Below are positions 1 to 64,000 of a stretch of 64,000 bases of DNA, in pieces. Each line of letters opens with the position of its first letter. The first letter of the stretch is position 1. Where the stretch lies: assembly GCA_030827135.1 (NCBI GenBank), contig JAURFE010000003.1, positions 200,923 to 264,922 of the forward strand. The letters are read 5' to 3'. The translations under genes and the position numbers were made by a program. Source of the stretch: Vicinamibacterales bacterium. Lineage in GTDB: Bacteria; Acidobacteriota; Vicinamibacteria; Vicinamibacterales; SCN-69-37. The notes under the pieces are model-generated. The model worked only from the letters and a program-made list of their open reading frames with translations, searched no databases and was not told the DNA's origin.

Positions 1-126
1 GGCCGGAACCTCGCGGTCAACGAAGCGCGCCCGAAGCCGGCGTTCGGCGGCGGTGATCGTGGCGGCCGCGGTGGCGGCGGCTACGGTGGTGGCGGTGGCG
101 GCAACCGTCGCGAACCGCGCTGGTAA
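1..126 (+). CDS. RRM-type RNA-binding protein, C-terminal fragment
   Basis: The window opens inside this gene, and only the last 41 codons are present, ending at TAA 124-126. The first residues (GRNLAVNEARPK) match the last beta strand of RNA recognition motif proteins of the bacterial glycine-rich type, where G-R-x-L-x-V-N-E-A-R is typical. The rest is a Gly/Arg-rich tail (GGRGGGGYGGGGGG) ending in NRREPRW, the usual flexible RNA-binding or chaperone tail. Such small proteins are generally cytosolic, and some are cold-induced. The start and the RNP1/RNP2 motifs lie outside the window, so the identification rests on the C-terminal strand and the tail. Confidence 0.75.
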   Translation, partial: GRNLAVNEARPKPAFGGGDRGGRGGGGYGGGGGGNRREPRW

Positions 127-143
127 GTCATTCAGTTAAAATG

Positions 144-180
144 CCAATACCCGGTCGCGCAGCGCGCGGCCGGGTATTGG
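144..180. terminator. perfect 11-bp inverted repeat after the RRM gene
   Basis: CCAATACCCGG (144-154) pairs exactly with CCGGGTATTGG (170-180), and the interior CGCGC/GCGCG extends the stem. No T-run follows on the plus strand. On the minus strand the stem is followed by CATTTTAACTG. It may stabilise the 3' end or terminate weakly. Confidence 0.5.
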
Positions 181-223
181 TGCGTATTCAGGCGTCCAGG
201 GACGCCAATTTCGGAGGATGTCC

Positions 224-433
224 GTGAAGGTCAACAAAGGCGCGCGCGTGTCGCAACCAAAGTACGGCCCCGGCACGGTCACCGACTCTGACGGCACGCA
301 CGTCGTGATCGATTTCGACAACCACGGCCCCAAGCGGTTCGTGGCAGCCATGGTTTCGCTGGCTCCGACCACCGAACCGGCGCCGGAAAAAGCCAAGACG
401 AAGCGGCGGACGAAAAAGGTCGCGGCCGAGTAG
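224..433 (+). CDS. small basic protein, possible Tudor/SH3-like fold
   Basis: This predicted protein has 69 residues. The core reads KVNKGARVSQPKYGPGTV, then VVIDFDNHGPKRF. That resembles the small beta-barrel seen at the C-terminus of UvrD/PcrA helicases (V-x-H-x-x-F-G-x-G-x-V), which binds RNA polymerase or nucleic acid, but here it stands alone. A Lys/Arg-rich tail (KAKTKRRTKKVAAE) follows. An upstream in-frame ATG at 218 directly abuts the GGAGG (213-217), leaving no spacing. GTG 224 lies 6 nt after it and is the better start. Function is not known, and nucleic-acid binding is an inference from charge and fold resemblance. Confidence 0.7.
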   Translation: MKVNKGARVSQPKYGPGTVTDSDGTHVVIDFDNHGPKRFVAAMVSLAPTTEPAPEKAKTKRRTKKVAAE

Positions 434-452
434 TCCAGGGTTCGGAAACTTG

Positions 453-489
453 AAGGGCGCGACGGGGGTCCCCGCCGCGCCCTTTTTTT
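453..489 (+). terminator. intrinsic terminator of the small basic protein gene
   Basis: AAGGGCGCG (453-461) pairs with CGCGCCCTT (476-484), and the T-run 483-489 follows at once. It is a textbook rho-independent terminator 20 nt after the stop codon. Confidence 0.9.
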
Positions 490-496
490 CTTTGCT

Positions 497-519
497 GGCG
501 CCCTGAAGCCCAGGGCGCC
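497..519. repeat. short palindromic element, variant stem
   Basis: GGCGCCCTG (497-505) and CAGGGCGCC (511-519) form a perfect 9-bp stem, followed by CTACATG. It resembles the dispersed palindrome family of this window in the GGCGC stem and the trailing CTAC, but the stem sequence and spacer differ. It sits at the 3' end of the S9 peptidase gene, whose TAG stop lies in a CCCTAC just beyond. Confidence 0.6.
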
Positions 520-533
520 CTACATGTTCTACC

Positions 534-3470
534 CTACTTGCCGCCGCCCGAGCCGCCGGCCTTCTTGGCGGCTTCCATTGCCTTCACGCGCTCGTCCATG
601 TGTTTCTCCATATCGAGACGCGGAATGCCATCCTTCCACCAGTCCGGCGCGGGCGCGCCCTTCAGGTAGTGATCGAAGAACTCCTTCACGCGCACGGTGT
701 AGTCCTGCTGATTGGCCGGCCGCGCGAGGCCGTGGTTCTCACCGGGGTATTCGAGCAGCACCACCGGCTTCTGCATGCGGCGCAGGGTGTTGTAGTACTC
801 AATACCCTGCGTGAAGTCCACCGCGCCATCCATGTCGTTGTGCAGGATGATGAGCGGGGTCTTCACCTTCGCGGCGTGATACACGGGCGAGTTGCGCGTG
901 TACGCGTCCCACAATTCCCACGGACCACCGGTGAAGCGCCCCTGGCTGCTCTCGAAGATCGCGCCGTTGGTGCCGCCGGTGTTCTTGTAAAGCACCGAAT
1001 ACATGCTGATCATGTTGGTCAGCGGCGCGCCCGCAATTGCCGCGGCGAACGTGTCCGTCTGCGTAATGGTGAAGGCCGTCTGATAGCCGCCCCATGAGTG
1101 GCCGTGCAGCCCCACCTTGGCCGGATCCACCACACCCGTGGCCACCGCCGCCTTCACCGCGTTGGGCAGCGTCCACGCCGCCGACATGCCGGGGTCGTTG
1201 ACGTAGTACTTGATGTCGGGCTGCAACACCGCGTAGCCGTTGCTTGTGTAGGCCTGGCGGTTGAAGCCGTTCGCCGCGGGGCGTCCGTACTGATAGTGGC
1301 CCTGCGTCAGACGCTCGTAAATGTAGACAATCGTCGGATACTGCTTGCCCTTTTCGTAGTTCGCGGGCAGATACAACGACGCCTGCAGACGCTCACCCTT
1401 GGCGTTCTTGAACTCGATCAACTGCGCACCCGCCGACCACGCCAGCGACTCCGCTTCCTTCGACATGTCCACAATCTTCCGGCCGTTCTTCAGCGTCGCA
1501 TCCGTCACGTAAATCTGCGGCGCTTCGGTCGGCGTCTCGCGGCGATACATCCAGATGTCGCTCTTCTCCGCCTTCTGCAGTCCGCTGATCGCCGCATCTT
1601 CCCAGAGCAGCATGTTGAGCCCCAGCTTGCCTGGCTCCAGCACGCCGTAGCCCGCGCGCTTGGTCCACTCGGCCATCGCCGAGAAGTACTGCGGCTTGCT
1701 CAGGTCGATGCCGCGTTCGTTCTGGTAGATGCCGGGCACGCGGTTCTGATACCGGATCTGGTCCTTCTTGCCGTTCACCGTCAGATTCACCGGCGCTTCA
1801 CCCGCCGCAACCGGCACCTTCCAGATGTCCCAGCGGTCGGACAGCAGCACGTACTGATTGTCCGACGTCCACCCGATCGCGTTCGATGGCGGATCCACGA
1901 CGTTCACGTCACTATCCGTGTTCACAAACGACGTCGGTACTTTCTCCGTGATATTTCGCGTAAGTCCGGTCTCCGCATCAAACACATGGAAGTGCTTCGC
2001 CTCGTAGTACAGATACTTCGTGCTGTCGGGCGAGGACGAGTTGCCCCAGCGCAGTTCCTTCTTCACCGTGACGCGCTGGCCCGTCGTGGTATCGATGACG
2101 TAGACGTCACGGAACTGCTGACCATTGAGGTTCCCCATCAACTCATAGGCTGAGTTACTCGTGCCGATGGCCCACTTGCCACGCCCCGTCACCGTCACTG
2201 TCGGCACTTCGTCATCAGCCAGACGCACCATCGTATTGTCGGCAGGGCGAAAGAGCGCGGGATAACTGAAGTTGCGGTCGGCATTCTCCTGCACCCGCTG
2301 CTGGGACTGCAGGCGCGGATCCTTGTAGTGCCAGATCACCACGCTGGGACGTTCGGTCGCATCCGGTGCGGCTGCCGGCGCGCCAGCCGGAGCATCTGCA
2401 CCCTCGGCTCCGGGAGTCGCGTTGCCACGGCCCGCGGGACGCGGCACCGGCGTGAGTTCGGCCATACCGAAGATCATCGCGGTGCGATCGTCGTTCCACG
2501 CCGGTGTGCGGTTGCCGCTCACCGACATGCTCGCGGGGAAGCTCTTGTCCTGCTTCGGGTCGTACACCACCTTCGTCGGCGTGCCGCTGCCGAAGCCGGT
2601 GAATCCCACCACCGAGAACAGGCGTTCGCGGAACGCCCGATCATCGGTCCCCTTGAGCATCGTCAACGCGTCGCCCTCGGTCGTCCACGCCATGCGTTCG
2701 TAGAACGCCTTGTCCGTGTCGAGCGATGTGATCGTGCCGGTGGACATGTCGCGAATCTGGAGGCCGTTGCCGGCCTGGTCGGTGGCGTCAATCACGAGCG
2801 CGAGGTACTTGCCGGACTTGTTGAAGTTGAACTCCGACACGTTGCCGACGTTGATCTCGGTGCCGGTTTTGAGCTCGCGCAGGATCAGGTCCGTGCCACG
2901 GGGCCGCGTATCGCGAGGGGCATTGCCACCTGCCGCAGGCGCGCCGCCCGCGCGGCCACCAGCGGGCGCAGCCGCCGCAGCGTCAGGACCGTAGCGATGG
3001 AGCGCAATCCATCCACCCATCTCGCCCGCGAAGGAAAAACGGCGAATTTTCGGGATGCTGACCTTGTCGCCGGTCGCCAGGTTCACAATCAACGCGCTCG
3101 TCTGGACAGGCCGGCGCGCGCGGCGGGCCGCTTCGGCTTCGCCGCGCGTGAGCGACACGGAGATCGCGAGCCACTGCGAGTCGTCCGAGAACGCCATCGG
3201 CCCGGCGCCTTCGCCGACCGGGAATGTGTATTCCTGGGCGCCGGTGGTGCTGCGTACCACCACGTCGCTGTCGCCCTCAAGCGGCGCGACGCGGTATGCG
3301 AACCATTGCCCGTTCGACGACATGGCCGTCGTGGTCATGGCGCGGAACGAGAGGATGTCACCCAGCGCCATCGGGCGTTTGGTGGCGTTTTGTGCCGACA
3401 GCGGCACCAGGACAGCGGCCACGAAGGCCAGCGGCAGAGCAATCAGGATACGGCGACGGAGTCGCGTCAT
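534..3470 (-). CDS. S9 family prolyl oligopeptidase-like serine peptidase, secreted
   Basis: This 978-residue protein has an N-terminal signal peptide (MTRLRRRILIALPLAFVAAV, then cleavage near LSAQ). Residues about 30-640 form the beta-propeller-like region, with Pro/Ala/Gly-rich inserts near 175 and 365. The C-terminal alpha/beta hydrolase carries the S9 triad: Ser792 in GHSWGGYQ, Asp881 in HNDMDGAVD and His913 in GENHG. Members cleave short peptides, so an exported enzyme would fit peptide scavenging. The length is large for dipeptidyl or acylaminoacyl peptidases but usual for acidobacterial members. An AGGAGG (3478-3483) lies 7 nt before the ATG and fixes the start. Substrate specificity cannot be read from the sequence. 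Confidence 0.95.
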   Translation of the reverse strand: MTRLRRRILIALPLAFVAAVLVPLSAQNATKRPMALGDILSFRAMTTTAMSSNGQWFAYRVAPLEGDSDVVVRSTTGAQEYTFPVGEGAGPMAFSDDSQWLAISVSLTRGEAEAARRARRPVQTSALIVNLATGDKVSIPKIRRFSFAGEMGGWIALHRYGPDAAAAAPAGGRAGGAPAAGGNAPRDTRPRGTDLILRELKTGTEINVGNVSEFNFNKSGKYLALVIDATDQAGNGLQIRDMSTGTITSLDTDKAFYERMAWTTEGDALTMLKGTDDRAFRERLFSVVGFTGFGSGTPTKVVYDPKQDKSFPASMSVSGNRTPAWNDDRTAMIFGMAELTPVPRPAGRGNATPGAEGADAPAGAPAAAPDATERPSVVIWHYKDPRLQSQQRVQENADRNFSYPALFRPADNTMVRLADDEVPTVTVTGRGKWAIGTSNSAYELMGNLNGQQFRDVYVIDTTTGQRVTVKKELRWGNSSSPDSTKYLYYEAKHFHVFDAETGLTRNITEKVPTSFVNTDSDVNVVDPPSNAIGWTSDNQYVLLSDRWDIWKVPVAAGEAPVNLTVNGKKDQIRYQNRVPGIYQNERGIDLSKPQYFSAMAEWTKRAGYGVLEPGKLGLNMLLWEDAAISGLQKAEKSDIWMYRRETPTEAPQIYVTDATLKNGRKIVDMSKEAESLAWSAGAQLIEFKNAKGERLQASLYLPANYEKGKQYPTIVYIYERLTQGHYQYGRPAANGFNRQAYTSNGYAVLQPDIKYYVNDPGMSAAWTLPNAVKAAVATGVVDPAKVGLHGHSWGGYQTAFTITQTDTFAAAIAGAPLTNMISMYSVLYKNTGGTNGAIFESSQGRFTGGPWELWDAYTRNSPVYHAAKVKTPLIILHNDMDGAVDFTQGIEYYNTLRRMQKPVVLLEYPGENHGLARPANQQDYTVRVKEFFDHYLKGAPAPDWWKDGIPRLDMEKHMDERVKAMEAAKKAGGSGGGK

Positions 3471-3523
3471 TCGGAAACCTCCTCGGATCCCACACGGGGA
3501 AACGCGGAAATGGTAGCAGTATT

Positions 3524-3570
3524 CGGGTGGGCGGGTGGGCGGGTGGGCGGATGGGCGGATGGGCAGATGG
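3524..3570. repeat. period-8 minisatellite (GGGTGGGC / GGATGGGC)
   Basis: Five near-perfect 8-nt units, (GC)GGGTGG three times then (GC)GGATGG twice, with a degenerate sixth (GCAGATGG). The array ends at the stop codon of the DUF4126 gene. It belongs to the same octamer family seen at 20055, 23411, 23711 and 33601. Confidence 0.85.
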
Positions 3571-4149
3571 TCAGGTGCGGAGGAGGCGCTTCGTGCCGCG
3601 CCACAAGAACCGGAGGAGCAATACAGCAGCGACGATCAACACGAAGACGATCCCGGCGGCCAGCCATGGGTAACTCGCGGCAAACCATGTCAGCCCCAAT
3701 GCCAGAAGGTCTTCGGTGACACTCAGTCCGATATTGGACGCTGGTTCCGGCGAAGCACTGACCGCTGTGCGAAGAGTGGTTTTCAACGTGTGCGCCAGCA
3801 GCGCAAGCCCGGCACCGATCGCAACGGCCGCACCCTGCCACATCGGATCAAGCGACGGCGTCGCCGCGTACGCCAGTACGCCGGCGACGGGCACGCGAAC
3901 AAACGTCTGCAGCACGTTCCACACGAGATCAAACAGCGGCACCTTGTCGGCCACGACTTCGACCAGGAACAGCAGACCGGCACCACCAATCACCCACCAG
4001 CTGGCGAGCATATTCAGGTCACCGGGCAGCGCGAGCACGCCAAGCCGCGCCATCAGCCCCAGCACGACCACGGTCCCGGACGCGTTGAGCCCTGCGGCAA
4101 ACGACACCGCAACCAGAAACGCGATGATTTCACGCGGGTCCAGGGTCAC
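3571..4149 (-). CDS. DUF4126 family membrane protein
   Basis: This 192-residue protein has about five hydrophobic segments. The family signature is visible as FAAGLNASGTVVVLGLMAR near the N-terminus, then LASWW, FLVEVVADKVPLFD and PVAGVLAY. The ADK-P-x-x-D motif is characteristic of DUF4126 proteins, whose function is not established. The start is GTG 4149, preceded by no Shine-Dalgarno sequence but by TAGAAT (4156-4161 on the plus map) 6 nt upstream, which suggests a leaderless transcript. The stop codon adjoins a minisatellite. No partner gene gives a clue to function. Confidence 0.85.
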   Translation of the reverse strand: MTLDPREIIAFLVAVSFAAGLNASGTVVVLGLMARLGVLALPGDLNMLASWWVIGGAGLLFLVEVVADKVPLFDLVWNVLQTFVRVPVAGVLAYAATPSLDPMWQGAAVAIGAGLALLAHTLKTTLRTAVSASPEPASNIGLSVTEDLLALGLTWFAASYPWLAAGIVFVLIVAAVLLLRFLWRGTKRLLRT

Positions 4150-4155
4150 GAGTGG

Positions 4156-4161
4156 ATTCTA
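4156..4161 (-). promoter_or_regulatory. -10-like TAGAAT, leaderless promoter candidate
   Basis: TAGAAT on the minus strand ends 6 nt before GTG 4149, and no GGAGG lies between. The spacing would place transcription initiation at or next to the start codon. Confidence 0.45.
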
Positions 4162-4181
4162 TGCTGGCCGGATGTCCAAGC

Positions 4182-4239
4182 AGGGCGCGCTGGGTTTCAG
4201 CGCGCCGAACAAGGGCGCCCTGCAGGCCAGTGGGCCCTA
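4182..4239. repeat. two short palindromic elements, one intact and one degenerate
   Basis: GGCGCGCT then AGCGCGCC (stem within 4182-4206) is an intact copy with spacer GGGTTTC. The next copy (4211-4239, GGGCGCCCTGCAGG...GTGGGCCCTA) is imperfect. Its terminal CCTAG provides the TAG stop of the neighbouring minus-strand gene. Confidence 0.75.
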
Positions 4240-4563
4240 GGCAGGAAGCAGCCCCGCGCGCGTCACCGTCAGGTAGATCGGCCCAACACCAAGGGTGGCG
4301 ACCAGCGCGACGGTGCCGAAGCCGGCGCGGTTGGTGATATCGAATCGAATGTCTTCGCCCGGCGCTGCCTCGAACTTCACGTTCTTCCACACAAGGGTGT
4401 TGTGAATCCGCATCGCATGCGGCCCGGGCGCGATCTGGACCGTGGCGGTCTGCCCGTGCACCAGAACCGCGACCTGCTGTCCATCGACCGACACGAACAC
4501 CTGCCGGATCCCGACATCATTTGAAGCCGTACGGCTCAGCGTCAGGTGCGCAGGAAGCGGCAT
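4237..4563 (-). CDS. conserved-looking hypothetical protein, 108 aa
   Basis: This predicted protein has 108 residues and no signal peptide. The N-terminal half reads like a small beta-sandwich: GIRQVFVSVDGQQVAVL, then a pG-H turn (APGPHAMRIHNTLVWKNV), followed by an F-D-I-T-N-R segment and a hydrophobic end (LGVGPIYLTVTRAG). The 'DG-x-x-x-A-x-L ... PG-x-H' arrangement resembles PEGA-like or immunoglobulin-like domains that present a bound ligand or surface, but I do not recognise a family. GACAAT ends 6 nt before the ATG, so it may be leaderless. The stop codon comes from a palindromic repeat. Function unknown. Confidence 0.65.
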   Translation of the reverse strand: MPLPAHLTLSRTASNDVGIRQVFVSVDGQQVAVLVHGQTATVQIAPGPHAMRIHNTLVWKNVKFEAAPGEDIRFDITNRAGFGTVALVATLGVGPIYLTVTRAGLLPA

Positions 4564-4596
4564 CCTGTCATTGTCGCATTGCCGCCTCCCGTCTGG

Positions 4597-6213
4597 TCAG
4601 CGGCGGATAAACCACGCTGACGTGATGGCATCACCCAGTTCAAGGCGATCAACCACATCCATACCTCGGACCACGCGGCCAAGGGATGTAAAGTCACCCT
4701 CGTTGTGGGGCTGTGGCGTATTGCCCAACGTGTACCCCGGCCGTCCGGTATCGAGACCGGATGACGCCCACGCGAGATTGGCGCGCGTCAGTCCGTGACG
4801 ATTCACTTCGTCGCGCAACCGACTTGCACCGGGGATGGTCGCCTGCTGCGCGACAAAATTCGGCACCAGGCGGGTAAAGGCCGGACCAACAATGGCTTTG
4901 GATTCCGTGAGCCGGACGAGCTCTTCCATCCCCAACGGCGCGTCCGCCGCAAAAAGCTCGAGCTCAATCTCGCCCTTCGATGTCATCCAGATCGCGCGCG
5001 GATTGGGAGCTCCCTTGTACGCGGGGACGATCCAGCGCTCGACGATGGCGCGGTAGTCGGAGATGGCCCGCTCACGTTCAGCGGGCCCTGCGTTACCCAC
5101 ACCACCTACGCCGCCGGCACGCGCTCCTCCAGCGCGTCCGGCGCCACCCGTCCGCCCCGCAGGATCAGGCGGCGGTGCCGTCAGTCTCGTCAACTGCTGT
5201 TTGGCCACCGTCTGAAGCGCGGCTGGTTTCGACGGGTCCATCGCCGCTTCAAGTCGTGGCCGGACCTGATCAACGCGGCTCGTATGCCGGCCCAGCGTCT
5301 CGGCCGCGGACACCGACATCCACGTATCCGGATTCTCCAACTCGGCCAACACCGCTGCCACCGACGCGTCATCGTCATACGTCATGAGCACACGCAGTGA
5401 CTCGGTGCGCACTCGGCGATCGGAATCCTTGAGCGCATCACGCAATCGCGCCGAGGCCACCGCACGGTCGGGAACCAGCGTGGGGACCAGGCCACGCACC
5501 GCCCAGAAACGCACCTCGGGTGACGGATCCGTCGACAACGTCATCAGGTGCGACACCGCAGCCGGATTGCGCGGGCGGAACAGCGCCCACGTGGCGCGCC
5601 ACCTGACCTCGACGTCTGTCGAAGTCGTCCACCGAAGAATGGGATCAATCGTGCCGGTTTCCGTGAACCGGCCCAGCGACAGCAGCGCCTCGCCGACTAC
5701 GGCACGGGCACCACTCGCGTCTGGAGCGGTCGCAAGAAACGCCTCGAGGTTGGCGCGCCCTTCGGGAGATCTGGTCTTCCCGAGCGAGCGGGCTGCCTCG
5801 AACGCCGCATCAGGGTTCACCTCCCACGCATTCATCGTCGTCGTCAGCCACGGCACTGCAGCGGAATTTCGCGTCTGCCCCATGGCGAACGCCACGGTCG
5901 CCACAATGTTGGGGTCGGCATCGGTGCGCAGCGGTTCGAGCAGCGCGAGGCTGCGCTCATTGACAATGCGCCCCACTGTGACGACCGCGCGGCGCCGGAC
6001 TTCGGAATGCGTGGAGGCCAGGAGCCGCGTGAGCGTCGGCTCGACAAAGCGGCGCGAGTCTTCGAGTTGAAGCAGTTCGGCGATCGCGGTGACATCGGCC
6101 TCCGTCAGGGGCGGACGCGCGGGCTGCGCTGACGCCGCAGGACCCGTCCGAGTGCCGCATGCCGCCGCACACAGCACCGCCGCCAGAACCGTTAATCGAA
6201 ACCGATGCGCCAT
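4597..6213 (-). CDS. HEAT-repeat protein fused to a degenerate cyclophilin-type PPIase domain
   Basis: This 538-residue exported protein starts at ATG 6213, with AGGGGA in front, rather than at an upstream in-frame ATG at 6261. The signal sequence ends in LAAVLCAAACGTRTG, a probable but non-classical lipobox. Residues about 40-350 are HEAT-like helical repeats (VRRRAVVTVGRIV, VRFWAVRGLVP, RVRTESLRVLM). A Gly-rich linker near 365 follows. The last 140 residues look like cyclophilin: IWMTSKGEIELELFAADAP, FTRLVPNFVAQQ, then SLGRVVRGMDVVDRLELGD. The usual active-site Arg, Phe and Gln pattern (FxxxxxxFMxQGGD) is only partly kept, so isomerase activity is doubtful. A role in envelope protein folding or scaffolding is an inference. 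Confidence 0.85.
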   Translation of the reverse strand: MAHRFRLTVLAAVLCAAACGTRTGPAASAQPARPPLTEADVTAIAELLQLEDSRRFVEPTLTRLLASTHSEVRRRAVVTVGRIVNERSLALLEPLRTDADPNIVATVAFAMGQTRNSAAVPWLTTTMNAWEVNPDAAFEAARSLGKTRSPEGRANLEAFLATAPDASGARAVVGEALLSLGRFTETGTIDPILRWTTSTDVEVRWRATWALFRPRNPAAVSHLMTLSTDPSPEVRFWAVRGLVPTLVPDRAVASARLRDALKDSDRRVRTESLRVLMTYDDDASVAAVLAELENPDTWMSVSAAETLGRHTSRVDQVRPRLEAAMDPSKPAALQTVAKQQLTRLTAPPPDPAGRTGGAGRAGGARAGGVGGVGNAGPAERERAISDYRAIVERWIVPAYKGAPNPRAIWMTSKGEIELELFAADAPLGMEELVRLTESKAIVGPAFTRLVPNFVAQQATIPGASRLRDEVNRHGLTRANLAWASSGLDTGRPGYTLGNTPQPHNEGDFTSLGRVVRGMDVVDRLELGDAITSAWFIRR

Positions 6214-6263
6214 GATGTTCCCCTGCCGGACCTGAAGGTCCGGCCTCCAGTCGCCGGTCATTG

Positions 6264-6269
6264 TAGGCT
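6264..6269 (+). promoter_or_regulatory. -10-like TAGGCT, leaderless promoter candidate
   Basis: TAGGCT ends 6 nt before GTG 6276, and there is no ribosome binding site. The box is weak but fits the TANNNT pattern seen elsewhere in the window. Confidence 0.3.
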
Positions 6270-6275
6270 GTTGCG

Positions 6276-6770
6276 GTGCTGGCGCTCTACCTCACCATCT
6301 GGCTCGCACTGATTGCCCTTCTCCTTGGCGAGCTCGGCCGACGCCGCAATCGACAAACGAGTGTCACGACGCGCTGGGCGATCGTGTGTTCGGGTAGCGG
6401 CGTGATCCTCGGCGCCGCGCACGCGTTGCTCGCTCTTGGTGTGGTGTACGGATGGGATCACGCACGCGCCGTCACCGTGACCGCAGAGCGCGCGGCCACG
6501 CTTTACGGTGTCGCGTGGCCCGGCAGCCTGTATGTGAATTACGTGTTCCTCGCGTGGTGGCTTGCCGACACCGGCTGGTGGTGGCTCTCGCCCCGGACGT
6601 TCCTGCGCCGGCCCTGGGTCATCGAGTGGACCTGGCGTCTCACGGCGTTCACGATGGTGCTCAATGGTGCGGTGATCTTCGCGAGCACGGCCGGCCGAGT
6701 GGCTGGGGTGCCCCTCGTCGTCGCGCTGTTGGTCGTCTGGTGGTCGACGCCGGACTCGAGGGTGTCCTGA
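6276..6770 (+). CDS. hypothetical integral membrane protein, 164 aa
   Basis: This 164-residue protein is almost entirely hydrophobic. About five membrane segments can be placed near residues 1-20, 35-58, 75-98, 115-135 and 137-157. A short basic loop (GRRRNRQTSVTTR) after the first segment suggests a cytoplasmic side. Several Trp residues cluster at the membrane boundary (AWWLADTGWWWLS). I do not recognise a family. The gene is divergent from the HEAT/cyclophilin gene (62 nt apart) and starts with GTG. Coding character is supported by its length and by membrane-protein composition that is not mirrored on the other strand. Confidence 0.7.
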   Translation: MLALYLTIWLALIALLLGELGRRRNRQTSVTTRWAIVCSGSGVILGAAHALLALGVVYGWDHARAVTVTAERAATLYGVAWPGSLYVNYVFLAWWLADTGWWWLSPRTFLRRPWVIEWTWRLTAFTMVLNGAVIFASTAGRVAGVPLVVALLVVWWSTPDSRVS

Positions 6771-6794
6771 CGTCACGTCAAGGCTGCGCATATC

Positions 6795-7217
6795 ATGGCC
6801 ACATCCATGATTCGCGCCGCATCCCATCTCGTGCTCGCGACCGGCGACGTGCCGGCCATCACCCGATTTGTCGCGGAGGCCTTCGGCCTCACACCCGCAT
6901 TCGAAAACGACATGTTCTCGGAGTTTGTGCTGCCGTCGCGATTCCGGATCGCCTTCTTCAAGCCGGTGGGCCCGTCAGCCCAGTCGTTTGACGAGACGGC
7001 GTCCCGGCGCGCAGGCGCGGTGGGGCTGACGGTGCAGGATGTGGACGCGACGTTTGCGCGCCTCGACACCATGCATGGTGCATTCGCACATCACCTGAGT
7101 GGCCCGCCAAAGGAACATCCCTGGGGCGAGAAGAGTTTTCTGCTGACGGATCCTGACGGGAATCGCTGGGAGATCACACAGGCATCGTCAAGCGACGGCC
7201 TGCTGGTTGATCGATAG
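6795..7217 (+). CDS. VOC (glyoxalase/bleomycin resistance) superfamily protein
   Basis: This 140-residue protein has one vicinal-oxygen-chelate module pair. The N-terminal half has SHLVLATGDVPAITRFVAEAFGL, and the C-terminal half has GLTVQDVDATFARLD and ends with DPDGNRWEI, the classic metal-ligand Glu strand. Members bind a divalent metal and act as lyases, dioxygenases or drug-binding proteins. The exact role here is not readable. ATG 6795 and ATG 6807 are both possible; TATCAT (6791-6796) lies 10 nt before the second. The gene follows the membrane protein gene by 24 nt and may be cotranscribed with it. Confidence 0.8.
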   Translation: MATSMIRAASHLVLATGDVPAITRFVAEAFGLTPAFENDMFSEFVLPSRFRIAFFKPVGPSAQSFDETASRRAGAVGLTVQDVDATFARLDTMHGAFAHHLSGPPKEHPWGEKSFLLTDPDGNRWEITQASSSDGLLVDR

Positions 7218-7225
7218 GGAAAAAA

Positions 7226-7264
7226 GACGAAAGGCCACCGTTCCCCAGTGGGGAGCGATGGCCT
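7226..7264 (-). terminator. intrinsic terminator reading on the minus strand
   Basis: Plus positions 7232-7246 and 7250-7264 form a 15-bp stem around the loop AGT. On the minus strand the pairing includes a U-G wobble and one C-A mismatch, and it is followed by TTCGTCTTTTTT. The T-run exists only on the minus strand, so it ends transcription coming from the 7.3-7.8 kb side. Confidence 0.75.
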
Positions 7265-7284
7265 CTCGCGACGTCTTCAGGCTC

Positions 7285-7362
7285 TCACCCGTGCGTCGGT
7301 ATGGTCGCTAGGCGACGGCCACCAGAAGGCGGCAGGAGCATGGGTGGGAACAACGACGTCAT
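7285..7362 (-). CDS. candidate 25-aa micro-ORF, overlapping the stop of the upstream micro-ORF
   Basis: ATG 7362 overlaps the preceding TGA as ATGA, so translation could be coupled. The peptide is MTSLFPPMLLPPSGGRRLAT followed by IPTHG, with two PP pairs and an RR pair that could slow ribosomes. No similarity is recognised. It is supported only by position and start/stop overlap. Confidence 0.3.
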   Translation of the reverse strand: MTSLFPPMLLPPSGGRRLATIPTHG

Positions 7363-7400
7363 GCGTTGTTCGGCGGAGCACCTTCAGCAGAAGAATTCAT
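7359..7400 (-). CDS. candidate 13-aa leader peptide
   Basis: ATG 7400 lies 8 nt after a perfect AGGAGG (plus CCTCCT 7409-7414). The encoded peptide is MNSSAEGAPPNNA. The strong ribosome binding site is notable in a window where many genes lack one. It lies directly 3' of the base-paired region described for the structured RNA. Confidence 0.4.
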   Translation of the reverse strand: MNSSAEGAPPNNA

Positions 7401-7493
7401 TCTGCCCACCTCCTGTTCCGAGGCGACCCAGCAACCTCATGCGTCAGTGTCAGAACACTGGGTCTAGCCCCATCCTGCGCCTCGTTCGCGGCC

Positions 7494-7835
7494 ATGTCAA
7501 GACCATTGGCGCGCTCCAAACCAGCGCGCCCTACGGACCTGGCAGAGTCCATCCCTCCAAGCGCGCGTCGCCTGCTCACGGAACTCGGGATGGACCATGC
7601 GGTGGACGCTGCGGCATTCCAGCCATGGCTTGACAACACGAGGTGGTGGGCCGGCGAACCGGCGCGTGTGGAGCGATTCGCGGATGATGCCGCCGGGGGC
7701 AGGTTGAACGCGACCGCTTCGACGCCGTACGCCGTGGCCAACGCGTCCGGCTTCCTCGCGCGGCTGCTCGAAGGGATGCCGGACCGTGGGTGCACGGCGG
7801 TGACCGACGCGCTACTGCGTCCTCGTAAACCGTAG
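7494..7835 (+). CDS. doubtful hypothetical protein, 113 aa
   Basis: The frame is open from ATG 7494 to TAG 7835. The second half (from about 7560) has third-position GC bias and a protein-like composition (WLDNTRWWAGEPARVERFAD, PYAVANASGFLARLLEGMPD). The first codons, however, run through a palindromic repeat (7508-7530), so the true start may be ATG 7590. No ribosome binding site is seen at either ATG. The last 24 nt overlap the 3' end of the convergent serine hydrolase gene. No family is recognised; it could be a gene remnant. Confidence 0.35.
   Translation: MSRPLARSKPARPTDLAESIPPSARRLLTELGMDHAVDAAAFQPWLDNTRWWAGEPARVERFADDAAGGRLNATASTPYAVANASGFLARLLEGMPDRGCTAVTDALLRPRKP
7508..7530. repeat. 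short palindromic element, GGCGCGCT type
   Basis: GGCGCGCT (7508-7515), spacer CCAAACC, then AGCGCGCC (7523-7530), followed by CTACGG. It is an intact family member with the standard 8-7-8 geometry. It lies inside the doubtful ORF at 7494. Confidence 0.8.
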
Positions 7836-9251
7836 GTCCCAGACGCGATCCTGCGTGACGCTGAATCCGATCACGCGGCCGCCCTCGCGGCGGAAGGTCA
7901 CGAGACCGAGGCCGGCCCCGGCTTCGAATCGATCGCGCGAATGCGGACGCAGCGGCATCGTGGCATCAGGACGGCGACGAATCAGCAGCGCGCCGTTCTC
8001 GACCGAGACAATCAGCTGGAGCTCGACTTCGGCGCTGTTGTACGTGCCGGCGAACGCCACCAGGTCCTCGGCGGATGGTTGGTAGCTCGCGTCGGGTGTC
8101 ACGCCGACCAGGGGTCCCTGCGCTTCGCGGAGGACGACAGGACGAGGCGCATCCGCACGCGCGCGCTCACCGAGATAGATATCACTGACCGACCGCGCGA
8201 ACTGTGTCGCATTCGCGTTGCCGGCGTTGCACAGCACCGCGACCGTCAGATTCGCCGACGGATAGTGCGTCAGGAACGCGCGGTACCCCGCTGTCGCTCC
8301 CGAGTGATACACCTCAGACACCCCCTTGTAGACGCCGGTGAACACACCGAGTCCATAGTGCAGTGCACGGCCATCAGGCAGTGTCGCCATGGTCTGCTGT
8401 TCAGTGGCCACGCGCGCGCCGGAGAGCGGACCGTCAGACAATGCCCGCTGCCACTTCAGCAGATCCCCGACGGTCGTCAACAACCCGCCGTTCCCGTGCA
8501 CGTTCTCGAATGGCATGTCCTGGCGGAACCGCGCCTGGCCTTGTGGGCTGTACGCCACAGCGCGCCCTGGGACGATGCGCGCGTAGTCGTCTCGCCACGA
8601 CGTGCGAGTGAGGCCCAGTGGTTCAAACAACCGCGTGCGGCTGAACTCGGCAAATGACATCCCGCTGGCGCGGGCGATGATCACGGCGGCGAGGTTGTAC
8701 CCCGAATTGCTGTAGGACCATCTGGTGCCGGGCGCGAAGTTCAGAGCGTGCTGCCGGCTCAGGATGTCCACCACATGCCCATGGTTGTAGGTGCGTGCAC
8801 CACGCGGCATCCCCGCGATACCGGCGAGATTGCCCCAGTCACGCAACCCGCTGGTGTGCGACAACATCTGCCGAATCGTGACGGGCGCCTCATAGGCCGG
8901 CAACTCCGGCACGTACTTCCGCACCTCGTCATCCAGCGACACCTTGCCGTCACGCGCGAGCAAAATCATCGCCGCAGCTGTGAACTGCTTCGACACCGAC
9001 CCGGCCTCGAAAATTGTCTCCGGGCCATTGGCGATCGCATGCTCCAGCTCCGCCATGCCATAGGCGCGCTGCAACACACTCGCGCCGTTCTCAGCCACGC
9101 CCACCGCACACCCAGGCGTCGCCTTGTTCCAGGCGGCAAACACCTTGTCCACCGCGGCTTCCCGGGTGACTGGCTGCGGGGGAGCGGCCACCTGAGCCGC
9201 CACAACAACGCCGGCAAGGACAGAGAGCAGGCCTGAGAGTCGAAGTTGCAT
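7812..9251 (-). CDS. serine hydrolase of the beta-lactamase/D-Ala-D-Ala peptidase (S12) family, exported
   Basis: This 479-residue protein has a signal peptide (about residues 1-22). The S12 active-site motifs are all present: Ser85-x-x-Lys88 in GSVSKQFTA, Tyr180-Ser-Asn182 in WSYSNSGYN, and His316-Ser-Gly318 in the position of the KTG box. The extra C-terminal domain (about 370-479) with LVAFAGTYNSAEVEL resembles the lipocalin-like domain often found in these esterase/peptidase homologues. The substrate could be a D-amino-acid peptide, an ester or a lactam. The start ATG 9251 lacks a ribosome binding site but has TAGAAT 8 nt upstream. The divergent gene is gamma-glutamyltransferase. Confidence 0.92.
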   Translation of the reverse strand: MQLRLSGLLSVLAGVVVAAQVAAPPQPVTREAAVDKVFAAWNKATPGCAVGVAENGASVLQRAYGMAELEHAIANGPETIFEAGSVSKQFTAAAMILLARDGKVSLDDEVRKYVPELPAYEAPVTIRQMLSHTSGLRDWGNLAGIAGMPRGARTYNHGHVVDILSRQHALNFAPGTRWSYSNSGYNLAAVIIARASGMSFAEFSRTRLFEPLGLTRTSWRDDYARIVPGRAVAYSPQGQARFRQDMPFENVHGNGGLLTTVGDLLKWQRALSDGPLSGARVATEQQTMATLPDGRALHYGLGVFTGVYKGVSEVYHSGATAGYRAFLTHYPSANLTVAVLCNAGNANATQFARSVSDIYLGERARADAPRPVVLREAQGPLVGVTPDASYQPSAEDLVAFAGTYNSAEVELQLIVSVENGALLIRRRPDATMPLRPHSRDRFEAGAGLGLVTFRREGGRVIGFSVTQDRVWDLRFTRTQ

Positions 9252-9259
9252 AGGCGGGG

Positions 9260-9265
9260 ATTCTA
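9260..9265 (-). promoter_or_regulatory. -10-like TAGAAT, leaderless promoter candidate
   Basis: TAGAAT on the minus strand ends exactly 8 nt before ATG 9251. The intervening CCCCGCCT is not a ribosome binding site. Confidence 0.5.
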
Positions 9266-9270
9266 CTCCT

Positions 9271-9297
9271 CATCTCCCCATCTCCCCATCTCCCCAT
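9271..9297. repeat. period-8 minisatellite (CATCTCCC)
   Basis: Three perfect CATCTCCC units followed by the degenerate CATTTGGG. It lies in the 64-nt intergenic region between the divergent serine hydrolase and ggt genes. Confidence 0.8.
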
Positions 9298-9315
9298 TTG
9301 GGTTACCCTGTGCGC

Positions 9316-11085
9316 ATGAAACTGCGCATGTTTGTCGCCCTCGTTGTGATGGCCGTGCTGGCGGCGCCCGTCACACCGGTCTCCACCCAGGCTCAGCCCG
9401 ATCTGGGCACGTTCGCCCGCGCGGGAGTCGTCGTTTCATCGTCAGACATCGCATCAGATATCGGTGCGGCCGTGCTCGCACGCGGAGGCACCGCCGTTGA
9501 CGCGGCGGTGGCCACGGCATTTGCGATGGCCGTGACCTACCCGACGGCCGGCAACATCGGCGGCGGCGGATTCATGATCGTCCGCTTGCCGGACGGCACC
9601 GCGACGACGTTTGACTTCCGCGAGAAGGCGCCCGGAAAGTCCACGCCGACGATGTACCTGGATGCGCAGGGGAATATCAATCGCAGCCTGACCGCTGCGG
9701 GGTACCTCGCGCCCGGTGTGCCCGGCACCGTCCGTGGACTTGCGCTGGCGCACTCGCGTTTTGGCAAGTTGCCGTGGCGGGAACTGGTGATGCCATCCGC
9801 AGACCTGGCGAGGCACGGGTTCCAGGTATCGAGGTCGCTGGCGGGCGGATTGAATCGGGAGGTGGCCGGCCCCATGAAGCCATTCCCGGGTTCGGTGGCC
9901 GCGTACGGAAAACCCGGCGGCGCGCAGTGGACCGAAGGCGACACGATCGTGCTCGGTGATCTGGCGAAGACACTGACGGCGATCGCGACCGATGGTCCGG
10001 ATGCGTTCTACACAGGGTGGATTGCCGACACCATCGAGAAGGCCATGGCCGCCAACGGGGGGCTCATCACGAAGGCTGACCTGGCGGCGTATCAGGCGAA
10101 GGAGCGGCAACCGGTCCGTGGCACGTTCCTGGGCTACGAGATCATCTCGATGCCTCCTCCGAGTTCCGGCGGTACGGCGCTGCTGGCCATGCTCAACATG
10201 CTTGAGGCGCTTGAGATCCAGAAGATCCCGCGACTCTCGACTGAAGCAGTGCACCTGACGACCGAAGCGCGGCGTCGCGCGTTTCTTGATCGGGCCCGCT
10301 TCCTCGGCGACCCCGACTTCGTTGAGGTGCCGGTTGCCCGCCTGACATCGAAGGCCCACGCGTCGGAACTGATCAAGACGATCGATCGCACACGCGCCTC
10401 GAGTTCGGTGGAACTCGGCAAGGACATCGTCACCGCACCTGGCGACGAATCGGACGACACGACGCACTTCTCCGTCGCGGACCGCAACGGCATGGCCGTC
10501 TCGCTGACGTACACGCTCGAAGGGGGCTACGGGTCACATCTGGTGATTCCCGGCACCGGGTTCCTGCTCAACAACGAGATGGGCGACTTCAACAAGAAGC
10601 CCGGCACGACGAATCTCACGGGAGATATCGGTACACCTGCAAATCTGATCGCACCTGGCAAGCGCATGCTCAGTTCGATGACACCCGTGATCGTCGCCCG
10701 CGGCAGCCGCCTCGTACTCGTCACCGGCTCGCCGGGCGGACGCACGATCATCAACACGTCACTCGATGTGGTGCTTGGTGTGACGGCATGGGGACTCAAT
10801 GGCCGCGACGCAGTGGACGCGCCGCGCATGCACCACCAGTGGCTGCCGGACCGCCTCTCCATTGAAGCGAACGGCGTCTCCGACGAGGTGCAGGCCGCCT
10901 TGAAGGCCCTGGGCCACGATGTGCGCGTCGGCGGCACCCAGGGATCGGCACAAACGATCTGGGTGCATCCCAACACCGGCGCCATCTACGGTGTGGCCGA
11001 CAAGCGCAGTCCTGACGCGAAGGCCTCTACGCCGACGGCGAAGCCGGAGGCGCAAGGCGATGGGCCATCGGGAGTCCGACGGTAA
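9316..11085 (+). CDS. ggt: gamma-glutamyltransferase (Ntn hydrolase), periplasmic
   Basis: This 589-residue protein starts at ATG 9316; an upstream TTG 9298 is in frame but lies inside a repeat. A signal peptide (MKLRMFVALVVMAVLAAPV) leads the protein out of the cytoplasm. Family motifs follow in order: ASSDIASDIGAAVLARGG-like, NIGGGGFMIVRLPDG, PPPSSGGTALL, then the autoprocessing site D-D-T-T-H-F-S with Thr382 as predicted nucleophile and new N-terminus of the small subunit. SMTPVIV and GSPGGRTIINT follow. The enzyme transfers or hydrolyses gamma-glutamyl groups, for example of glutathione. The 3' end overlaps the convergent antiporter gene by 59 nt. TACCCT lies 6 nt before the ATG. Confidence 0.95.
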   Translation: MKLRMFVALVVMAVLAAPVTPVSTQAQPDLGTFARAGVVVSSSDIASDIGAAVLARGGTAVDAAVATAFAMAVTYPTAGNIGGGGFMIVRLPDGTATTFDFREKAPGKSTPTMYLDAQGNINRSLTAAGYLAPGVPGTVRGLALAHSRFGKLPWRELVMPSADLARHGFQVSRSLAGGLNREVAGPMKPFPGSVAAYGKPGGAQWTEGDTIVLGDLAKTLTAIATDGPDAFYTGWIADTIEKAMAANGGLITKADLAAYQAKERQPVRGTFLGYEIISMPPPSSGGTALLAMLNMLEALEIQKIPRLSTEAVHLTTEARRRAFLDRARFLGDPDFVEVPVARLTSKAHASELIKTIDRTRASSSVELGKDIVTAPGDESDDTTHFSVADRNGMAVSLTYTLEGGYGSHLVIPGTGFLLNNEMGDFNKKPGTTNLTGDIGTPANLIAPGKRMLSSMTPVIVARGSRLVLVTGSPGGRTIINTSLDVVLGVTAWGLNGRDAVDAPRMHHQWLPDRLSIEANGVSDEVQAALKALGHDVRVGGTQGSAQTIWVHPNTGAIYGVADKRSPDAKASTPTAKPEAQGDGPSGVRR

Positions 11086-12250
11086 AGATCAGAATGCTCG
11101 AGATCACTGCGGCAAAGACCAGCGCAGGCAGGTGAGACGTGCCGGGCACGCCGGCCGCCATTGGCATGGAGGCCAGCACGCCGGCCGCGAGGCCGCGCGG
11201 CATCGCAATGGTCACCACCCTGACCGAGTCGGCGGTGAAACCTCCCCCCCACAGCGAGAGCCATACTGCAGGCGCCCTCGCGATGAGCAATACGACGCCC
11301 AGGCCAAGGCCAATCGCCACGAGTGACCACGGCGGGGTGAGCATCGCGCCGATGAACGTGAAGAAAAACGATTTCACGATGAACGTCACCTGCTGGTGAA
11401 ATCCCCGGACGTCGTCGCTCAGGATGAAGTCCTCCTCGAGCTTCAGGATCCCCTTGAAGTGTTCGGCATTACCGACGACGACGGCAAACGCCAGAATGCC
11501 GAGCGCCGCCGATCCGCCTGCGGCGTCGATGGCCACATACAGAATCAGGAGGGCCGCCAACGTGACGGGATAGGCATGTTCACTTGAGTGGAGCGCGCGG
11601 AGCACCACCAGCCAGCCAAAACCCGCCGCCAGTCCGAGTGACGCGCCGAGCCCAAACGACCGCATCAGAGTGGCGCCCGCAGAGACGGTCTCGTCGCCGC
11701 TGGCCAGCAGGATCTGAATCAGGGCTGTCGCGCCGACGACGCAGAACGCATCGGTGAAGGCGGACTCAAGATTGATGAGACTGGCTGTGCGATCCTCGAT
11801 ACGCGAGAGCAGCATGGCCGGCATGACGATGATCGAACTTGAGCCGCCGAGGATGCACCCCAGCAGCAGGCCGTGGGTCCAGGTCCATTCCGCAGGAAAC
11901 CAGCCAATCGATCGCAGCGGCATGGTGCAGGCCGCGACTACGGCCACAGTCACCAGGAAGGTGAGCAGGGACAGCAGGCTCGACCGAGGCGCGGCCCGAA
12001 GGATCTGCGGCAGATCGAGTTGGGTGCCGCCGTTGAAGAGGACCACGACCAACGTCAGGGCGCCGAAGAACGGAGCGATGGCTGCGAGATCCTCCGGCGT
12101 CACCGTGCCGGTGACCGGGCCCAGCATCACACCCGCAACGAGCAGCCAGACGACGTCTGGTACGCGCGTGCGCTTAAAGACGATCTCGCCCAGCGCCCCG
12201 ATCAGAAAGATGCCGGCGATGGTGAGCAGGAACAGAGCTACAGGAGCCAC
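11027..12250 (-). CDS. cation/proton antiporter (CPA family)
   Basis: This 407-residue protein has about 11-12 hydrophobic segments over its whole length. It begins in the usual way for CPA1/CPA2 exchangers, with GIFLIGALGEIVFKRTRVPD then LLVAGVMLGP. The ion-binding region is visible as NLESAFTDAFCVVGA, where the E-S-x-x-x-D pattern is the typical ion-coordinating motif. No RCK or other cytosolic regulatory domain is attached, so this is a minimal exchanger. Transported ion (Na+ or K+) is not decided by sequence. Start GTG 12250 has TAGCAT 8 nt upstream and no ribosome binding site. The 3' end overlaps ggt. Confidence 0.9.
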   Translation of the reverse strand: MAPVALFLLTIAGIFLIGALGEIVFKRTRVPDVVWLLVAGVMLGPVTGTVTPEDLAAIAPFFGALTLVVVLFNGGTQLDLPQILRAAPRSSLLSLLTFLVTVAVVAACTMPLRSIGWFPAEWTWTHGLLLGCILGGSSSIIVMPAMLLSRIEDRTASLINLESAFTDAFCVVGATALIQILLASGDETVSAGATLMRSFGLGASLGLAAGFGWLVVLRALHSSEHAYPVTLAALLILYVAIDAAGGSAALGILAFAVVVGNAEHFKGILKLEEDFILSDDVRGFHQQVTFIVKSFFFTFIGAMLTPPWSLVAIGLGLGVVLLIARAPAVWLSLWGGGFTADSVRVVTIAMPRGLAAGVLASMPMAAGVPGTSHLPALVFAAVISSILIFTVGLPMAHRLAPPASPSA

Positions 12251-12258
12251 AAACCGTG

Positions 12259-12264
12259 ATGCTA
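12259..12264 (-). promoter_or_regulatory. -10-like TAGCAT, leaderless promoter candidate
   Basis: TAGCAT on the minus strand ends exactly 8 nt before GTG 12250. No purine-rich ribosome binding site lies between. Confidence 0.45.
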
Positions 12265-12271
12265 ACCCACG

Positions 12272-12415
12272 TCACCGCGCCGTAAAACGTGCAGCCTGTG
12301 ATTGGTCACCGGCGCGAAATTGGGGAGGCTGGAGGGACTGGGCCGCGGTCGGCACCATCGGGGCCACAGCCAAAAGCGCCAGCAGACAGACCACGGGATA
12401 CCGGAAATCACGCAT
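12272..12415 (-). pseudogene. signal-peptide remnant of a VWFA-type secreted protein
   Basis: A 47-codon frame starts at ATG 12415. Its first half is a convincing signal peptide (MRDFRYPVVCLLALLAVAP, cleavage after PTAAQ). It is followed by QPPQFRAG, the sequence that often opens the mature part of acidobacterial VWFA-related proteins, and then breaks off after 15 residues at TGA. It is divergent from an intact VWFA gene 100 nt away. The likely history is loss of the rest of a paralogue. A functional 47-residue secreted peptide cannot be excluded. Confidence 0.4.
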
Positions 12416-12515
12416 GCATGTGCTCACTGCAGGGCCGACGCGGTCAGGATAGCACCGGGCCGATTTCTTGGCTAAGATGCCCGGACCAGCACATTTTTCT
12501 GTCAGGGTGTCCGGC

Positions 12516-14531
12516 ATGAGTGGCGCTCGCGTTCCAATCGTTCGAGCCTTCGCTGCGGCCGTCGTGGCTGCCGCCACCCTGTACGCCGCACCCGATGCGG
12601 CACAAGTCGTCTCGCAACTGCAACTGCCCGAGCGGCAGTTGCCGGTGTTCCGCAGTGACGCGCACTTTGTGCGGGTGGATGCGTACCCGACCGCGAAGGA
12701 CGGGTCGGTCATCCGCGGCCTGACGGCCGACGACTTCGAACTCACCGAAGACGGCACGCCCCAGAAGATCGATTCGTCAGAGTTCATCGAATATGAACGC
12801 TGGACGCCTGGCTCGGAACGTCCGGACCCGCGCGATCAGCGAGAGTCATTCCGACTGGCCGCCGACCCACGGTACCGCGTCGTCGTGGTGTACCTCGACC
12901 GGCTGAAGTGGGCAAACGCGCACTACGTGCGCCAGCCCCTCATTGACATGCTGACGCGTGAAGTCGGACCGCGCGACTTGTTCGGAATTCTGCTGCCGCA
13001 TCACGAGGCGAGCGACCTCGTGCTCGGACAATTCACGCCGTCAACGCAGGCGATGGTGGGTCAGTTCCTTCAAATTTTCAATCACAACGAACCGTTCGAC
13101 CTCGACCCGGTTGAGCAGAAACTGCTGACGTGTTTTGGCCAGGCCGGCATGGGCCTGATCAACCTCTGGCGTATCGACAATCTGTATCGCGACCTTGAGG
13201 GCATCATCACCATCCTCGGGACCATTCGCGATGAACGAAAGAGCCTGATTCTCGTGACGGAACACATGCCCGGGGTTGAGCCGAATCGGCGCCGCACGGG
13301 GACGCCTCCCGCTGCTGGTGGCACACGAGGGGCGCCGCCACCCCAGGGCCGGCCGATGCCGGGAGTGGGCGGCCTGGCGTCAGGCGTCTTCCAACCGGAC
13401 TACAACAGCGCGGGTGCGTGCCAGATGCTCGCGTCGAATATTCCCGAGCCACATCCGCAGCGCTTCCAGGATCTGCTGAGGCTGGCGCGCCGGATGAATG
13501 TGGCGATCAACCCCGTGAATCCCGCGGGGCTGTCCCCGGGGATCAATTGGGGAAACTCGTACCTCCGGCAGATGGCCACCGACACCGGCGGCATCGCGAT
13601 CGTCAACACCAACGGCATCAGGGAAGGTTTCCGGAAGATCACCAACGATATGTCGGCGTATTACCTGCTCGGGTACTACACGTCGAATACGAAGTGGGAC
13701 GGCAGGCTGCGAAAACTTCGCGTGAAGCTGAAGTCGACGGGTCAGACCATTCGCGCGCGGTACGAATACCAGTCGCCGAGTGAGGAAGACATTGCCGCGA
13801 TGCGCGCGGCGGCCAGCGCGCCACCTCGGCCGCCCGGCCCTAATGCTGAAGAGGCCGCGATGAATGTTCTGGCCCGGGTGCGGCCCGATGCCGCGCTGCA
13901 CGTGCACGGTGCGTTGCGGGGACAGTCCCTTGCGATCGCCGTGGAGATTCCGACCGCCACAGCGTCGAGCGCCGGATGGCGCAACGGCGGCACGGTTGAG
14001 GTCACCGCCACCGATCCCCAGGGTGTTGCGCTGACCGGCACCACGGAAATGGCGGCTGGGGTACGCGGCGCGGAGGTCCGCATCCTGTTGCCCTCAGCAA
14101 GTCGCGGTCCCTGGCAGGTGAAAGCCCGCATCACGCAGGCGGACAATGCCCTGGAAGATCTGGTGCGGGTCTCGCCTGGCCCGGTGTCGGTGTTCGGGGA
14201 GCCGCTGATCTACCGCGCGCTGCCGCAGCCGGCTGCGCCATACCGTCCAGTGGCTGATCCGCAGTTCTGGCGCACCGAGCGCATGCGTATTGAGTGGATG
14301 TTGCCGCGCAGCACGTCGCCGTACACCTTCAAGTCCCGGCTGCTGCAAACCAGCGGACAGGCGCTCAACTACGAACCGCCCGTGACCTCTGAAGACACCC
14401 CGGACGGTGTTCGGGTGCGCCTCGACCTCACGCTGTCGTCATTCGCCTCTGCGGACTACCTGCTCGAAGTCACTGCCACCCACGACGGACAGGAGTCGCG
14501 TACGTTGCAGGCCATCAGGGTGCTGCGCTGA
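12516..14531 (+). CDS. VWFA-related secreted protein, acidobacterial type (TIGR03436-like)
   Basis: This 671-residue protein starts at ATG 12516, with AGGG 8 nt before it and an in-frame TTG at 12468 judged too far upstream. A signal peptide (about 1-30) precedes the diagnostic opening FVRVDAYPTAKDGSVIRGLT, then ADDFELTEDGTPQKI. The region about 125-400 is the von Willebrand A-like fold (VVVVYLDRL for the MIDAS strand, then DTGGIAIVNTNGI, DMSAYYLLGY). The C-terminal third is a beta-rich domain. The middle contains a Pro/Gly-rich insert near 265-285. This family is expanded in Acidobacteriota; its ligand is not known. TAAGAT at 12473-12478 may be the promoter -10. Confidence 0.9.
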   Translation: MSGARVPIVRAFAAAVVAAATLYAAPDAAQVVSQLQLPERQLPVFRSDAHFVRVDAYPTAKDGSVIRGLTADDFELTEDGTPQKIDSSEFIEYERWTPGSERPDPRDQRESFRLAADPRYRVVVVYLDRLKWANAHYVRQPLIDMLTREVGPRDLFGILLPHHEASDLVLGQFTPSTQAMVGQFLQIFNHNEPFDLDPVEQKLLTCFGQAGMGLINLWRIDNLYRDLEGIITILGTIRDERKSLILVTEHMPGVEPNRRRTGTPPAAGGTRGAPPPQGRPMPGVGGLASGVFQPDYNSAGACQMLASNIPEPHPQRFQDLLRLARRMNVAINPVNPAGLSPGINWGNSYLRQMATDTGGIAIVNTNGIREGFRKITNDMSAYYLLGYYTSNTKWDGRLRKLRVKLKSTGQTIRARYEYQSPSEEDIAAMRAAASAPPRPPGPNAEEAAMNVLARVRPDAALHVHGALRGQSLAIAVEIPTATASSAGWRNGGTVEVTATDPQGVALTGTTEMAAGVRGAEVRILLPSASRGPWQVKARITQADNALEDLVRVSPGPVSVFGEPLIYRALPQPAAPYRPVADPQFWRTERMRIEWMLPRSTSPYTFKSRLLQTSGQALNYEPPVTSEDTPDGVRVRLDLTLSSFASADYLLEVTATHDGQESRTLQAIRVLR

Positions 14532-14718
14532 GCACAGTCCGGGGGACAGGGGCCTTCTGCCCTCAGCACGCGATGAGTCAGTCGCACATGGGCGCGCCGC
14601 GGTGACGTGCGCTGCCACGACGGGGCACGCGTTGGTCCACCGCGTGATTTGACACATCACAAACCCGACCGATAGGCCCGGTGCGTCGCGGTTGTAGTCC
14701 AGGGTCGGTTCCGTACGT
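14532..14718. other. gene-free stretch with a possible promoter
   Basis: No convincing ORF is seen. TTGACA (14649-14654) and GATAGG (14671-14676) are spaced by 16 nt and could form a sigma70-type promoter reading rightwards, but they are 170 nt from the next start and separated from it by palindromic repeats. Confidence 0.35.
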
Positions 14719-14820
14719 AGGGCCCGCTGAACTGTAGCGGGCCAGCCCCTGGCGCGCTCAAGTTCAGCGCGCCCTACGCACGTCCAAGCGCGCCCTACGC
14801 ACGCCCGAACGCGCCCTACG
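14719..14820. repeat. cluster of palindromic elements and half-elements
   Basis: GGCCCGCT-GAACTGT-AGCGGGCC (14721-14743) is followed by GGCGCGCT-CAAGTTC-AGCGCGCC (14751-14773) plus CTACG. Two tandem right-half copies follow, AAGCGCGCCCTACGCACG and GAACGCGCCCTACG. The two intact copies carry different but self-complementary stems. Confidence 0.9.
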
Positions 14821-14839
14821 CCTGTCGGCAGTTTCCGTA

Positions 14840-14845
14840 TAGACT
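14840..14845 (+). promoter_or_regulatory. -10-like TAGACT (within TATAGACT), leaderless promoter candidate
   Basis: TAGACT ends 6 nt before GTG 14852; the overlapping TATAGA ends 8 nt before it. No ribosome binding site is present. Confidence 0.5.
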
Positions 14846-14851
14846 CCCGGC

Positions 14852-16141
14852 GTGCTGAACCGCCTCGGCCTCAATCGCCCGGAGCTCCGGGCGTGGGCCA
14901 TGTACGACTGGGCCAACTCCGCGTTCCAGACGACGATCATCGCGGGTGTCTTCCCGATCTACTTCAAACGCGTCGCCGCCGCCGGACTGCCGGAAAACGT
15001 CCAAGACAGCCGCTATCTATGGACGACGACTGCGGCCATCGTGATCATGGCGCTCATGGCGCCGATCTTCGGCGCCATCGCGGACGCGAAGCCCGTCAAG
15101 AAAAAACTGCTCACGACCTTCATGCTGGTTGGCTCGGCGTGTTGTCTGGGCATGTGGTTCATCCAGGACGGCGACTGGATTCTCGCGCTCATGTTGTTTG
15201 GGCTGGGCAACATCGCGGTCGCGGGCAGCATCGTGCTTTATGAATCGCTGCTGCCGCACATCGCGCAGCCGCACGAACTCGACAAGGTGTCCACCGCAGG
15301 TTATGCGATGGGGTACATCGGCGGCGGCCTGCTGCTCGCCGGGAACCTGCTAATGATTCAGCAGCCCGCATGGTTCGGGCTGCCCGACGCAGGCATTGCC
15401 ACCCGGCTCTCGTTTGTCACAGTCGGCGTCTGGTGGATCCTCTTTACGATTCCCGTGCTGCGCCGCGTGGCTGAGCCGGTCATCACCCGACCCAGTGGTG
15501 CGACGACCGTCGTCGGCGAGGTGCGCGCAGCGCTGACGCAACTGCGGGCCACGTTTCACGAGCTGAAGCACTACCAACACGCGGTGCTGATGCTCGTGGC
15601 GTTTTTCCTCTACAACGACGGCGTTCAAACCATCATCCGCGTGGCCACGCTGTACGGGGGCGGCATCGGGATCGACACGGGTTCGATGATCACCGCGTTG
15701 ATGCTGGTCCAGTTCGTCGGCGTGCCCTGTTCCTTCCTCTTTGGCGCACTCGCGGGCCGCATCGGCGCCAAACGCGGCATCTTCCTCGGCTTGAGCGTCT
15801 ATCTCGTCATCACGGTGCTGGCCTATTTCATGACAAACGCCGCGCACTTCTACGCGCTGGCGATCATGGTGGGGCTTGTGCAGGGCGGCACACAGGCGCT
15901 CAGCCGGTCGCTGTTCGCGTCCATGATCCCGAAGGCCAAGTCATCCGAGTTCTTCGCGTTTTTCGGCGTCTTTGAACGTTACGCTGGGATTCTCGGTCCC
16001 GCCCTCTTTGCGATCGTCGCGGGCGAAGGATCGAGTCGTAATGCAATACTGTCGCTCATCGTCTTCTTCATCGCAGGTATGTTCGTGCTGTCGCGGGTCA
16101 ACGTGGAAGAAGGCCAACGCGCTGCGAGGGAGGCCGCATGA
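14852..16141 (+). CDS. MFS transporter, UMF1/Atg22-like family
   Basis: This 429-residue protein has about 12 membrane segments. The opening ELRAWAMYDWANSAFQTT is the hallmark of the UMF1 family (A-W-x-x-Y-D-W-A-N-S-A-F). Further family features are the short cytoplasmic loop ADAKPVKKKL between segments and GLVQGGTQALSRSLFASMIP in the C-terminal half. Eukaryotic relatives export amino acids from vacuoles; bacterial members are uncharacterised, so substrate is inferred at best. The start is GTG with no ribosome binding site. The stop TGA overlaps the ATG of the next gene (ATGA), indicating an operon with the epimerase. Confidence 0.92.
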   Translation: MLNRLGLNRPELRAWAMYDWANSAFQTTIIAGVFPIYFKRVAAAGLPENVQDSRYLWTTTAAIVIMALMAPIFGAIADAKPVKKKLLTTFMLVGSACCLGMWFIQDGDWILALMLFGLGNIAVAGSIVLYESLLPHIAQPHELDKVSTAGYAMGYIGGGLLLAGNLLMIQQPAWFGLPDAGIATRLSFVTVGVWWILFTIPVLRRVAEPVITRPSGATTVVGEVRAALTQLRATFHELKHYQHAVLMLVAFFLYNDGVQTIIRVATLYGGGIGIDTGSMITALMLVQFVGVPCSFLFGALAGRIGAKRGIFLGLSVYLVITVLAYFMTNAAHFYALAIMVGLVQGGTQALSRSLFASMIPKAKSSEFFAFFGVFERYAGILGPALFAIVAGEGSSRNAILSLIVFFIAGMFVLSRVNVEEGQRAAREAA

Positions 16142-17052
16142 GATATGTCATCGCCGGCGGGTCGGGATTCCTTGGACAGCCGCTTGTGCACGCGCTGCAG
16201 GCGGGAGGCCACGACGTGGTGGTGCTCACGCGGGGTCGGGCGCTCACACGGGACCGCGTCCGGCATGTGACATGGTCGACTGACACCGGCGCCGATACGG
16301 CCTGGCACCGGGAGGTTGACGGCGCGGATGGGGTCATCAATCTCGCCGGGTCCGGCATTGCCGACAAGCGCTGGAGTACAGCACGCAAGGCAGACCTTCG
16401 CCAGAGCCGCATCAGCGCGACCCGCGCACTGGTCGGGGCGATCCGTGCCGCCACACAGCGCCCCGCCGTGTTCCTCTCGGGATCTGCGGTCGGCATCTAC
16501 GGTCCGCAACCACACGACGGTCCCCCGCTTGATGAGTCGGCGCCCCCCGGCGACGACTTCCTCTCCACACTCGGCGTGGACTGGGAGGCCGAGGCGCAGC
16601 CGGCTGCCGCGCTCGGCTGCCGCGTCGTCATCCTCCGGACGGGCATTGTGCTGGCCCGCGACGGTGGCGCGCTGCAGAAGATGATTCCGCCGTTCCAGTG
16701 CTTCGTCGGGGGCCCGCTCGGGTCAGGCCGGCAGGTGATGTCCTGGATTCATCGCGCCGACTGGATCGAACTGGTGGTCTGGCTGCTGCGTCGGACGGAT
16801 GCCGCGGGTGTGTTTAATGGGACCGCCCCCCAGCCGGTGACCAACGCCGAGTTTTCACGCGCGCTCGGGAAGGCGCTCGGGCGGCCGAGTCTGTTCCCGG
16901 TCCCCGGCTTTGTGCTCAAGCTGGTGGTTGGGGAGATGGCAGGCCCGGCCCTGCTCGCCGGACAACGGGCCGTGCCCAAACACGCACTCGATCTCGGCTT
17001 CACCTTCCAGTACCCCGATATCGACTCAGCGATGAGTGCGGCTGTGCAGTAG
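16138..17052 (+). CDS. TIGR01777 family NAD(P)-dependent epimerase-like protein
   Basis: This 304-residue protein starts with a Rossmann glycine motif (YVIAGGSGFLGQPLVHAL). The family-specific segment INLAGSGIADKRWSTARK follows near residue 63, then a S-R-x-x-x-T-R-A-L region and SAVGIYG. The last 50 residues form the DUF1731-type C-terminal extension found in TIGR01777 proteins (FPVPGFVLKLVVGEMA, then RAVPKHALDLGFTFQYPDI). The family is related to cell-division inhibitor SulA annotations in databases, but that name is not supported by function. The gene overlaps the transporter gene by 4 nt and is followed after 28 nt by the amidohydrolase. Confidence 0.9.
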   Translation: MRYVIAGGSGFLGQPLVHALQAGGHDVVVLTRGRALTRDRVRHVTWSTDTGADTAWHREVDGADGVINLAGSGIADKRWSTARKADLRQSRISATRALVGAIRAATQRPAVFLSGSAVGIYGPQPHDGPPLDESAPPGDDFLSTLGVDWEAEAQPAAALGCRVVILRTGIVLARDGGALQKMIPPFQCFVGGPLGSGRQVMSWIHRADWIELVVWLLRRTDAAGVFNGTAPQPVTNAEFSRALGKALGRPSLFPVPGFVLKLVVGEMAGPALLAGQRAVPKHALDLGFTFQYPDIDSAMSAAVQ

Positions 17053-17080
17053 AATCCCGACACTCGAGGAGGAAATCTTC

Positions 17081-18721
17081 ATGACCAGACGATGGAAGTC
17101 CCTGTTGATCAGTGGTGTGTGTGTGGGCGCGATGGCGGCTGGCGGTGCGCTGCTTCCGGGCGGGGCACAGGTCGAGCTCGAAGCCCAGGCGGGACTGGTG
17201 CCGGCATCGGCCCGCCGTCCGGGTGAAGGCGTCGGCCCGTTCAACCGCATGGTCATTCGCAACGTCATGGTCATCGACGGCACCGGCGGTCCCCCGTTTG
17301 GCCCGATGAATGTGGTCGTCTCCGGCAACAGGATTCAGGCGATTCAGGGGGCGGGCACACCTGGCCTCCGGCCCAGCCCGGCACCAGCCGGACGCGCGGG
17401 CGCTGTGGGCGGCCGCCTGGGCGGCGTGCAGGCCGCTGACCATGAAATCGACGGCACCGGAATGTATCTGATGCCGGGCTTCGTCGACCTGCATGTACAC
17501 GCGGGGGGCGCTCCCAAGAACGCCGAAGCGGAGTACGCGTACAAGTTGTGGCTGGCGCACGGCGTGACGACGGTGCGCGGTGTGGCCCTCGGGCCCAACC
17601 AGTTCAGCGTCAGTGAACGCGCGCGCAGCGAGAAGAACGAAATCGCGGCGCCGCGCATCTTCAACTGTCAGCGCCCCGGTGGCGGCGACACCCCGGAAGG
17701 CGTCCGCGACTGGGTGCGGCAGAACGCAAACACACTCGACTGCCTTAAGCTCGGCGCCATGGAGCCGGCCGTCATGGAAGCTGTCATCGACGAGGCCCAT
17801 AAGAACGGCCTCGGCACGACGGCGCACCTCCAGCAGGGCGGCGTCGCCCAGATGAACGCGATTGACGCCGCGCGCGTGGGCCTCGACACCGTCACGCACT
17901 TCTACGGTCACTTTGAATCCCTGCTGAAGGACACGGTCGTGCAGGACTGGCCGGTGGACATGAACGCGAATGACGAACAGCACCGGTTCGGGCAGGTCGC
18001 GCGCCTGTGGAATCAGATTCATGAGCCCGGCTCCCCCGAGTGGAAGGCGTACCTGCAGGAGCACGTGAAGCTGGGCACCACGTTTGATCCGACGATGACG
18101 ATCTATTCGGCGGGCCGGGATGTCATGCGCGCGCGTGAGGCGGACTATCACGACAAGTACACCCTGCCGTCGCTGATGGACTTCTACGCGCCCAGCCGCC
18201 GCAACCACGGCGCATACTGGTTCGACTGGACGACACACGACGAGATCGCGTGGAAGAACTTCTATCAGGTCTGGTTCAAGCTGGTGAACGACTACAAGAA
18301 GATGGGCGGCCGGGTGACCACGGGCTCCGACTCAGGCTTCATCTATCAGACCTACGGCTTCGGATACGTGCTGGAACTGGAGATGTTGCAGGAAGCCGGC
18401 TTCCATCCGCTCGAAGTGTTCCAGGCGGCGACCATGAATGGCGCGGCGACGTTGTCGGAATGGCGCAAGCAGCCGGTGGAGTTCGGTGTGGTGAAGGCCG
18501 GCAAACTCGCCGACCTCGTGCTGGTTGATCAGAATCCGCTTCACAACCTGAAAGTGCTCTACGGCAACGGCGCGGTGAAGCTCAACGACGAGACCGAGCA
18601 GGTGGAACGCGTCGGTGGCGTCCGGTGGACCATCAAGGACGGCATCGTCTACGACGCGAAGAAGCTGCTGGCCGATACAGCCGCGATGGTCGAGAAACAG
18701 AAGGCTGAACGGAAGAAGTAG
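17081..18721 (+). CDS. secreted amidohydrolase, imidazolonepropionase-like
   Basis: This 546-residue protein starts at ATG 17081, with an AGGAGG 7 nt upstream; a longer in-frame start at 17036 is inside the previous gene. It has a signal peptide (about 1-30), the small beta-sandwich strand VIRNVMVIDGTGGPP, then the metal site His138-x-His140 in PGFVDLHVHAGG. Later come AHLQQGGVAQMNA and THFYGHF for further metal His ligands and GSDSGF for the catalytic Asp region. Members hydrolyse amide bonds with one or two metal ions. The substrate is unknown. A close paralogue lies 6.7 kb downstream, with the symporter and tricorn peptidase genes between the two. Confidence 0.92.
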   Translation: MTRRWKSLLISGVCVGAMAAGGALLPGGAQVELEAQAGLVPASARRPGEGVGPFNRMVIRNVMVIDGTGGPPFGPMNVVVSGNRIQAIQGAGTPGLRPSPAPAGRAGAVGGRLGGVQAADHEIDGTGMYLMPGFVDLHVHAGGAPKNAEAEYAYKLWLAHGVTTVRGVALGPNQFSVSERARSEKNEIAAPRIFNCQRPGGGDTPEGVRDWVRQNANTLDCLKLGAMEPAVMEAVIDEAHKNGLGTTAHLQQGGVAQMNAIDAARVGLDTVTHFYGHFESLLKDTVVQDWPVDMNANDEQHRFGQVARLWNQIHEPGSPEWKAYLQEHVKLGTTFDPTMTIYSAGRDVMRAREADYHDKYTLPSLMDFYAPSRRNHGAYWFDWTTHDEIAWKNFYQVWFKLVNDYKKMGGRVTTGSDSGFIYQTYGFGYVLELEMLQEAGFHPLEVFQAATMNGAATLSEWRKQPVEFGVVKAGKLADLVLVDQNPLHNLKVLYGNGAVKLNDETEQVERVGGVRWTIKDGIVYDAKKLLADTAAMVEKQKAERKK

Positions 18722-18731
18722 GATTGAGACC

Positions 18732-20054
18732 ATGAGCGAATCGATCGGCTCCACCGGCCCCGGCATGAAACTCCACACCAAGATCCTGCTCGGCCTCGCG
18801 GTCGGGTTGGCTGCCGGTGTGACCACGAACCTGACGGTGGGCGTCGACAACCCCACCGTCGAGTGGGTCAATCGCTTCATTGCGGGGCCGGTTGGGCAGA
18901 TCTTCCTGCGCATGTTGTTCATGGTGGTCATGCCGCTGGTGTTCGCGTCGATCGCCCTCGGCGTCGCGGGCCTCGGCGACATTCGCAAGGTCGGCCGGGT
19001 CGGTGGCAAGGCCATCGCCTACTTCTTCGTCACAACCTGCCTGGCCGCCACGCTCGGTCTGGTGGTCGTCAACGTGATGCGGCCGTGGGAGCGGGTGGCG
19101 CCGGAGACCCGCGTGGAACTGATGGAGCGCTTCGCCGGAGACGCGTCCACACGCGTCGAGGCCGCGGCCACCACGGCGAAGTTCGGCCCCGAGACCTTCG
19201 TCAACATCGTGCCGCGCAATCCAATCGACGCCGCGGCGAAGACGGACATGCTGGCCGTCATCTTCTTCGGTTTGATGTTCGGCGCGGCGCTGACACTGAT
19301 GGCCGTCGAAAAATCGAAACCGATGATCGACTGGCTCGAAGCGCTGAACGAAGTGGTGATCAAGATCATCGGCTTTGCGATGGCACTGGCGCCGTACGGC
19401 GTCGCCTGCCTCATCTTCACGGTGTCATCGCGGTTCGGCTTCGACTTGATGATCGCCGTCGCGGCGTTTGTAGTCACCGTGCTCATCGCGCTGGCCCTGC
19501 ATGTGGTCATCACCCTCTTCAGCATCCTGAAGTTCGGCCTCGGACTGTCACCCCTCGTATTCGTCAACCGGATCAAAGCGGCGCTGATTACCGCGTTTTC
19601 GACCAGCTCCTCCAGCGCCACGCTGCCGACCGGGCTTGAGGTGTCCGAGTCGCAGCTCGGCATCCCACGCAAGGTTGCCGGTTTTGTGCTGCCCATCGGC
19701 TCGACGATGTGCATGAACGGTACGGCGATTTTTGAAGGCATCACCGTCATCTTCCTGGCCGAGATCTTCGGCGTCGATCTGACCATCCCGCAAATGGGTA
19801 TCGTCATGATCATGTCGGTCATTACCGCGATCGGCGCGGCCGGGGTCCCCGGTGGATCCATCCCCCTGCTGGTCGGCATTCTGACGATGTTCGGCGTCCC
19901 CGGCGAAGGCATCGCCATCGTGCTAGGCGTAGACCGCATCCTGGACATGTCGCGCACGACGGTGAATGTGTTCTCCGACCTGACGGCCACCGTGTTTGTC
20001 GCCAAGAGCGAAGGCCAGTGGACGGCGGCGGACGTTCCTCAGCTGAGCAAGTGA
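18732..20054 (+). CDS. dicarboxylate/amino acid:cation symporter (SLC1/DAACS family)
   Basis: This 440-residue protein starts at ATG 18732, 10 nt after the amidohydrolase stop, so it is probably cotranscribed with that gene. MKLHTKILLGLAVGLAAG is the usual N-terminus. The serine-rich hairpin FSTSSSSATLPTGLEVSE and the substrate/sodium motif GSTMCMNGTAIFEG are those of glutamate/aspartate or C4-dicarboxylate carriers. GAAGVPGGSIPLLVG and the Asp-rich helix GVDRILDMSRTTVNV complete the core. An insert of about 40 residues (ERVAPETRVELMERFAG) lies between the third and fourth segments, as in many SLC1 bacterial members. Its place beside exported hydrolases fits uptake of their acidic amino acid products, which is an inference. 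Confidence 0.93.
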   Translation: MSESIGSTGPGMKLHTKILLGLAVGLAAGVTTNLTVGVDNPTVEWVNRFIAGPVGQIFLRMLFMVVMPLVFASIALGVAGLGDIRKVGRVGGKAIAYFFVTTCLAATLGLVVVNVMRPWERVAPETRVELMERFAGDASTRVEAAATTAKFGPETFVNIVPRNPIDAAAKTDMLAVIFFGLMFGAALTLMAVEKSKPMIDWLEALNEVVIKIIGFAMALAPYGVACLIFTVSSRFGFDLMIAVAAFVVTVLIALALHVVITLFSILKFGLGLSPLVFVNRIKAALITAFSTSSSSATLPTGLEVSESQLGIPRKVAGFVLPIGSTMCMNGTAIFEGITVIFLAEIFGVDLTIPQMGIVMIMSVITAIGAAGVPGGSIPLLVGILTMFGVPGEGIAIVLGVDRILDMSRTTVNVFSDLTATVFVAKSEGQWTAADVPQLSK

Positions 20055-20160
20055 GCAGGTGGGCAACTGGGCGGGTGACCCCATCCGCCCAGTTGCCCAG
20101 CCGCCCATCTACCCACCCACCCGCCCACCTACCCACCTACCCACCTGCCCACCTGCCCGG
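20055..20160. repeat. inverted period-8 minisatellite
   Basis: Octamer units of the GGGCGGAT/GGTGGGCA family run one way (20056-20078) and then in the complementary sense as ACCCACCT/GCCCACCT units up to 20160. About ten units can be counted. The two orientations meet in a 14-bp hairpin. Confidence 0.85.
20061..20098. terminator. 14-bp perfect hairpin built from octamer repeats
   Basis: GGGCAACTGGGCGG (20061-20074) pairs with CCGCCCAGTTGCCC (20085-20098) around a 10-nt loop, 7 nt after the symporter stop. No T-run follows. The same left arm occurs in the terminator at 33659. Confidence 0.6.
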
Positions 20161-20161
20161 C

Positions 20162-20167
20162 TACGAT
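20162..20167 (+). promoter_or_regulatory. -10-like TACGAT, leaderless promoter candidate
   Basis: TACGAT ends exactly 8 nt before ATG 20176. The spacer AGCTGCGT is not a ribosome binding site, and the sequence upstream is repeat. Confidence 0.5.
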
Positions 20168-20175
20168 AGCTGCGT

Positions 20176-23100
20176 ATGCGCAGCCGCCTGATTGCTTCAG
20201 CCGCCCTTTTGCTTCTGACACTCGCCGGCCCGTCCGCCCAGGACGCCGGAGAGCCCTTGTGGAACCGATATCCGGCGATTTCGCCTGACGGGTCGCAGAT
20301 CGCCTTCACCTACAAGGGCGACCTGTACCTGGTGCCCTCATCGGGCGGTACCGCGCGGCCGCTGACGATGCATGAGGCGCATGACTTCATGCCGGTGTGG
20401 AGTCCGGACGGGACACAGATCGCATTTGCGAGCGACCGCTACGGCAACTTCGACATCTTCATCATGTCGGCGAAGGGTGGCGAGCCGCGCCGGCTGACGA
20501 TGCACTCGGCGGCGGAGTCGCCGTTCACCTTTACGCCCGACGGCCAGTCGATTGTGTTCGGGGCGGCACGGCAGGACACGGCCGAACATCGTGGATTCCC
20601 GGCCGCGTACATGCCCGAACTGTACCGGGTGCCTGTGGCCGGCGGCCGTGTGACACAGGTACTGACCACACCTGCGGAAGACGTGCAGTACAGCCGGGAC
20701 GGCCGATACCTGATCTACCACGACAAAAAGGGGCAGGAAAACACGTGGCGGAAACACCACGTGTCGGCGGTGACGCGTGACATCTGGGTGCAAGACACGC
20801 GCAGCGGTGCCCATCGAAAGATCACGACGTTCGAGGGTGAGGACCGCAATCCGGTGTTCACCGACAATGACCGCGCGTTTTATTACCTCTCGGAGGCGAG
20901 CGGGTCGTTCAACGTGCACAAGATGAACGTGTCCGGCGGCCAGTCGCAGCAGTTGACGACCTTCAAGGCGCGTCCGGTGCGGTTCCTCACCGCGGCGCAG
21001 AACGGGACGTTGTCGTTCAGCTACGACGGCGCGCTGTACACAATGACCCCGGGCCAGCAGCCCCGCAAGGTGCCCGTGACGATCGCGGCCGATGCGCGCG
21101 CAACCAACGAGCGCATTGTCACAGTGACCGGCGGCGCGAGCGATCTCGCCGTCGCCCCATCCGGCAAGGAAGTCGCCTTTATCGCGCGCGGCGACGTGTT
21201 TGTCACCAGTGTCGAAGGCGGCGTCACGAAGCAGATTACGAAGACCCCGGAAGCCGAGCGGTCACCCACGTTTTCGCCGGATGGCAAGGCGCTGGTGTAT
21301 GCCTCCGAACGCGGTGGACGGTGGCAGATCATCGAAGCGCGGCGCATCAGGGCCGAGGAACTGCACTTCTACGCATCGACACTGATTCAGGAAACCGCGT
21401 TGATTTCAAACGCCGCTGAAAATTATCAGCCGCAGTTTTCGCCGGATGGCAAGTTGCTCGCGTATATCGAGAACCGGATGGCGCTGAAGGTGTACGACAT
21501 CGCGTCGAAGCAGTCGCGCCAACTGCTGACGGACCAGCACCTATTCTCGATGGGCGACCACGATCAGTACTTCCAGTGGAGTCCTGACAGCCAGTGGTTG
21601 CTGTTTGACTACGCGGTGCCTGGCCTCGCGCCGGGCGAGGTCGGTCTTGTGCGGGCCGACGGCACGGGTGGCGTCGTGAATCTGACGAAAAGCGGCTTTA
21701 ACGACTCCCGTCCGCGCTGGATTCTCGACGGCAAGGCGATGTTGTGGTTCAGCAACCGTGACGGCCTCAAGAGTGTGGCGCAGTCGGGCGGTGCACAGGC
21801 CGACGCGTACGGCATGTTCTTCTCGCAGGACGCCTGGGATAAGTTCCGTCTCAGCAAGGAAGACTTCGCCCTGATCAAGGAAGCCGAGGAAGCCAGGACG
21901 AAGGCTGATGCGGCCGCAAAAAAAGACCCCGCCGCGCCCGCGCCGGCCCCGGCCCCACTGACGCTCGAACTCGACGGCGTCGCCGATCGCAAAGCCCGCC
22001 TCACCATCCACTCATCGTCGCTGGGCGACGCGGTGGTCAGCAAGGACGGCGAATCACTGTTTTACCTCGCGCGGTTCGAGCGTGGCTTGAATCTCTGGAC
22101 CACGACGGTGCGCACACGTGAGACCAAACAGCTCGTGGCGCTCAATGCAAACAGCGGCAGCCTCCAGTGGGACAAGGATCAGAAGTTCCTGTACCTCCTG
22201 TCCGACGGATCAATTTCGCGCATTGATCCCGCGAGCGGCAAGCGGGATCCGGTGGGCATCAGCGGCGAGAAGCTGCAGGACCAGGCCGCCGAACGGCGCG
22301 CGCAGTTCGAGTCCGTGTGGCGTCGCACCAAGCAGACGTTCTATACGAAGACGATGCATGGTGTGGATTGGGATGAGGTGAAGCCGGACTATCTGAAGTA
22401 TCTGTCGCACATCGGCAACAGCTACGAATTGTCCGAGATGCTCGCGGAGATGCTCGGCGAGTTGAACGTCTCGCACAGCGGTTCGTCGTACGCGCGCACG
22501 GGCGCCGATCTCGACTCGACAGCCGCCCTTGGAGCGATCTACGACCAGGCCTATCGGGGCGCCGGATATCGGGTGGCTGAGGTCATCAAGGGTGGTCCGC
22601 TCGACAAGGCCGGCATGAACGTCGCGGCGGGATCGATCATTCAGGCGGTCGACGGCGAGGCGGTTGCCGCCGACCGGGACCTCGCGCAGTTCCTCAATCG
22701 GAAGGCGGCGAAGCGTACGTTACTGACGATCGCGGATCCCGCAGGCGCGACGAGGGATCTGGTCGTGATGCCGATCACGCAGGCCGAAGAGGGACGACTC
22801 CTCTACACGCGCTGGGTGAAGCGCAACGAGGCAGAAGTCGAGCGGCTCAGCAACGGCACGCTCGGGTACGTGCATATTCCCGGCATGAATGACGGTGCGT
22901 ATCGCACCACGGTCGAAGAGGTGTTCGGAAAATTTGCATCGCGCAAGGGCCTGGTGGTGGATACGCGGAACAACGGCGGTGGCGACCTGGTTGCCGACCT
23001 CGACATGTTCCTTACGGGCAAGTACTTCTTCGACTACACCACGGACGGTCGCAGCACCGGCTTTGAGCCGAATTTCCGCTGGACCAAGCCGAGCATCGCG

Positions 23101-23409
23101 CTGGCGAACGAGGCCAATTACAGCGACGGCCACTGCTTCGCGTGGACCTACCAGGCGCAGAAGATTGGCCAGCTCGTCGGCATGCCCGTGCCTGGCACCT
23201 GCACGTTTGCAGGGTGGGCGACGCTGCCTGACACGGGCATCCGCTGGGGTGCGCCGCCACTCGGCGTCAAGGATCCGCAGGCGAAGTTCCTCGAGAACTG
23301 GCAGACCGATCCCGACATCCGAGTGCCGCCGACCTACGAAGCCATCAGCAAGGGCAAGGACGAGCAGCTCGAAGCGGCGGTCGCCGCGCTGATGGCACGC
23401 ATCAAGTAG
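20176..23409 (+). CDS. tricorn-like S41 serine protease, exported
   Basis: This 1077-residue protein has a signal peptide (MRSRLIASAALLLLTLAGP). Two beta-propellers built of WD40/PD40-type repeats follow (for example WSPDGTQIAFASDRYGNFDI and FSPDGKALVYASERGG). An acidic/Ala-Pro linker lies near 575-595. The C1 region holds Ser766-His767 in ELNVSHSGSS, a PDZ domain spans about 790-870, and the catalytic C2 domain has NNGGGDLVADLDMFL, Ser983 in NEANYSDGH and Glu1040 in LENWQTDPD. These correspond to the tricorn tetrad Ser, His, Ser, Glu. Tricorn trims oligopeptides to short fragments. Export here points to extracytoplasmic peptide processing. Leaderless start is likely. Confidence 0.95.
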   Translation: MRSRLIASAALLLLTLAGPSAQDAGEPLWNRYPAISPDGSQIAFTYKGDLYLVPSSGGTARPLTMHEAHDFMPVWSPDGTQIAFASDRYGNFDIFIMSAKGGEPRRLTMHSAAESPFTFTPDGQSIVFGAARQDTAEHRGFPAAYMPELYRVPVAGGRVTQVLTTPAEDVQYSRDGRYLIYHDKKGQENTWRKHHVSAVTRDIWVQDTRSGAHRKITTFEGEDRNPVFTDNDRAFYYLSEASGSFNVHKMNVSGGQSQQLTTFKARPVRFLTAAQNGTLSFSYDGALYTMTPGQQPRKVPVTIAADARATNERIVTVTGGASDLAVAPSGKEVAFIARGDVFVTSVEGGVTKQITKTPEAERSPTFSPDGKALVYASERGGRWQIIEARRIRAEELHFYASTLIQETALISNAAENYQPQFSPDGKLLAYIENRMALKVYDIASKQSRQLLTDQHLFSMGDHDQYFQWSPDSQWLLFDYAVPGLAPGEVGLVRADGTGGVVNLTKSGFNDSRPRWILDGKAMLWFSNRDGLKSVAQSGGAQADAYGMFFSQDAWDKFRLSKEDFALIKEAEEARTKADAAAKKDPAAPAPAPAPLTLELDGVADRKARLTIHSSSLGDAVVSKDGESLFYLARFERGLNLWTTTVRTRETKQLVALNANSGSLQWDKDQKFLYLLSDGSISRIDPASGKRDPVGISGEKLQDQAAERRAQFESVWRRTKQTFYTKTMHGVDWDEVKPDYLKYLSHIGNSYELSEMLAEMLGELNVSHSGSSYARTGADLDSTAALGAIYDQAYRGAGYRVAEVIKGGPLDKAGMNVAAGSIIQAVDGEAVAADRDLAQFLNRKAAKRTLLTIADPAGATRDLVVMPITQAEEGRLLYTRWVKRNEAEVERLSNGTLGYVHIPGMNDGAYRTTVEEVFGKFASRKGLVVDTRNNGGGDLVADLDMFLTGKYFFDYTTDGRSTGFEPNFRWTKPSIALANEANYSDGHCFAWTYQAQKIGQLVGMPVPGTCTFAGWATLPDTGIRWGAPPLGVKDPQAKFLENWQTDPDIRVPPTYEAISKGKDEQLEAAVAALMARIK

Positions 23410-23410
23410 T

Positions 23411-23440
23411 TGGCGGATGGGCAGGCGGGCGGCTGGGCGA
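23411..23440. repeat. period-8 minisatellite, short array
   Basis: GGCGGATG-GGCAGGCG-GGCGGCTG-GGCGAC: three to four degenerate octamers starting just after the tricorn stop codon. Confidence 0.65.
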
Positions 23441-23445
23441 CGCAG

Positions 23446-23468
23446 GGCGCGCTGAACTGGAGCGCGCC
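23446..23468. repeat. short palindromic element, GGCGCGCT type
   Basis: GGCGCGCT, spacer GAACTGG, AGCGCGCC: standard 8-7-8 geometry. Confidence 0.85.
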
Positions 23469-23600
23469 ACAGACTGGTAGCGGGTCCTGCCGCCGGCCAG
23501 CCCCATCTGGTGCTCGCCCACATGCACTTCTCACGGGTGAGGGCTCCGCGCCAGACGGGGCGCCCCGTCCGGCGTCACCCGCGTGTCTTGATGTTCTCGT

Positions 23601-23662
23601 AGGGCCCGCTGCACTTGAGCGGGCCTTCACTACATGCAGGGCGCGCTGAACCGTAGCGCGCC
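23601..23662. repeat. pair of palindromic elements with different stems
   Basis: GGCCCGCT-GCACTTG-AGCGGGCC (23603-23625) is followed, after TTCACTACATGCAG, by GGCGCGCT-GAACCGT-AGCGCGCC (23640-23662). The C-G pair in the first replaces the G-C pair in the second at stem position 4. Confidence 0.9.
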
Positions 23663-23710
23663 GACTCCGGAGGAGGCCCGACAACACCACGCTCCGCGCC
23701 ATTCTGACGC

Positions 23711-23742
23711 TCCATCCGCCCATCCGCCCATCCGCCCACCAG
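23711..23742. repeat. period-8 minisatellite (CATCCGCC)
   Basis: CATCCGCC repeated three times, then CACCAGCC. It is the reverse-sense form of the GGCGGATG octamer. Confidence 0.85.
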
Positions 23743-23748
23743 CCCAGC

Positions 23749-23754
23749 TACAAT
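23749..23754 (+). promoter_or_regulatory. -10-like TACAAT, leaderless promoter candidate
   Basis: TACAAT ends 7 nt before ATG 23762 with no ribosome binding site between. Confidence 0.5.
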
Positions 23755-23761
23755 GTGCGCC

Positions 23762-25372
23762 ATGCCCAAACGCACAGCCCTCCTCGCCCTGGTCACAGTT
23801 TTTGCGACCGCTCTGATTTCCGCCCAGCAGCAGCAGCCGGCCCCGGCACGACCTGGCGGCATCGTCCCCGCACCTGACCGACGCGCTGATGAAGGCGCTG
23901 GACCGTTCCAGACGATGGTCATCAGGAGCGTGATGGTGATCGACGGCACGGGCGCGCCACCGTTCGGGCCGATGGACGTGGTCATCGAGAACAACCGCAT
24001 CGCGGCGATCCGCAGCGCGGGCACGCCGGGCATGCCGCTGCAGCCGAATCGTCCGCCGAAAGCTCAGCACGAGATCGACGGCACGGGCATGTATCTGCTG
24101 CCGGGCTTTGTGAACCTGCACATGCACGTGGGCGGGACGCCGAAGTCGCCCGAAGCCGAATACACCTTCAAGTTGTGGATGGCACACGGCGTGACCTCGG
24201 GCCGCGGCGTGGAACTGGGTCCGCAGGCGTATGCGGCGCCGGAGAAGGAACGGTCCGCCAAGAATCAGATCGTCGCACCGCGCATCTTCAACTATCAGCG
24301 TCCGGGCAACGGGTGGACGCGCGGACCGGTCACGACACCCGAGATGGCGCGCGAGTGGGTGCGGTGGTGCAAAGAGAACGGCATCGACGGCATGAAGCTC
24401 GTCGCGTATCCGCCGGCCATCATGGCGGCGTTGCTCGACGAAGCGAAGAAGGTCGGTTTCGGTTCCACCGCGCACCTCGAGCAGCGCGGTGTCGCACAGA
24501 TGAACGCGCTCACCGCCGCAAAGCTCGGCCTGGGCACGGTTACGCACTTCTACGGTCACTTTGAAGCACTGCTCAAGGACTACGAGATTCAGCCGTGGCC
24601 CGCGCAGATGAATTACAACGACGAGTACTACCGCTTTGCGCAGGTGGCTCGTCTCTATGACAAAACCTACGAGCCGGGTTCTCCGCAGTGGAACGAGTAC
24701 CTCGCGGAACACGCGAAGCTCGGCACCATCTTCGACCCCACGATGACGGCGTACGCAGCCGGTCGCGACGTCATGCGCATGCGCAATGCCGACTGGCATG
24801 ACAAGTACACGCTGCCCACGCTCCACGACTTCTATCGTCCCGACCGCAACAACCACGGCTCCTACTTCTTCGACTGGACGCTCGACGATGAGATCCACTG
24901 GCGCCGGTTTTACCAGCTCTGGTTCCGCCTGCTGAACGACTACAAGAAGATGGGCGGCCGGGTCACGGCGAGCGACGACGCGGCGTTTATCTACAACACG
25001 TGGGGCTTCGGCTACATCCACGAGCTGGAATTGATGCAGGAAGCCGGGTTCCATCCGCTCGAGGTCATTCGCGGCGCGACGATGCACGCAGCCGAAGCGC
25101 TGCATGAACCCTACGGCAAGGAGATCGAGTTCGGCATCATCCGTGCCGGCATGCTCGCCGACATGTTCCTGGTGGATCAGAATCCGCTGCAGAACCTGAA
25201 GGTGCTCTACGGTACCGGCGCAGTCCGTCTGAACGATGCCACTAATCAGATCGACCGCGTGGGCGGCGTGCGATGGACGATCAAGGACGGCATCGCCTAC
25301 GACGCCAAGAAGATGCTGGCGGATGTCGCGGCCATGGTGGAGAAGCAGAAGGCCGAGCGGGCAAAGCGCTGA
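23762..25372 (+). CDS. secreted amidohydrolase, paralogue of the 17081 gene
   Basis: This 536-residue protein has a signal peptide ending near ALISAQ. The domain order equals that of the upstream paralogue: VIRSVMVIDGTGAPPFGPMD, metal site His120-x-His122 in PGFVNLHMHVGG, then AHLEQRGVAQMNA, THFYGHFEALL, ASDDAAFIYNTWGFGY and a C-terminal LADMFLVDQNPLQNLKVLYG. Differences include F-V-N-L-H for F-V-D-L-H and S-D-D-A for S-D-S-G near the catalytic Asp, suggesting a changed substrate. Its stop TGA overlaps the apparent start of rsmE. It heads a transcription unit with rsmE and the MATE gene. Confidence 0.92.
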   Translation: MPKRTALLALVTVFATALISAQQQQPAPARPGGIVPAPDRRADEGAGPFQTMVIRSVMVIDGTGAPPFGPMDVVIENNRIAAIRSAGTPGMPLQPNRPPKAQHEIDGTGMYLLPGFVNLHMHVGGTPKSPEAEYTFKLWMAHGVTSGRGVELGPQAYAAPEKERSAKNQIVAPRIFNYQRPGNGWTRGPVTTPEMAREWVRWCKENGIDGMKLVAYPPAIMAALLDEAKKVGFGSTAHLEQRGVAQMNALTAAKLGLGTVTHFYGHFEALLKDYEIQPWPAQMNYNDEYYRFAQVARLYDKTYEPGSPQWNEYLAEHAKLGTIFDPTMTAYAAGRDVMRMRNADWHDKYTLPTLHDFYRPDRNNHGSYFFDWTLDDEIHWRRFYQLWFRLLNDYKKMGGRVTASDDAAFIYNTWGFGYIHELELMQEAGFHPLEVIRGATMHAAEALHEPYGKEIEFGIIRAGMLADMFLVDQNPLQNLKVLYGTGAVRLNDATNQIDRVGGVRWTIKDGIAYDAKKMLADVAAMVEKQKAERAKR

Positions 25373-26106
25373 ACATCATCCTGTTTGCGCCAGCCGAGAT
25401 CGGCGCCGACGGCGACGCGGACGTCGCCGATGGACGCGCGAAGCACCTGATTCAGGTGCTGAAGGTCGGCGTGGGCAGCGAGGTGCGCATCGGTGTCGTT
25501 GACGGGCCTGTGGGCACGGCGACGGTAACGAGCCTGGGCGAGGGCCGGGTCACGCTGCAGTGTGCACTGGAGGCGTCCGTGCCGCCGCGACCACGTGTCG
25601 ACATTCTGCTCGCATTACCTCGCCCCAAAGTCATGCGCCGCCTGTGGGCGCCACTGGCGGAACTGGGCGTGGGGCAGATCATTCTGACCAACGCGGAGAA
25701 GGTTGAGCGCGACTACTTCGACACGCACATCCTGCGGGAAGAGGGCTATCTCCCCCTGCTGATGACCGGCCTTCAGCAGGCGCGCGATACCCACCTGCCG
25801 CGGGTGTCCATCCACAAGCGGTTCAAGGTGCTGATCGAGGACGATCTGCCGGCCCTCTTCCCTGAGGGGCGGCGCCTGATCGCGCATCCGGACTCGACGG
25901 CCACGATCGCCGGGGCGCTGGGTGCAGTTGGTCCCGACGAGCGGGTGCTTATCGCCGTCGGGCCCGAGGGTGGCTGGAACGTGTTCGAGTTGGACATGCT
26001 CAGGGCGCACGGTTTTGAACACGTGAGCATGGGACCGAGGACGTTGACGACCACGACTGCGTGTATCGCTTTACTCGCACTCGTTCACTCGGCGACATAC
26101 CATTAA
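25369..26106 (+). CDS. rsmE: 16S rRNA (uracil-N3)-methyltransferase RsmE
   Basis: This 245-residue SPOUT-class enzyme methylates U1498 of 16S rRNA using S-adenosylmethionine. The N-terminal PUA-like part has GRAKHLIQVLKVGVGSEV. The SAM-binding knot is seen as VLIAVGPEGGWNVFELDML and MGPRTLTTTTACIALLAL, matching the family GPEGG and LG-x-R-x-L-x-T-E-T-A motifs with Thr replacing the Glu. No ATG, GTG or TTG exists near the expected N-terminus. CTG 25369 overlaps the amidohydrolase stop (CTGA), and translation by coupling from there is the best guess. An in-frame ATG at 25273 would add 32 residues from inside the previous gene. Confidence 0.88.
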   Translation: MNIILFAPAEIGADGDADVADGRAKHLIQVLKVGVGSEVRIGVVDGPVGTATVTSLGEGRVTLQCALEASVPPRPRVDILLALPRPKVMRRLWAPLAELGVGQIILTNAEKVERDYFDTHILREEGYLPLLMTGLQQARDTHLPRVSIHKRFKVLIEDDLPALFPEGRRLIAHPDSTATIAGALGAVGPDERVLIAVGPEGGWNVFELDMLRAHGFEHVSMGPRTLTTTTACIALLALVHSATYH

Positions 26107-26115
26107 GCCCACGAG

Positions 26116-27531
26116 ATGGCAGACGCCGCGCCGGGCAAGCCCCCCAGACAGTTTGATCGTTCGATCGTCGATGGCCCGTTGCGGGCGGCGATCTGGAAAC
26201 TCGCGTGGCCGACGATGCTGCAGAGCGCGATCGGTGGCCTTCAGGGTGTGGTGGACCATGCGATGGTCGGGCACTACGTCGGCCTGGAGGCCAACGCGGC
26301 GATTGGCGTCAGCATTCAGATCTTCATTCTTGTCATCGTCTTTATCGCGTCGGTGTTTTCGGGCATGGGCGTGCTCGTCGCACGATTTGCCGGCGCCAAT
26401 GACAGCGATGCGGTGAATCGCACGGTGTGGCAGGCGTTCATGGTCGCCCTGACAATGTCGGTCGGGTTGCTCGCGCCGATTGGCTGGGTGCTCGCGCCGT
26501 GGTTGCTGACGCTGGTGAATGCCGCCCCCGGTGTGCAGGCCGAGGCGCTGCCCTACCTGCGCATCATGTTCGCGACCAACATCGGCATGATGATGTTCTT
26601 CATGATGAGCGGCGCGCTGCGTGCGGCTGGCGATGCCCACACGCCGCTGCGCATGGGCGTCGCCATGACCATTATGAACGTCGTCTTCAACGTGATCTTC
26701 ATCGGCGGCATGGGTCCGGTGCCGGCGATGGGCACAACCGGCGCGGCGATCGGCACGGCGCTCGCGAGCATTCTCGCAAGCGGCACCATCCTGTGGATGC
26801 TGTTCACGGGGCGCCTGGTGATTCGATTCCAGAAGTTCGGACGATCGATGTCGCTCAGGCCCGATTGGCCGATCATCCGAGAGCTGTTCCGCTTCGGACT
26901 GCCGACCGGGTTCCAGGGCATCGCCATGAACATCGCCGGCGTCATGATGCTCGGGTTCATCGGCTCGCTGGAACACAGCGCCGAGGCACAAGCCGCGTAT
27001 GCGGTCGGCTACACCGAGTTGTTTTCGCTGATCACCTGGACCTCGGTGGGCCTGATGGGCGCGACGGCGGCCGTCACCGGCCAGAACCTCGGCGCGGGCA
27101 AACCGGACCGCGCGGCGCAGACGCCCCGCGAGGCGTCGCGCATCGGATTGGGTGTGGCCGCCGGTGTCGGCCTGTTGTTTGTGGCGTTCCCAGGCGCGAT
27201 GCTCGGCGTGTTCGCGTTGAACGAGGGTATCGGTGGTGCGCTCGGCCGTCAGCTTCTGGCGTTCCTCGCGGTTTCAGGGTTCTTCGTCACGGTCGCGCTG
27301 ACCTACACCGGCGGTCTGCAGGGCACGGGTGACACCAAGAGCCCGCTCTATATCTCGATCGTCTCCCAGGTGATCGTCCCGATCGGCGTGTGCACGATCG
27401 CCGGCGCCACAGTCGGCCTCGAGGCTTGGCACATCTGGACGGCGATCGTCCTCGGCCACTTCACACGGGCCACGCTCAGCGTCTGGCGGTTCGGGCAAGG
27501 CAAATGGAGAAATATCGCCGTCAAGGGCTAA
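26116..27531 (+). CDS. MATE family efflux transporter
   Basis: This 471-residue protein has about 12 membrane segments in two homologous halves. The N-terminal half has IWKLAWPTMLQSAIGGLQGV then VDHAMVGHYVGLEANAAIGV, and the second half has ELFRFGLPTGFQGIAMNIAG. GALRAAGDAHTPLRMGV and GGLQGTGDTKSPLYISIV are the equivalent family motifs of each half. Members export drugs or metabolites in exchange for Na+ or H+. The start is 10 nt after the rsmE stop, so it is in the same unit. After the stop codon the reading frame continues into a decayed gene. Confidence 0.93.
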   Translation: MADAAPGKPPRQFDRSIVDGPLRAAIWKLAWPTMLQSAIGGLQGVVDHAMVGHYVGLEANAAIGVSIQIFILVIVFIASVFSGMGVLVARFAGANDSDAVNRTVWQAFMVALTMSVGLLAPIGWVLAPWLLTLVNAAPGVQAEALPYLRIMFATNIGMMMFFMMSGALRAAGDAHTPLRMGVAMTIMNVVFNVIFIGGMGPVPAMGTTGAAIGTALASILASGTILWMLFTGRLVIRFQKFGRSMSLRPDWPIIRELFRFGLPTGFQGIAMNIAGVMMLGFIGSLEHSAEAQAAYAVGYTELFSLITWTSVGLMGATAAVTGQNLGAGKPDRAAQTPREASRIGLGVAAGVGLLFVAFPGAMLGVFALNEGIGGALGRQLLAFLAVSGFFVTVALTYTGGLQGTGDTKSPLYISIVSQVIVPIGVCTIAGATVGLEAWHIWTAIVLGHFTRATLSVWRFGQGKWRNIAVKG

Positions 27532-27840
27532 GAAGGGTCCTGCTGCGATGGCCGCGGCTCCGCTCGCGGCCGGAAGGCGATCAACGACGTCGAGACCGTC
27601 GGTGTCCGTTTCGAAGAGCCGACGGGAAATGCGCGAGCCACCGGCCGCTTCTGGATTGACCCACTCACCGATGCGATTTCACCAGACCGACTTGTGGGTG
27701 GACTCCAAACAGGAAAACGCGGTGGTGTCGGTGAAGTATGCGCGCCGTGCGACGTTGGGACTGTCGCCACCCGCGTGGCCGACCAAATTTGTCGTGATTG
27801 ACGCCCCCACCTACGAGGCGCACAATGGCCCCAGGGAGGC
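27532..27840 (+). pseudogene. frameshifted C-terminal remnant of an acidobacterial secreted protein
   Basis: Two frames carry consecutive coding-like segments. In the MATE frame, after its stop, RKAINDVETVGVRFEEPTGN and then ARATGRFWIDPLTDAIS are read. Near 27675-27682 the coding signal moves to the next frame, which reads QTDLWVDSKQENAVVSVKYA then RRATLGL. Joined, these resemble the 'V-x-F-E...GRFWIDP-x-TG...V-x-V-x-Y...LGLW-P' region I associate with acidobacterial hypothetical proteins. High third-position GC switches frame at the same point. No start codon or N-terminal part exists. The family assignment is from memory and not checked. Confidence 0.5.
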
Positions 27841-27844
27841 AGTC

Positions 27845-28111
27845 ATGAGCTGCACGCAGCATTTCCTCCACCTCGAATGGCCCCATCACAACTGGAAGCG
27901 CGAGGTCACCCGCACGGAGTCGCTTTCCTTCAACGAAACCGATATGTGGGGGCGCCGCTACGGCGTGGACCACGTGCTCTGCCACGCGCGCCTGGTGTGC
28001 CAGGATTGCGGCGCCGTGAAAGACGACGGGGACTGCGGCTGTGAGCCGGAAGAAGGCGCAAGGTGCCTGGCGCGCCTCGAGCATCTCACAGACACCGCGC
28101 CGGGCGCGTAG
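27845..28111 (+). CDS. Cys-rich hypothetical protein, 88 aa, probable zinc binding
   Basis: This predicted protein has 88 residues. AGGGAGG (27833-27839) lies 5 nt before ATG 27845, which decides the start over an ATG at 27671 that belongs to decayed sequence. The first half has several aromatic and His residues (CTQHFLHLEWPHHNWKREVT). The second half contains VLCHARLVCQDCGAV followed by DCGC, a Cys arrangement (C-x5-C-x2-C, then C-x-C) that suggests a small zinc ribbon. No family is recognised. Codon use is typical of the window. The stop lies within a GGCGCGTAGCGCGCC palindrome. It is convergent with the sulfatase-TPR gene. Confidence 0.65.
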   Translation: MSCTQHFLHLEWPHHNWKREVTRTESLSFNETDMWGRRYGVDHVLCHARLVCQDCGAVKDDGDCGCEPEEGARCLARLEHLTDTAPGA

Positions 28112-28130
28112 CGCGCCGGGCGACGACCGG

Positions 28131-30437
28131 CTATTTGCCGCGCGTGAGCCTGGCTTCCAGGGCCAGACCCTTGGCGAGCTCGCGTTCGGCCTCGGCGGGA
28201 CGCCCCTGCTTCATGAGCACACTCCCCAGGACAAAGTGCCCAAGCGGGGACGTCTCTCCTGCCGGCTCCAGGGTTAATCCCTTGCGCGCCAGCGTGGCGG
28301 CACCCTCGAGGTCCTTCCCCTCATCGAGCCGGGCCTTCGCCAGATAGAAGAACCCCTCGGCGAACTCGGCGTTGGTATCCACCGCGCGCTGGTAGAACTC
28401 GGCCGCTTCGCCCACGCGGCCCTGACGCGCCTTCAAACGCCCAAGATTGAACAACGCCTTGTACGCCGTCGGGTGCTTCTCGATCTCGGTGCGATACGCC
28501 GCTTCCGCTCCTGCGTCGTCTCCCCGCGCCTCGGCGATGAGCGCAAGATTGTAGTGCGCGAGCCGAACCTCCGGTTTGAGCGCCAGCGCGTCCTTCAGCA
28601 GTTGTTCGGCCTGCGGCAACTGCCCTCGCTGAAACGCGATGACGGCGGTGGCCACACGCGCGGAGGCCAGCTTCGGCTCGATCGACAGCGCCTGCGCAAA
28701 TTCCGTTTCGGCGCGCGCGATGTCGCCACGATCGAGGTAGATCTCCCCGATCTGATACCGCACATACGGGTTCTTGGGATCGACCGTCACGTAGTGCTCA
28801 TACCCCGCCAGCGCCGCATCGTCCTGCCCGAGCCGTCGATAGGCGTTCGCCATATTGATGATCGCGAGGTCGTAGTCGGGCTTGAGCGCGAGCGCGCGCT
28901 GGAACTGTGCAATCGCGTCGGTCCACCGGGACTGCTTGAAGTACTCGTTGCCGAGCATGAACCACGCGTCGATGACGTTTGGATCTTCGTCCACCACGCG
29001 CCGCAACATCGCGAGCACTTCGGCGCCCCCGTCCTTTTCCTTCGCCACATCGCGAGCGGTGGTCATGAGGTTGAAGAGGCCGATCTTGTCCTTGGGGTCG
29101 GCGCGGCCGGATGCGGGCTCATTGGATGTCGCGACGAACGATCCGACGTATCCCAGCGCGGCCAGCCGCGCACGCGTTTCGGGATCGACATCGCCTGGTT
29201 CGGCCGCTTCCGGTGCCTCCTCGGCCATCTGACGCTTCCGGTCGCGCAACTGCCGCAACATCGCGTCGGCCACGGAGCGGCGCTCGTCGAACAGGTTCGT
29301 CAATTCCCCGGGGTCCCGTTCGAGGTCGTACAACTCGGGCCGAGGGGCATCGATCAGCTTGTAGCGATCCGATCTGATCGTCGTCAGTTCGCTCCAGCCG
29401 TAGTGGTGCAGGGGATACATCGCCTCGCCGTACCCGTCCAGGGCGAGCTCACGGGCAGCACCTGACATCAGCGGCAGAAGACTGACGCCTTCGATAGGCT
29501 CGGGCGGTGTCGTGCCCAGAAGGTCCAGCACCGTCGGCAGGATGTCCACGGTGCGCACAGGCTGGCTGACGCGGCGCGGGGTGAGTCCGCGTCCGGGCGC
29601 GTGCACAATCAGCGGCACACGCATCGAACTTTCGTAAACGAAGAATCCGTGGGTCTCCTCGCCGTGTTCGCCGAGCCCTTCGCCGTGGTCGGCCGTGACA
29701 ATCACGATGGTGTTGTCGGCGAGTCCGCGTTCCTCAAGATACGCAAAGACGCGACCGACCTGCGCGTCGGTGAAGGCGATCGCCCCTCGATAGGGATGGC
29801 CGCGATACTCGGACCGGTAGGGCTCGGGCGATATGTAGGGCGCGTGCGGGTCGTAGAGGTGCAGCCACGCGAAAAACCGCTGGTCGGTCACCGTGTCCAT
29901 CCACTTGAGAGCCAGGTCGACAACTTCGTTGCCGGGCCGGTTGACACTGGCGAGCGACATGGCCTTGACGTTGGTCAGGTCAAAGTCGTCCTGGTAGATG
30001 GCAAAACCCTGGTCGAGCCCCCATTTGCTGTCGAGGACAAACGCCCCGACGGTGGCGCCGGTCTGGTACCCCCGTTCGGTCAGGATTTCCGCAAGGGTGA
30101 GTTGCTCGGGGCCGAGGAAAAAGCCGCCGTTGTCCCGCACGCCGTGTTTCGGGGGGAAGTGGCCCGTCATGATGCTGCTGTGAGCGGGCAAGGTGAGGGG
30201 CGCAGTGGTCATGGCCTGCTCGAAGACCACTCCCTGGCTGGCCAGACGGTCGAGATGGGGGGTCCGGACCGTGGTGGCCCCGTAGGCCCCGAGGTGGTCG
30301 GCCCGGAGGGTGTCAAGGGTGATCAGGACCACGTTCATGGGGGCCGGAGCCGGCGAGCGGCCGGCCAGCCACCATGCGGCGGCGCCCGCGATTGAGACAA
30401 TCGCCAGAATCGGGGCCACGCGACGGAATCGGTCCAT
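28131..30437 (-). CDS. sulfatase-like alkaline phosphatase superfamily protein with C-terminal TPR domain
   Basis: This 768-residue protein has a signal anchor (residues about 8-25). The sulfatase fold follows: NVVLITLDTLRADHLGAYG with Asp42 as metal ligand, then the nucleophile region LTLPAHSSIMTG, and TADHGEGLGEHGEETHG with the second metal cluster. Where true sulfatases have C/S-x-P-x-R, this protein has Thr82-Leu-Pro-Ala-His86, so it cannot form formylglycine. A Thr nucleophile as in phosphodiesterase relatives is possible. From about residue 470 to the end, 34-residue TPR repeats are clear (WTDAIAQFQRALALKPDYDL, DIARAETEFAQALSIEPKLA). Substrate unknown. It is divergent from the TonB receptor unit. 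Confidence 0.9.
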   Translation of the reverse strand: MDRFRRVAPILAIVSIAGAAAWWLAGRSPAPAPMNVVLITLDTLRADHLGAYGATTVRTPHLDRLASQGVVFEQAMTTAPLTLPAHSSIMTGHFPPKHGVRDNGGFFLGPEQLTLAEILTERGYQTGATVGAFVLDSKWGLDQGFAIYQDDFDLTNVKAMSLASVNRPGNEVVDLALKWMDTVTDQRFFAWLHLYDPHAPYISPEPYRSEYRGHPYRGAIAFTDAQVGRVFAYLEERGLADNTIVIVTADHGEGLGEHGEETHGFFVYESSMRVPLIVHAPGRGLTPRRVSQPVRTVDILPTVLDLLGTTPPEPIEGVSLLPLMSGAARELALDGYGEAMYPLHHYGWSELTTIRSDRYKLIDAPRPELYDLERDPGELTNLFDERRSVADAMLRQLRDRKRQMAEEAPEAAEPGDVDPETRARLAALGYVGSFVATSNEPASGRADPKDKIGLFNLMTTARDVAKEKDGGAEVLAMLRRVVDEDPNVIDAWFMLGNEYFKQSRWTDAIAQFQRALALKPDYDLAIINMANAYRRLGQDDAALAGYEHYVTVDPKNPYVRYQIGEIYLDRGDIARAETEFAQALSIEPKLASARVATAVIAFQRGQLPQAEQLLKDALALKPEVRLAHYNLALIAEARGDDAGAEAAYRTEIEKHPTAYKALFNLGRLKARQGRVGEAAEFYQRAVDTNAEFAEGFFYLAKARLDEGKDLEGAATLARKGLTLEPAGETSPLGHFVLGSVLMKQGRPAEAERELAKGLALEARLTRGK

Positions 30438-30481
30438 GGGTCGAATGGTGACCTGCGGGAGGATCGCTGGTCAATGGGTAG

Positions 30482-30490
30482 TGGTATAGT
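30482..30490 (+). promoter_or_regulatory. extended -10 element TGGTATAGT
   Basis: TG-N-TATAGT is a good extended -10 box and lies 37 nt before ATG 30527. No -35 box is evident at the expected distance. Confidence 0.4.
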
Positions 30491-30532
30491 CCCCGGCACC
30501 ATTTGTAATGTTCCTGTGAAAGGACTATGCCT

Positions 30533-30886
30533 ATGACGCTCTGCAGTCGCTCCATGCACGTCCGGCGCCTGACGGTCACCGCGGTTGTCACCGCCGTGCT
30601 GTCGGCCGTCGCAGTGCCGGCTTTCGCCGACACACCGCCGACAAAATCGGCGCACTCTGCCCCGTTCTCCGCTTCTTCTCTTTCAAAGGCGGTTGCACCC
30701 GCGGTCACGACAGCCACCCCGGCGGCGGCCGTGGCTCCCGCGACCGCACCGGCGAAGGCGCCCCAGCAGTCTGAGGGCTTCTTCAAGTCGCGGACCGGCA
30801 TGATCGTGCTGGCCGCGATGGCAATCGGCACCGGGTATGCCGTCTATTCGGCAAAGGAAGACCGCATCCGCGGTATTGGTCGGTGA
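30533..30886 (+). CDS. small exported or membrane-anchored protein coupled to a TonB receptor
   Basis: This predicted protein has 117 residues. AAAGGA (30519-30524) is 2 nt from ATG 30527 but 8 nt from ATG 30533, so the latter is preferred. A signal peptide (VTAVVTAVLSAVAVPAFA) is followed by an Ala/Pro/Thr/Ser-rich, low-complexity stretch and then a second hydrophobic segment (GMIVLAAMAIGTGYAVY) ending in charged KEDRIRGIGR. The design, an extended periplasmic linker attached to the inner membrane, recalls a minimal energy-coupling or tether protein, but no known family is recognised. Its TGA overlaps the GTG start of the TonB receptor, implying coupled translation. Confidence 0.75.
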   Translation: MTLCSRSMHVRRLTVTAVVTAVLSAVAVPAFADTPPTKSAHSAPFSASSLSKAVAPAVTTATPAAAVAPATAPAKAPQQSEGFFKSRTGMIVLAAMAIGTGYAVYSAKEDRIRGIGR

Positions 30887-33597
30887 TTACCATGCAGATA
30901 CACACCTTCATGAAACGGCTTGTGGGCAGCGCGCTGGCGCTGGCCTTGATCCTCTCCGGCACTGCGGCCGCGCAGTCCATCAGCGGCACGATTACCGGCC
31001 GGGTGCTTGACGCCCAGGGCGGCGCGCTGCCGGGCGTACTCGTCACGCTGGTCAGCCGCACGGGCGAGACCACACAGACCACGGATGCGCAAGGCGACTT
31101 CCGGTTCCTCGGTCTGAACCCCGGGATGTATGAGGTGCGCGCGTCCCTGCAGGGCTTCAAACCCAAGTCCCAGCCGAACATCGAAATCTCCATTGGACGC
31201 GCGATCAACCTCGCGTTGACCCTGGAGGTCGGCGGGCTCACGGAAGCCATCACGGTCGTGGGCTCGTCGGCGCGGGTGGACACCACGACGACCGCCACCG
31301 ACAACAACCTGTCGCAGGATCTGCTGTTCAGCATGCCGATCTCGCGCACCAACGCGGCTGTCAACATTCTCAACAACGCCCCCGGCATCAACAGCGGGTC
31401 TGCGTTTGGCGGCGCGTCGGATAGCGCGAATTCGCTCCGGCTGGACGGCGTCGACGTACGCGACCCCGAGGGCGGCACAGCCTGGGCGTTCTTCAACTAC
31501 AACATCATCGACCAGGTGCAGATCGGCTCCATCGGCCAGCCGGCCGAAATGGGCGGCTTCACCGGCGCGATCATCAACACGGTGACCAAGTCTGGCAGCA
31601 ACCGCTTTTCTGGCCTGTTTGAACAGCGCTACACCAGCAAGGACCTGCGCGGCGACAACGTCTCGAGCGCGGTCAAGGCGGTGAATCCGGCGATCAAGGC
31701 CACGGGCGTGGACAAACTCAACGACTACACGGTGCAGCTGGGTGGCCCGATCCGGCTGAACAAGGCATTTTTCTTTGCCAGCATCCAGCGGTACTCGATT
31801 GAGCAGGACCCCGATGGTCCGCGGACGATCCGCACGGAAGTCAGCCCGCGCTTCAATGGCAAGTTGACCTTCCAGCCGACGGCGTCGGACAACATCATGT
31901 TGTCGGGCCAGTACGACCAGTACAACCAGACCGGTCGCACGGGTATGGGAGGCGTCAACGGCACCACCGATGCGCGGACCGTGGTCCAGGATTCACCAGA
32001 AATCATCTACAACGCGCAGTACCGGAAGGTTATCGGCAATTCGTCGGTGTTTGAAGCGAAGTTCACGGGCTACCGTGGCTACTTCGACCTGGATCCGCTG
32101 AACCCGACGTCGGCCCGCCTTGACGGCAAGACCGGGGCCTGGTCCGGTGGCGCCGGGTACAGCGCGAAGTACGACCGCGCACGCGACCAGCTGAATGCGT
32201 CGATGTCCAAGTATGCCGAGGCCATGGGCACACACGCCTTCAAGTTCGGCGTCGAAATCGAGCGCAGCACAATCCAGAACCGGTACGCGTATACGGATGG
32301 GCTGTTCTTCTACGATTACGGCGGCGCGCCGTACCTGGCCTACGCGTATTCGTACGACGTCAAGGGCCGATCTGATCGCCAGACGTTCTTCGCGCAGGAT
32401 CAGTGGAAAAACGGACGTCTGACAATCAATGCCGGTCTGCGCATGGACAAGATCACCGGCACCGCCACGGCCAACGACAAGCAGTACTACAACACGACCT
32501 CGTGGGGGCCGCGTCTCGGCGCGGCGTTCGACCTGATGGGCGACGGCCGCTCGGTGCTGCGCGCGTTCTACGGGCAGTTGTACGACGGCGCCGTGTTCGC
32601 GTCGTGGTCCCAGGCGGTGCCCGGCATCGGCGACTACGTCATCTACGAAGTCAGCCCCACTGGCAGGACCACGGAGATCTACCGTATTCCGGGCGCGTCG
32701 AAGTTCTCGGTGGACTCCAGGATCAAACATCCGCGGACGGACGAGTGGAGTGTCGCGTACGAACGGGAACTGGGACGCGGGATGAAATTCTCCGCCACCT
32801 ACATCCGTCGTGACGCGAAGAACTTCATCAACTCGGTACTGACAGGCGCGCAGTGGACGCAGACCTCGTTCACCAACGGGCTGACCGGACAGCCACAGAC
32901 AGCCTATCGGTGGGCCAACCGCGTGTCGGACCAGAAGTTCTTCATCACCAACGTGGATTACTTCACCTACAACGGCGCACCCGCCGCAAATGCCTACCGC
33001 CAGTACGACGGCGCCATGTTCGTGTTGTCGCGCGGCTTTGCCAACCGGTGGCAGGCGCAGGCGTCCTACGTCTACTCAAAGACCAAGGGGACGGTGACCA
33101 ACGGCACGTTCTCGGGTATCACAAGCAGCCAGTTCCAGACGCCGAATCTGGCATTGGTCAACGCGGACGGCCTCGTCGGCTTCGACCGGAAGCACGAGTT
33201 CAAGCTGTTCGCGGGCTATCAGATCCCGATAGTGGAGATCTCCGCCAACGTCTACTACCGCTACCTCAGCGGTCTCCCGTGGACGCCCTTCCAGCGCGTC
33301 AGCAGTGGCACGTTCAACTGGACCGGCAGCATCGACATGCTCCTCGAACCGCGCGGCAACCGCCGCACGGAGAGCCAGCAGTTGATCGACCTGCGACTTG
33401 AAAAGGTCTTCCAGGTCAACACCAACCGCTTCGGCCTGTATCTGGACGCCGAAAACCTGCTGAACGCCGGATTCCTCACGGGCGTGCAGACACGGTATCC
33501 GTCGGCGACGATCAGCGGAAAGTCAATACCGCTCGGCGGCGTGACCGCAATCACCTCCGCCCGGCAGTTGACGTTCGGCGCTCGCTGGAGCTTCTGA
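30883..33597 (+). CDS. TonB-dependent receptor with carboxypeptidase-regulatory-like N-terminal domain
   Basis: This 904-residue outer-membrane protein has a signal peptide ending near AAAQS. A carboxypeptidase regulatory-like Ig domain follows (SGTITGRVLDAQGGALPGVL and FRFLGLNPGMYEVRASLQGF, about 25-105). Then a plug domain is seen (LFSMPISRTNAAVNILNNAP, SLRLDGVDV) and a beta-barrel ends in LTFGARWSF with the C-terminal Phe typical of BamA-folded proteins. Such Oar-like receptors import oligomers or bind proteins. The ligand is unknown. GTG 30883 overlaps the preceding TGA; ATG 30892 is an alternative start. Confidence 0.93.
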   Translation: MITMQIHTFMKRLVGSALALALILSGTAAAQSISGTITGRVLDAQGGALPGVLVTLVSRTGETTQTTDAQGDFRFLGLNPGMYEVRASLQGFKPKSQPNIEISIGRAINLALTLEVGGLTEAITVVGSSARVDTTTTATDNNLSQDLLFSMPISRTNAAVNILNNAPGINSGSAFGGASDSANSLRLDGVDVRDPEGGTAWAFFNYNIIDQVQIGSIGQPAEMGGFTGAIINTVTKSGSNRFSGLFEQRYTSKDLRGDNVSSAVKAVNPAIKATGVDKLNDYTVQLGGPIRLNKAFFFASIQRYSIEQDPDGPRTIRTEVSPRFNGKLTFQPTASDNIMLSGQYDQYNQTGRTGMGGVNGTTDARTVVQDSPEIIYNAQYRKVIGNSSVFEAKFTGYRGYFDLDPLNPTSARLDGKTGAWSGGAGYSAKYDRARDQLNASMSKYAEAMGTHAFKFGVEIERSTIQNRYAYTDGLFFYDYGGAPYLAYAYSYDVKGRSDRQTFFAQDQWKNGRLTINAGLRMDKITGTATANDKQYYNTTSWGPRLGAAFDLMGDGRSVLRAFYGQLYDGAVFASWSQAVPGIGDYVIYEVSPTGRTTEIYRIPGASKFSVDSRIKHPRTDEWSVAYERELGRGMKFSATYIRRDAKNFINSVLTGAQWTQTSFTNGLTGQPQTAYRWANRVSDQKFFITNVDYFTYNGAPAANAYRQYDGAMFVLSRGFANRWQAQASYVYSKTKGTVTNGTFSGITSSQFQTPNLALVNADGLVGFDRKHEFKLFAGYQIPIVEISANVYYRYLSGLPWTPFQRVSSGTFNWTGSIDMLLEPRGNRRTESQQLIDLRLEKVFQVNTNRFGLYLDAENLLNAGFLTGVQTRYPSATISGKSIPLGGVTAITSARQLTFGARWSF

Positions 33598-33600
33598 CCG

Positions 33601-33660
33601 CTGGGCGGCTGCGCAGCTGAGTCGCTGGGCAGCTGGGTAGTTGGGTAACTGGGCGGATGG
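33601..33660. repeat. period-8 minisatellite (CTGGGCGG / TTGGGTAA)
   Basis: Units such as CTGGGCGG, CTGGGCAG, CTGGGTAG, TTGGGTAA, CTGGGCGG and ATGGGCAA run from the stop of the TonB receptor gene into its terminator. About seven units, two of them degenerate. Confidence 0.8.
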
Positions 33661-33704
33661 GCAACTGGGCGGTTTCGAACCGCTCAGTTGCCCATTTGCT
33701 TTTA
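33659..33704 (+). terminator. intrinsic terminator built from octamer repeats
   Basis: GGGCAACTGGGCGGTT (33659-33674) pairs with AACCGCTCAGTTGCCC (33678-33693), 16 bp with a single G-U pair and loop TCG. ATTTGCTTTT follows. It should terminate the TonB receptor transcript. The left arm repeats that of the hairpin at 20061. Confidence 0.85.
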
Positions 33705-33708
33705 TGAT
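33703..33708 (+). promoter_or_regulatory. -10-like TATGAT, leaderless promoter candidate
   Basis: TATGAT ends exactly 8 nt before GTG 33717 and overlaps the T-run of the preceding terminator. No ribosome binding site is present. Confidence 0.5.
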
Positions 33709-33716
33709 CAGGCCCT

Positions 33717-33983
33717 GTGCCCCTGTTTGATTTTGTCTGCCGCGCCTGCGGCACCCAGTTCGAATCCCTCGTCCGATCCGCGTCATACGGGGACCCGCCC
33801 ACCGCCTGCCCCGCCTGCCGGAGCCAGGAACTCGATCGCCTGCTCGCCAGCTTCGCCGTCAAGTCGGCCGAAAAAACCCAGGCGGCTGCTGCCGCCAAGA
33901 ATGCCAAGGCGGCCTCCGTGGCCCGGCGCGACCACGTCGCCGAACTACAGGATCAGGAAAAGCACCGGAAAGAAGATCATTAG
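33717..33983 (+). CDS. FmdB family zinc-ribbon protein
   Basis: This 88-residue protein opens with MPLFDFVCRACGTQFESLV, then a second knuckle ACPACRSQEL, giving a four-Cys zinc ribbon (C-x2-C ... C-x2-C). This is the FmdB/CxxC_CxxC_SSSS pattern of putative regulatory proteins. The tail is Lys/Ala/Glu-rich and probably helical (KSAEKTQAAAAAKNAKAAS), longer than in many homologues. The start is GTG 33717, deduced from the N-terminal M-P-L-x-x-F/Y-x-C typical of the family. The function of FmdB-like proteins is unclear; the name comes from formamidase operon regulators. Confidence 0.85.
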   Translation: MPLFDFVCRACGTQFESLVRSASYGDPPTACPACRSQELDRLLASFAVKSAEKTQAAAAAKNAKAASVARRDHVAELQDQEKHRKEDH

Positions 33984-34058
33984 CCAGAAAGGCAGCTACG
34001 ACGCCTCCCTCTCATGAATCGCCCTGAGCATCGGCGGCCGACGCAATCACACCACGCA

Positions 34059-34160
34059 GGGCGCGCTGGGTTTGAGCGCCGTATGTAGGGCGCGCTGGGT
34101 TTGAGCGCGCCGGGTGCGGCCCGCTGCAGTTCAGCGGGCCCTACGTACCGCAGCGGGCCC
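34059..34160. repeat. cluster of four palindromic elements
   Basis: In order: GGCGCGCT-GGGTTTG-AGCGC (right arm truncated, 34061-34080), GGCGCGCT-GGGTTTG-AGCGCGCC (34090-34112), GGCCCGCT-GCAGTTC-AGCGGGCC (34119-34141) and a right-half AGCGGGCC (34153-34160). Spacers CTACGTA or CGTATGTA separate them. Confidence 0.92.
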
Positions 34161-34179
34161 TGCGTACTGCAGTGAGCCG

Positions 34180-34185
34180 TACAAT
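34180..34185 (+). promoter_or_regulatory. -10-like TACAAT, leaderless promoter candidate
   Basis: TACAAT ends 6 nt before GTG 34192. It follows directly on the palindrome cluster. Confidence 0.45.
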
Positions 34186-34191
34186 GGACGT

Positions 34192-36003
34192 GTGCTCTCG
34201 TCCTCGCGCCGTGAACTGGCCATCGCCGTCCTGGCGGTGGTGGCGATGGCACTGCACCTCACACTGATTCCCGAGTGGCCGCTGTACGCGGCCCTGGGAC
34301 TTGGCGGCCTTCCGCTCGTCTTTGACCTCGGTCGCGGCCTGCTTCGAGGCAACTTCAGCTCCGACCTGCTCGCCGGCATCTCCATCGTCACATCCGTCAT
34401 CCTGGGCGAATACCTGGCCGGCACGTTGGTGGTGTTGATGTTGTCCGGCGGTCAGGCGCTGGAGTCCTACGCCGTTCGACGGGCATCGTCGGCGCTCTCG
34501 GCACTCGCCAAACGACTGCCCAACGTGGCCCACCGGAAGACAGGCGAACAGATTCCGCTCGAAGCGGTGCAACCCGGCGACGAACTGCTGGTCTTTCCTC
34601 ATCAGGCCTGCCCGGTGGACGGCGTCGTCATTGAAGGCCGCAGCACGATGGACGAGTCGTACCTCACAGGCGAGCCGTACCAATTGTCAAAGACGATTGG
34701 TGCGTCGGTACTGTCCGGTGCGGTGAACGGCGAGGGGCTTCTGACCATTCGAGCCGAGAAGCGGGCCGTGGATTCGCGATACGCGCGCATCATGCACGTC
34801 ATGCGGGAGTCGGAACAGCGACGCCCGACGCTGCGTCGATTGGGGGATCAACTGGGCGCGTACTACACGCCGGTCGCCATCACGATCGCAGCCGGCGCGT
34901 GGATCGCGACCGGCGACCCCGTGCGGTTCCTGGCCGTGCTCGTGGTCGCGACTCCGTGTCCGCTGTTGATTGCGATTCCCGTCGCGATCATCGGGTCCGT
35001 GTCGTTGGCGGCCCGCCGGGGCATCATCATCAAGGATCCGGCCGCGCTCGAGACGATCGACACGTGCCGCACTGCAATTTTCGACAAGACCGGCACCCTG
35101 ACGTACGGGCAACCGGAGGTGACCGAGATTCAGACATTGCCGGGATTTGCCGCACCCGACGTGCTCGCGGTGGTGGCCAGCCTCGAGCGGTATTCGCGGC
35201 ATCCACTCTCCGGCGCCATTCTCGCCAGAGCAAAGACTGACAACGTCGCACTTGTGGAGGCGCTGGAAGTCAGCGAGCGCCCCGGCCAGGGACTGACCGG
35301 ACGTATCGATGGCCGGTTCGTGCAGGTCACCAGTCGCAAAGCAGTCGCCGTGATGGACCCTGAAGGCGCGGCCGCGCTGCCGCCACTGGAAGGCGGGCTC
35401 GAGTGTGTGGCCGTGATCGACGGCAGGACTGCCGGCCTCATCCGCTTCCGTGATGAACCTCGCGCCGAGGGATTGTCGTTTGTCCGCCACCTCGGTCCGC
35501 AACATGGGTTCACGCGCGTGATGCTGGTATCCGGTGATCGCGACAGCGAGGTGCGCTACCTCGCGGAGAAGGTCGGCATCGCGGACGTGCTCGCAGGTCA
35601 GAGCCCTGAGCAGAAGCTGGCCCTCGTCCGCGCGGAAACGGCGAAGGCTCCGACCGTGTTCATGGGCGACGGCATCAACGACGCGCCCGCCCTGACCGCA
35701 GCCACGGTCGGGATTGCGTTCGGTCAGGCCAGCGACGTCACCGCCGAGGCCGCCGGCGTCGTCATCATGGACAGCTCGCTCGCACGCGTGGACGAACTGC
35801 TGCACATCGGCGCTCGTATGCGTCGCATCGCGCTCCAGAGCGCGGTGGGTGGAATGGCGCTGAGTATCGTCGGTATGGGGCTCGCAGCGGCCGGCTATCT
35901 GCCGCCGGTGACGGGCGCCATCGCGCAGGAATTGATCGATGTCTTTGCGGTGCTGAACGCGTTGCGCGCGTCAGTCAGACCGAGCACACTGACCGACATG
36001 TAG
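34192..36003 (+). CDS. P1B-type heavy-metal translocating ATPase
   Basis: This 603-residue protein starts at GTG 34192, because the upstream open frame runs through palindromic repeats. No N-terminal metal-binding domain is present. The actuator domain has [10 protein letters not shown], the membrane metal site is Thr254-Pro-Cys-Pro257, and the phosphorylation motif is Asp298 in [12 protein letters not shown]. The nucleotide domain keeps the His-Pro pair of P1B pumps ([11 protein letters not shown]), and the hinge is [24 protein letters not shown] rather than CPC site is seen in some P1B subgroups, so the metal (Zn, Cd, Co or other) is uncertain. The TAG stop is part of a palindromic element. 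Confidence 0.92.
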
Positions 36004-36108
36004 GGCGCGCTGCCACATGTAGGGCGCGCTGAATCTGAGCGCTGCTACATGTAGGGCGCGCTGAATTTGAGCGCGCCGTGAGTTGGCACGCTACAGTTCA
36101 GCGTGCCC
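36001..36108. repeat. cluster of palindromic elements including an A-T stem variant
   Basis: Left-half TAGGGCGCGCT (36001-36011), imperfect copy (36023-36045), intact GGCGCGCT-GAATTTG-AGCGCGCC (36055-36077), and GGCACGCT-ACAGTTC-AGCGTGCC (36085-36107). The last keeps perfect complementarity with an A-T pair at the variable position. The first TAG is the stop of the P1B ATPase gene. Confidence 0.92.
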
Positions 36109-36112
36109 TACG

Positions 36113-36526
36113 TCATGGCGAGAAACCCTTCCCAGGAATTGGGGCCGGTCCGCTCATGTCGGGGTTCATATGCTTGATCCGCATCTCCACGCTGCCCTCG
36201 ACCTCTATCAGCATCAGGAGTTCGTAGAATACGGGCTTCCCGTCGCGGACAAGGCGGAAATGCCCAACCATCGAGCCACCGACCGGCTCGCTCCAGACCT
36301 CCTCCACCTGGCCGCCAAGACCCTCGCCGACCCAGGAGCCCGTCAGCCACTTGAACTCGGTCACGCGGGCTCCGGGTCGAGGAGCCCCTTCCGCCAGTTT
36401 GAAGGGATTCGGCGTGCTTCCCTGGACGACGGTCGCCTGCCCGGCCTGGGTCGACTGGGACAGCAGCAGGCTCAACATCAGAATCTGGGTCGATACAATC
36501 GACAGGTTCCCATAGACTTTGGCCAT
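36113..36526 (-). CDS. DUF6265-like exported protein, C-terminally truncated
   Basis: This predicted protein has 137 residues. A signal peptide (about 1-30, ILMLSLLLSQSTQA) precedes the family core FKWLTGSWVGEGLGGQVEEV, then GGSMVGHFRLVRDGKPVFYE, and RIKHMNPDM. In homologues I recall, a further 50-70 residues follow (usually beginning GWEEK...). Here the sequence changes to SGPAPIPGKGFSP and stops 6 nt from a palindromic repeat cluster. It is therefore probably a decayed or shortened gene. The start ATG 36526 shares two bases with the divergent nitrilase ATG 36525. A start at ATG 36478 is an alternative. Confidence 0.6.
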   Translation of the reverse strand: MAKVYGNLSIVSTQILMLSLLLSQSTQAGQATVVQGSTPNPFKLAEGAPRPGARVTEFKWLTGSWVGEGLGGQVEEVWSEPVGGSMVGHFRLVRDGKPVFYELLMLIEVEGSVEMRIKHMNPDMSGPAPIPGKGFSP

Positions 36527-37451
36527 GATCGAAGTCGCCGTGGTCCAGGCGGAGGTGGCCTCCACGCTGGAGGAAGGCCTGGCGCGCACACGGACCCTCA
36601 CGTCTGACGCTGCCGCGCAGGGCGCACGACTGGTGGTGTTTCCTGAAACATGGCTCCCGGGTTACCCAGCCTGGCTGGATGTGTGCAGGGACGTAAGTCT
36701 CTGGGACCACGCACCGACCAAAGCCGTGTTCGCCCGGTATCGTGCCGAGAGCGTGGAGGTCGGCGGCGCCGCTGGCCAGGTCCTCGCTGACATCGCGCGG
36801 GCCTCGGACGTCACACTCGTCATCGGTATCAGCGAGCGGGTCTCTGCCGGTCCGGGCTACGGCACACTGTACAACTCGCTGCTGACATATGGTCCGACCG
36901 GCGTGCTCCTCAACCATCACCGCAAGCTGATGCCGACGTACACCGAGCGTCTGGTCTGGGGTCACGGAGACACGGCTGGACTCCGGGCGGTGGACACTCC
37001 AGCAGGTCGTGTCGGAGGGCTCGTCTGCTGGGAACACTGGATGCCGCTCTCGCGCCAGGCCCTGCACGACTCCGGCGAGGACGTACACGTCGCGGTCTGG
37101 CCCACCGTGCAGGAGCGGCACCAGATCGCCAGCCGCCACTACGCGTTTGAAGGCCGTTGCTTCGTGCTGGCCGCCGGCTCCCTGATGCGCTCGTCGTCGC
37201 TCCCCCCTGAGCTCGAACGCGATCCGGTTCGTGCGGGCGACGACGATGCGTGGGTGCTTGGTGGTGGAAGCGCGATTATCAATCCGAGGGGCGAATACGT
37301 GGCGGGACCGGTGTTTGGGTCGCCGGCCATTCTGCGGGCGTCACTTGACCCTGCGCAGCTTGATGAGGAGCGCATGACGCTGGACGTCGCCGGCCACTAT
37401 GCCAGGCGCGATGCGTTTACGTTTGCCGTCATCCCCACTGACCGCGGTTGA
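36525..37451 (+). CDS. nitrilase-family carbon-nitrogen hydrolase
   Basis: This 308-residue cytosolic enzyme has the nitrilase triad Glu41 (VFPETWLPGYPAW), Lys134 (HRKLMPTYTERLVWGHGD) and Cys168 (GLVCWEHWMPL). The R-K-L-x-P-T-x-x-E-R-x-x-W-G motif and Trp after the Cys are those of genuine nitrilases (nitrile to carboxylic acid plus ammonia) or cyanide hydratases rather than omega-amidases. Length and motif spacing are normal. TAGACT lies 6 nt before ATG 36525, and there is no ribosome binding site. The 3' end overlaps the convergent rhomboid gene by 23 nt. Confidence 0.93.
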   Translation: MIEVAVVQAEVASTLEEGLARTRTLTSDAAAQGARLVVFPETWLPGYPAWLDVCRDVSLWDHAPTKAVFARYRAESVEVGGAAGQVLADIARASDVTLVIGISERVSAGPGYGTLYNSLLTYGPTGVLLNHHRKLMPTYTERLVWGHGDTAGLRAVDTPAGRVGGLVCWEHWMPLSRQALHDSGEDVHVAVWPTVQERHQIASRHYAFEGRCFVLAAGSLMRSSSLPPELERDPVRAGDDDAWVLGGGSAIINPRGEYVAGPVFGSPAILRASLDPAQLDEERMTLDVAGHYARRDAFTFAVIPTDRG

Positions 37452-38208
37452 GGCCGACCCGGCGGGGCCGGTAGTGATGCGCCCGATGTTCGGCCACAGC
37501 CTCTGAGCGTGCAAAGAGCTTGATCAACACCACACCGGCGGCGAAGCCGCCCAGGTGCGCCCAAAACGCGACACCGCCGCCGGTGTCCGGCTCGAGCACA
37601 CTGGCGAACCCGGAGAACAGCTGCAGCGCGAACCAGTAGATCAACATGACCCAGGCCGGCAGCATCATCGTGGTGAACATGAATCCGAGCGGAATGAGCG
37701 TGAAGATCCGGACACGCGGATACAGCACCAGATAGCCACCCATCACCCCCGAGATGGCACCGGACGCCCCGACCATCGGAATGATGGAATCAGGCTCCGC
37801 GTAGACCTGGCCCAGGGCGGCCGCGACGCCGCAGACGAGATAAAACGCCACAAACCGGGGGCGGGACATGGAGTCCTCGATGTTGTTGCCGAAGAGCCAG
37901 AGAAACCACATGTTGCCGATGAGGTGCATCCAGCCGCCGTGCAGGAACATCGACGTGAAAACGTGCAGGACCTGCGGTCCGGGATCCGTGACACAGGCCA
38001 CGCCTTCGGCGATGGCAAAGCCCGAACCAACCGGCACCGAGCCCAGCAGCTCGCCCGGAATCAGCCCGAGGTTGCACACGGACTCCAGAAACGGCAGGCC
38101 CGCCCCCGCGCCCTGCACCGACAACCAGGTCACGGCGCACGTGGCAATCAGTGCCAGCGTCACCACCGGTGTTCGCTGTGTCTCGTTCTCGTCGTGAAAA
38201 GGAATCAT
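37429..38208 (-). CDS. rhomboid family intramembrane serine protease
   Basis: This 259-residue protein has about six to seven membrane segments. The catalytic dyad is Ser149 in GASGAISG and His218 in FWAHLGGFAAG. The oxyanion region HLIGNMWFLWLFG (Asn99) and the helix partner HGGWMHL are also present. The long loop between the first two segments (about 35-80) is usual for this bacterial subgroup. Rhomboids cleave membrane proteins within the bilayer; the substrate is unknown. The start ATG 38208 has no clear ribosome binding site. Confidence 0.93.
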   Translation of the reverse strand: MIPFHDENETQRTPVVTLALIATCAVTWLSVQGAGAGLPFLESVCNLGLIPGELLGSVPVGSGFAIAEGVACVTDPGPQVLHVFTSMFLHGGWMHLIGNMWFLWLFGNNIEDSMSRPRFVAFYLVCGVAAALGQVYAEPDSIIPMVGASGAISGVMGGYLVLYPRVRIFTLIPLGFMFTTMMLPAWVMLIYWFALQLFSGFASVLEPDTGGGVAFWAHLGGFAAGVVLIKLFARSEAVAEHRAHHYRPRRVGLNRGQWG

Positions 38209-38235
38209 GCGTCGCGCGGCCCCTGGCCGCCCAGT

Positions 38236-40692
38236 CTACTCGCTGAGCGCGGTCAGGGGATCGACTCTCGAGGCGCGACGGGCCGGGATGACGGTGGCGG
38301 CGACGGCGACCAGGGTCAGCACCAACGAGACCGCCGCGATAACGCGCATGTCGTGCGGCGCCACCGCGTACAACTGGCTGCGCATCGCTTCGCCGACAAA
38401 CCAGGTGCCGGCCAGGCCTACGACCAGGCCGACGGCCGCGATCTTCAGCCCGTCACCCAGAACAAGTCCGAAGACCTCGCGGGCCGTGCTGCCCAGTGCC
38501 ATCCGAATGCCAATTTCGCGCCGGCGCTGAGCCACCTGATACGCCAGCACGCCATACACACCAATCGCAGACAGGAACAACGCGACCACCGCAAAGGCTG
38601 TCGCTATCAGCATTGGCACACGCCGGCCGACGAGGGACTGGTCCATCAGTTCCATCATCGTGTGAACCGAATACACCGGCAGTTCAGGGTTGATCGCCGC
38701 GACCTTGGAGCGCAGCGTGTTGATGACCGACTCGGGGGTGGTGCTCGTGCGCAGGGCGATGACCAGTCCACGATCGGGGTTCTGCGCCTGCGCATAATAG
38801 TAGGCGCCTACCATCGGCACGCCGCTCGCCAACCCCATGATCTGCACGTCCTTCACGACACCGACGACGTTGTAGAAGTCGGTGTCCGGCGTGATGGCCA
38901 TCGGATCATCCATCCCGACAGGGCCGTACATCCGGCGCCCGATCGGATCCTGTCCCGGCCAGAACTTGGCCGCCAGTGTCTCGTCGATGATGATGGCCAG
39001 CGGCGCATCCGGGGTGTCCCCGGCCGTAAAGTAGCGGCCTCGGACGAGCGGCGTCTTCATCGCCTCGAAGTACCCGTCGCTGACGGAGGTCTGCGCCGGC
39101 GAGATCAGCGACTCGCCGGGTTTCGGGACATACCCTTCGGCGAAGATCACGCTGCTGCTGTAGTCGCCGGTCATCGGCAACACCGAGGTGAGGCCTGCCG
39201 CCTCCACACCTGGAATCGACGCGGCAGCATCCACCAGTCTCCGTGAGACGGCGGCGAGGGCTGCGTCATCGGCATACGCGGTGGCCGGCAACGTGATTTG
39301 CGCGGTAACCACGCCAGAGGGTGTGAAGCCGGGGTCGATCTTCAACACCTCCCGGAAACTCGCAAGCATCAGCCCCGCGCCAATCAGCAGCAGGAACGCC
39401 AGTGCGACCTGCGCAGTCGCAAGTCCTCGTCGCACGAGGTTCGTACGCCGGCTGACGGTGCCGCCGCGTCCCTCATCACGCAGGGTTGTGTTCAGATTCA
39501 TCGATCGCAACCGCACCACCGGAAGCAGCCCGATCAGTACGCCAACCACAATCGTCAGACCCAGGGCGACCAGTACGCTCACCACGTCCAGCCTGATCTC
39601 GTGGCCGCGCGGCAATTCGTCGAGCCCGAGCGCCGGCACGGCCGACAGGGCCCACCAGCCGAGCACCACACCAAGCGCGCCGCCGACGACTGAGAGCACC
39701 ACGGTCTCCGAAAGGATCTGGCGACCAAGACGGCCGTATGACGCGCCAATGGCGTGCCGTGTGGCCATCTCGCGCGCCCTGCCGCTCGATCGGATCATGA
39801 CGAGATTCGCAATGTTCACGCAGCCGATGAGCAGGACAAACGCGACACCCGCCCACAGCAGGTAGAGCACCGGCCGCAACTCGCGTACCAAATCCGCATG
39901 CAGCATGAACGCGTCGGTGCGAAACCCGGTGTCTTTGAGGATCTGTCGGAATTGCGGGAACCGCTCGTCGTTGGCTGCATTGACCGCATCCAGTTGCTGC
40001 TGTACCTGCGACAACGTCGCGCCATCCTTCAATCGGCCAACCATCGTCCAATTGTTCGAGTGGCGGGAGTTGTCGGATTTTTCATTCGCGGTGAACTGGG
40101 TGGGCAGCCAGACGTCGATGTCGTTCCACAGCACCGTGAAGTCCGCCGGCAACACGCCGGCGATCACGTGAACATTGCCGTTCAGCCTGATCTCGTCTCC
40201 GACCGCTGACAGACTGCCGCCGAACTTCTGCTGCCACAGGCTGTGGCTCAGGAGGACGCGCCGGGGGGCACCTTCCCCGGCATCGGCGTCCGTGAGCAAG
40301 CTGCCCGCCACAGGCACCGCACCCGCCAGCTGGTAAAACGATGGCGTCGCAGTGACTGACACGAGGCGCTCCGCACCACCCTCGACACCAAGCGTCAGCC
40401 CCCCCCGTCGGTACAACGCCATGTGTTCAAGGGCTGTCACACCCTTCAACCGGTCAAAGTAGTCCGGCACCGCGGCAGCCGCGCGAGGGGCGCCGGCGTT
40501 GGGATAACTGTTGAGGACCAGGACCAGCCGATCCGCATCCGGCACCGGCAACGGCCGCAGCAACACGGATTGGACGACGCTGAAGATCGCCGTGTTCGCA
40601 CCAATACACAGCGCCAGGGTCAGCAGCGCGGTCACTGTGAAGCTTCGGTCCTTGATCAGAAGACGGAGGGCGTGGCGTACATCGGACAGCAT
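38236..40692 (-). CDS. ADOP family ABC transporter permease (MacB/FtsX type)
   Basis: This 818-residue protein starts at ATG 40692; the longer open frame to 40899 lies within the upstream gene. It opens with SDVRHALRLLIKDRSFTVTA, the usual N-terminus of acidobacterial duplicated orphan permeases. The layout is one membrane segment, a periplasmic MacB core domain, an FtsX block (about 270-420), a second periplasmic core (about 470-660) and a final FtsX block with RRREIGIRMALGSTAREV. ADOP proteins lack an adjacent ATPase gene, as here. They probably move lipids, peptides or drugs across the envelope. It lies 25 nt after xdhC on the same strand. Confidence 0.93.
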   Translation of the reverse strand: MLSDVRHALRLLIKDRSFTVTALLTLALCIGANTAIFSVVQSVLLRPLPVPDADRLVLVLNSYPNAGAPRAAAAVPDYFDRLKGVTALEHMALYRRGGLTLGVEGGAERLVSVTATPSFYQLAGAVPVAGSLLTDADAGEGAPRRVLLSHSLWQQKFGGSLSAVGDEIRLNGNVHVIAGVLPADFTVLWNDIDVWLPTQFTANEKSDNSRHSNNWTMVGRLKDGATLSQVQQQLDAVNAANDERFPQFRQILKDTGFRTDAFMLHADLVRELRPVLYLLWAGVAFVLLIGCVNIANLVMIRSSGRAREMATRHAIGASYGRLGRQILSETVVLSVVGGALGVVLGWWALSAVPALGLDELPRGHEIRLDVVSVLVALGLTIVVGVLIGLLPVVRLRSMNLNTTLRDEGRGGTVSRRTNLVRRGLATAQVALAFLLLIGAGLMLASFREVLKIDPGFTPSGVVTAQITLPATAYADDAALAAVSRRLVDAAASIPGVEAAGLTSVLPMTGDYSSSVIFAEGYVPKPGESLISPAQTSVSDGYFEAMKTPLVRGRYFTAGDTPDAPLAIIIDETLAAKFWPGQDPIGRRMYGPVGMDDPMAITPDTDFYNVVGVVKDVQIMGLASGVPMVGAYYYAQAQNPDRGLVIALRTSTTPESVINTLRSKVAAINPELPVYSVHTMMELMDQSLVGRRVPMLIATAFAVVALFLSAIGVYGVLAYQVAQRRREIGIRMALGSTAREVFGLVLGDGLKIAAVGLVVGLAGTWFVGEAMRSQLYAVAPHDMRVIAAVSLVLTLVAVAATVIPARRASRVDPLTALSE

Positions 40693-40713
40693 GAAGAACC
40701 GGACGACCAAACC

Positions 40714-40741
40714 GGGTTCATGGTTCCTGGTTCCTGGTTCC
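40714..40741. repeat. period-7 minisatellite (TGGTTCC)
   Basis: Three perfect TGGTTCC units (40721-40741) preceded by the degenerate GGGTTCA. The array encodes the last residues (GTRNQEP) and supplies the TGA stop of the XdhC gene on the minus strand. Confidence 0.85.
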
Positions 40742-41833
40742 GTGGTGCTGGATCGACAGCGATCGCCCGGACCCGTGGTAGCGAATCTGGGTGATTTCGG
40801 CCAGTACGGACAGGGCGATCTCCGCGGGTGTCCGTCCGCCAAGGTCGAGGCCCACGGGCGCCCGGATGGCGGCGATGCGGTCCTCGGCGACCCCCTCATC
40901 GCGCAGCATCTTTTCGATCAACACGGTTTTGCGCCGGCTGCCAAGCAACCCGATATAGCGCGCGTTGGTGGTCACTGCTTCGCGCACACAGTCGGCATCC
41001 AGCTTGTGGCCGCGGGTGGCGATGACGATGAAGCTGTTCCATGCATATCGGAGGGACCCGAGCGTGGCCGGCACATCGCCCTGAAGAATCGTGGCACCGG
41101 GAAATCGTTCATCACTCGCAAATTCAGGCCGGTCCTCCACCACCGTCACGTCGAAGTCGAGCATCGCGGCCTGCCGTGCGATCGCAAGAGCGACGTGCCC
41201 TCCACCGGCGATGACGATGCGCGGGCGGCTCGCGATGGCCTCCACCAGCAGGTCTTGTTCGTCGTCGATCTTCACCGTGCGAGCGGTGCCATGCGGCAGT
41301 TGCGCCAATGCGGCATCCCGCGCGTATGTTGTCAGCGCGTCTGTGGCCAGCGCCCCATGGGGCGTGCCATCGTCCTGCACCGCGAGGCGGCCCAGGCGCT
41401 CGAATCCATCCCTGGTGCGGCGCAGGTGGGTGACGAGGGCGACGGGGGATCCGTCCTCAGCGGCCGCGACCAGAGCCGGCAGCATGTCGTGGCCCCCGCA
41501 CGTCAGGGCTTCGTCGTCACGCTGCACGAGAATCCACATCGTGCCGCCGCACACGAGGCCGGTGTTCCAGGCGAGGTCTTCAGTCAATTCGTACGCGCGC
41601 AGCGAATGGCGTCCTGTGGTGATGACGTCGCGCGCCGCATCCACAGCATCGGCTTCAACACATCCGCCGCCGAGGGTGCCGACAGCCGCACGGACATCTT
41701 CGTGTTCGCCCAGCACGAGCGTGGCGCCCACGACCTGCGGAGTGCTTCCATGAGTGCGCACAACCGTGGCCACGGCAAACCGCTGGCCCTGGGCTCGCAG
41801 CACGGCCATGCGGTGGTAAATCGACCCGGACAT
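40718..41833 (-). CDS. xdhC: XdhC/CoxI family molybdoenzyme maturation protein
   Basis: This 371-residue protein binds molybdenum cofactor and helps insert it into xanthine dehydrogenase-type enzymes. The N-terminal domain has VRTHGSTPQVVGA, GTLGGGCVEADAVDAA and NTGLVCGGTMWIL. The C-terminal Rossmann part has PRIVIAGGGHVALAIARQA, VIATRGHKLDADCV and GLLGSRRK followed by GLDLGGRTPAEIALSVLAEI. All are standard for the family. The final residues are encoded by a 7-nt tandem repeat and differ from homologues' ends. No molybdoenzyme gene is in the window; a MocA-like transferase lies at 47572. The ATG overlaps the upstream stop (TGATG). Confidence 0.93.
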   Translation of the reverse strand: MSGSIYHRMAVLRAQGQRFAVATVVRTHGSTPQVVGATLVLGEHEDVRAAVGTLGGGCVEADAVDAARDVITTGRHSLRAYELTEDLAWNTGLVCGGTMWILVQRDDEALTCGGHDMLPALVAAAEDGSPVALVTHLRRTRDGFERLGRLAVQDDGTPHGALATDALTTYARDAALAQLPHGTARTVKIDDEQDLLVEAIASRPRIVIAGGGHVALAIARQAAMLDFDVTVVEDRPEFASDERFPGATILQGDVPATLGSLRYAWNSFIVIATRGHKLDADCVREAVTTNARYIGLLGSRRKTVLIEKMLRDEGVAEDRIAAIRAPVGLDLGGRTPAEIALSVLAEITQIRYHGSGRSLSIQHHGTRNQEP

Positions 41834-43545
41834 CAGAAGGATTGTAGTCGAGCCCCTTTGTCGAGGGTCCGGATGGCGCGCAACGGCGCCACACCATCAG
41901 GCGCTAGGACCGCGCGGATGATCCAGTGGCCTGCAGCAAACCCGCCGATCGGCAAGGCCCCTGTTACGACGAAACGGGTTGGATCTTCAGACGCGGACAC
42001 GGTGCCGACAACGGACACAATCGAGGGCCCATCCACCGTGCGAGCGAGCTCGAATCGCACGAGCCCGGTCGGCGACGCAGGTCCGAAGACCTCGACCCGG
42101 CCTATGGCGACTGGTTCATCGCCGAATTGCAGGCGGGAGACAAACCCGCCCGCCCGGGACAACCCGAGAATCAGACTGCTCATCATCCACCCACTCCGCC
42201 GCTCAAGGAACGCGTCGAGATCCTGGTCAAGCACACCGGCGCGTCCATCAGGCACCGACACGGCCACACGGACCCGATACCGGCCAGGTGCGACGGACAA
42301 GGCACCAGCCACTGGCGACGTCAGGACCTCGCCGGGGACGGACGCCCACTGCACGACCAGCCGGCCGGCATCGTCATAGATACCCATGGCGGCGGACGCC
42401 AGCGGCAGGGTGCCCTCGCCCACCTCCACGATCGGCACGACGCGCACCAGATCGGGATTGGCGTCGCGGGACATGTGAATCGTGCCGCGCAGAGATAGCT
42501 GCCGGAAGTGTCTGGGATCTGTGAGCAGGTCTGCGGCAATGCGGCGGTTGACCGGCGCATCAACAGACGGGGTGTCGATGACGATCTCCGGACGGACACT
42601 GATGGAGACCGCTGATCTGGTCGAGCGAAGCTCCACGCGTTGCGGGACTCCCCGCCGGTCGCTCGGCATCGCATCAAAGGTCGCGAGATAAAACGACGCC
42701 GTCTCGTCGCTGATTTTCGCCAGACCGGTTGTGCCCGTACTTGCGAGGGTAATCACTTCGCCATTGCCGGCGCCGGCCAGGTGCTCGAGGCCCGCCCGTG
42801 CGGCACCGGCGGCAGGCGCATCTTCCGGTTCAACGACGTAGATCCGCGCCCGAGCGGCGGCTGCCGCTGTCGCAATGTCCTGATACAGGAGCGACCGGAT
42901 TTCGCACTGACCGGGGAATTGTGTCATTGGAGCGTCGCGCACAGCACCTGCCAGGGTTGAGGAGACCATGACCACAGATGTGGGGCCGACACCGCCGGTC
43001 ATGCCCTCGAGCAGTCCGCGAACCGCCTCGAGGGTCTCCCGGGATCGACAGGCAAACTCCGAGGACGTCTCGCTGCGCAGGGACCGTCCGGCGGCAGCGG
43101 CGATGCGACCGAATACCTTCTCGTGATCGGTGGTGAAATTCACGACCAGACCGTCGTACGGCACCAGGGCCAGGGCGACGCGGTCCGCCGGGACCAGGGA
43201 CTGGGCGAAGTCGCGTATGGCTGTACGAAGCGGCCCCTCCCTGCCGGCCCGGATCGACGCGAGGTCCATCATGAACAGGATCGTCCGGCCCTCGACCGTC
43301 GGCCGATTGGTGACATAGGGCTCGGGAGCACCGGAGTCGCGGGCGCGGGACAGGTGCACGACCTGCAGGGACGTGATGGCCCGCTCCCGACCACCCACTT
43401 TCAGGACGAGTTCCGACGCCGACAGATCGTGAACGGCCTCACCGCGTTCACGCGCGACGAAGTCCACGGTGACCGATGTGGTCGCCGGGCCGAACTGCGC
43501 CAGTGCCGCCAGCACCCACAGCGCCGCCAGGCTACGGATGTTCAT
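41833..43545 (-). CDS. VWFA-like secreted protein of acidobacterial type
   Basis: This 570-residue protein starts at ATG 43545 with AGGGGA 9 nt upstream; an in-frame ATG at 43563 is less likely. A signal peptide (about 1-25) precedes the opening VTVDFVARERGEAVHDLSAS, then ELVLKVGGRERAITSLQVV. Region about 80-310 is the von Willebrand A fold, with ILFMMDLASIRAGREG at the MIDAS strand and SLVPADRVALALVPYDG. The Asp-x-Ser part of the MIDAS is incomplete, so metal binding is uncertain. The C-terminal 250 residues form beta-sandwich repeats. Ligand unknown. It is the first gene of the unit with xdhC and the ADOP permease. Confidence 0.85.
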   Translation of the reverse strand: MNIRSLAALWVLAALAQFGPATTSVTVDFVARERGEAVHDLSASELVLKVGGRERAITSLQVVHLSRARDSGAPEPYVTNRPTVEGRTILFMMDLASIRAGREGPLRTAIRDFAQSLVPADRVALALVPYDGLVVNFTTDHEKVFGRIAAAAGRSLRSETSSEFACRSRETLEAVRGLLEGMTGGVGPTSVVMVSSTLAGAVRDAPMTQFPGQCEIRSLLYQDIATAAAAARARIYVVEPEDAPAAGAARAGLEHLAGAGNGEVITLASTGTTGLAKISDETASFYLATFDAMPSDRRGVPQRVELRSTRSAVSISVRPEIVIDTPSVDAPVNRRIAADLLTDPRHFRQLSLRGTIHMSRDANPDLVRVVPIVEVGEGTLPLASAAMGIYDDAGRLVVQWASVPGEVLTSPVAGALSVAPGRYRVRVAVSVPDGRAGVLDQDLDAFLERRSGWMMSSLILGLSRAGGFVSRLQFGDEPVAIGRVEVFGPASPTGLVRFELARTVDGPSIVSVVGTVSASEDPTRFVVTGALPIGGFAAGHWIIRAVLAPDGVAPLRAIRTLDKGARLQSF

Positions 43546-43570
43546 GCGGTGATCCCCTGTCAAAGAAGAA

Positions 43571-43603
43571 ACGGCGCCGGGGAGACCTCCTCCCCGGCGC
43601 CGT
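43571..43603 (-). terminator. 14-bp intrinsic terminator for the large TonB receptor gene
   Basis: ACGGCGCCGGGGAG (43571-43584) and CTCCCCGGCGCCGT (43590-43603) pair perfectly around a 5-nt loop. On the minus strand TTCTTCTTTG follows. It lies 22 nt after the TonB receptor stop codon and 26 nt before the next minus-strand start. Confidence 0.85.
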
Positions 43604-43624
43604 CATCAGTCTCACGGTGATTGG

Positions 43625-46600
43625 CTACCAGCTGATGCGCGAGACCAGCTGAATGAAGCGAACCGCGCCGCCGCCGGTGACTTCATGGGCGGTCGCGTTG
43701 GTGCTCGTGCTGGCGACCGGCGTGAAGTTGACGGCATTGAACAGGTTCAACACCTCGAAGCGGAATTCGCCACGCACGCGGCCGGAGATGGCCACGGTCT
43801 TGGCGACACTCACGTCGACATTCTTGAACATCTCGCCACGCACCACAACGCTGCGCGCGCCGCAGTCACCGTAGTTGCCGGCCGTTTCGATGCAGTCCGG
43901 GCCGTTGGCCGGCGCGAAGTACTTGCCGCTCGGCGCACCAAGCGATCCGTACCCGGTTGGCGACGTCGCGCTGATGCTGAACGCCTTGATCGTCTCGTCG
44001 ATGACCGCCTGCGGCAGCATGAAGACGCGCTGGTTCTCGTTGATCCGGAGCTTGTACATCTTGCGCAGTTCCTTGATGTCGAAGCCGACCATCCGCACGT
44101 TGCCGAAGTCCACCATCCGGCCACTCTGCAGGCGGACAGTGCCCTGCACCTGCCAGCCGCCGATGATCCGGTCCAGTACTCCGCCGGCGTTCGCCGCAAA
44201 CTTCTTGCCGCGACCGATGGGCAGCTCATACACGAACGTGGACTTGAAGGCATGCGCCACGTCACCCTCGCCGCCCGTGTCACGCACCAGCACGCGATCC
44301 CGGCGGAAGGAGTACCGCACCGACTCGTAGCCGCGCCCGAACACATAGCTCGCGTCGAACTGTAGGCCACCGGAGAGACGGCGACGCAGTTCAAACTGGA
44401 GGGAGTTGTAGCGGGTGTAGCCGCCATTGCCGGTGACGTTTGCCCCTCCGAGTGCGTCTGGATTGGCCACGAGGAAGTTGGCCGGCAGGCCGGCCAGCAG
44501 TGCGTTCGACCGGCGAGCCGCATCCGCGTCGAGCGCGTTGGCTGCCGTTGCCGGCTGCGGATTCTGGATGGCCAGCGGATTCACGAACGTGGTGTTCGCA
44601 AACAGCGTGGACGTGTAGCGCGAGGCATCCCCGGCATTCGCCGCCGCCACACCGCTGAAGTACGCAAGGTGAATCGGCAATGGCGAAGTTCCCGTGCCGG
44701 CACCGAAGTACCGGAAGGTGGCTCCACGACCCGCGGCAATGTTCGCCTGCAGATTGGCCTGCGCCAGCTTGAACTCGTCGAGGTACCCGTTCTCGATGAT
44801 GTTCACTTCCCCGTTGTAGTTGTAGGTCGTCCAGAGGTCCCGTGCGCGTGTGCCGACGTACCGTACTTCGACCGCCACGTTCTTGCTGACCGAACGCTGC
44901 ACACCGAGCGTCCAGGAGTCCGAGTACGGCACCTGCAGGTCCGGGTCGAACGTGTTGACCGAACCATCAACGGCTGGCGACAGCGGATAGATCTTCGACT
45001 CGGGGAACGCCGGCGCGCCCAGACGGGTCGGCTGCCGCAGCAGCAGGGGAAGACCCGCCCCATCCTGATTCAGATTGCCGAGCGTCAGGTTCCGGTTGGT
45101 CGTAATGACGACGCCGGGATTGGCGTTGTAGACACCAGTGAAGTCCGATGTCCCGTTGCGCGAGAACGCGCGCGCGGCGCCGCCACGAATCGAGAAGCCG
45201 GAGTCCCCGGTAATCAGACGGAGGAGCCCGTCCTTGCCGGTCGGCGACCAGTTGAAACCGACGCTCGGCGCCACGTTGTTCCAGTCAATACCGTAGGCGC
45301 GCGTCCCACTGTCAAACTGCGTGAAGACGGGCGCCGACCCGGTCATCGTGCCCGGCTTGAACAGATTGCATGTCTCGCGCTTGGGTGCGCTCGGGTTGCA
45401 GCCGGACACCAGGCCTGACCGGCCCCACGCATCGGCCACGGTGGCCATCGAGTAGCTGTCATTCCGTGAGGTGAACGGCAACTGCACGACATACCGCAGG
45501 CCGAGATTCAGCGAAAGGTTCGACTTGATGCGCCAGTTGTCCTGCACAAAGAAGTCCATCTCGCGCATCCGGCCGCGCTGAATTCCGAGGCCGCTGTACA
45601 CGTACTTATTGGTGTTCTCGTCAATTCGGGCGTTCGAGTTGATCGAACTGACGCGGCCCGTCAACGTGGCATACAACAACCGTGCATTGGTGACCTGAGC
45701 GGATGACGACCCGGGGAAGTTCGCCGTCGTGAACAGGCTGAGCGCGGGATCGCCGGTGACGACATCGAAGTTGATGGTCGGGACCAGCGTCTGGTCCTTC
45801 ACCCAGACATCGACCTGGGTCCAGTTGCCACCAAACGTCAAGCTGTGATTCCCACGAAGCCAGCTCGTGGAGTTCTCGATCATCTTGGTTGAGGCCTCAC
45901 GGGAACTGGGTGTGGGATTGCTCGACGCATTGTTGATGCCGGCAGCACTGATCGCCAGCTGAAAGCCTCCCTGATCGGCCACCGGAGTGCCGCTCCACAT
46001 GTTGGCGTTCAGCCCAGGCGAGAACAACGTCGCGCCACCTGTGCCGCCGATCGCGAATTCATTCACGATGTTCGACGACAGCGTGGACTTGAGCGACAGC
46101 TTCGTCGTGTACCGGTCGGAGTCCTGCACGCCGGTGACCGGGAAGCCCGGGAAAATCGGGTCGCGGCCATTAAGCGTGTCGGGCGTCGAGAGGATGTGGT
46201 TGTAGTTGAATGACCCCGTCAGGCGATGCCGGTCCGACAGGTTGTAGTCGATTTTCACGGTCGGATAGATGTTCTGCGACCGCTGGTCCACATTGAAGGT
46301 ATAACTCTGCAGGCGCGGGTCGGTCTGATCGGTGATCGTTCCCGTCGTCCCGACAGCGGTGCGAATATCACTGAGGATCCTGGAAATCCGGGGGTCGATG
46401 GTTCCCAGTTGACCGGCGCCCGCCGCCAGCGTCAGGACGTTGACCTCGCGCACCGAGGTGACGCCACCCGTCGTCACCAGATACCGGAACCATCCCTGTT
46501 CAGCGCGCGGATTGAGGATTGTGCGCGTGCGGGTCACGTCCGTCGGCTGCCGCTGCTCTTCCCAGTTGCCGAAGAAGAAGGCCTTGTTGCGGCCGTTGAA

Positions 46601-47488
46601 CAGCCCGGGAATCACAATTGGACCACCAAGACGGATGCCGGGCTGATTCTGGACGAGATCCGCCTTGGCGATGTTGTCGCGAATGTTGAACCACGTATTG
46701 GTGTTCAGCGAGTGATGGCGAAAGTAGTGATACGCGCTGCCGGAGAAGGCGTTGGTGCCGGATCGGGTGGTGAAACGGATCTGGACCGCGCCCTGGCCGG
46801 ACGCATCAGCACCGTTGGCGGCCGTCGTCACCGTCACCTGCTCGACTGCATCAAGCCGGGGACTCATACGCGCGAAGAAGCCATCACCGGTCTTCAGGTG
46901 GTTATCCTGCACACTCATGCCGTCCACGGTGATATTGATCGCACTCTGCGGGAGGCCGTTGACGGTGGAATCGCGGTTGCCGCCGGGCGTGTTCACGCCG
47001 GGCAGGAACGTGATGAAGTCGAGCGCATTGCGGCTCACCAGGGGCAGATTCGAGATCTGCGTCAGATTCAGTGTCGTGGCGACGGCGGACGCCGTGGTCT
47101 GCACAATTTCGCTGGCGCCTGTCACCACCACCATCTCCTCAAGTCCGCCCACTTCCAGGCGTGCCCGGACATTGGCCGGCACCTGGGCGCTGACGACCAC
47201 ACCGTTCAACACAGCGGTCTTGAATCCCATGAGGGACACGGTGATTGTGTACGTGCCAGGATCCACGGAGGGGGCCGTGAACGTGCCCTGCTCATTGGAA
47301 ACCGTGCTGATGGTGGCGTTCGTGCCGTTGTTCTTGATGACGACGGTGGCGCCCGGAACCGCGCCACCCTGCGCATCCTGCACGATGCCTGTAATGGACG
47401 CCGTGGTGGCACCTTGCGCCAGCGCCGACGTCGCCGTGGCCATCACGATGGCCGTGATCGCACACACTCGAACGAAGAATCGAACCAT
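43625..47488 (-). CDS. TonB-dependent receptor, Oar-like, 1287 aa
   Basis: This outer-membrane protein starts at ATG 47488, with AAGGAGAG about 7 nt upstream; an in-frame ATG at 47536 has no such site. The signal peptide ends near TSALAQG. A carboxypeptidase regulatory-like domain follows (SITGIVQDAQGGAVPGATVV, GTYTITVSLMGFKTAVLNGV). The plug domain has ISNLPLVSRNALDFITFLPG and NGLPQSAINITVDGMSVQDN. The barrel spans about 250-1287, ending in QLVSRISW with a terminal aromatic residue. It is much larger than the receptor at 30883 and likely handles a different, bulky substrate. It has its own terminator and appears monocistronic. Confidence 0.93.
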   Translation of the reverse strand: MVRFFVRVCAITAIVMATATSALAQGATTASITGIVQDAQGGAVPGATVVIKNNGTNATISTVSNEQGTFTAPSVDPGTYTITVSLMGFKTAVLNGVVVSAQVPANVRARLEVGGLEEMVVVTGASEIVQTTASAVATTLNLTQISNLPLVSRNALDFITFLPGVNTPGGNRDSTVNGLPQSAINITVDGMSVQDNHLKTGDGFFARMSPRLDAVEQVTVTTAANGADASGQGAVQIRFTTRSGTNAFSGSAYHYFRHHSLNTNTWFNIRDNIAKADLVQNQPGIRLGGPIVIPGLFNGRNKAFFFGNWEEQRQPTDVTRTRTILNPRAEQGWFRYLVTTGGVTSVREVNVLTLAAGAGQLGTIDPRISRILSDIRTAVGTTGTITDQTDPRLQSYTFNVDQRSQNIYPTVKIDYNLSDRHRLTGSFNYNHILSTPDTLNGRDPIFPGFPVTGVQDSDRYTTKLSLKSTLSSNIVNEFAIGGTGGATLFSPGLNANMWSGTPVADQGGFQLAISAAGINNASSNPTPSSREASTKMIENSTSWLRGNHSLTFGGNWTQVDVWVKDQTLVPTINFDVVTGDPALSLFTTANFPGSSSAQVTNARLLYATLTGRVSSINSNARIDENTNKYVYSGLGIQRGRMREMDFFVQDNWRIKSNLSLNLGLRYVVQLPFTSRNDSYSMATVADAWGRSGLVSGCNPSAPKRETCNLFKPGTMTGSAPVFTQFDSGTRAYGIDWNNVAPSVGFNWSPTGKDGLLRLITGDSGFSIRGGAARAFSRNGTSDFTGVYNANPGVVITTNRNLTLGNLNQDGAGLPLLLRQPTRLGAPAFPESKIYPLSPAVDGSVNTFDPDLQVPYSDSWTLGVQRSVSKNVAVEVRYVGTRARDLWTTYNYNGEVNIIENGYLDEFKLAQANLQANIAAGRGATFRYFGAGTGTSPLPIHLAYFSGVAAANAGDASRYTSTLFANTTFVNPLAIQNPQPATAANALDADAARRSNALLAGLPANFLVANPDALGGANVTGNGGYTRYNSLQFELRRRLSGGLQFDASYVFGRGYESVRYSFRRDRVLVRDTGGEGDVAHAFKSTFVYELPIGRGKKFAANAGGVLDRIIGGWQVQGTVRLQSGRMVDFGNVRMVGFDIKELRKMYKLRINENQRVFMLPQAVIDETIKAFSISATSPTGYGSLGAPSGKYFAPANGPDCIETAGNYGDCGARSVVVRGEMFKNVDVSVAKTVAISGRVRGEFRFEVLNLFNAVNFTPVASTSTNATAHEVTGGGAVRFIQLVSRISW

Positions 47489-47571
47489 TTGCCCTCTCCT
47501 TGCCGTTGCCAGCGTCAGGTCGTGCTCTGCAGTCAATCCGTGGAAGGTCGGATGTTAACAGGAGACAACAC

Positions 47572-48201
47572 TCAGGTATAGGGGGGAGAATCGGGCTGGT
47601 CGACGTCCCGTCGGACCCCGAAATCCACGACCGGCACCATCATCACAGTCCGCCGGGCCAATTCCTGGTCCAGCCGGGAGTCGCCGGGGGCCAGCAGGAT
47701 GGCCGCGCGCGTCTCCGGCGACAACGCCACGGGGTGACCCGCGTGTCCATCAAGAGTGGGCGCCACAGTCCGGCCGGTGTCGCGGGCGTTCGCGATCAGC
47801 AGGGTGACTGTCAGCGGCTGGACAAACGGCATGTCCCCGGGCAACAGCACACAGAGCTCGTGCTCGCCGGTGGCGCGCAGACCACACTGCACGGACGAGA
47901 ACATCCCACGGGACGGGTTTGGGTTCACGACCAGTTCCGCAGGCAGCCCCTCCAGCGCCATCCCAATCGCCGATGCGCCGCCAGTCGACACCACGACCAC
48001 GCAGCGATCGACCCCGCCGGCAATCAAGGTCGCGACGACGCGCCGCACCATGGGCACGCCGTCGATTGGTGCCAACATTTTGGGGGGCGCAGATGGGTCG
48101 GCCGCAGCGAAACGTGCGCCGCGCCCCGCGGCCAGCACGACCCCAACGACGCCTGTCGTGGTGCGAAACGGACCGGCGTTCGAGGTTCCCTCCACCAACA
48201 C
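47572..48201 (-). CDS. MobA/MocA-like nucleotidyltransferase
   Basis: This 209-residue protein starts at GTG 48201, or GTG 48195, immediately after the nhaA stop; the open frame extends further into nhaA. The nucleotidyltransferase motif is VVGVVLAAGRGARF, followed by PPKMLAPIDGVPMVRRVV, then SRGMFSSVQCGL and VLLPGDMPFV with the metal-binding Asp. GHPVALSPETR completes the family pattern. This matches molybdenum cofactor cytidylyltransferases (MocA/CoxI type), which attach CMP to molybdopterin for xanthine dehydrogenase-family enzymes. That fits with xdhC 6 kb away. It is the last gene of the bcp-nhaA unit. Confidence 0.85.
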   Translation of the reverse strand: MLVEGTSNAGPFRTTTGVVGVVLAAGRGARFAAADPSAPPKMLAPIDGVPMVRRVVATLIAGGVDRCVVVVSTGGASAIGMALEGLPAELVVNPNPSRGMFSSVQCGLRATGEHELCVLLPGDMPFVQPLTVTLLIANARDTGRTVAPTLDGHAGHPVALSPETRAAILLAPGDSRLDQELARRTVMMVPVVDFGVRRDVDQPDSPPYT

Positions 48202-48202
48202 G

Positions 48203-49378
48203 CTAACTGCGTCCTGCGGCGCCGCGCAGCACGAGATACCCGGCCGTACCGGCCACCAGCGATCCTGCCAGAATCCCAAGCCGTTCCAGGCCGGCATACG
48301 CCCCCGGCACGAACGCGAGCGAGGAAATGAACAGGCTCATGGTGAAGCCGACGCCGCACAGCAGGCTGATTCCCTGGAGGTGCCTCCACGTCATGCCGTC
48401 ACCGAGACTCGCAACGCCGAGTCGCACCGCCAGCCAACTGAACGCCAGAATCCCGACGGGTTTGCCCACGAGCAGGCCAAGGGCGATTCCCAGCGGCACG
48501 GACTGACCCAGGTCCGCCAGGCTGAGTCCGGAGAGCGCCACGCCGGCGTTGGCAAAGGCAAACACCGGCAACACGCCAAAGGCCACCCACGGGTGGAGCG
48601 CATGTTCCAGCGACTTGAGAGGAGATTCGCGGGGCGACCCGTCGGCGGCAGGCCCGACCGTCAGGGGCAGCGCCATGGCCGCGACGACACCGGCCAGCGT
48701 GGCATGGACACCGGACTTCAACAATGCGACCCAGAGCGGAATGCCGATCAGCAGGTAGGCCGCCGGACGGCTGATCGACGCCCGGTTCAAGAGCCAGAGG
48801 CCCACGAAACAGACAGCGGCGAAGCCGAGCGACACGTACGACAACTCCGCCGTGTAGAACACCGCGATGATCACGATGGCCCCAAGGTCATCAAAGATCG
48901 CCACACTCAGCAGCAGCGCCTTTGCCGCCGATGGAATCCGTGGCCCCACGAGCGCGAGGATGCCCAACGCGAACGCGATGTCAGTCGCGGCAGGAATTGC
49001 CCACCCGTTCAGCGCGGCTGGATCTGACCAGTTGAACCACGCGTAGACGGCGGCCGGGGCCGCCATGCCGCCAATGGCGGCGACGGCCGGCAGACTGGCC
49101 GCGCGCAGGCTCGAGAGATGGCCCTCTATCACCTCGCGCTTGAGTTCGAGGCCGACCAGGAAGAAGAACACGGCCATCAAGCCGTCGTTGATCCAGAGCA
49201 CCAGCGGCTTGTCGATCGCAAACGTGCCGATCGACACGGACAGCGGCACACTCAGCAGGGCCTCATACGACACCGCCAGCGGTGAATTGGCGATCACCAG
49301 CGCGAGTACGGTGACGCCCATCAGGACCAGGCCGCCCGCAGATTCGAGTTTGAGGAAGGACTGCAGGGCCGTCGGCAT
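48203..49378 (-). CDS. nhaA: Na+/H+ antiporter NhaA
   Basis: This 391-residue protein starts at ATG 49378, overlapping the bcp stop by one base (TGATG). It has about 12 membrane segments. The first part has SFLKLESAGGLVLMGVTVLA and LWINDGLMAVFFFLVGLELK. The ion-binding aspartates lie in SVAIFDDLGAIVIIAVFYT, equivalent to Asp163-Asp164 of the E. coli protein, and WAIPAATDIAFALGIL supplies Asp133. FTMSLFISSLAF lies near the C-terminus. NhaA exchanges one Na+ for two H+ across the inner membrane to control pH and sodium. Confidence 0.95.
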   Translation of the reverse strand: MPTALQSFLKLESAGGLVLMGVTVLALVIANSPLAVSYEALLSVPLSVSIGTFAIDKPLVLWINDGLMAVFFFLVGLELKREVIEGHLSSLRAASLPAVAAIGGMAAPAAVYAWFNWSDPAALNGWAIPAATDIAFALGILALVGPRIPSAAKALLLSVAIFDDLGAIVIIAVFYTAELSYVSLGFAAVCFVGLWLLNRASISRPAAYLLIGIPLWVALLKSGVHATLAGVVAAMALPLTVGPAADGSPRESPLKSLEHALHPWVAFGVLPVFAFANAGVALSGLSLADLGQSVPLGIALGLLVGKPVGILAFSWLAVRLGVASLGDGMTWRHLQGISLLCGVGFTMSLFISSLAFVPGAYAGLERLGILAGSLVAGTAGYLVLRGAAGRS

Positions 49379-49839
49379 CAGAGCGCCGCCAGCACGGCGT
49401 CGGCGTGGCCGTCCACGCTGACCTTGTCCCAGCGCTTCGCCACTTTTCCGTCCGCATCGATGAGATAGGTGGTGCGCACGATGCCCCAGTACTTGCGGCC
49501 GTAGCGCATCTTCTCCTGCCACACGCCGTATTTCTCCGCGACCTCATGCTCCGCGTCCGCAAGCAGCGGAAACGTCAGGCCGTGTTTGTTCGCGAACTTG
49601 GCCTTGCTCTTTTCATCGAGAATGCTGATGCCCAGCACTACCGCGTCACCGGCCTTCGCAAACTTCGGCAGGCGCGCCTGGAAGTCGCAGGACTCGGTCG
49701 TACATCCCGGCGTATCGTCCTTTGGATAGAAGTACAGAATCACGGGCCGCCCCGCGTACTGAGACAACTTGTGCGTCGTGCCGTGCTGGTCCTTCAGCGC
49801 GAAGGCCGGAGCCTTCCTGCCTGGTTCGATTAGAGACAT
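49378..49839 (-). CDS. bcp: thiol peroxidase, BCP/PrxQ type
   Basis: This 153-residue cytosolic peroxiredoxin reduces hydroperoxides with thioredoxin. It has PAFALKDQHGTTHKLSQYAG, then the peroxidatic Cys46 and resolving Cys51 in GCTTESCDFQ, preceded by VILYFYPKDDTPG. Later features are GISILDEKSKAKFANKHGLT and RTTYLIDADGKV. The length is standard. TAAAAT lies 7 nt before ATG 49839 with no ribosome binding site, so it is probably leaderless. It leads the operon with nhaA and the MocA-like gene. Confidence 0.95.
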   Translation of the reverse strand: MSLIEPGRKAPAFALKDQHGTTHKLSQYAGRPVILYFYPKDDTPGCTTESCDFQARLPKFAKAGDAVVLGISILDEKSKAKFANKHGLTFPLLADAEHEVAEKYGVWQEKMRYGRKYWGIVRTTYLIDADGKVAKRWDKVSVDGHADAVLAAL

Positions 49840-49846
49840 GCCCTCA

Positions 49847-49852
49847 ATTTTA
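49847..49852 (-). promoter_or_regulatory. -10-like TAAAAT, leaderless promoter candidate
   Basis: TAAAAT on the minus strand ends 7 nt before ATG 49839. The 59-nt divergent region also holds TACAAT on the plus strand at 49851-49856 and 49874-49879, the latter 19 nt before the TAXI gene start. Confidence 0.5.
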
Positions 49853-49898
49853 CAATCAGCGCAACGGCGGCGTTACAATAACCGCGAGGTTTCACAGG

Positions 49899-50849
49899 AT
49901 GCGAATGCTCTCCGCTGTCACCATTCTTGCGGCGTCGCTGGCGTGTGGTGGCGCGCCCGAACGCACCTTCATCAACGTGGGCACCGCCCCGCCCGGCGGC
50001 GCGTTCTTCGTCGTCGGCACGGCACTCACCGAGGTGATGGGGGCCGCCAGCGGTGACCGCCATTGGCAGGTCACCGCAGAGGGCACCAGCGGCTCGCAGG
50101 AGAACATTCGCCGACTGACCCAGGGCGATCTCGATTTCGCACTGTCGAATTCCGCGATCACCTACTTCGCTGTGCGTGGAGGCGAAGGCTGGGATCAGCA
50201 GTATCCGATGCAGACGGTCATGACGCTGGCGCCTAACGTGGCGCTGTTCATCACCAAGGCCGACAGCGGGGTGCGCACGATCGCAGACCTCAAGGGCAAA
50301 CGCGTCGTGATTGGGCCGGCCGGCGCCGGCTTCGAGTACTTTGTGAAGCCGATTCTCGAAGCCCACGGCGTGCGCTACGAGGACTTCACCGCGCTCAACG
50401 CGAGCCAGGCCGCCGCGGTGGACATGCTCACCGACGGGTCCGCAGCCTCGATCTTCATTGGCGGCGCCATCCCGACCGCATCCATCACGCAGGCGGCTGC
50501 GACCATGGATCTGCATTTCATTCCGTTCGATGACGCGGCGCGGGCGAAATTGTCGGCGGACTACCTGTTCTTTGCGCAGGCAACAATCCCGGCCAACACG
50601 TATCGTGGGCAGACCGAGGAATTCGCAGGGCTCGATGTGGGCTCAATGCATCTGATCACCGCGTCCAGCCAGGACGAGCAACTGGTATACGACGTCACGA
50701 AGATGTTGTGGGAGCAGCGGGAACAGGTCGTGCAGAAACATCCGGCCGGCCGTGCCATCAACCCGAAGAACGTGGTTCGCGACACAGGCACCCCATTCCA
50801 TCCCGGCGCCATCCGGTTCTACCGTGAAATCGGTCTCTGGCCGCAGTAA
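49899..50849 (+). CDS. TAXI family TRAP transporter solute-binding protein
   Basis: This 316-residue periplasmic protein starts at ATG 49899; the longer frame to 49722 overlaps bcp. The leader MRMLSAVTILAASLACGG suggests a lipoprotein, although the lipobox is not perfect. TAXI features are NVGTAPPGGAFFVVGTAL, SGSQENIRRLTQGDLDFALS, DLKGKRVVIGPAGAGFEYF and YDVTKMLWEQREQ. It captures a small organic acid or amino acid and hands it to the membrane component encoded next. It overlaps the permease gene by 26 nt. Confidence 0.92.
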   Translation: MRMLSAVTILAASLACGGAPERTFINVGTAPPGGAFFVVGTALTEVMGAASGDRHWQVTAEGTSGSQENIRRLTQGDLDFALSNSAITYFAVRGGEGWDQQYPMQTVMTLAPNVALFITKADSGVRTIADLKGKRVVIGPAGAGFEYFVKPILEAHGVRYEDFTALNASQAAAVDMLTDGSAASIFIGGAIPTASITQAAATMDLHFIPFDDAARAKLSADYLFFAQATIPANTYRGQTEEFAGLDVGSMHLITASSQDEQLVYDVTKMLWEQREQVVQKHPAGRAINPKNVVRDTGTPFHPGAIRFYREIGLWPQ

Positions 50850-52761
50850 TCTCTCGTTCGCACTGAGCGCCCTGCTGTGCGCGTTCACCCTGGTCGAGGT
50901 GAACTACGCGCGGCTGGGCCCTCAGGCCCAGCTCGCGATCTTCACCGCGTTCGGGCTCATGCTGTGTTTCCTGAATGTGCCCATGGTGAAGGGGCGGCCT
51001 GTGTCGCCTGTGACGCGGGCCGTGGACGTCACGCTGGCATTGCTCGCGCTCGGCTGCTGCGTCTACGTGGTGTGGCACACCGAACCCGCGTTTGCCTCCT
51101 CATGGACCGATAGCCGGTCGCTCGGCAATCGCGCGGGCTACGAAACCTCACTCGACATCCTGGTCGGCGGGACGGGCCTCCTGCTCGTGATGGAAGCGGC
51201 GCGACGCACACTGGGGTGGGCGCTTCCAATGCTGTCCGGCTTCTTCCTGCTCTACGCCTATTTCGGCGCGTGGTCGCCGGACTGGTTTTTTCCACACCGC
51301 GGATATCCGGTGGACCGCATCGTGGCACAGTCCTTCCTGCACAGCCAGGGCGTGTTCGGCGTGGCGCTGCAGGTCATGTTCACATACGTGTTCCTGTTCG
51401 TGGTGTTTGGCGCACTGCTCGGCGCGACGGGTGCCACGCGATTTGTGATCGATTTTGCGGCCCGCAGGTTCGGCGACACCCCGGGGGGCCCTGCCAAGGT
51501 CGCGGTGATCAGCAGCGGCATGATGGGTTCGTTGTCGGGAAGCGCTGTCGCCAACACCGTGGCGACGGGCACGTTCACCATTCCGATGATGAAAAGCGCC
51601 GGCTTCCCGGCGCATGAAGCGGGCGGCATCGAAGCTGCTGCCAGTTCCGGTGGTGCGCTGGCGCCGCCGGTCATGGGCGCCGGCGCGTACATGATGCTCG
51701 AGCTGGTGCAGCCGCCGGTGACGTACCTCGAGATCGTCAGAGCAGCCACCATTCCGGCGATTCTCTATTACCTGTCGCTCTACTTCATCGTGCACTTTTC
51801 GGCACGTCGCCGCGCGATCGGCCACGCGGGCGCGTCTGCGGACATTCCGGCAATTGAACGCGGACACCCTTTCGAGGGCGTGGTCTTTGGCGTCGCGCTC
51901 GCGAGCCTGATTGCCTTTCTGTCGCTTGGCTACACCGCGTTCCGCGCCGTCAGCATCGCCCTGCTGGTCACGACCATCGTGTCTTTCCTCCACGTCAGGA
52001 CCCGGCTGACGTGGGCCAAGGTCCGCATGGCGATTCTTGAATCCGCGCGCGACGCCACGCCCCTCATCGCTGCGGCGGCCTGTGTCGGCGTCGTGATCGC
52101 GGTGGTGACAATGACGGGTGTCGGCACCAGGCTGCCGGCCACCATCCTGCCGCTCGCAGAACAGAGCCTGTTCCTGGCGCTGCTGCTCATCATGGTGTCG
52201 TCGCTGGTTCTTGGTATGGGTCTGCCGTCGGCGGTCGTCTATCTCCTGCTGGCCACGCTGGTCGGCCCGGTACTCGACCAGCTCGGCGTCGTGCCATTGG
52301 CTGCGCACATGTTTATTTTCTATTTCGGCATGATGGCAATGGTCACACCGCCGGTGGCGCTGGCCGCCTACGCCGCGGCGTCCGTGGCGGGTTCGGACAT
52401 CATGAAGACCAGCTGGGCCGCATTCCGCTTCGCCCTCGTCGGTTTCACGCTGCCGTTCATCTTCGTGTATCGCCCCGAGCTGCTGCTGATGTCGAACGCG
52501 GGAGGATTCCCTCCGATCGGCGACATCCTCGCGGCCGTGATCATCGCCGTGCTGGGCATCCTCACCTTCGCCGCCGGGATCGCCGGGTTCCTGTTTTCAC
52601 GGACCCCCACAACCGAACGTGTGCTGCTGTTTGCGGCGTCAGCGCTGATGCTCGCGCCAGGCCCGACCGTGATGATTGGCACCTTCCCGCTGCACGTGCT
52701 CGACGCCAGCGGCGTCATGCTCGCGATCCCGCTCGTATTCGCGAACTGGCGCAGACGGTAA
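50824..52761 (+). CDS. TRAP transporter fused permease (4TM + 12TM), TAXI type
   Basis: This 645-residue protein starts at GTG 50824, inside the end of the binding-protein gene; translational coupling is likely. About 16-18 membrane segments are present. The N-terminal part is the small-subunit-like (DctQ) region, and the rest is the large subunit with LGATGATRFVIDFAARRFGD, GMMGSLSGSAVANTVATGTF and FYFGMMAMVTPPVALAAYAA. Fusion of both subunits is the rule for TAXI-TRAP systems. Substrate unknown. A palindromic repeat pair follows its stop. Confidence 0.92.
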   Translation: MKSVSGRSNLSFALSALLCAFTLVEVNYARLGPQAQLAIFTAFGLMLCFLNVPMVKGRPVSPVTRAVDVTLALLALGCCVYVVWHTEPAFASSWTDSRSLGNRAGYETSLDILVGGTGLLLVMEAARRTLGWALPMLSGFFLLYAYFGAWSPDWFFPHRGYPVDRIVAQSFLHSQGVFGVALQVMFTYVFLFVVFGALLGATGATRFVIDFAARRFGDTPGGPAKVAVISSGMMGSLSGSAVANTVATGTFTIPMMKSAGFPAHEAGGIEAAASSGGALAPPVMGAGAYMMLELVQPPVTYLEIVRAATIPAILYYLSLYFIVHFSARRRAIGHAGASADIPAIERGHPFEGVVFGVALASLIAFLSLGYTAFRAVSIALLVTTIVSFLHVRTRLTWAKVRMAILESARDATPLIAAAACVGVVIAVVTMTGVGTRLPATILPLAEQSLFLALLLIMVSSLVLGMGLPSAVVYLLLATLVGPVLDQLGVVPLAAHMFIFYFGMMAMVTPPVALAAYAAASVAGSDIMKTSWAAFRFALVGFTLPFIFVYRPELLLMSNAGGFPPIGDILAAVIIAVLGILTFAAGIAGFLFSRTPTTERVLLFAASALMLAPGPTVMIGTFPLHVLDASGVMLAIPLVFANWRRR

Positions 52762-52782
52762 CGGGCCCGACGTGCCTTCGGA

Positions 52783-52838
52783 GGACGCGCTGCACTTGAG
52801 CGCGTCAGCACGGCCCGCTGCAGTTCAGCGGGCCCTAC
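52783..52838. repeat. pair of palindromic elements, one with a G-to-A stem change compensated
   Basis: GACGCGCT-GCACTTG-AGCGCGTC (52784-52806) keeps full complementarity despite an A-T pair at stem position 2. GGCCCGCT-GCAGTTC-AGCGGGCC (52812-52834) follows. The CTA of its terminal CCTAC is the stop codon (TAG) of prfC on the minus strand. Confidence 0.92.
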
Positions 52839-54451
52839 GAGGGTTCGCTTTCGAGAAACCGGACGCCGGGATTCTGCTTCTCGGCGTACTGCAGCGCCCA
52901 GGCGGACGGGAACAACAACACGAGCCGGCCGTGGCGATCGCTGGCCTGCATCACGCGTTCGTCCAGGCCGGCGAGGTTGTCGTCCTTGCCATCCGGCGCA
53001 TCGACCCACCGAGCCGTGTGGATGCTCATGGGCTCCACGCGAATCTTGACGCCGTACTCACCCTCCAGCCGAGCGGCGATCACGTCAAACTGGAGTGGGC
53101 CGATGACGCCGACCACAGGTTCGCGTCCGTACGATCGCGGATACAACACCTGAATCAGGCCTTCCTCCTCCAACTGCCGCACACCATCGTCGAACTGCTT
53201 GTGTTTGGAGTCGGCGAGGCGAAGTCGCGCAAACTGTTCCGACGGAAAACGGAGGATCGCGTGGAACTTCACCGGCTTGCCCTGATACAGCGTATCGCCG
53301 ATGGCGAAGCGCCCCGGGTTCACCAGGCCGACAATGTCGCCCGCGATGGCATCAGCCACACTCTCGCGCTCGCGGCCAAACATCTTGTACACACGCGCCG
53401 CACGAATCATCTGATTGCCGCGCGCATTGATGAGCGGCATGTCCTTTTCAAGGCGGCCTGAACACACGCGCACAAACGCCACCCGATCGCGATGGCGGGG
53501 GTCCATGTTCGCCTGAATCTTGAACACAAAGCCGCTGAAGTCGGGCGACGCCGGATCAATCAGTCCTGAATCTGATTCACGGGCCGACGGCGGCGGTGCC
53601 AGTTCGACGAGCCCCTCGAGCAACGGTTCCAGCCCGAAGTTCACCAGGGCGCTGCCGAAGAATACCCCGGTCTGATCACCGGCGCGATACGACTCGAAGT
53701 TGAACGGCGTGCCCGCATGCGACGCGATCTCAAACGACTCCGTGAACTCGGCAAACACGCGGTCGCCGACGACATCGGCGATCGCCGGGTCGTTGTGGTC
53801 CGCGGTCGTCACTTCCGACCGGCGCTCGCCCTTGCTCTGCTTGTCATACATCGTCACGACGCGCGTCCGCACGTCGAAGATGCCCTTGAAGTCCTGCCCC
53901 TGCCCGAGCGGCCAGTTCAGCGGTGCGGCTTTGATGCCGAGCGCGCTCTCGATCTCATCCATCAGCTCGAGCGGATCGCGCCCGGGCTGGTCCATCTTGT
54001 TGACGAACGTCAGGATCGGCAGCTTGCGCTTCTTACAGACCTCGAACAGCTTCCGCGTCTGCGCCTCAATGCCCTTCGCGGCGTCGATGACCATGACAAC
54101 GCTGTCGGCGGCGATGAGGGCGCGATAGGTGTCTTCGCTGAAGTCCTGGTGGCCGGGCGTGTCGAGCAGCGACAGGCGACGGCCCCGAAGTTCGAATTCA
54201 AGTGCGGTGGAGGTCAGCGAGATGCCGCGCTTCTGCTCCATCTCCATCCAGTCGGACACGACGTGCCGCTGGGTCTTGCGCCCGCGCACGGCACCGGCCA
54301 GTTCGACCGCGCCCGCGTACAGGAGGATTTTCTCGGTCAGCGTGCTCTTGCCGGCGTCGGGGTGGGAAATAATGGCAAACGTCCGCCGGGTCGCGACCTC
54401 GGCGGCAAGCACTTTTCTGGATTCGGATGCGCTGGTGTCTATCGTGGCCAT
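52835..54451 (-). CDS. prfC: peptide chain release factor 3
   Basis: This 538-residue GTPase recycles RF1/RF2 from the ribosome after termination. G1 is ISHPDAGKSTLTEKIL, the switch region has VSDWMEMEQKRGISLTS, G3 is DTPGHQDFSEDTYR, and G4 is TFVNKMDQPGRDPLELMDEI. Domains II and III follow with KIQANMDPRHRDRVAFVRVC and PVVGVIGPLQFDVIAARLEG, diagnostic of RF3 against EF-G. The length is standard. The stop codon is provided by a palindromic element. The gene stands alone, divergent from the pilin operon 147 nt away. Confidence 0.96.
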   Translation of the reverse strand: MATIDTSASESRKVLAAEVATRRTFAIISHPDAGKSTLTEKILLYAGAVELAGAVRGRKTQRHVVSDWMEMEQKRGISLTSTALEFELRGRRLSLLDTPGHQDFSEDTYRALIAADSVVMVIDAAKGIEAQTRKLFEVCKKRKLPILTFVNKMDQPGRDPLELMDEIESALGIKAAPLNWPLGQGQDFKGIFDVRTRVVTMYDKQSKGERRSEVTTADHNDPAIADVVGDRVFAEFTESFEIASHAGTPFNFESYRAGDQTGVFFGSALVNFGLEPLLEGLVELAPPPSARESDSGLIDPASPDFSGFVFKIQANMDPRHRDRVAFVRVCSGRLEKDMPLINARGNQMIRAARVYKMFGRERESVADAIAGDIVGLVNPGRFAIGDTLYQGKPVKFHAILRFPSEQFARLRLADSKHKQFDDGVRQLEEEGLIQVLYPRSYGREPVVGVIGPLQFDVIAARLEGEYGVKIRVEPMSIHTARWVDAPDGKDDNLAGLDERVMQASDRHGRLVLLFPSAWALQYAEKQNPGVRFLESEPS

Positions 54452-54598
54452 CAGGCGAATGCATCAGTGTACACAGCCTTGTAAGCGGAAGGCGGATTCC
54501 GTCTGTGAGGCCTGGACACTCCATTCTGTAATCCTTTATTTATCAACAACTTGGAGCCACATTCGAGCGGTACCGCCCTTGCTCTGGTGAGGGGCCTG
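54452..54598. other. divergent promoter region of prfC and the minor pilin operon
   Basis: The 147-nt stretch includes a comparatively AT-rich part at 54525-54551 (CTGTAATCCTTTATTTATCA). TGGACA (54509-54514) with TTATTT downstream could be a weak sigma70 promoter, but I cannot choose a single site. Confidence 0.3.
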
Positions 54599-55195
54599 AT
54601 GACCAGACCTCTTCGTGACGCCGGTTTCTCTGCCGTTGAACTCCTCATTGCCGTGGCGATCATCGGCTCGATCGCCGCCATGACCGCGCCGATCTCGGGC
54701 AGCATGATTGAAGACATCAGGCTCCGGGGCGACGCACAGGGGCTTTCCAGCGCGGTGGCCCTGACCAAAATGACGGGCGCCGCCAAGTTCACCCGGGCAC
54801 GGCTCCGCATTGACCAGGCTGCCGGCACCTACCAGGTCGAGACCTGGCAGACGACAGGCACACCGGGCTGGATCATCGAAGGCGGCACCCAGCGGCTCTC
54901 AACCGGCGGCCAGTTCGGCGCCGGCCCCGTCACCTCCGCCCCCCCCAACAGTCAGGCCGTGTTCGGTCAGCCCACGGCGTGCCTCAACAACGAAGGCGAC
55001 GTGCTTTCAGGCACCTCGTGCGTCATCTTCAATTCCCGCGGTCTGCCGGTGACCGCCGCCGGCGGCCCGATCACGACACAGGTCGTGTACATGCGCGGTC
55101 CCACCGGCGTCTTCGCCATTGTTGTCGGCGCCACGGGCCAGATGCAGGTCTGGCGCACGACGCCGTCGGCGGGCGGCACATGGCGCCAGAAGTAA
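54599..55195 (+). CDS. FimT/GspH-like minor pseudopilin
   Basis: This 198-residue prepilin starts at ATG 54599 with GAGGGG 4 nt upstream. The type III signal is TRPLRDAG then cleavage before FSAVELLIAVAIIGSIAAMT, with Glu5 of the mature part in place. A C-terminal domain of the GspH/FimT beta type follows (LRIDQAAGTYQVETWQTTG). Such minor pilins prime type IV pilus or type II secretion pseudopilus assembly at the inner membrane. First gene of a four-gene operon. Confidence 0.88.
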   Translation: MTRPLRDAGFSAVELLIAVAIIGSIAAMTAPISGSMIEDIRLRGDAQGLSSAVALTKMTGAAKFTRARLRIDQAAGTYQVETWQTTGTPGWIIEGGTQRLSTGGQFGAGPVTSAPPNSQAVFGQPTACLNNEGDVLSGTSCVIFNSRGLPVTAAGGPITTQVVYMRGPTGVFAIVVGATGQMQVWRTTPSAGGTWRQK

Positions 55196-55698
55196 GCCTC
55201 CGCGTCGACGCGGGGTCTTCGCTCATCGAGACGATGGTCGCGACTGCACTCCTCCTTGTCGTCATTGGCGGCCTCGGCTCGATGGGTGTCGTCGGCCTGC
55301 TGTCGTCGGAGAACCAGGGACATCTCGCAGCCCGCACCACCGAGTACGCGCAGGACAAGATGGAACAGTTGCTGGTGCTCGCCTGGGGTGACGTCTCCAG
55401 CGACACCCGCGTCTTTCCCGCAGCGGCGGCAGGCGGTACGGGACTCGCCATCGGCGGCAGCGCCAATCCTGACGCGCCAGTGGCCGGCTACGCCGACTAC
55501 CTCGACAAGAGCGGCACCCTCATCTCCGTCGCGGGTGGAGGCGTCCCCTCCGGCTGGTTCTACAAACGCGTCTGGGTGGTGACGAGTCCACAGGCCAACC
55601 TCAAACAAATTGAAGTCACGGTTACCGTCGAGTCGAGTCTCGGGCGAACGGCGCCGCCTCGGTCGACGGTGACGGCGCTGAAGACCTTTCCCTTCTGA
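55180..55698 (+). CDS. PilV-like minor pilin
   Basis: This 172-residue prepilin starts at ATG 55180, overlapping the previous gene by 16 nt. The leader ends VSLRVDAG, with cleavage before SSLIETMVATALLLVVIGGL; Glu5 is kept and Ser replaces the usual Phe/Met at +1. MEQLLVLAWGDVSSDTRVF and a beta-rich C-terminal part follow. It belongs with the FimT, PilW and PilX-like proteins as part of the pilus-tip complex. Confidence 0.85.
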   Translation: MAPEVSLRVDAGSSLIETMVATALLLVVIGGLGSMGVVGLLSSENQGHLAARTTEYAQDKMEQLLVLAWGDVSSDTRVFPAAAAGGTGLAIGGSANPDAPVAGYADYLDKSGTLISVAGGGVPSGWFYKRVWVVTSPQANLKQIEVTVTVESSLGRTAPPRSTVTALKTFPF

Positions 55699-55703
55699 TA
55701 GCC

Positions 55704-56666
55704 ATGAAGTCCAGAAGTCCAAAGGTCCAGGGTCCAGAAGTCCGGAGGTCCAGAGGTCCAGGGGTCCTGGGGTCCGGTGAAGACGGCTTCTCCCTCCCGG
55801 AGTTGCTTGTCTCGATCATGGTCCTCAGCGTCGTGGTCGGCATCACGGCGCAGCTGCTGCTGCAGACAGTGAACGGGCAGCAGACGATGTGGAATCGGAC
55901 GCAGATGCATAGCAGCGTCCGCGGCGCGATTGAGTTGTTACAGCAGGAGGTCGGGCAAGCCGGCCTGGTGACACTGCCGGGGCCTGTGACGCTGACCGGC
56001 GCCGTGGCGATTGGCGCCCAAGTGGTCGCCGTCAGCTCAACAGCCGGCATGTTTGTCGGCGAACAACTGCTCATCGATACAGGGGCGATTCAGGAAACCG
56101 TGACGGTAACAGCGCTGGATGCAGGCGCCAATCAGATCACTGCCACATTCGCGCAAGCACATGCCGCCGGCGCACAGGTGTCGGTGGCTGGAGGATTTGC
56201 TCACGGCATTGTGCCCCCCTCGATCGCAAACGGTTCCACGGGTGGCGTGCTGAAACTGTTCGGCGACGTCAATGGTAACGGGCAGATGGTCTACGTCGAG
56301 TACATCTGCGACACGGCAAGCAACCGTTTGTCGCGCAACATGATGGCGTGGGATGCGACCACAAAGCCGGCGTTGACGCCCTCGATGATCCTGCTGAGCA
56401 ACGTCGTCGCCAATCCAGGCGGATCGCCGTGCTTCAGCTATCAGACCGAAGTGGTGTCCGGCACAACGTACGTGACGGCGGTCGCGATCACGTTGAGTGT
56501 GCAGACGCAGGAAATTGATCCCGTGTCCCGCGTGTTCCAGATTGAAACCAAGACGCTGCTGAACGTCTCGCCCCGCAACGTCTTTTACACATGGCAAATG
56601 GCCTCCATGCAGGAGACCAATCGGATTCAGCCGATGCCCGCCAGCATCCTGGCACTACTGCCATGA
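55704..56666 (+). CDS. PilW-like minor pilin with a repeat-encoded leader
   Basis: This 320-residue prepilin starts at ATG 55704, 5 nt after the preceding TGA. The leader of about 28 residues (KSRSPKVQGPEVRRSRGPG, then VLGSGEDG) is encoded by nine octamer repeats. Cleavage is expected before FSLPELLVSIMVLSVVVGIT, with Glu5 present. The mature domain is typical of PilW (QTVNGQQTMWNR, RGAIELLQQEVGQAGLV). There is no in-frame ATG, GTG or TTG between the repeat and the cleavage site, so the repeat must be translated. The stop overlaps the next ATG (ATGA). Confidence 0.88.
   Translation: MKSRSPKVQGPEVRRSRGPGVLGSGEDGFSLPELLVSIMVLSVVVGITAQLLLQTVNGQQTMWNRTQMHSSVRGAIELLQQEVGQAGLVTLPGPVTLTGAVAIGAQVVAVSSTAGMFVGEQLLIDTGAIQETVTVTALDAGANQITATFAQAHAAGAQVSVAGGFAHGIVPPSIANGSTGGVLKLFGDVNGNGQMVYVEYICDTASNRLSRNMMAWDATTKPALTPSMILLSNVVANPGGSPCFSYQTEVVSGTTYVTAVAITLSVQTQEIDPVSRVFQIETKTLLNVSPRNVFYTWQMASMQETNRIQPMPASILALLP
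55707..55777. repeat. period-8 minisatellite inside the pilW-like coding region
   Basis: Units: AAGTCCAG, AAGTCCAA, AGGTCCAG, GGTCCAG (7 nt), AAGTCCGG, AGGTCCAG, AGGTCCAG, GGGTCCTG, GGGTCCGG. The period is not a multiple of three, so loss or gain of one unit shifts the frame. Confidence 0.9.
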
Positions 56667-58156
56667 CGACGCACCGGTCACCTGATCGTCCCACAAACGA
56701 CGAAGGCATCGCCCTTGTACTGGCGTTGCTGTTCATGCTGGCGTTCTCGTCGCTCGGTGCGGCGGTCATGGTGCTCTCGCGCACGGAGACATTTTCGAGT
56801 CTCAACTACCGGATGATGTCGCAGGCCAGGTACGGCGCGGAGTCCGGGGTGCACAAGGCCGCGCACTTTCTGCTGAACTCCTATGCGTTGCCGGGCACGG
56901 GCGGAGACCCGCTCTCAAACTACAACACCACCGTCTCGCCGGTGACGTATCTCGACCAACCGGTGGTGTTGTCGGCGATCACGAACGTGACGGCCAACTA
57001 TCCAGTCGCTGGTGTTCAGACCGCGTTCGCGGCAGCGGGTCAGGGCGCGCTGCCTGCGGGCCAGACAACGGTGCTGTACACGTCGAGCGCCACGCTGCTC
57101 TCGATGCGTGAGGTCGTGCCCTACGGCGCGAACACGCCAACGATTGTGCAGACGTGGCGTCTCACCGCACGGGGGCGATTGACCGGCGCCAGGAACGCCG
57201 AGGTCGAGGTCTCGGCGATCCTGGAACGCCAGGTGGTGCCGGCGCACACGTATGCGGCCTTCGCGACCAATCCCGGGTGCGGTGCGCTGACTTTCTCCGG
57301 CGGAGTCGGCACCGACAGCTACGACTCATCGAACATGGTCCTCGCAGGTGGCGCGCCGGTCACCGACGCTCTCTCCGGCCACGTCGGCACCAACGGCAAC
57401 CTGACCGAGGGGGGCGGATCGGTGATCAATGGATCCCTGTCCACGCCGCGCACAGGAGTCGGCAACTGCAATGCCGGCGCTGTGACCGCGCTGACTCTGC
57501 AGGGCAATGCACAGGTCACGGGTGGCATCACGGCACTGCCGCAGGCTGTGCAGTATTCGCTGCCTGATCCGCCCTCACCGCTGCCGCCGACCACGAGCGT
57601 CACATTAAACGGCACCAGTCTGTGCGGCACGCTTGCGCTGACCACTGGGACATGCGCAGGAACTGCGGGCAATCTCACCGTCGATCCGGTGGGCACGCCG
57701 ATGGCGCTTGGCAACGTCAAGGTCACCGGCGGAGCTACGCTCACGCTCCACGCGGGCACCTACAACATCAACAGCCTGCAACTGACGGGCGATTCCACGC
57801 TGGCGATTGCCTCCGGGCCCGTCATTCTCAACGTGGCCGGCGCCTCGGAGACCACGCCGATTGACTTTGAGGGTGGGGCGACCGCAAACGAGACGTTCGA
57901 TCCGTCGATGTTCCGGATTCACTACGCCGGCACCGCCACACTCAAACTGACGGGTGGCACCACCACCGCGGCGATCGTGTATGCACCACTCGCCTCAGCC
58001 ACCGTCGCCGGCGGTGCCGACTTCTACGGATCGATACTCGCCGCCGCCGTCTCCGTCACCGGCGGCGCGCAGTTGCACTACGACCGCCGCCTCAGCCGCG
58101 ACTTCTTCATCGTCGGCCCCCAGATGATGAGCGGTTTTACGTGGCGGGCGCAGTAG
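56663..58156 (+). CDS. PilX-like pilus assembly protein with large extracellular domain
   Basis: This 497-residue protein starts at ATG 56663 in ATGA overlap with the previous stop. The N-terminal segment DEGIALVLALLFMLAFSSLG is the usual PilX anchor without a canonical prepilin Glu5. It is followed by SRTETFSSLNYRMMSQARYG as in PilX. From about 210 onwards the protein is Gly/Thr-rich and repetitive (NGSLSTPRTGVGN, LTLQGNAQVTGG, VKVTGGATLTLHAGTYN) and ends TVAGGADFYGSILAAAVSVT. The C-terminal part resembles the DUF7305 beta-helix-like region. It may act as a tip adhesin, which is an inference. Confidence 0.85.
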   Translation: MTTHRSPDRPTNDEGIALVLALLFMLAFSSLGAAVMVLSRTETFSSLNYRMMSQARYGAESGVHKAAHFLLNSYALPGTGGDPLSNYNTTVSPVTYLDQPVVLSAITNVTANYPVAGVQTAFAAAGQGALPAGQTTVLYTSSATLLSMREVVPYGANTPTIVQTWRLTARGRLTGARNAEVEVSAILERQVVPAHTYAAFATNPGCGALTFSGGVGTDSYDSSNMVLAGGAPVTDALSGHVGTNGNLTEGGGSVINGSLSTPRTGVGNCNAGAVTALTLQGNAQVTGGITALPQAVQYSLPDPPSPLPPTTSVTLNGTSLCGTLALTTGTCAGTAGNLTVDPVGTPMALGNVKVTGGATLTLHAGTYNINSLQLTGDSTLAIASGPVILNVAGASETTPIDFEGGATANETFDPSMFRIHYAGTATLKLTGGTTTAAIVYAPLASATVAGGADFYGSILAAAVSVTGGAQLHYDRRLSRDFFIVGPQMMSGFTWRAQ

Positions 58157-58163
58157 GCGGCAG

Positions 58164-59045
58164 TCAGCGGCCGGGCAATCGCAATCGCGCGGTCACAGGG
58201 AAGTGATCCGACGGCAACCGGCCATCGCGCCTCGTCCGGACGATCTGCGCATCACGCACGTCGACGCCAGGCGTGACGAGCACATAGTCGATCTTGTCGC
58301 CGGTGATGCGCGCCGGATCAAAGCCCGTGAAGGTGCCGACCTCTGTCGCCTCCGGATGGCGCACGCGGAAGGTGTCCACCAGCAACGCCGTGCCATTGGC
58401 CACGGGCAGCAACGACCGAAGCGCCGGATTGGCTTCGCCGACGTTGAAATCACCCGTCACCACCACGGGCTCCGTCGCGGGCACTCTGGCGCGAATCCTC
58501 TCTGCCAGCAACGCGGTGCTCCGCTCACGCGACGGTTGTGACTGGTGGTCGAGGTGGACATTGAACACCCAGAAGGGCTGGCCCTGACGGTCGATCAAGC
58601 GCGCCCAGGTGCAGATGCGCGTGATGGTGTTGCCCCACGACTTTGAGGCGACGATCGAGGGCGTGTCAGAAAACCAGAACGTCCCGGACTCCGCGACGTG
58701 AAACCGATCATGCCGAAACAGGATCGCCGCGTACTCTCCACGCGTGTGTCCATCGTCTCGCCCGACCCCGATGACGCTGTACCCAGGAACGGCGGTGGTG
58801 ATCTCGACAATCTGACTGTGCAGCGCTTCCTGAAGCCCGACCACGTCTGCATCGACCTGGCGGACCACGTCGAACAGCAGATCCCGCCGCAGCGGCCACC
58901 GGTTCTCGCCGTCATTCGCGGTGCCGTACCGGATATTGAACGACATCACGCCCAGTTCGGCAGGAGGAGCCTGCTGCGCCTGCGCGCCGGGCCACACCAC
59001 AGCCAGCGCCAGAGTACACACGAAGGTGACGATGAAAGTCCGCAT
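58164..59045 (-). CDS. secreted endonuclease/exonuclease/phosphatase family hydrolase
   Basis: This 293-residue protein starts at ATG 59045 (an in-frame ATG lies at 59087). The signal peptide ends near GAQAQ. EEP motifs: VMSFNIRYGT (Asn), VVGLQEAL (metal Glu), VTGDFNVG (catalytic Asp/Asn) and LPSDHFPV (Asp-His). Members cleave phosphodiesters in DNA, phosphoinositides or sphingomyelin. The N-x-R-Y-G-T-A-N-D variant is common in bacterial sphingomyelinase-like and inositol-phosphatase-like proteins. TACGCT lies 9 nt before the ATG. It is 74 nt downstream of the TRAP permease on the same strand. Confidence 0.92.
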   Translation of the reverse strand: MRTFIVTFVCTLALAVVWPGAQAQQAPPAELGVMSFNIRYGTANDGENRWPLRRDLLFDVVRQVDADVVGLQEALHSQIVEITTAVPGYSVIGVGRDDGHTRGEYAAILFRHDRFHVAESGTFWFSDTPSIVASKSWGNTITRICTWARLIDRQGQPFWVFNVHLDHQSQPSRERSTALLAERIRARVPATEPVVVTGDFNVGEANPALRSLLPVANGTALLVDTFRVRHPEATEVGTFTGFDPARITGDKIDYVLVTPGVDVRDAQIVRTRRDGRLPSDHFPVTARLRLPGR

Positions 59046-59118
59046 GGTGGGGAGAGCGTAACCCGGATTATTCACCATGAGCCTCATGGTGGAACATGGT
59101 GCGCTGTGAAGACGCTCT

Positions 59119-60927
59119 TTACGGGATGCGCCCGAGCCAGCGCAGCGGCGCCAGGGTCAGCGACGGGAAGTAGGTGATCAGCAGCACACTGATCGCCAGG
59201 ATGATCAGCATCGGCAGCGCGGCGCGCATGACTTCGAACGCCGGCCGCTGGAATCGCACAGAGGCCAGCAGCAGGTTCAACCCCAGTGGCGGCGTCAGGT
59301 ACCCAAGTTCAAGATTGGCGACAAAGATGATGCCGAGGTGAATCGGATCGATCTGGTACACCTCCGCCACACCGGCAATCAGCGGCACGACGATCACGAT
59401 GGCCGAAAACACGTCCATCACGCAGCCCACCAGCAGCAGGAAGATGTTCAGCGCCAGCAGGAACATCAGGGGCGACTCGACATGTTCGGTGGTCCACGCG
59501 ATCAGGGCATCGGGCACCTGGGCGTTGACCATGTAGTTGGTCAGGCCGACAGCGACAGCCAGGATCACGAGGACGCCGCCAACCAGACCCACGGAGTCAG
59601 CCGTCACATTCACGACGTCCCGCATCGAGGCCAGATCCCGGTGGATGAAACGCTGCATGATAAACGCATACAGCGCGGCCACGGCTGCGGATTCCACCGG
59701 TGTTGCGTAGCCGCCCAGCAACACCGTCATCACCACGACCGGCAGGCCGATTTCCCACTTGGCGTTCCAGAACGCCGCCAGCGCTTCACCGGCCACAAAT
59801 GGCGGACGCACCGCGCCGGCCTTAATGGCCTCACGCACACCGTACGCCGACAACATCACCAGCATCAGCAGGCCGGGCACCATCCCGCCGATGAACAAGT
59901 CCTCCATCGACAGGTTGGCGATGATGGCGTACAGAATCAGCGGCAGCGACATGGGGAACAACAGGCCGAGTGATCCCGCCGACGTCAACAGGCCGATCGA
60001 AAAGCGCTCGCGATACCCGTCCTTGAGCAGGGCCGGCAGCAACAGGCCACCCAGCGCCAGAATCGTCACGCCCGACCCGCCGGTCAGCAGCGTGAAGAAC
60101 GCGCACAAGGCCACCGAGGCCACCGCGGTCCCCCCCGGCAGCCAGCCCACCCACGCACGGAACAGCCGCAGGAGTCGTTCGGACGACTTGCCTTCGGCCA
60201 GCAGGTACCCCGCCAGCGTGAACAATGGAATCGTCGCCAGACCGGCCGACCCCGTCAGTTCCTGATACGCGGTAATCAACAGCACCGTCGGCTTGCTGCC
60301 CTGCGCCATGAACAGGACGGCTGCCGCCCCGCCCAGGAGCACAAAGATCGGCGCACCGAGCAGCGCGGCCACCACCAGCCCCGCCAGCCACGGCCACGCG
60401 GGGGCCCCATCAAGCAACTCGGGATGTGTCGCGATCCAATAGCCGCCGAGCGGGCCAGCCAGCGCAATCGCACGGCCGACCCACGACGTGGACGCACTCC
60501 ACATCAGACGCGCGGCAATGAGTCCAAACGAAATCGGCAGCACCAGATCCGCGACCCACACCGGCACGCCGGCGGCAATCTCGGTGCCGTCCACACGATC
60601 CAATGTGACCAGATTGATCCCGCCAACCGCGAACACCGTCGCGACCGCCGCGCCCGCAATGGCCGCCACGAACTTCGCCGCACCCGCCGTCCGGCTGTGC
60701 GCCAGAAACTCGCCGGTGGCCAGCGACAGCAACTTGCCGTCGCGTGCGGCAATCGCCGCCCCCAGCATCCCCACCCACATCGTCAGGTGCTGCGCAAACG
60801 GCGCGGCGCCGGGAATCCCCGTCGCAAACCACTTGCGCAGCACGATCTCGCCGAGCGGAATGACGATGATGCCGGCCATCGCCAGGAGGGCGATGGAATT
60901 CTCGAACCTGACGAGGGCCGGGCGCAC
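59119..60927 (-). CDS. TRAP transporter fused permease, DctQ-DctM type
   Basis: This 602-residue protein starts at GTG 60927, 1 nt after the dctP stop. The first 165 residues form the small-subunit DctQ-like region (GEIVLRKWFATGIPGAAPFA, HLTMWVGMLGAAIAARDGK). The rest is the DctM large subunit with TIPLFTLAGYLLAEGKSSER, FFTLLTGGSGVTILALGGLL, LGLLFPMSLPLILYA and LELGYLTPPLGLNLLLASVR. It carries the Na+-dependent transport of the substrate captured by the DctP-type protein. Confidence 0.93.
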   Translation of the reverse strand: MRPALVRFENSIALLAMAGIIVIPLGEIVLRKWFATGIPGAAPFAQHLTMWVGMLGAAIAARDGKLLSLATGEFLAHSRTAGAAKFVAAIAGAAVATVFAVGGINLVTLDRVDGTEIAAGVPVWVADLVLPISFGLIAARLMWSASTSWVGRAIALAGPLGGYWIATHPELLDGAPAWPWLAGLVVAALLGAPIFVLLGGAAAVLFMAQGSKPTVLLITAYQELTGSAGLATIPLFTLAGYLLAEGKSSERLLRLFRAWVGWLPGGTAVASVALCAFFTLLTGGSGVTILALGGLLLPALLKDGYRERFSIGLLTSAGSLGLLFPMSLPLILYAIIANLSMEDLFIGGMVPGLLMLVMLSAYGVREAIKAGAVRPPFVAGEALAAFWNAKWEIGLPVVVMTVLLGGYATPVESAAVAALYAFIMQRFIHRDLASMRDVVNVTADSVGLVGGVLVILAVAVGLTNYMVNAQVPDALIAWTTEHVESPLMFLLALNIFLLLVGCVMDVFSAIVIVVPLIAGVAEVYQIDPIHLGIIFVANLELGYLTPPLGLNLLLASVRFQRPAFEVMRAALPMLIILAISVLLITYFPSLTLAPLRWLGRIP

Positions 60928-60928
60928 C

Positions 60929-61963
60929 TTACTTGCCGCCCTTGGTCTTGCGATACGCGTTGCGGGCGTTCATCGCGGCGTCGAACACATCCGCCGGCAC
61001 CATCGTGCCGCGCATCGATGACACAAGCGTCTCGGCCGTCTTGCGGAACTCCACATTGGCGGCCGGCGTGAGCGTCGTGACCTTGAGCCCACGCTGTTGC
61101 ATCGTGCCGACAGCGGTCGCGTCGAGTTTCGGCGCTTCGTTCATGAAACGTGTTTCAAGCTTGTTCGCCTCCGCCAGGATCTTCGGGCGATCGGCTGCAT
61201 CGATCTTGTTCCACGCGTCGTTGGTCATGACGGTCGCACCAAGCAGCGGCGCAAGTTTGACGTCGAGCAGGAACGGCGCATCACGGAAGATCTGCAACAT
61301 CGACGCCCCGTACGCGGGCGTGGGCGCGGCTTCGATCATCCCGCGCTTGAGGCCGCCCACCATGTCGTTGAAGGACAGCGGAATCGGCTGGAAGCCGTTC
61401 GCCTTGTACCACTGCACCGACTTGTCGTCCCCTTCAGTCGTGTAGAGCTTCACGGCCTTCAGGTCGGCCAGCGTCCTGATTTCCTTCTTTGAAAACAACT
61501 GCACCCAGCCGCCGTTGCCCCAATTGAGCACCTTGTAGCCGTTTTTCTCGATGCGCTGCGTCATCGTCGGGCGCATCGCCGAGAACACGGCGCGCATTTC
61601 GTCGTCGTTCTCAAGGAAAAACGGCATCCCGAACACATCCACGGCGTCGTCAATCCTGGCCAGGCCGGGCGGGAGCAATAGCGCCGCCTGGAGTTCGCCG
61701 ACGGCGGGACTCATCATCTTGACGGTCGAGGCTTCGGTGCCGAGCGTGCCGCCCGGATACACGCGCAACGTCACACGGGCCTCCGTCACCTTCGACCAGG
61801 CATCACCCATGTCGAGCAACGCCTTGTGCCACGCCGAATTCGCGGGGGCAAATGTCGCGAGCTTGATGGTCACCGCGGCGCGGGCGGAGACTGACGAGGT
61901 CAGCACCACCACAGCCGCAAGGGCGGCGGCGGGAACAGCGAACGTGCGCAAGGTCTTCATCAT
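60929..61963 (-). CDS. TRAP transporter substrate-binding protein, DctP family
   Basis: This 344-residue periplasmic protein has a signal peptide (TFAVPAAALAAVVVLTSSVS). The DctP features are TIKLATFAPANSAWHKALLD, ARVTLRVYPGGTLG, NWGNGGWVQLFSKKEI and GGLKRGMIEAAPTPAYGASM, the last being near the carboxylate-binding Arg region. Start ATG 61963 or 61960; the ATG overlaps the TatT stop. The substrate is probably an organic acid but is not determined. Confidence 0.93.
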   Translation of the reverse strand: MMKTLRTFAVPAAALAAVVVLTSSVSARAAVTIKLATFAPANSAWHKALLDMGDAWSKVTEARVTLRVYPGGTLGTEASTVKMMSPAVGELQAALLLPPGLARIDDAVDVFGMPFFLENDDEMRAVFSAMRPTMTQRIEKNGYKVLNWGNGGWVQLFSKKEIRTLADLKAVKLYTTEGDDKSVQWYKANGFQPIPLSFNDMVGGLKRGMIEAAPTPAYGASMLQIFRDAPFLLDVKLAPLLGATVMTNDAWNKIDAADRPKILAEANKLETRFMNEAPKLDATAVGTMQQRGLKVTTLTPAANVEFRKTAETLVSSMRGTMVPADVFDAAMNARNAYRKTKGGK

Positions 61964-62886
61964 CGTGAGTACTCCATGTCCTTCAGGAACAAATAATCGA
62001 TCTGGTCCAGCAACGCGCGTGCGCGCCGCTGCAACAGCATCGTCGTCAATCGCTCGGCGGGATTCGCGTCCGGATCCACGGCGAGCGCGGCAGTCATCAG
62101 CGTCTCGAACTCGGCCCGATCCTGCCGGGGCACCGACACCGCCATCGCCAGCGAAATATACGGGCCCGGCGACAGGCCTTTCTGCAGCGCCACCGCGCGA
62201 TCAAAGTGCCGGCGCGCTTCATCCTGCGACCCGCCCAGCAGTTCCTGGCCGTTGAGCGTGATCATCAGTTCGTGCAGCGCACCGTTCCACCAGCCCGGAT
62301 CAAGGGCGAGTCCGCGCTCGGCCATCGCCCGCACGGCCGGGAAGTCAATGGCCAGCGTATCAGGACTCAGCGACATCGCCAGGCCCCAGGACGCCGCGGA
62401 CCAATAGAGGAGCTCGACGTCCTCCTTCCTGGCCTTGGTGAGGGCATTCGCCGGATCGATCAACAGCGCCTGCGTGGATCCCTTGAAACGCTCTTCGAGC
62501 GCCCGCTGACAGTACCCGTGCGCGCGCATATACATCTTGAGCGTGCGCTCGTCGATCGCCTTCGCCGCCTCGCGATTGGTGTAGCGCACCAGGTCGGCGT
62601 CGGTCGCCAGGTAACCGTAGGCATAGGAGGTGAAGCCGCTGCAGGTCGCCCGCAGGAGCGGGACATGCTTCGGGATGGACTCCAGCAGCGACTCGTACGT
62701 CTTGAGGCCGAACGGCACGGCCTCGCGCACGAGTTCGGGGTCGTTGTCGGACGTCATCGACGTGCCACCTGCCGACAGGGTGTCCGCCACCATCTTCGTG
62801 GCCTTGTTCGAGATCAGGGAACAGCCTGACATGGTGACCACGACCACGACACCGCCGACCGCCCGCTTCCACCGTGCTGCCATCAT
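61960..62886 (-). CDS. TRAP transporter T-component (TatT) family lipoprotein
   Basis: This 308-residue protein starts at ATG 62886 or 62883 (an in-frame TTG lies at 62889). The lipoprotein signal ends TMSGCS. TatT family features follow: NKATKMVADTLSAGGTSMTS, FGLKTYESLLESIPKHVPLL, SCIGFTSY-like TCSGFTSYAYGYLATDAD, and SAASWGLAMSLSPDTLA. The protein is helical and TPR-like. In other bacteria it forms a periplasmic trimer binding DctP-type proteins. It is the first gene of the TRAP operon. Confidence 0.92.
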   Translation of the reverse strand: MMAARWKRAVGGVVVVVTMSGCSLISNKATKMVADTLSAGGTSMTSDNDPELVREAVPFGLKTYESLLESIPKHVPLLRATCSGFTSYAYGYLATDADLVRYTNREAAKAIDERTLKMYMRAHGYCQRALEERFKGSTQALLIDPANALTKARKEDVELLYWSAASWGLAMSLSPDTLAIDFPAVRAMAERGLALDPGWWNGALHELMITLNGQELLGGSQDEARRHFDRAVALQKGLSPGPYISLAMAVSVPRQDRAEFETLMTAALAVDPDANPAERLTTMLLQRRARALLDQIDYLFLKDMEYSR

Positions 62887-62997
62887 CAAATCGCCCGCCT
62901 CCCGGGAACTTTTGAGTGTGCCACAACCCCGCCGGGGGCTGGCAACCCCTGTCGCCGCGCGGGCGAGACAGCCACGATGACGACCTCTGAAGCGACG

Positions 62998-64000
62998 CTA
63001 CGTGAGCCGCGCCGCGAGCGTCCGGAGCGCCGCAGCGAGTCGATCGGCGTCAGCCGCGGTGTTGTAGAGCGTGGGCGTCACCCGCACACAGTCGCCTTTC
63101 GCCAGCCCGGTGCGCCAGTGGGTGAAGATCCCGAATTCATCGAGCAACGCGCCAGTGATCGCGACATTGGCCTCCCGGGTGCCTCGGCCATGCAGCCGGA
63201 AGCCCGTAAGGGCCCCAACCATCCCGGGCTCGTCGGGGGTCAGAATATCGATGCCCGTCACGTCGCGCACGGCGCCGACCCACCGGTCGCGCAGGTACCG
63301 CAATCGGGCGGCTTTGTGCGTCATGCCGATTGACGCCTGAAACGCCAGCGCGTCTGGAATGGTCAGAATGGCGGCGAAGTTCGTGGTGCCCGTGTGCAAG
63401 CGGCTGTCGATGCTCTGCAGCGATCCGGGATCACCATGCGCCCGATCGATCGCGTCCAGCCGGCCTTCACGGATGTACATGACGCCCACGCCCACAGGGG
63501 CGCCAACCCACTTGTGCAGGTTGAGCCCCACATAATCCGCATCCAGATCCGCCATCGTCAGCGGCACCTGCCCGAAGGAGTGGGCGGCGTCCACGATCAC
63601 ATCAATGCCACGGGGACGGGCGATGGCAACAATCTCCTTCACGGGCAACACGAGACCGGTTTTGTTGTTGCAGTGGGTCACGAGCAGCACACGCGTCTTC
63701 GGATGTGCGTCGAGCACGCGGCGGTAGGCCTCAAGCACCGACTGGTTCGTCGCCGGTTCTGGTATGTCGAACGTCACCAGTGTGGCACCGGTACGGGCCG
63801 CCAGGGCGTTCATCGCAAACTGCATCGCGTTGTAATCCAGGTCGGCGTACACGATGGTGTCGCCCGTCTTCACGCCGTTGTACTGCCCGATCAACGCCTG
63901 CAGCGCCTCCGTGGCGTTTCGTGAAAACGTGATCTCGTGTGGTGTGGCGCCGAGGAACGTGGCGACCTGCGCGCGCACCTGCGCCGACAAGGCGGGAAAT
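62998..64000 (-). CDS. class V aminotransferase-fold PLP enzyme, N-terminus outside the window
   Basis: At least 334 residues are present, running through the window end without a start codon (FPALSAQVRAQVATFLG at the edge). Family signs are TFSRNATEALQALIGQ, then DVIVDAAHSFGQVPL with the cofactor Asp and LNLHKWVGAPVGVGVMY with the Schiff-base Lys. The order matches isopenicillin-N-epimerase/cysteine-desulfurase-like enzymes. GTTNFAAILTIPDALAF follows. Substrate not known. A 108-nt gap separates it from the TatT gene on the same strand. Confidence 0.9.
   Translation of the reverse strand, partial: FPALSAQVRAQVATFLGATPHEITFSRNATEALQALIGQYNGVKTGDTIVYADLDYNAMQFAMNALAARTGATLVTFDIPEPATNQSVLEAYRRVLDAHPKTRVLLVTHCNNKTGLVLPVKEIVAIARPRGIDVIVDAAHSFGQVPLTMADLDADYVGLNLHKWVGAPVGVGVMYIREGRLDAIDRAHGDPGSLQSIDSRLHTGTTNFAAILTIPDALAFQASIGMTHKAARLRYLRDRWVGAVRDVTGIDILTPDEPGMVGALTGFRLHGRGTREANVAITGALLDEFGIFTHWRTGLAKGDCVRVTPTLYNTAADADRLAAALRTLAARLT

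Follow-up and report, generated by a model that had tools for sequence, protein, structure and literature searches.

Translation-sensing leaders (attenuators) combine a Shine-Dalgarno sequence, a short ORF, helices that can be opened by translation and a terminator. Dual-function sRNAs are represented by VcdRP of Vibrio cholerae, a small stand-alone transcript carrying a short ORF and an RNA with its own role, whose peptide VcdP has a demonstrated partner (PMC8672173). A survey of ORFs within sRNAs of 14 bacteria has described ORFs of 10-50 residues, part of them under selection (PMC5521070). Few sRNAs have been annotated in Acidobacteria, with four in one published table (PMC9029176), and Acido-1 (RF01686) and Acido-Lenti-1 (RF01687) are candidate non-cis-regulatory structured RNAs reported from this group (PMC2864571).

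The element described here occupies positions 7500-7220 of the minus strand in a 64,000-nucleotide window (the whole stretch of DNA analysed) and has the order of parts of a complete predicted small transcription unit, running from a promoter through the hairpin P1, an AGGAGG sequence, a hairpin around the ATG, a micro-ORF and the domain P4 to a terminator. The predicted transcript of approximately 245 nt would start near 7464 and end near 7220, and the borders given in the earlier note (7227-7484) are slightly off from these positions and from a promoter that reaches 7500. The features named there are all present, namely the AGGAGG, a 13-codon ORF with an ATGA overlap to a 25-codon ORF, and a strong terminator. 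The absence of a served downstream gene also stands, as the downstream neighbour, a plus-strand glyoxalase-family gene (PF00903; 6795-7217), is convergent with the element; on the other side lies a minus-strand gene for a beta-lactamase-family serine hydrolase (PF00144; 7812-9251). The reading preferred here, with a probability of about 0.6, is a stand-alone sRNA gene of about 245 nt with its own promoter and terminator, most likely of dual function (RNA and micropeptide). Just upstream of the RNA, at 7508-7534, is a REP-like palindrome (GTAGGGCGCGCTNNNNNNGAGCGCGCC) that recurs at 16 further places (17 matches at up to three mismatches, versus 0.03 expected); 55 further genome matches are to this palindrome, not to the RNA, and often form close pairs. 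A long imperfect hairpin lies just 3' of the serine hydrolase gene (7726-7803) and is the source of two chance miRNA matches in Rfam.

The -35 box TTGACA (7495-7500, minus strand) has counterparts at the same place in four relatives (TTGACT, TTGACT, TTGTAT and TTGACA). The -10 box CAGGAT (7472-7477, minus strand), which follows after a spacer of 17 nt and corresponds to TAGCGT, TAGCTT, TAGTCT (spacer 16) and TACCTT in the relatives, shows the greatest departure from the boxes of the other copies, and a generic scan of the sequence did not report it. The window's own copy and those of genomes G003, G005 and G011 share the arrangement TTGAC(A/T), 17 nt, NANNNT and then 7 nt to the first base of P1, while that of G008 reads TTGTAT-16-TAGTCT with 8 nt to P1. 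Since the boxes lie at a fixed distance from P1 in five genomes, the transcript is expected to start at P1. G004 no longer has a promoter, and its P1 has lost the 5' arm.

P1 (GACCCA/TGGGTC; 7425-7464, minus strand, as are all parts that follow) is predicted to begin at the first base of the transcript, and one of its pairs (62-109) is C-G, U-G or U-A across six genomes, which is among the clearest compensatory cases. P2 (7409-7423) pairs CCTC with GAGG over part of the Shine-Dalgarno sequence; it is identical in four of the six genomes, contains G-U pairs in G008 and has one broken pair in G011. The Shine-Dalgarno sequence AGGAGG (7409-7414) lies 8 nt upstream of the ATG, with GGAGG present in all six genomes at spacings of 8, 9, 8, 10, 8 and 8 nt. 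P3 (GCAGA/TCTGC; 7387-7405) holds the start codon and is fully paired in the window's copy, G004 and G005, paired with one G-U in G008, and short of one pair in G003; two aligned pairs are gone in G011, where a shifted pairing appears possible by eye. The 3' domain P4 (7270-7360), which is represented in the models R1 and R2 and in the covariation counts, is closed by GACGTC (7360-7355) with GACGTC (7275-7270) and contains two small hairpins, CCGCC-TTCT-GGTGG (7319-7332) and GTCGC-CTA-GCGAC (7304-7316), each with 100% of cells paired in 7/7 copies. The intrinsic terminator (7220-7266) consists of a stem at 7266-7228, within which a generic scan matched six nested pairs, and a T6 run at 7225-7220; one stem pair occurs as three types (A-U, C-G and G-C) in the seven-copy alignment of the 3' half, and one pair has been lost in G004. 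Judged from sequence only, the terminator is kept in six genomes and the promoter spacing in five.

Conservation in close relatives, named in the earlier note as a test, was found in 6 of the 14 genomes of the family, with seven copies matched by the 3'-half model R2 at E <= 1.5e-19; the other five rows of this search comprised four readings of these loci on the opposite strand and one match in G010 at E 0.046. By genus, the element is present in four of seven genomes of its own genus, two of three of a second genus and none of the four from the rest of the family. Searches of 162 genomes of the order and 193 of the class with the covariance model R1, under strict filters by which weak matches are lost, returned the same six genomes (6/193), and this model also found a further, shorter copy in G011. 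Among 60 relatives searched at the DNA level, with the genome of the window included, seven gave matches, one of which (26 nt, in G023) was dropped. Four family genomes that are 93-100% complete (G001, G007, G010 and G012) are without the element, which is therefore dispensable, and its absence from G002 (85% complete, with the hydrolase gene at a contig edge) and G013 (82%) is weak evidence because these assemblies are incomplete. The hairpin-pair pattern occurred in 26 stretches of the GTDB collection and one of the viral contigs, of which R1 kept 5/27 at E <= 1e-6, all of them already-known copies; the members matched in the GTDB collection are listed as Acidobacteria MAGs. Three other pattern stretches were rejected as members on inspection, appearing to be coding or unrelated DNA, and the weak R1 matches L022-L025, among those at E 0.003-0.03, were judged to be chance. 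No match was found in 72,556 plasmid and 50,697 phage records, and a mobile element was also rejected for lack of multi-copy spread (one copy per genome and two in G011).

Folding of the minus strand at 7222-7484 gave -123.5 kcal/mol (z -4.0), better than 200/200 dinucleotide shuffles, and the plus strand likewise outperformed 200/200 shuffles (z -3.6). Both strands fold well, so the strand is not settled by folding alone, and the assignment of strand and function follows from the conservation among the family genomes. One pair of mutually exclusive helices of the kind described earlier, the local hairpin GAACAACG/CGTTGTTC in competition with long-range pairing of the two GACGTC copies, is present in the fold predicted for the window's own copy; the folds of G003, G005 and G008 do not contain it. 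Within the six-sequence alignment, 92.5% of 335 cells were paired, against 89.5% in shuffles and 39-51% with slid partners, and seven pairs carried two-sided changes against 3.3 in shuffles, with 3/500 shuffles reaching seven. For the 3' half in seven copies, 90.6% of 286 cells were paired; six pairs showed two-sided changes, a number reached by 43/500 shuffles, and 10 cells did so, which was reached by 0/500. An alignment of the seven copies fitted to the model had 94.4% of 231 cells paired. In the covariation counts, a kind of check proposed in the earlier note, compensatory changes were seen in P1, in the terminator and within P4, but covariation is thin because only seven sequences contribute. 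A 26-nt match within an apparent coding gene (L015) was left out of all alignments, G011 was omitted from the R1 alignment because its 57-nt insertion misaligns, the G011 ORF hairpin is misplaced in alignment A6, and A2 aligns the 5' portion of G004 poorly.

The 13-codon micro-ORF (MNSSAEGAPPNNA; 7359-7400) is a shortened version of the 18-codon ORF (MNxSAEGAPP...) found in G003, G005 and G008 as MNASADGTPPKNEGRRCS, MDPSAGGAPPKNARRPGL and MNVSAEGAPPNHKGRSSS, respectively. The ORF of G011 has 37 codons, the extra 19 being in frame, and the stop falls at the same structural point in these four relatives. The window's copy reaches a premature stop at codon 14 (TGA) and no longer has the stop used by the relatives. 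Both changes recur in G004, where ACG also replaces the ATG that begins the ORF in the other five copies. A frame test, performed without G004, placed the sense frame best of six, with a mean BLOSUM score of differing codons of 1.43 against 0.9 to -0.56 for the others; by column shuffles, p was 0.019 for BLOSUM and 0.11 for the synonymous fraction. An A/T-P-P triplet, of a kind that is slow to translate, is conserved in the micro-ORF. The second ORF (25 codons; 7285-7362) begins with ATG only in the window's copy and in G004, the nearest relative, and the suggestion of a dual-peptide gene is not supported, as only the first ORF is conserved.

Comparison of the window with G004 suggests which part of the element has been kept. 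The two copies of the element are 90.3% identical, compared with 82.9% for the adjoining stretch, which includes the hydrolase gene and a gamma-glutamyltransferase-like gene, and 77.9% for 6282-6787; no alignment was obtained for 7450-7730. The DNA from 7731 onward aligns with G004, and a PIN-domain-like ORF (by eye) takes the place of the window's glyoxalase-family gene there (L010 888-1442). In G004 the losses extend from the promoter and the start codon to a pair of the terminator stem, and this copy may be decaying. The second G011 copy (L029 2725-2866), which lies between other genes at a distance of about 5.5 kb from the full one, has lost the ORF and kept the small hairpins; its P4 is predicted to be closed by GGCAAUGU/ACGUUGCC, replacing GACGUC/GACGUC, with a folding z of only -1.5. 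The ORF has thus been lost in two copies while the 3' domain was kept. Retention of the RNA where the ORF decayed, seen in the comparison of the window with G004 and again in the second G011 copy, favours a role for the RNA with an accessory, dispensable peptide, the RNA probably being the more durable part. In addition, the shortening of the peptide part in the window's own copy makes the RNA part the more likely one to be in use here.

These losses weigh on the proposal that the locus is purely a small mRNA, with the 18-residue peptide MNxSAEGAPPxNxGRRxS as its sole product and the structured 3' half as a mere stabiliser of the message. Such a reading would account for the Shine-Dalgarno sequence in 6/6 and ATG in 5/6 copies, the superiority of the sense frame, the constant place of the stop and the in-frame insertion of 19 codons in G011, but it is distinctly unlikely when the RNA outconserves the neighbouring genes despite a stop at codon 14 in the window and an ACG start and further stop in G004, and when the second G011 copy keeps its 3' domain without the ORF. 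The opposite proposal, of a purely non-coding sRNA in which the Shine-Dalgarno-like GGAGG and the conserved linker serve as contact sites of the RNA, the reading frame being incidental, is also unlikely, although it deserves some weight, given the loss of the ORF in two copies, the p value of the synonymous fraction, and a linker (CTGAAGGTGCTCCGCCGAA) that is identical or one base off in 5/6 copies. It does not readily explain a spacing of 8-10 nt between Shine-Dalgarno sequence and ATG maintained despite indels, the BLOSUM result, or a two-base Ser-to-Ser change in the G011 ORF; moreover, a search for linker targets at three mismatches on both strands gave no recurrent partner and no excess over a reversed-pattern control. 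Under the dual-function reading, the 5' half is laid out for translation, with a Shine-Dalgarno sequence, a start codon within a hairpin and a micro-ORF, and the 3' half forms a closed two-hairpin domain. The RNA would act in trans through this domain and the exposed linker, and the micro-ORF would either supply a short peptide or allow ribosomes to control closure of the 3' domain. Ribosomes could govern P4 closure since the final ORF codons double as the 5' strand of the closing helix; from this geometry, a ribosome that terminates at codon 14 or 18 would sit on that strand. A trans-acting RNA gated by its own translation, in which a ribosome reading the micro-ORF or pausing on it, as at the conserved A/T-P-P triplet, covers the closing strand and P4 closes only when translation is weak, is considered very unlikely. 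If true, attenuator logic would be switching a free small RNA and not a downstream gene.

The genomic sites of the full copies bear on the remaining proposals. Four different sites are occupied: beside the serine hydrolase gene in the window and G004, beside a thioredoxin-like gene in G003, with a membrane-protein-like ORF on one side and a TonB receptor gene on the other in G005, and adjoining a DUF2461 gene in G008 and G011 (in G011 named by visual resemblance of its protein to that of G008). Downstream of the element are convergent genes in the window, G005, G008 and G011, and unrelated same-strand ORFs in G003 and G004. Given four sites with differing neighbours, the element is not a leader, and it is not a 3' UTR of the hydrolase gene either. 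The earlier suggestion of a regulated 3' UTR was abandoned, since among the relatives the element follows the hydrolase gene only in G004, the G003 ortholog has no element downstream (that of G003 being elsewhere), and a promoter lies between. The attenuator-like description holds for the appearance, with a Shine-Dalgarno sequence, short ORF, helices and terminator, but not for a cis-regulatory leader, which was rejected on the convergent neighbour in the window and the lack of a common downstream gene in six genomes. The same leader-like parts could be what remains of a cis-acting leader after its regulated gene moved elsewhere; this is extremely improbable, as promoter and terminator are kept without any following gene in common. 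The alternative of a stand-alone regulatory RNA, also raised earlier, gains support from the putative promoter and terminator and from the several unrelated sites.

With respect to known RNAs, no Rfam 15 family matched the window at its gathering score, and a permissive search around the element, in which E values up to 5 were allowed, gave three matches, the best at E 0.23, which were taken as chance; the Rfam search proposed earlier thus places the element in no listed family. 6S RNA was rejected, the genome's own 6S being elsewhere (C11:827337-827520; 87 bits). No match to Hfq (PF17209) was found in this genome, which is listed as 100% complete, while 5/14 control genomes have such matches, and an Hfq-type sRNA is therefore unlikely. 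A type I toxin was also rejected, as the peptides (MNASADGTPPKNEGRRCS and alike) are polar by eye and not hydrophobic membrane peptides. A search of openly accessible journal papers found none that names this RNA.

The best reading is a new candidate RNA family, lineage-specific and of the dual-function sRNA kind. A compact gene for an RNA and a micropeptide, with states from intact to ORF-less, would offer a direct test of which part selection keeps. Compared with the attenuator class, the element is without a regulated downstream gene and no antiterminator was found. Acido-1 and Acido-Lenti-1 are not among its three permissive Rfam matches. The survey of sRNA ORFs finds membrane peptides and candidate type I toxins to be enriched (PMC5521070), whereas the candidate peptide here is polar. 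The nearest counterparts are dual-function sRNAs such as VcdRP (PMC8672173), which the element resembles in general layout, as a small predicted stand-alone transcript with a short ORF and an RNA likely to have its own role; VcdP has 29 residues, compared with 13-18 for the candidate peptide (37 in G011).

Follow-up and report, generated by a model that had tools for sequence, protein, structure and literature searches.

The pilin cassette and its leader array

The stretch of DNA analysed here (the window, 64,000 nucleotides) carries a cassette of minor-pilin-like genes whose third member, encoding a PilW-like pilin, begins with a run of GTCC-type octamers. The cassette comprises the following features:

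54551..55195, + strand: pseudopilin/minor pilin gene, first of the cassette (open reading frame with a prepilin N-methylation motif; start uncertain)
55180..55698, + strand: PilV-like minor pilin gene (reading frame and gene call; weak N_methyl match); its TGA stop at 55696-55698 is the anchor of the octamer array
55704..56666, + strand: PilW-like minor pilin gene, 320 aa with a 28-aa leader (open reading frame; ten orthologues)
55704..55706, + strand: start codon (ATG) of the PilW-like gene, 5 nt after the TGA of the PilV-like gene
55709..55779, + strand: octamer array of nine GTCC-type units, in frame and forming most of the prepilin leader
55785..55790, + strand: predicted prepilin peptidase cleavage site G28^F29 (GFSLPE), from the orthologue alignment and the N_methyl/GFxxxE models
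56663..58156, + strand: PilX-like gene (PilX_N and DUF7305), its start overlapping the pilin stop (ATGA)

The first gene product matches Pfam N_methyl slightly below the cut-off (E 3.5e-4) and NCBIfam IV_pilin_GFxxxE above it, and the PilW-like protein scores at the Pfam N_methyl cut-off and above that of NCBIfam TIGR02532. The latter protein also combines the hallmarks of a type IV prepilin, namely the G^F junction, Glu at +5 and a hydrophobic helix (GFSLPELL). No PilW model in Pfam or NCBIfam matched the product of 55704..56666; its location ahead of the PilX_N gene fits PilW. The 28-aa leader (MKSRSPKVQGPEVRRSRGPGVLGSGEDG) ends with the G28 codon at 55785-55787, and cleavage is predicted before the F29 codon at 55788.

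Between ATG 55704 and this site the pilin frame is kept throughout the array. Units 1-5 read GTCCAGAA GTCCAAAG GTCCAGG GTCCAGAA GTCCGGAG and units 6-9 read GTCCAGAG GTCCAGGG GTCCTGGG GTCCGGTG, so that eight units are 8 nt long and the third is 7 nt long; Tandem Repeats Finder reports a period of 8, 8.5 copies and a score of 78. The original prediction had described nine units, one of them of 7 nt, and both the sequence and Tandem Repeats Finder place this array at 55709-55779. It had further proposed that no alternative start follows the array, that the start of the PilX-like gene overlaps the pilin, and that one unit more or less destroys the frame. All three proposals hold: reading the sequence between ATG 55704 and the cleavage site revealed no in-frame ATG, GTG or TTG, the ATG at 56663 runs into the pilin stop codon at 56664-56666 (TGA), and in silico the pilin of 320 aa is reduced to 22 aa when one 8-nt unit is removed, while the frame ends at 58 aa when one is added.

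No Shine-Dalgarno-like sequence was seen for ATG 55704, and the PilW-like pilin is probably translationally coupled to the upstream gene. Ten pilin orthologues occur in relatives (52-74% identity, the 74% being that of a congener); the PilV-like C-terminus LKTFPF* is conserved upstream of them, and the GFSLPELL-type cleavage motif is conserved across all ten in the alignment. Their start codons lie, in all ten cases, between an ATGA overlap and about 20 nt past the stop of the upstream gene. Because the orthologues start at the same place relative to the upstream gene, ATG 55704 is supported as the predicted translation start. The octamer array is absent from all ten orthologues and their operons, and their leaders measure 9-23 aa, compared to 28 aa here. 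Since the array follows the ancestral start, the leader has grown to 28 aa, and the array was most likely gained in the lineage of this bacterium. This supports its presumed youth, the 74%-identity congener included among the genomes without it. One common age for the insertions was considered as well, but G004, the closest congener, yields no match to the pilin from which to date it.

A dispersed octamer family and its placement behind stop codons

Searched with up to two mismatches, a two-unit pattern of the repeat has 91 matches in the 3.24-Mb genome and none for the reversed control; hence, the pilin-leader repeat is not a product of chance. Counts of the three-unit purine form are 118 in this genome, 0-9 in each of six congeners and mostly 0 in other families of the order, where it is nearly absent; one genome was compared per species. 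GTCCAGRR thus shows the many copies of one unit and the restricted taxonomic range of a dispersed short tandem repeat. About 50 arrays are present in this genome, and we mapped 50 from fetched surrounding stretches using a simple, home-made gene finder based on codon usage. Within arrays, conservation reaches 95-100% at unit positions 1-6 (GTCCAG), whereas the final two (7 and 8) are variable, mostly A or G. The near-invariant core with an A/G-variable end in interior units is a pattern unexpected from random decay alone.

The arrays are associated with many unrelated genes, not with surface genes in particular, and their placement is of the STRR/heptamer kind: 38 of the 50 mapped arrays are intergenic, and the 5' end lies no more than 10 nt from the stop codon of a same-strand gene in 25 of 50, the mirror arrangement being found for six. 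The other 25 do not adjoin a stop codon. Random placement in non-coding DNA gave a mean of 2.9 and a maximum of 10 such arrays (500 trials), compared to the 25 observed; when arrays were placed uniformly inside the same intergenic regions, the mean was 7.0 against 22 observed, and none of 5000 trials reached that number. Random flipping of array strands gave p = 0.0008. With its start 10 nt past the PilV-like stop, the pilin-leader array conforms to this rule.

Three further ideas about the arrays were tried and set aside. A preference for TAG stops (11/25 vs 30% background) was not significant (p = 0.09). Hairpins behind 7/25 stop-adjacent arrays, vs 54/358 stops overall, were too few to make the array part of a terminator; a hairpin with a T-run lies behind 3/25 stop-adjacent arrays and 8/358 of all stops. 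A G-quadruplex as the shared function was likewise rejected, the canonical G3 motif occurring in 9/50 arrays and not in the pilin-leader array. Independently of these tests, we observed hairpin-capable pairs of oppositely oriented GTCC arrays within one intergenic region (L093:4064-4144, L070:4256-4318 and L063:8831-8942), as well as a GTCC array followed by its short complement, also hairpin-capable, at L120 in genome G005; L063 and L120 are corresponding sites in two species, both with arrays.

Three further groups of repeats lie elsewhere in the window:

431..448, + strand: GTCCAGRR remnant (about 1.5 units) that immediately follows the TAG stop of gene 218-433 and precedes an intrinsic terminator
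3524-3570, 20080-20158, 23712-23746, 33600-33672: arrays of TGGGCRRN or its complement
14766-14821, 34060-34172, 35996-36076: GTAG-tagged palindromes

TGGGCRRN constitutes a second octamer family, with 68 three-unit matches genome-wide and one for the reversed control. Of its 36 mapped arrays, nine start at a stop codon on the same strand, where 2000 null trials gave a mean of 1.8 and at most 7, and others lie just upstream of opposite-strand start codons. The GTAG-tagged palindromes (GTAGGGCGCGCTG...AGCGCGCC) resemble the GTAG REP superfamily (PMC3733652) and are also found behind GTCC arrays at L064, L068, L083 and L087, several of them directly adjoining. The GTCCAGRR unit itself carries neither the GTAG tag nor the short palindrome of that superfamily.

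Arrays within reading frames and their turnover between congeners

All six frames of the common octamer units are free of stop codons, and translation of arrays as leaders or within genes is therefore possible. Three further leader arrays follow directly after a start codon in tight gene pairs (L076, L089 and L097). We take their genes, named from reading the sequence without model searches, to be glutamine-amidotransferase/PuuD-like (L076), a substrate-binding protein with a signal peptide (L089) and DUF2400-like (L097). Together with the pilin, all four leader arrays are in frame, and in-gene arrays occupy tolerant segments with the frame intact, such as E2 acyltransferase linkers (L102, L107) and a C-terminal tail (L096); these observations are to be read with the bias of the gene finder, which favours open frames, so that gene-breaking arrays could count as intergenic and inflate the impression that arrays are always in frame. 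The two linker arrays (L102:4030-4078 and L107:4003-4067) lie in two different E2 dihydrolipoamide acyltransferase-like genes, each time in frame behind the lipoyl domain.

Comparison with congeners indicates a slow turnover of GTCCAGRR arrays across species, as seen in the assembled genomes. In G004, the starts of L097 and L089 carry no octamer, and the L076 start has about 1.5 units (GTCCCAGGTCCG) compared to six in this genome. Conversely, the site behind gene 218-433 holds four units in G004 (L113), between the stop and the same terminator, vs the remnant here, and L095 and L123 set a clean nine-unit array against a decayed one. Length differences at the same site between close relatives were thus found at few sites (434/L113, L095/L123, L076/L162).

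Known parallels of the repeat and the probable origin of the long leader

The closest parallels are the G-rich heptamers described by Rehm et al. (2015), GGGAATC in Xanthomonas and GGGGA(C/T)T in Nostoc/Anabaena, for which phase variation was judged unlikely and function left open (PMC4692102). Like these, GTCCAGRR forms dispersed short-unit arrays that are mostly intergenic, favour the coding-strand zone behind stops, accompany genes of all classes and vary in length between close relatives (PMC4692102). Unlike them, its unit is 8 nt instead of 7 and of another sequence, its host belongs to the Acidobacteriota, most of its arrays lack a canonical G-quadruplex motif, and several are read in frame as N-termini or linkers. 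Hence, GTCCAGRR belongs to the broad kind of dispersed short tandem repeats and not to the strict G4-heptamer family, which is made of heptamers with a canonical G-quadruplex and usually four units. The TAACTGA heptamers of Beggiatoaceae, cyanobacteria and Bacteroidetes are similarly dispersed, mostly intergenic, strand-biased and phylogenetically patchy, but their clusters lie shortly before start codons, and stops in all three forward frames make them untranslatable (PMC4679880), whereas GTCCAGRR is stop-free. Borg tandem repeats also occur between and inside genes and add linker-like peptides without breaking frames; however, the units found within genes are perfect there and have lengths divisible by three (PMC9879509), while the 8-nt units of GTCCAGRR keep the frame via total length only.

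We consider it quite probable that the pilin tract is a copy of the dispersed, nearly genus-restricted GTCCAGRR repeat, translated as a longer leader. The octamer would have multiplied within this acidobacterial species, and an array would have been placed at the usual site, 10 nt behind the PilV-like stop. Because that stop and the start codon of the pilin lie so close together (5 nt), the array falls just past the latter, and because the octamer is stop-free and the assembled length is in frame, it is translated as leader. The result would be a longer, hydrophilic and basic prepilin leader of 28 aa, which is presumably tolerated and should be cut off by the prepilin peptidase, so that the mature pilin would stay the same; the array itself would change slowly instead of switching fast.

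The original prediction had suggested that the array could give phase variation. Read as a dedicated device, it would be a contingency locus at which slipped-strand mispairing toggles the PilW-like pilin within a population, together with the coupled PilX-like gene. Some properties do suit this reading: the unit length is not a multiple of three, so that a unit change shifts the reading frame, which then ends after 22 or 58 codons; the product is a surface structure; GTCCAGRR arrays differ in length between congeners; and octamer/heptamer SSRs are candidate mediators of phase variation in Haemophilus influenzae, whose phase-variable genes likewise carry a non-triplet unit at the 5' end of a surface-structure gene (PMC2651432). 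However, the H. influenzae tracts are defined as direct perfect repeats (PMC2651432), whereas the pilin-leader array, seen in one assembly, is heterogeneous, being among the least uniform arrays of the genome. It lacks the near-perfect, slippable tandem units of a contingency locus: every unit differs from its neighbours, and when the array is compared with itself at an 8-nt shift, the longest exact match spans 9 nt (rank 35/50), as against 48, 39, 37 and 31 nt for the purest arrays (e.g., G000:C2:6321-6380). Because of this heterogeneity, rapid slippage is unlikely in what appears from its sequence to be a weak slippage substrate. Moreover, the octamer is dispersed genome-wide, behind the stops of unrelated genes and in housekeeping-enzyme linkers, without favouring surface genes, all four leader arrays are on-frame, and the 2015 study of similar heptamers thought phase variation unlikely (PMC4692102). 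A contingency locus is therefore improbable, and the claim of a dedicated device is not supported; since arrays do change between species, the pilin may nevertheless switch as a by-product of the array.

The array might instead be regulatory for the upstream gene, its purine-rich sense RNA tract affecting termination, transcript ends or coupling, which would make the location in the pilin leader a side effect. The strong stop-codon and strand bias of the arrays speaks for this, as do the congeners that keep the same site, with differing sequence, between a stop and an intrinsic terminator, and the Xanthomonas heptamers, which occupy the same place and, where G4-capable, coincide more often with transcript ends (PMC4692102). 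Yet a canonical G3 quadruplex motif is restricted to 9/50 arrays, the pilin-leader array excluded, a terminator-like hairpin with a T-run follows only 3/25 stop-adjacent arrays, and none of the ten orthologous operons carries the array; we thus hold a regulatory role to be unlikely, if somewhat less so than a contingency locus. Least probable of all is a translation start elsewhere (e.g., at the non-standard CTG 55767), with the array serving as an untranslated spacer. Such a start would agree with codon-usage scoring, which puts the coding signal only from about 55818, and with a GGAGGT stretch inside the array, but ATG 55704 sits where orthologues start, the frame is open through the array, and no in-frame ATG, GTG or TTG precedes the cleavage site.

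As a translated copy of a dispersed repeat, the pilin leader turns what appeared to be a single phase-variable gene into one case of a genome-wide repeat family, and shows a stop-free repeat turning into coding sequence in a tight operon. Non-triplet repeats at gene starts are hence not necessarily switches. The GTCCAGRR family has a sharp, testable rule, according to which the array start coincides with a same-strand stop codon, and since neither the phylum nor the unit is related to the published heptamer cases in which this stop and strand bias is also seen, a common cause is worth testing. We speculate, with considerable reserve, that at least two unrelated octamer families were seeded or spread by a stop-codon-directed, strand-tied process at gene 3' ends. 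If so, a so far undescribed repeat-spreading mechanism would be tied to the stop codon, to the end of the transcript or to the termination of translation; a stop-free repeat would then keep supplying genes with novel N-terminal leaders and linkers, of which the pilin leader would be an example.
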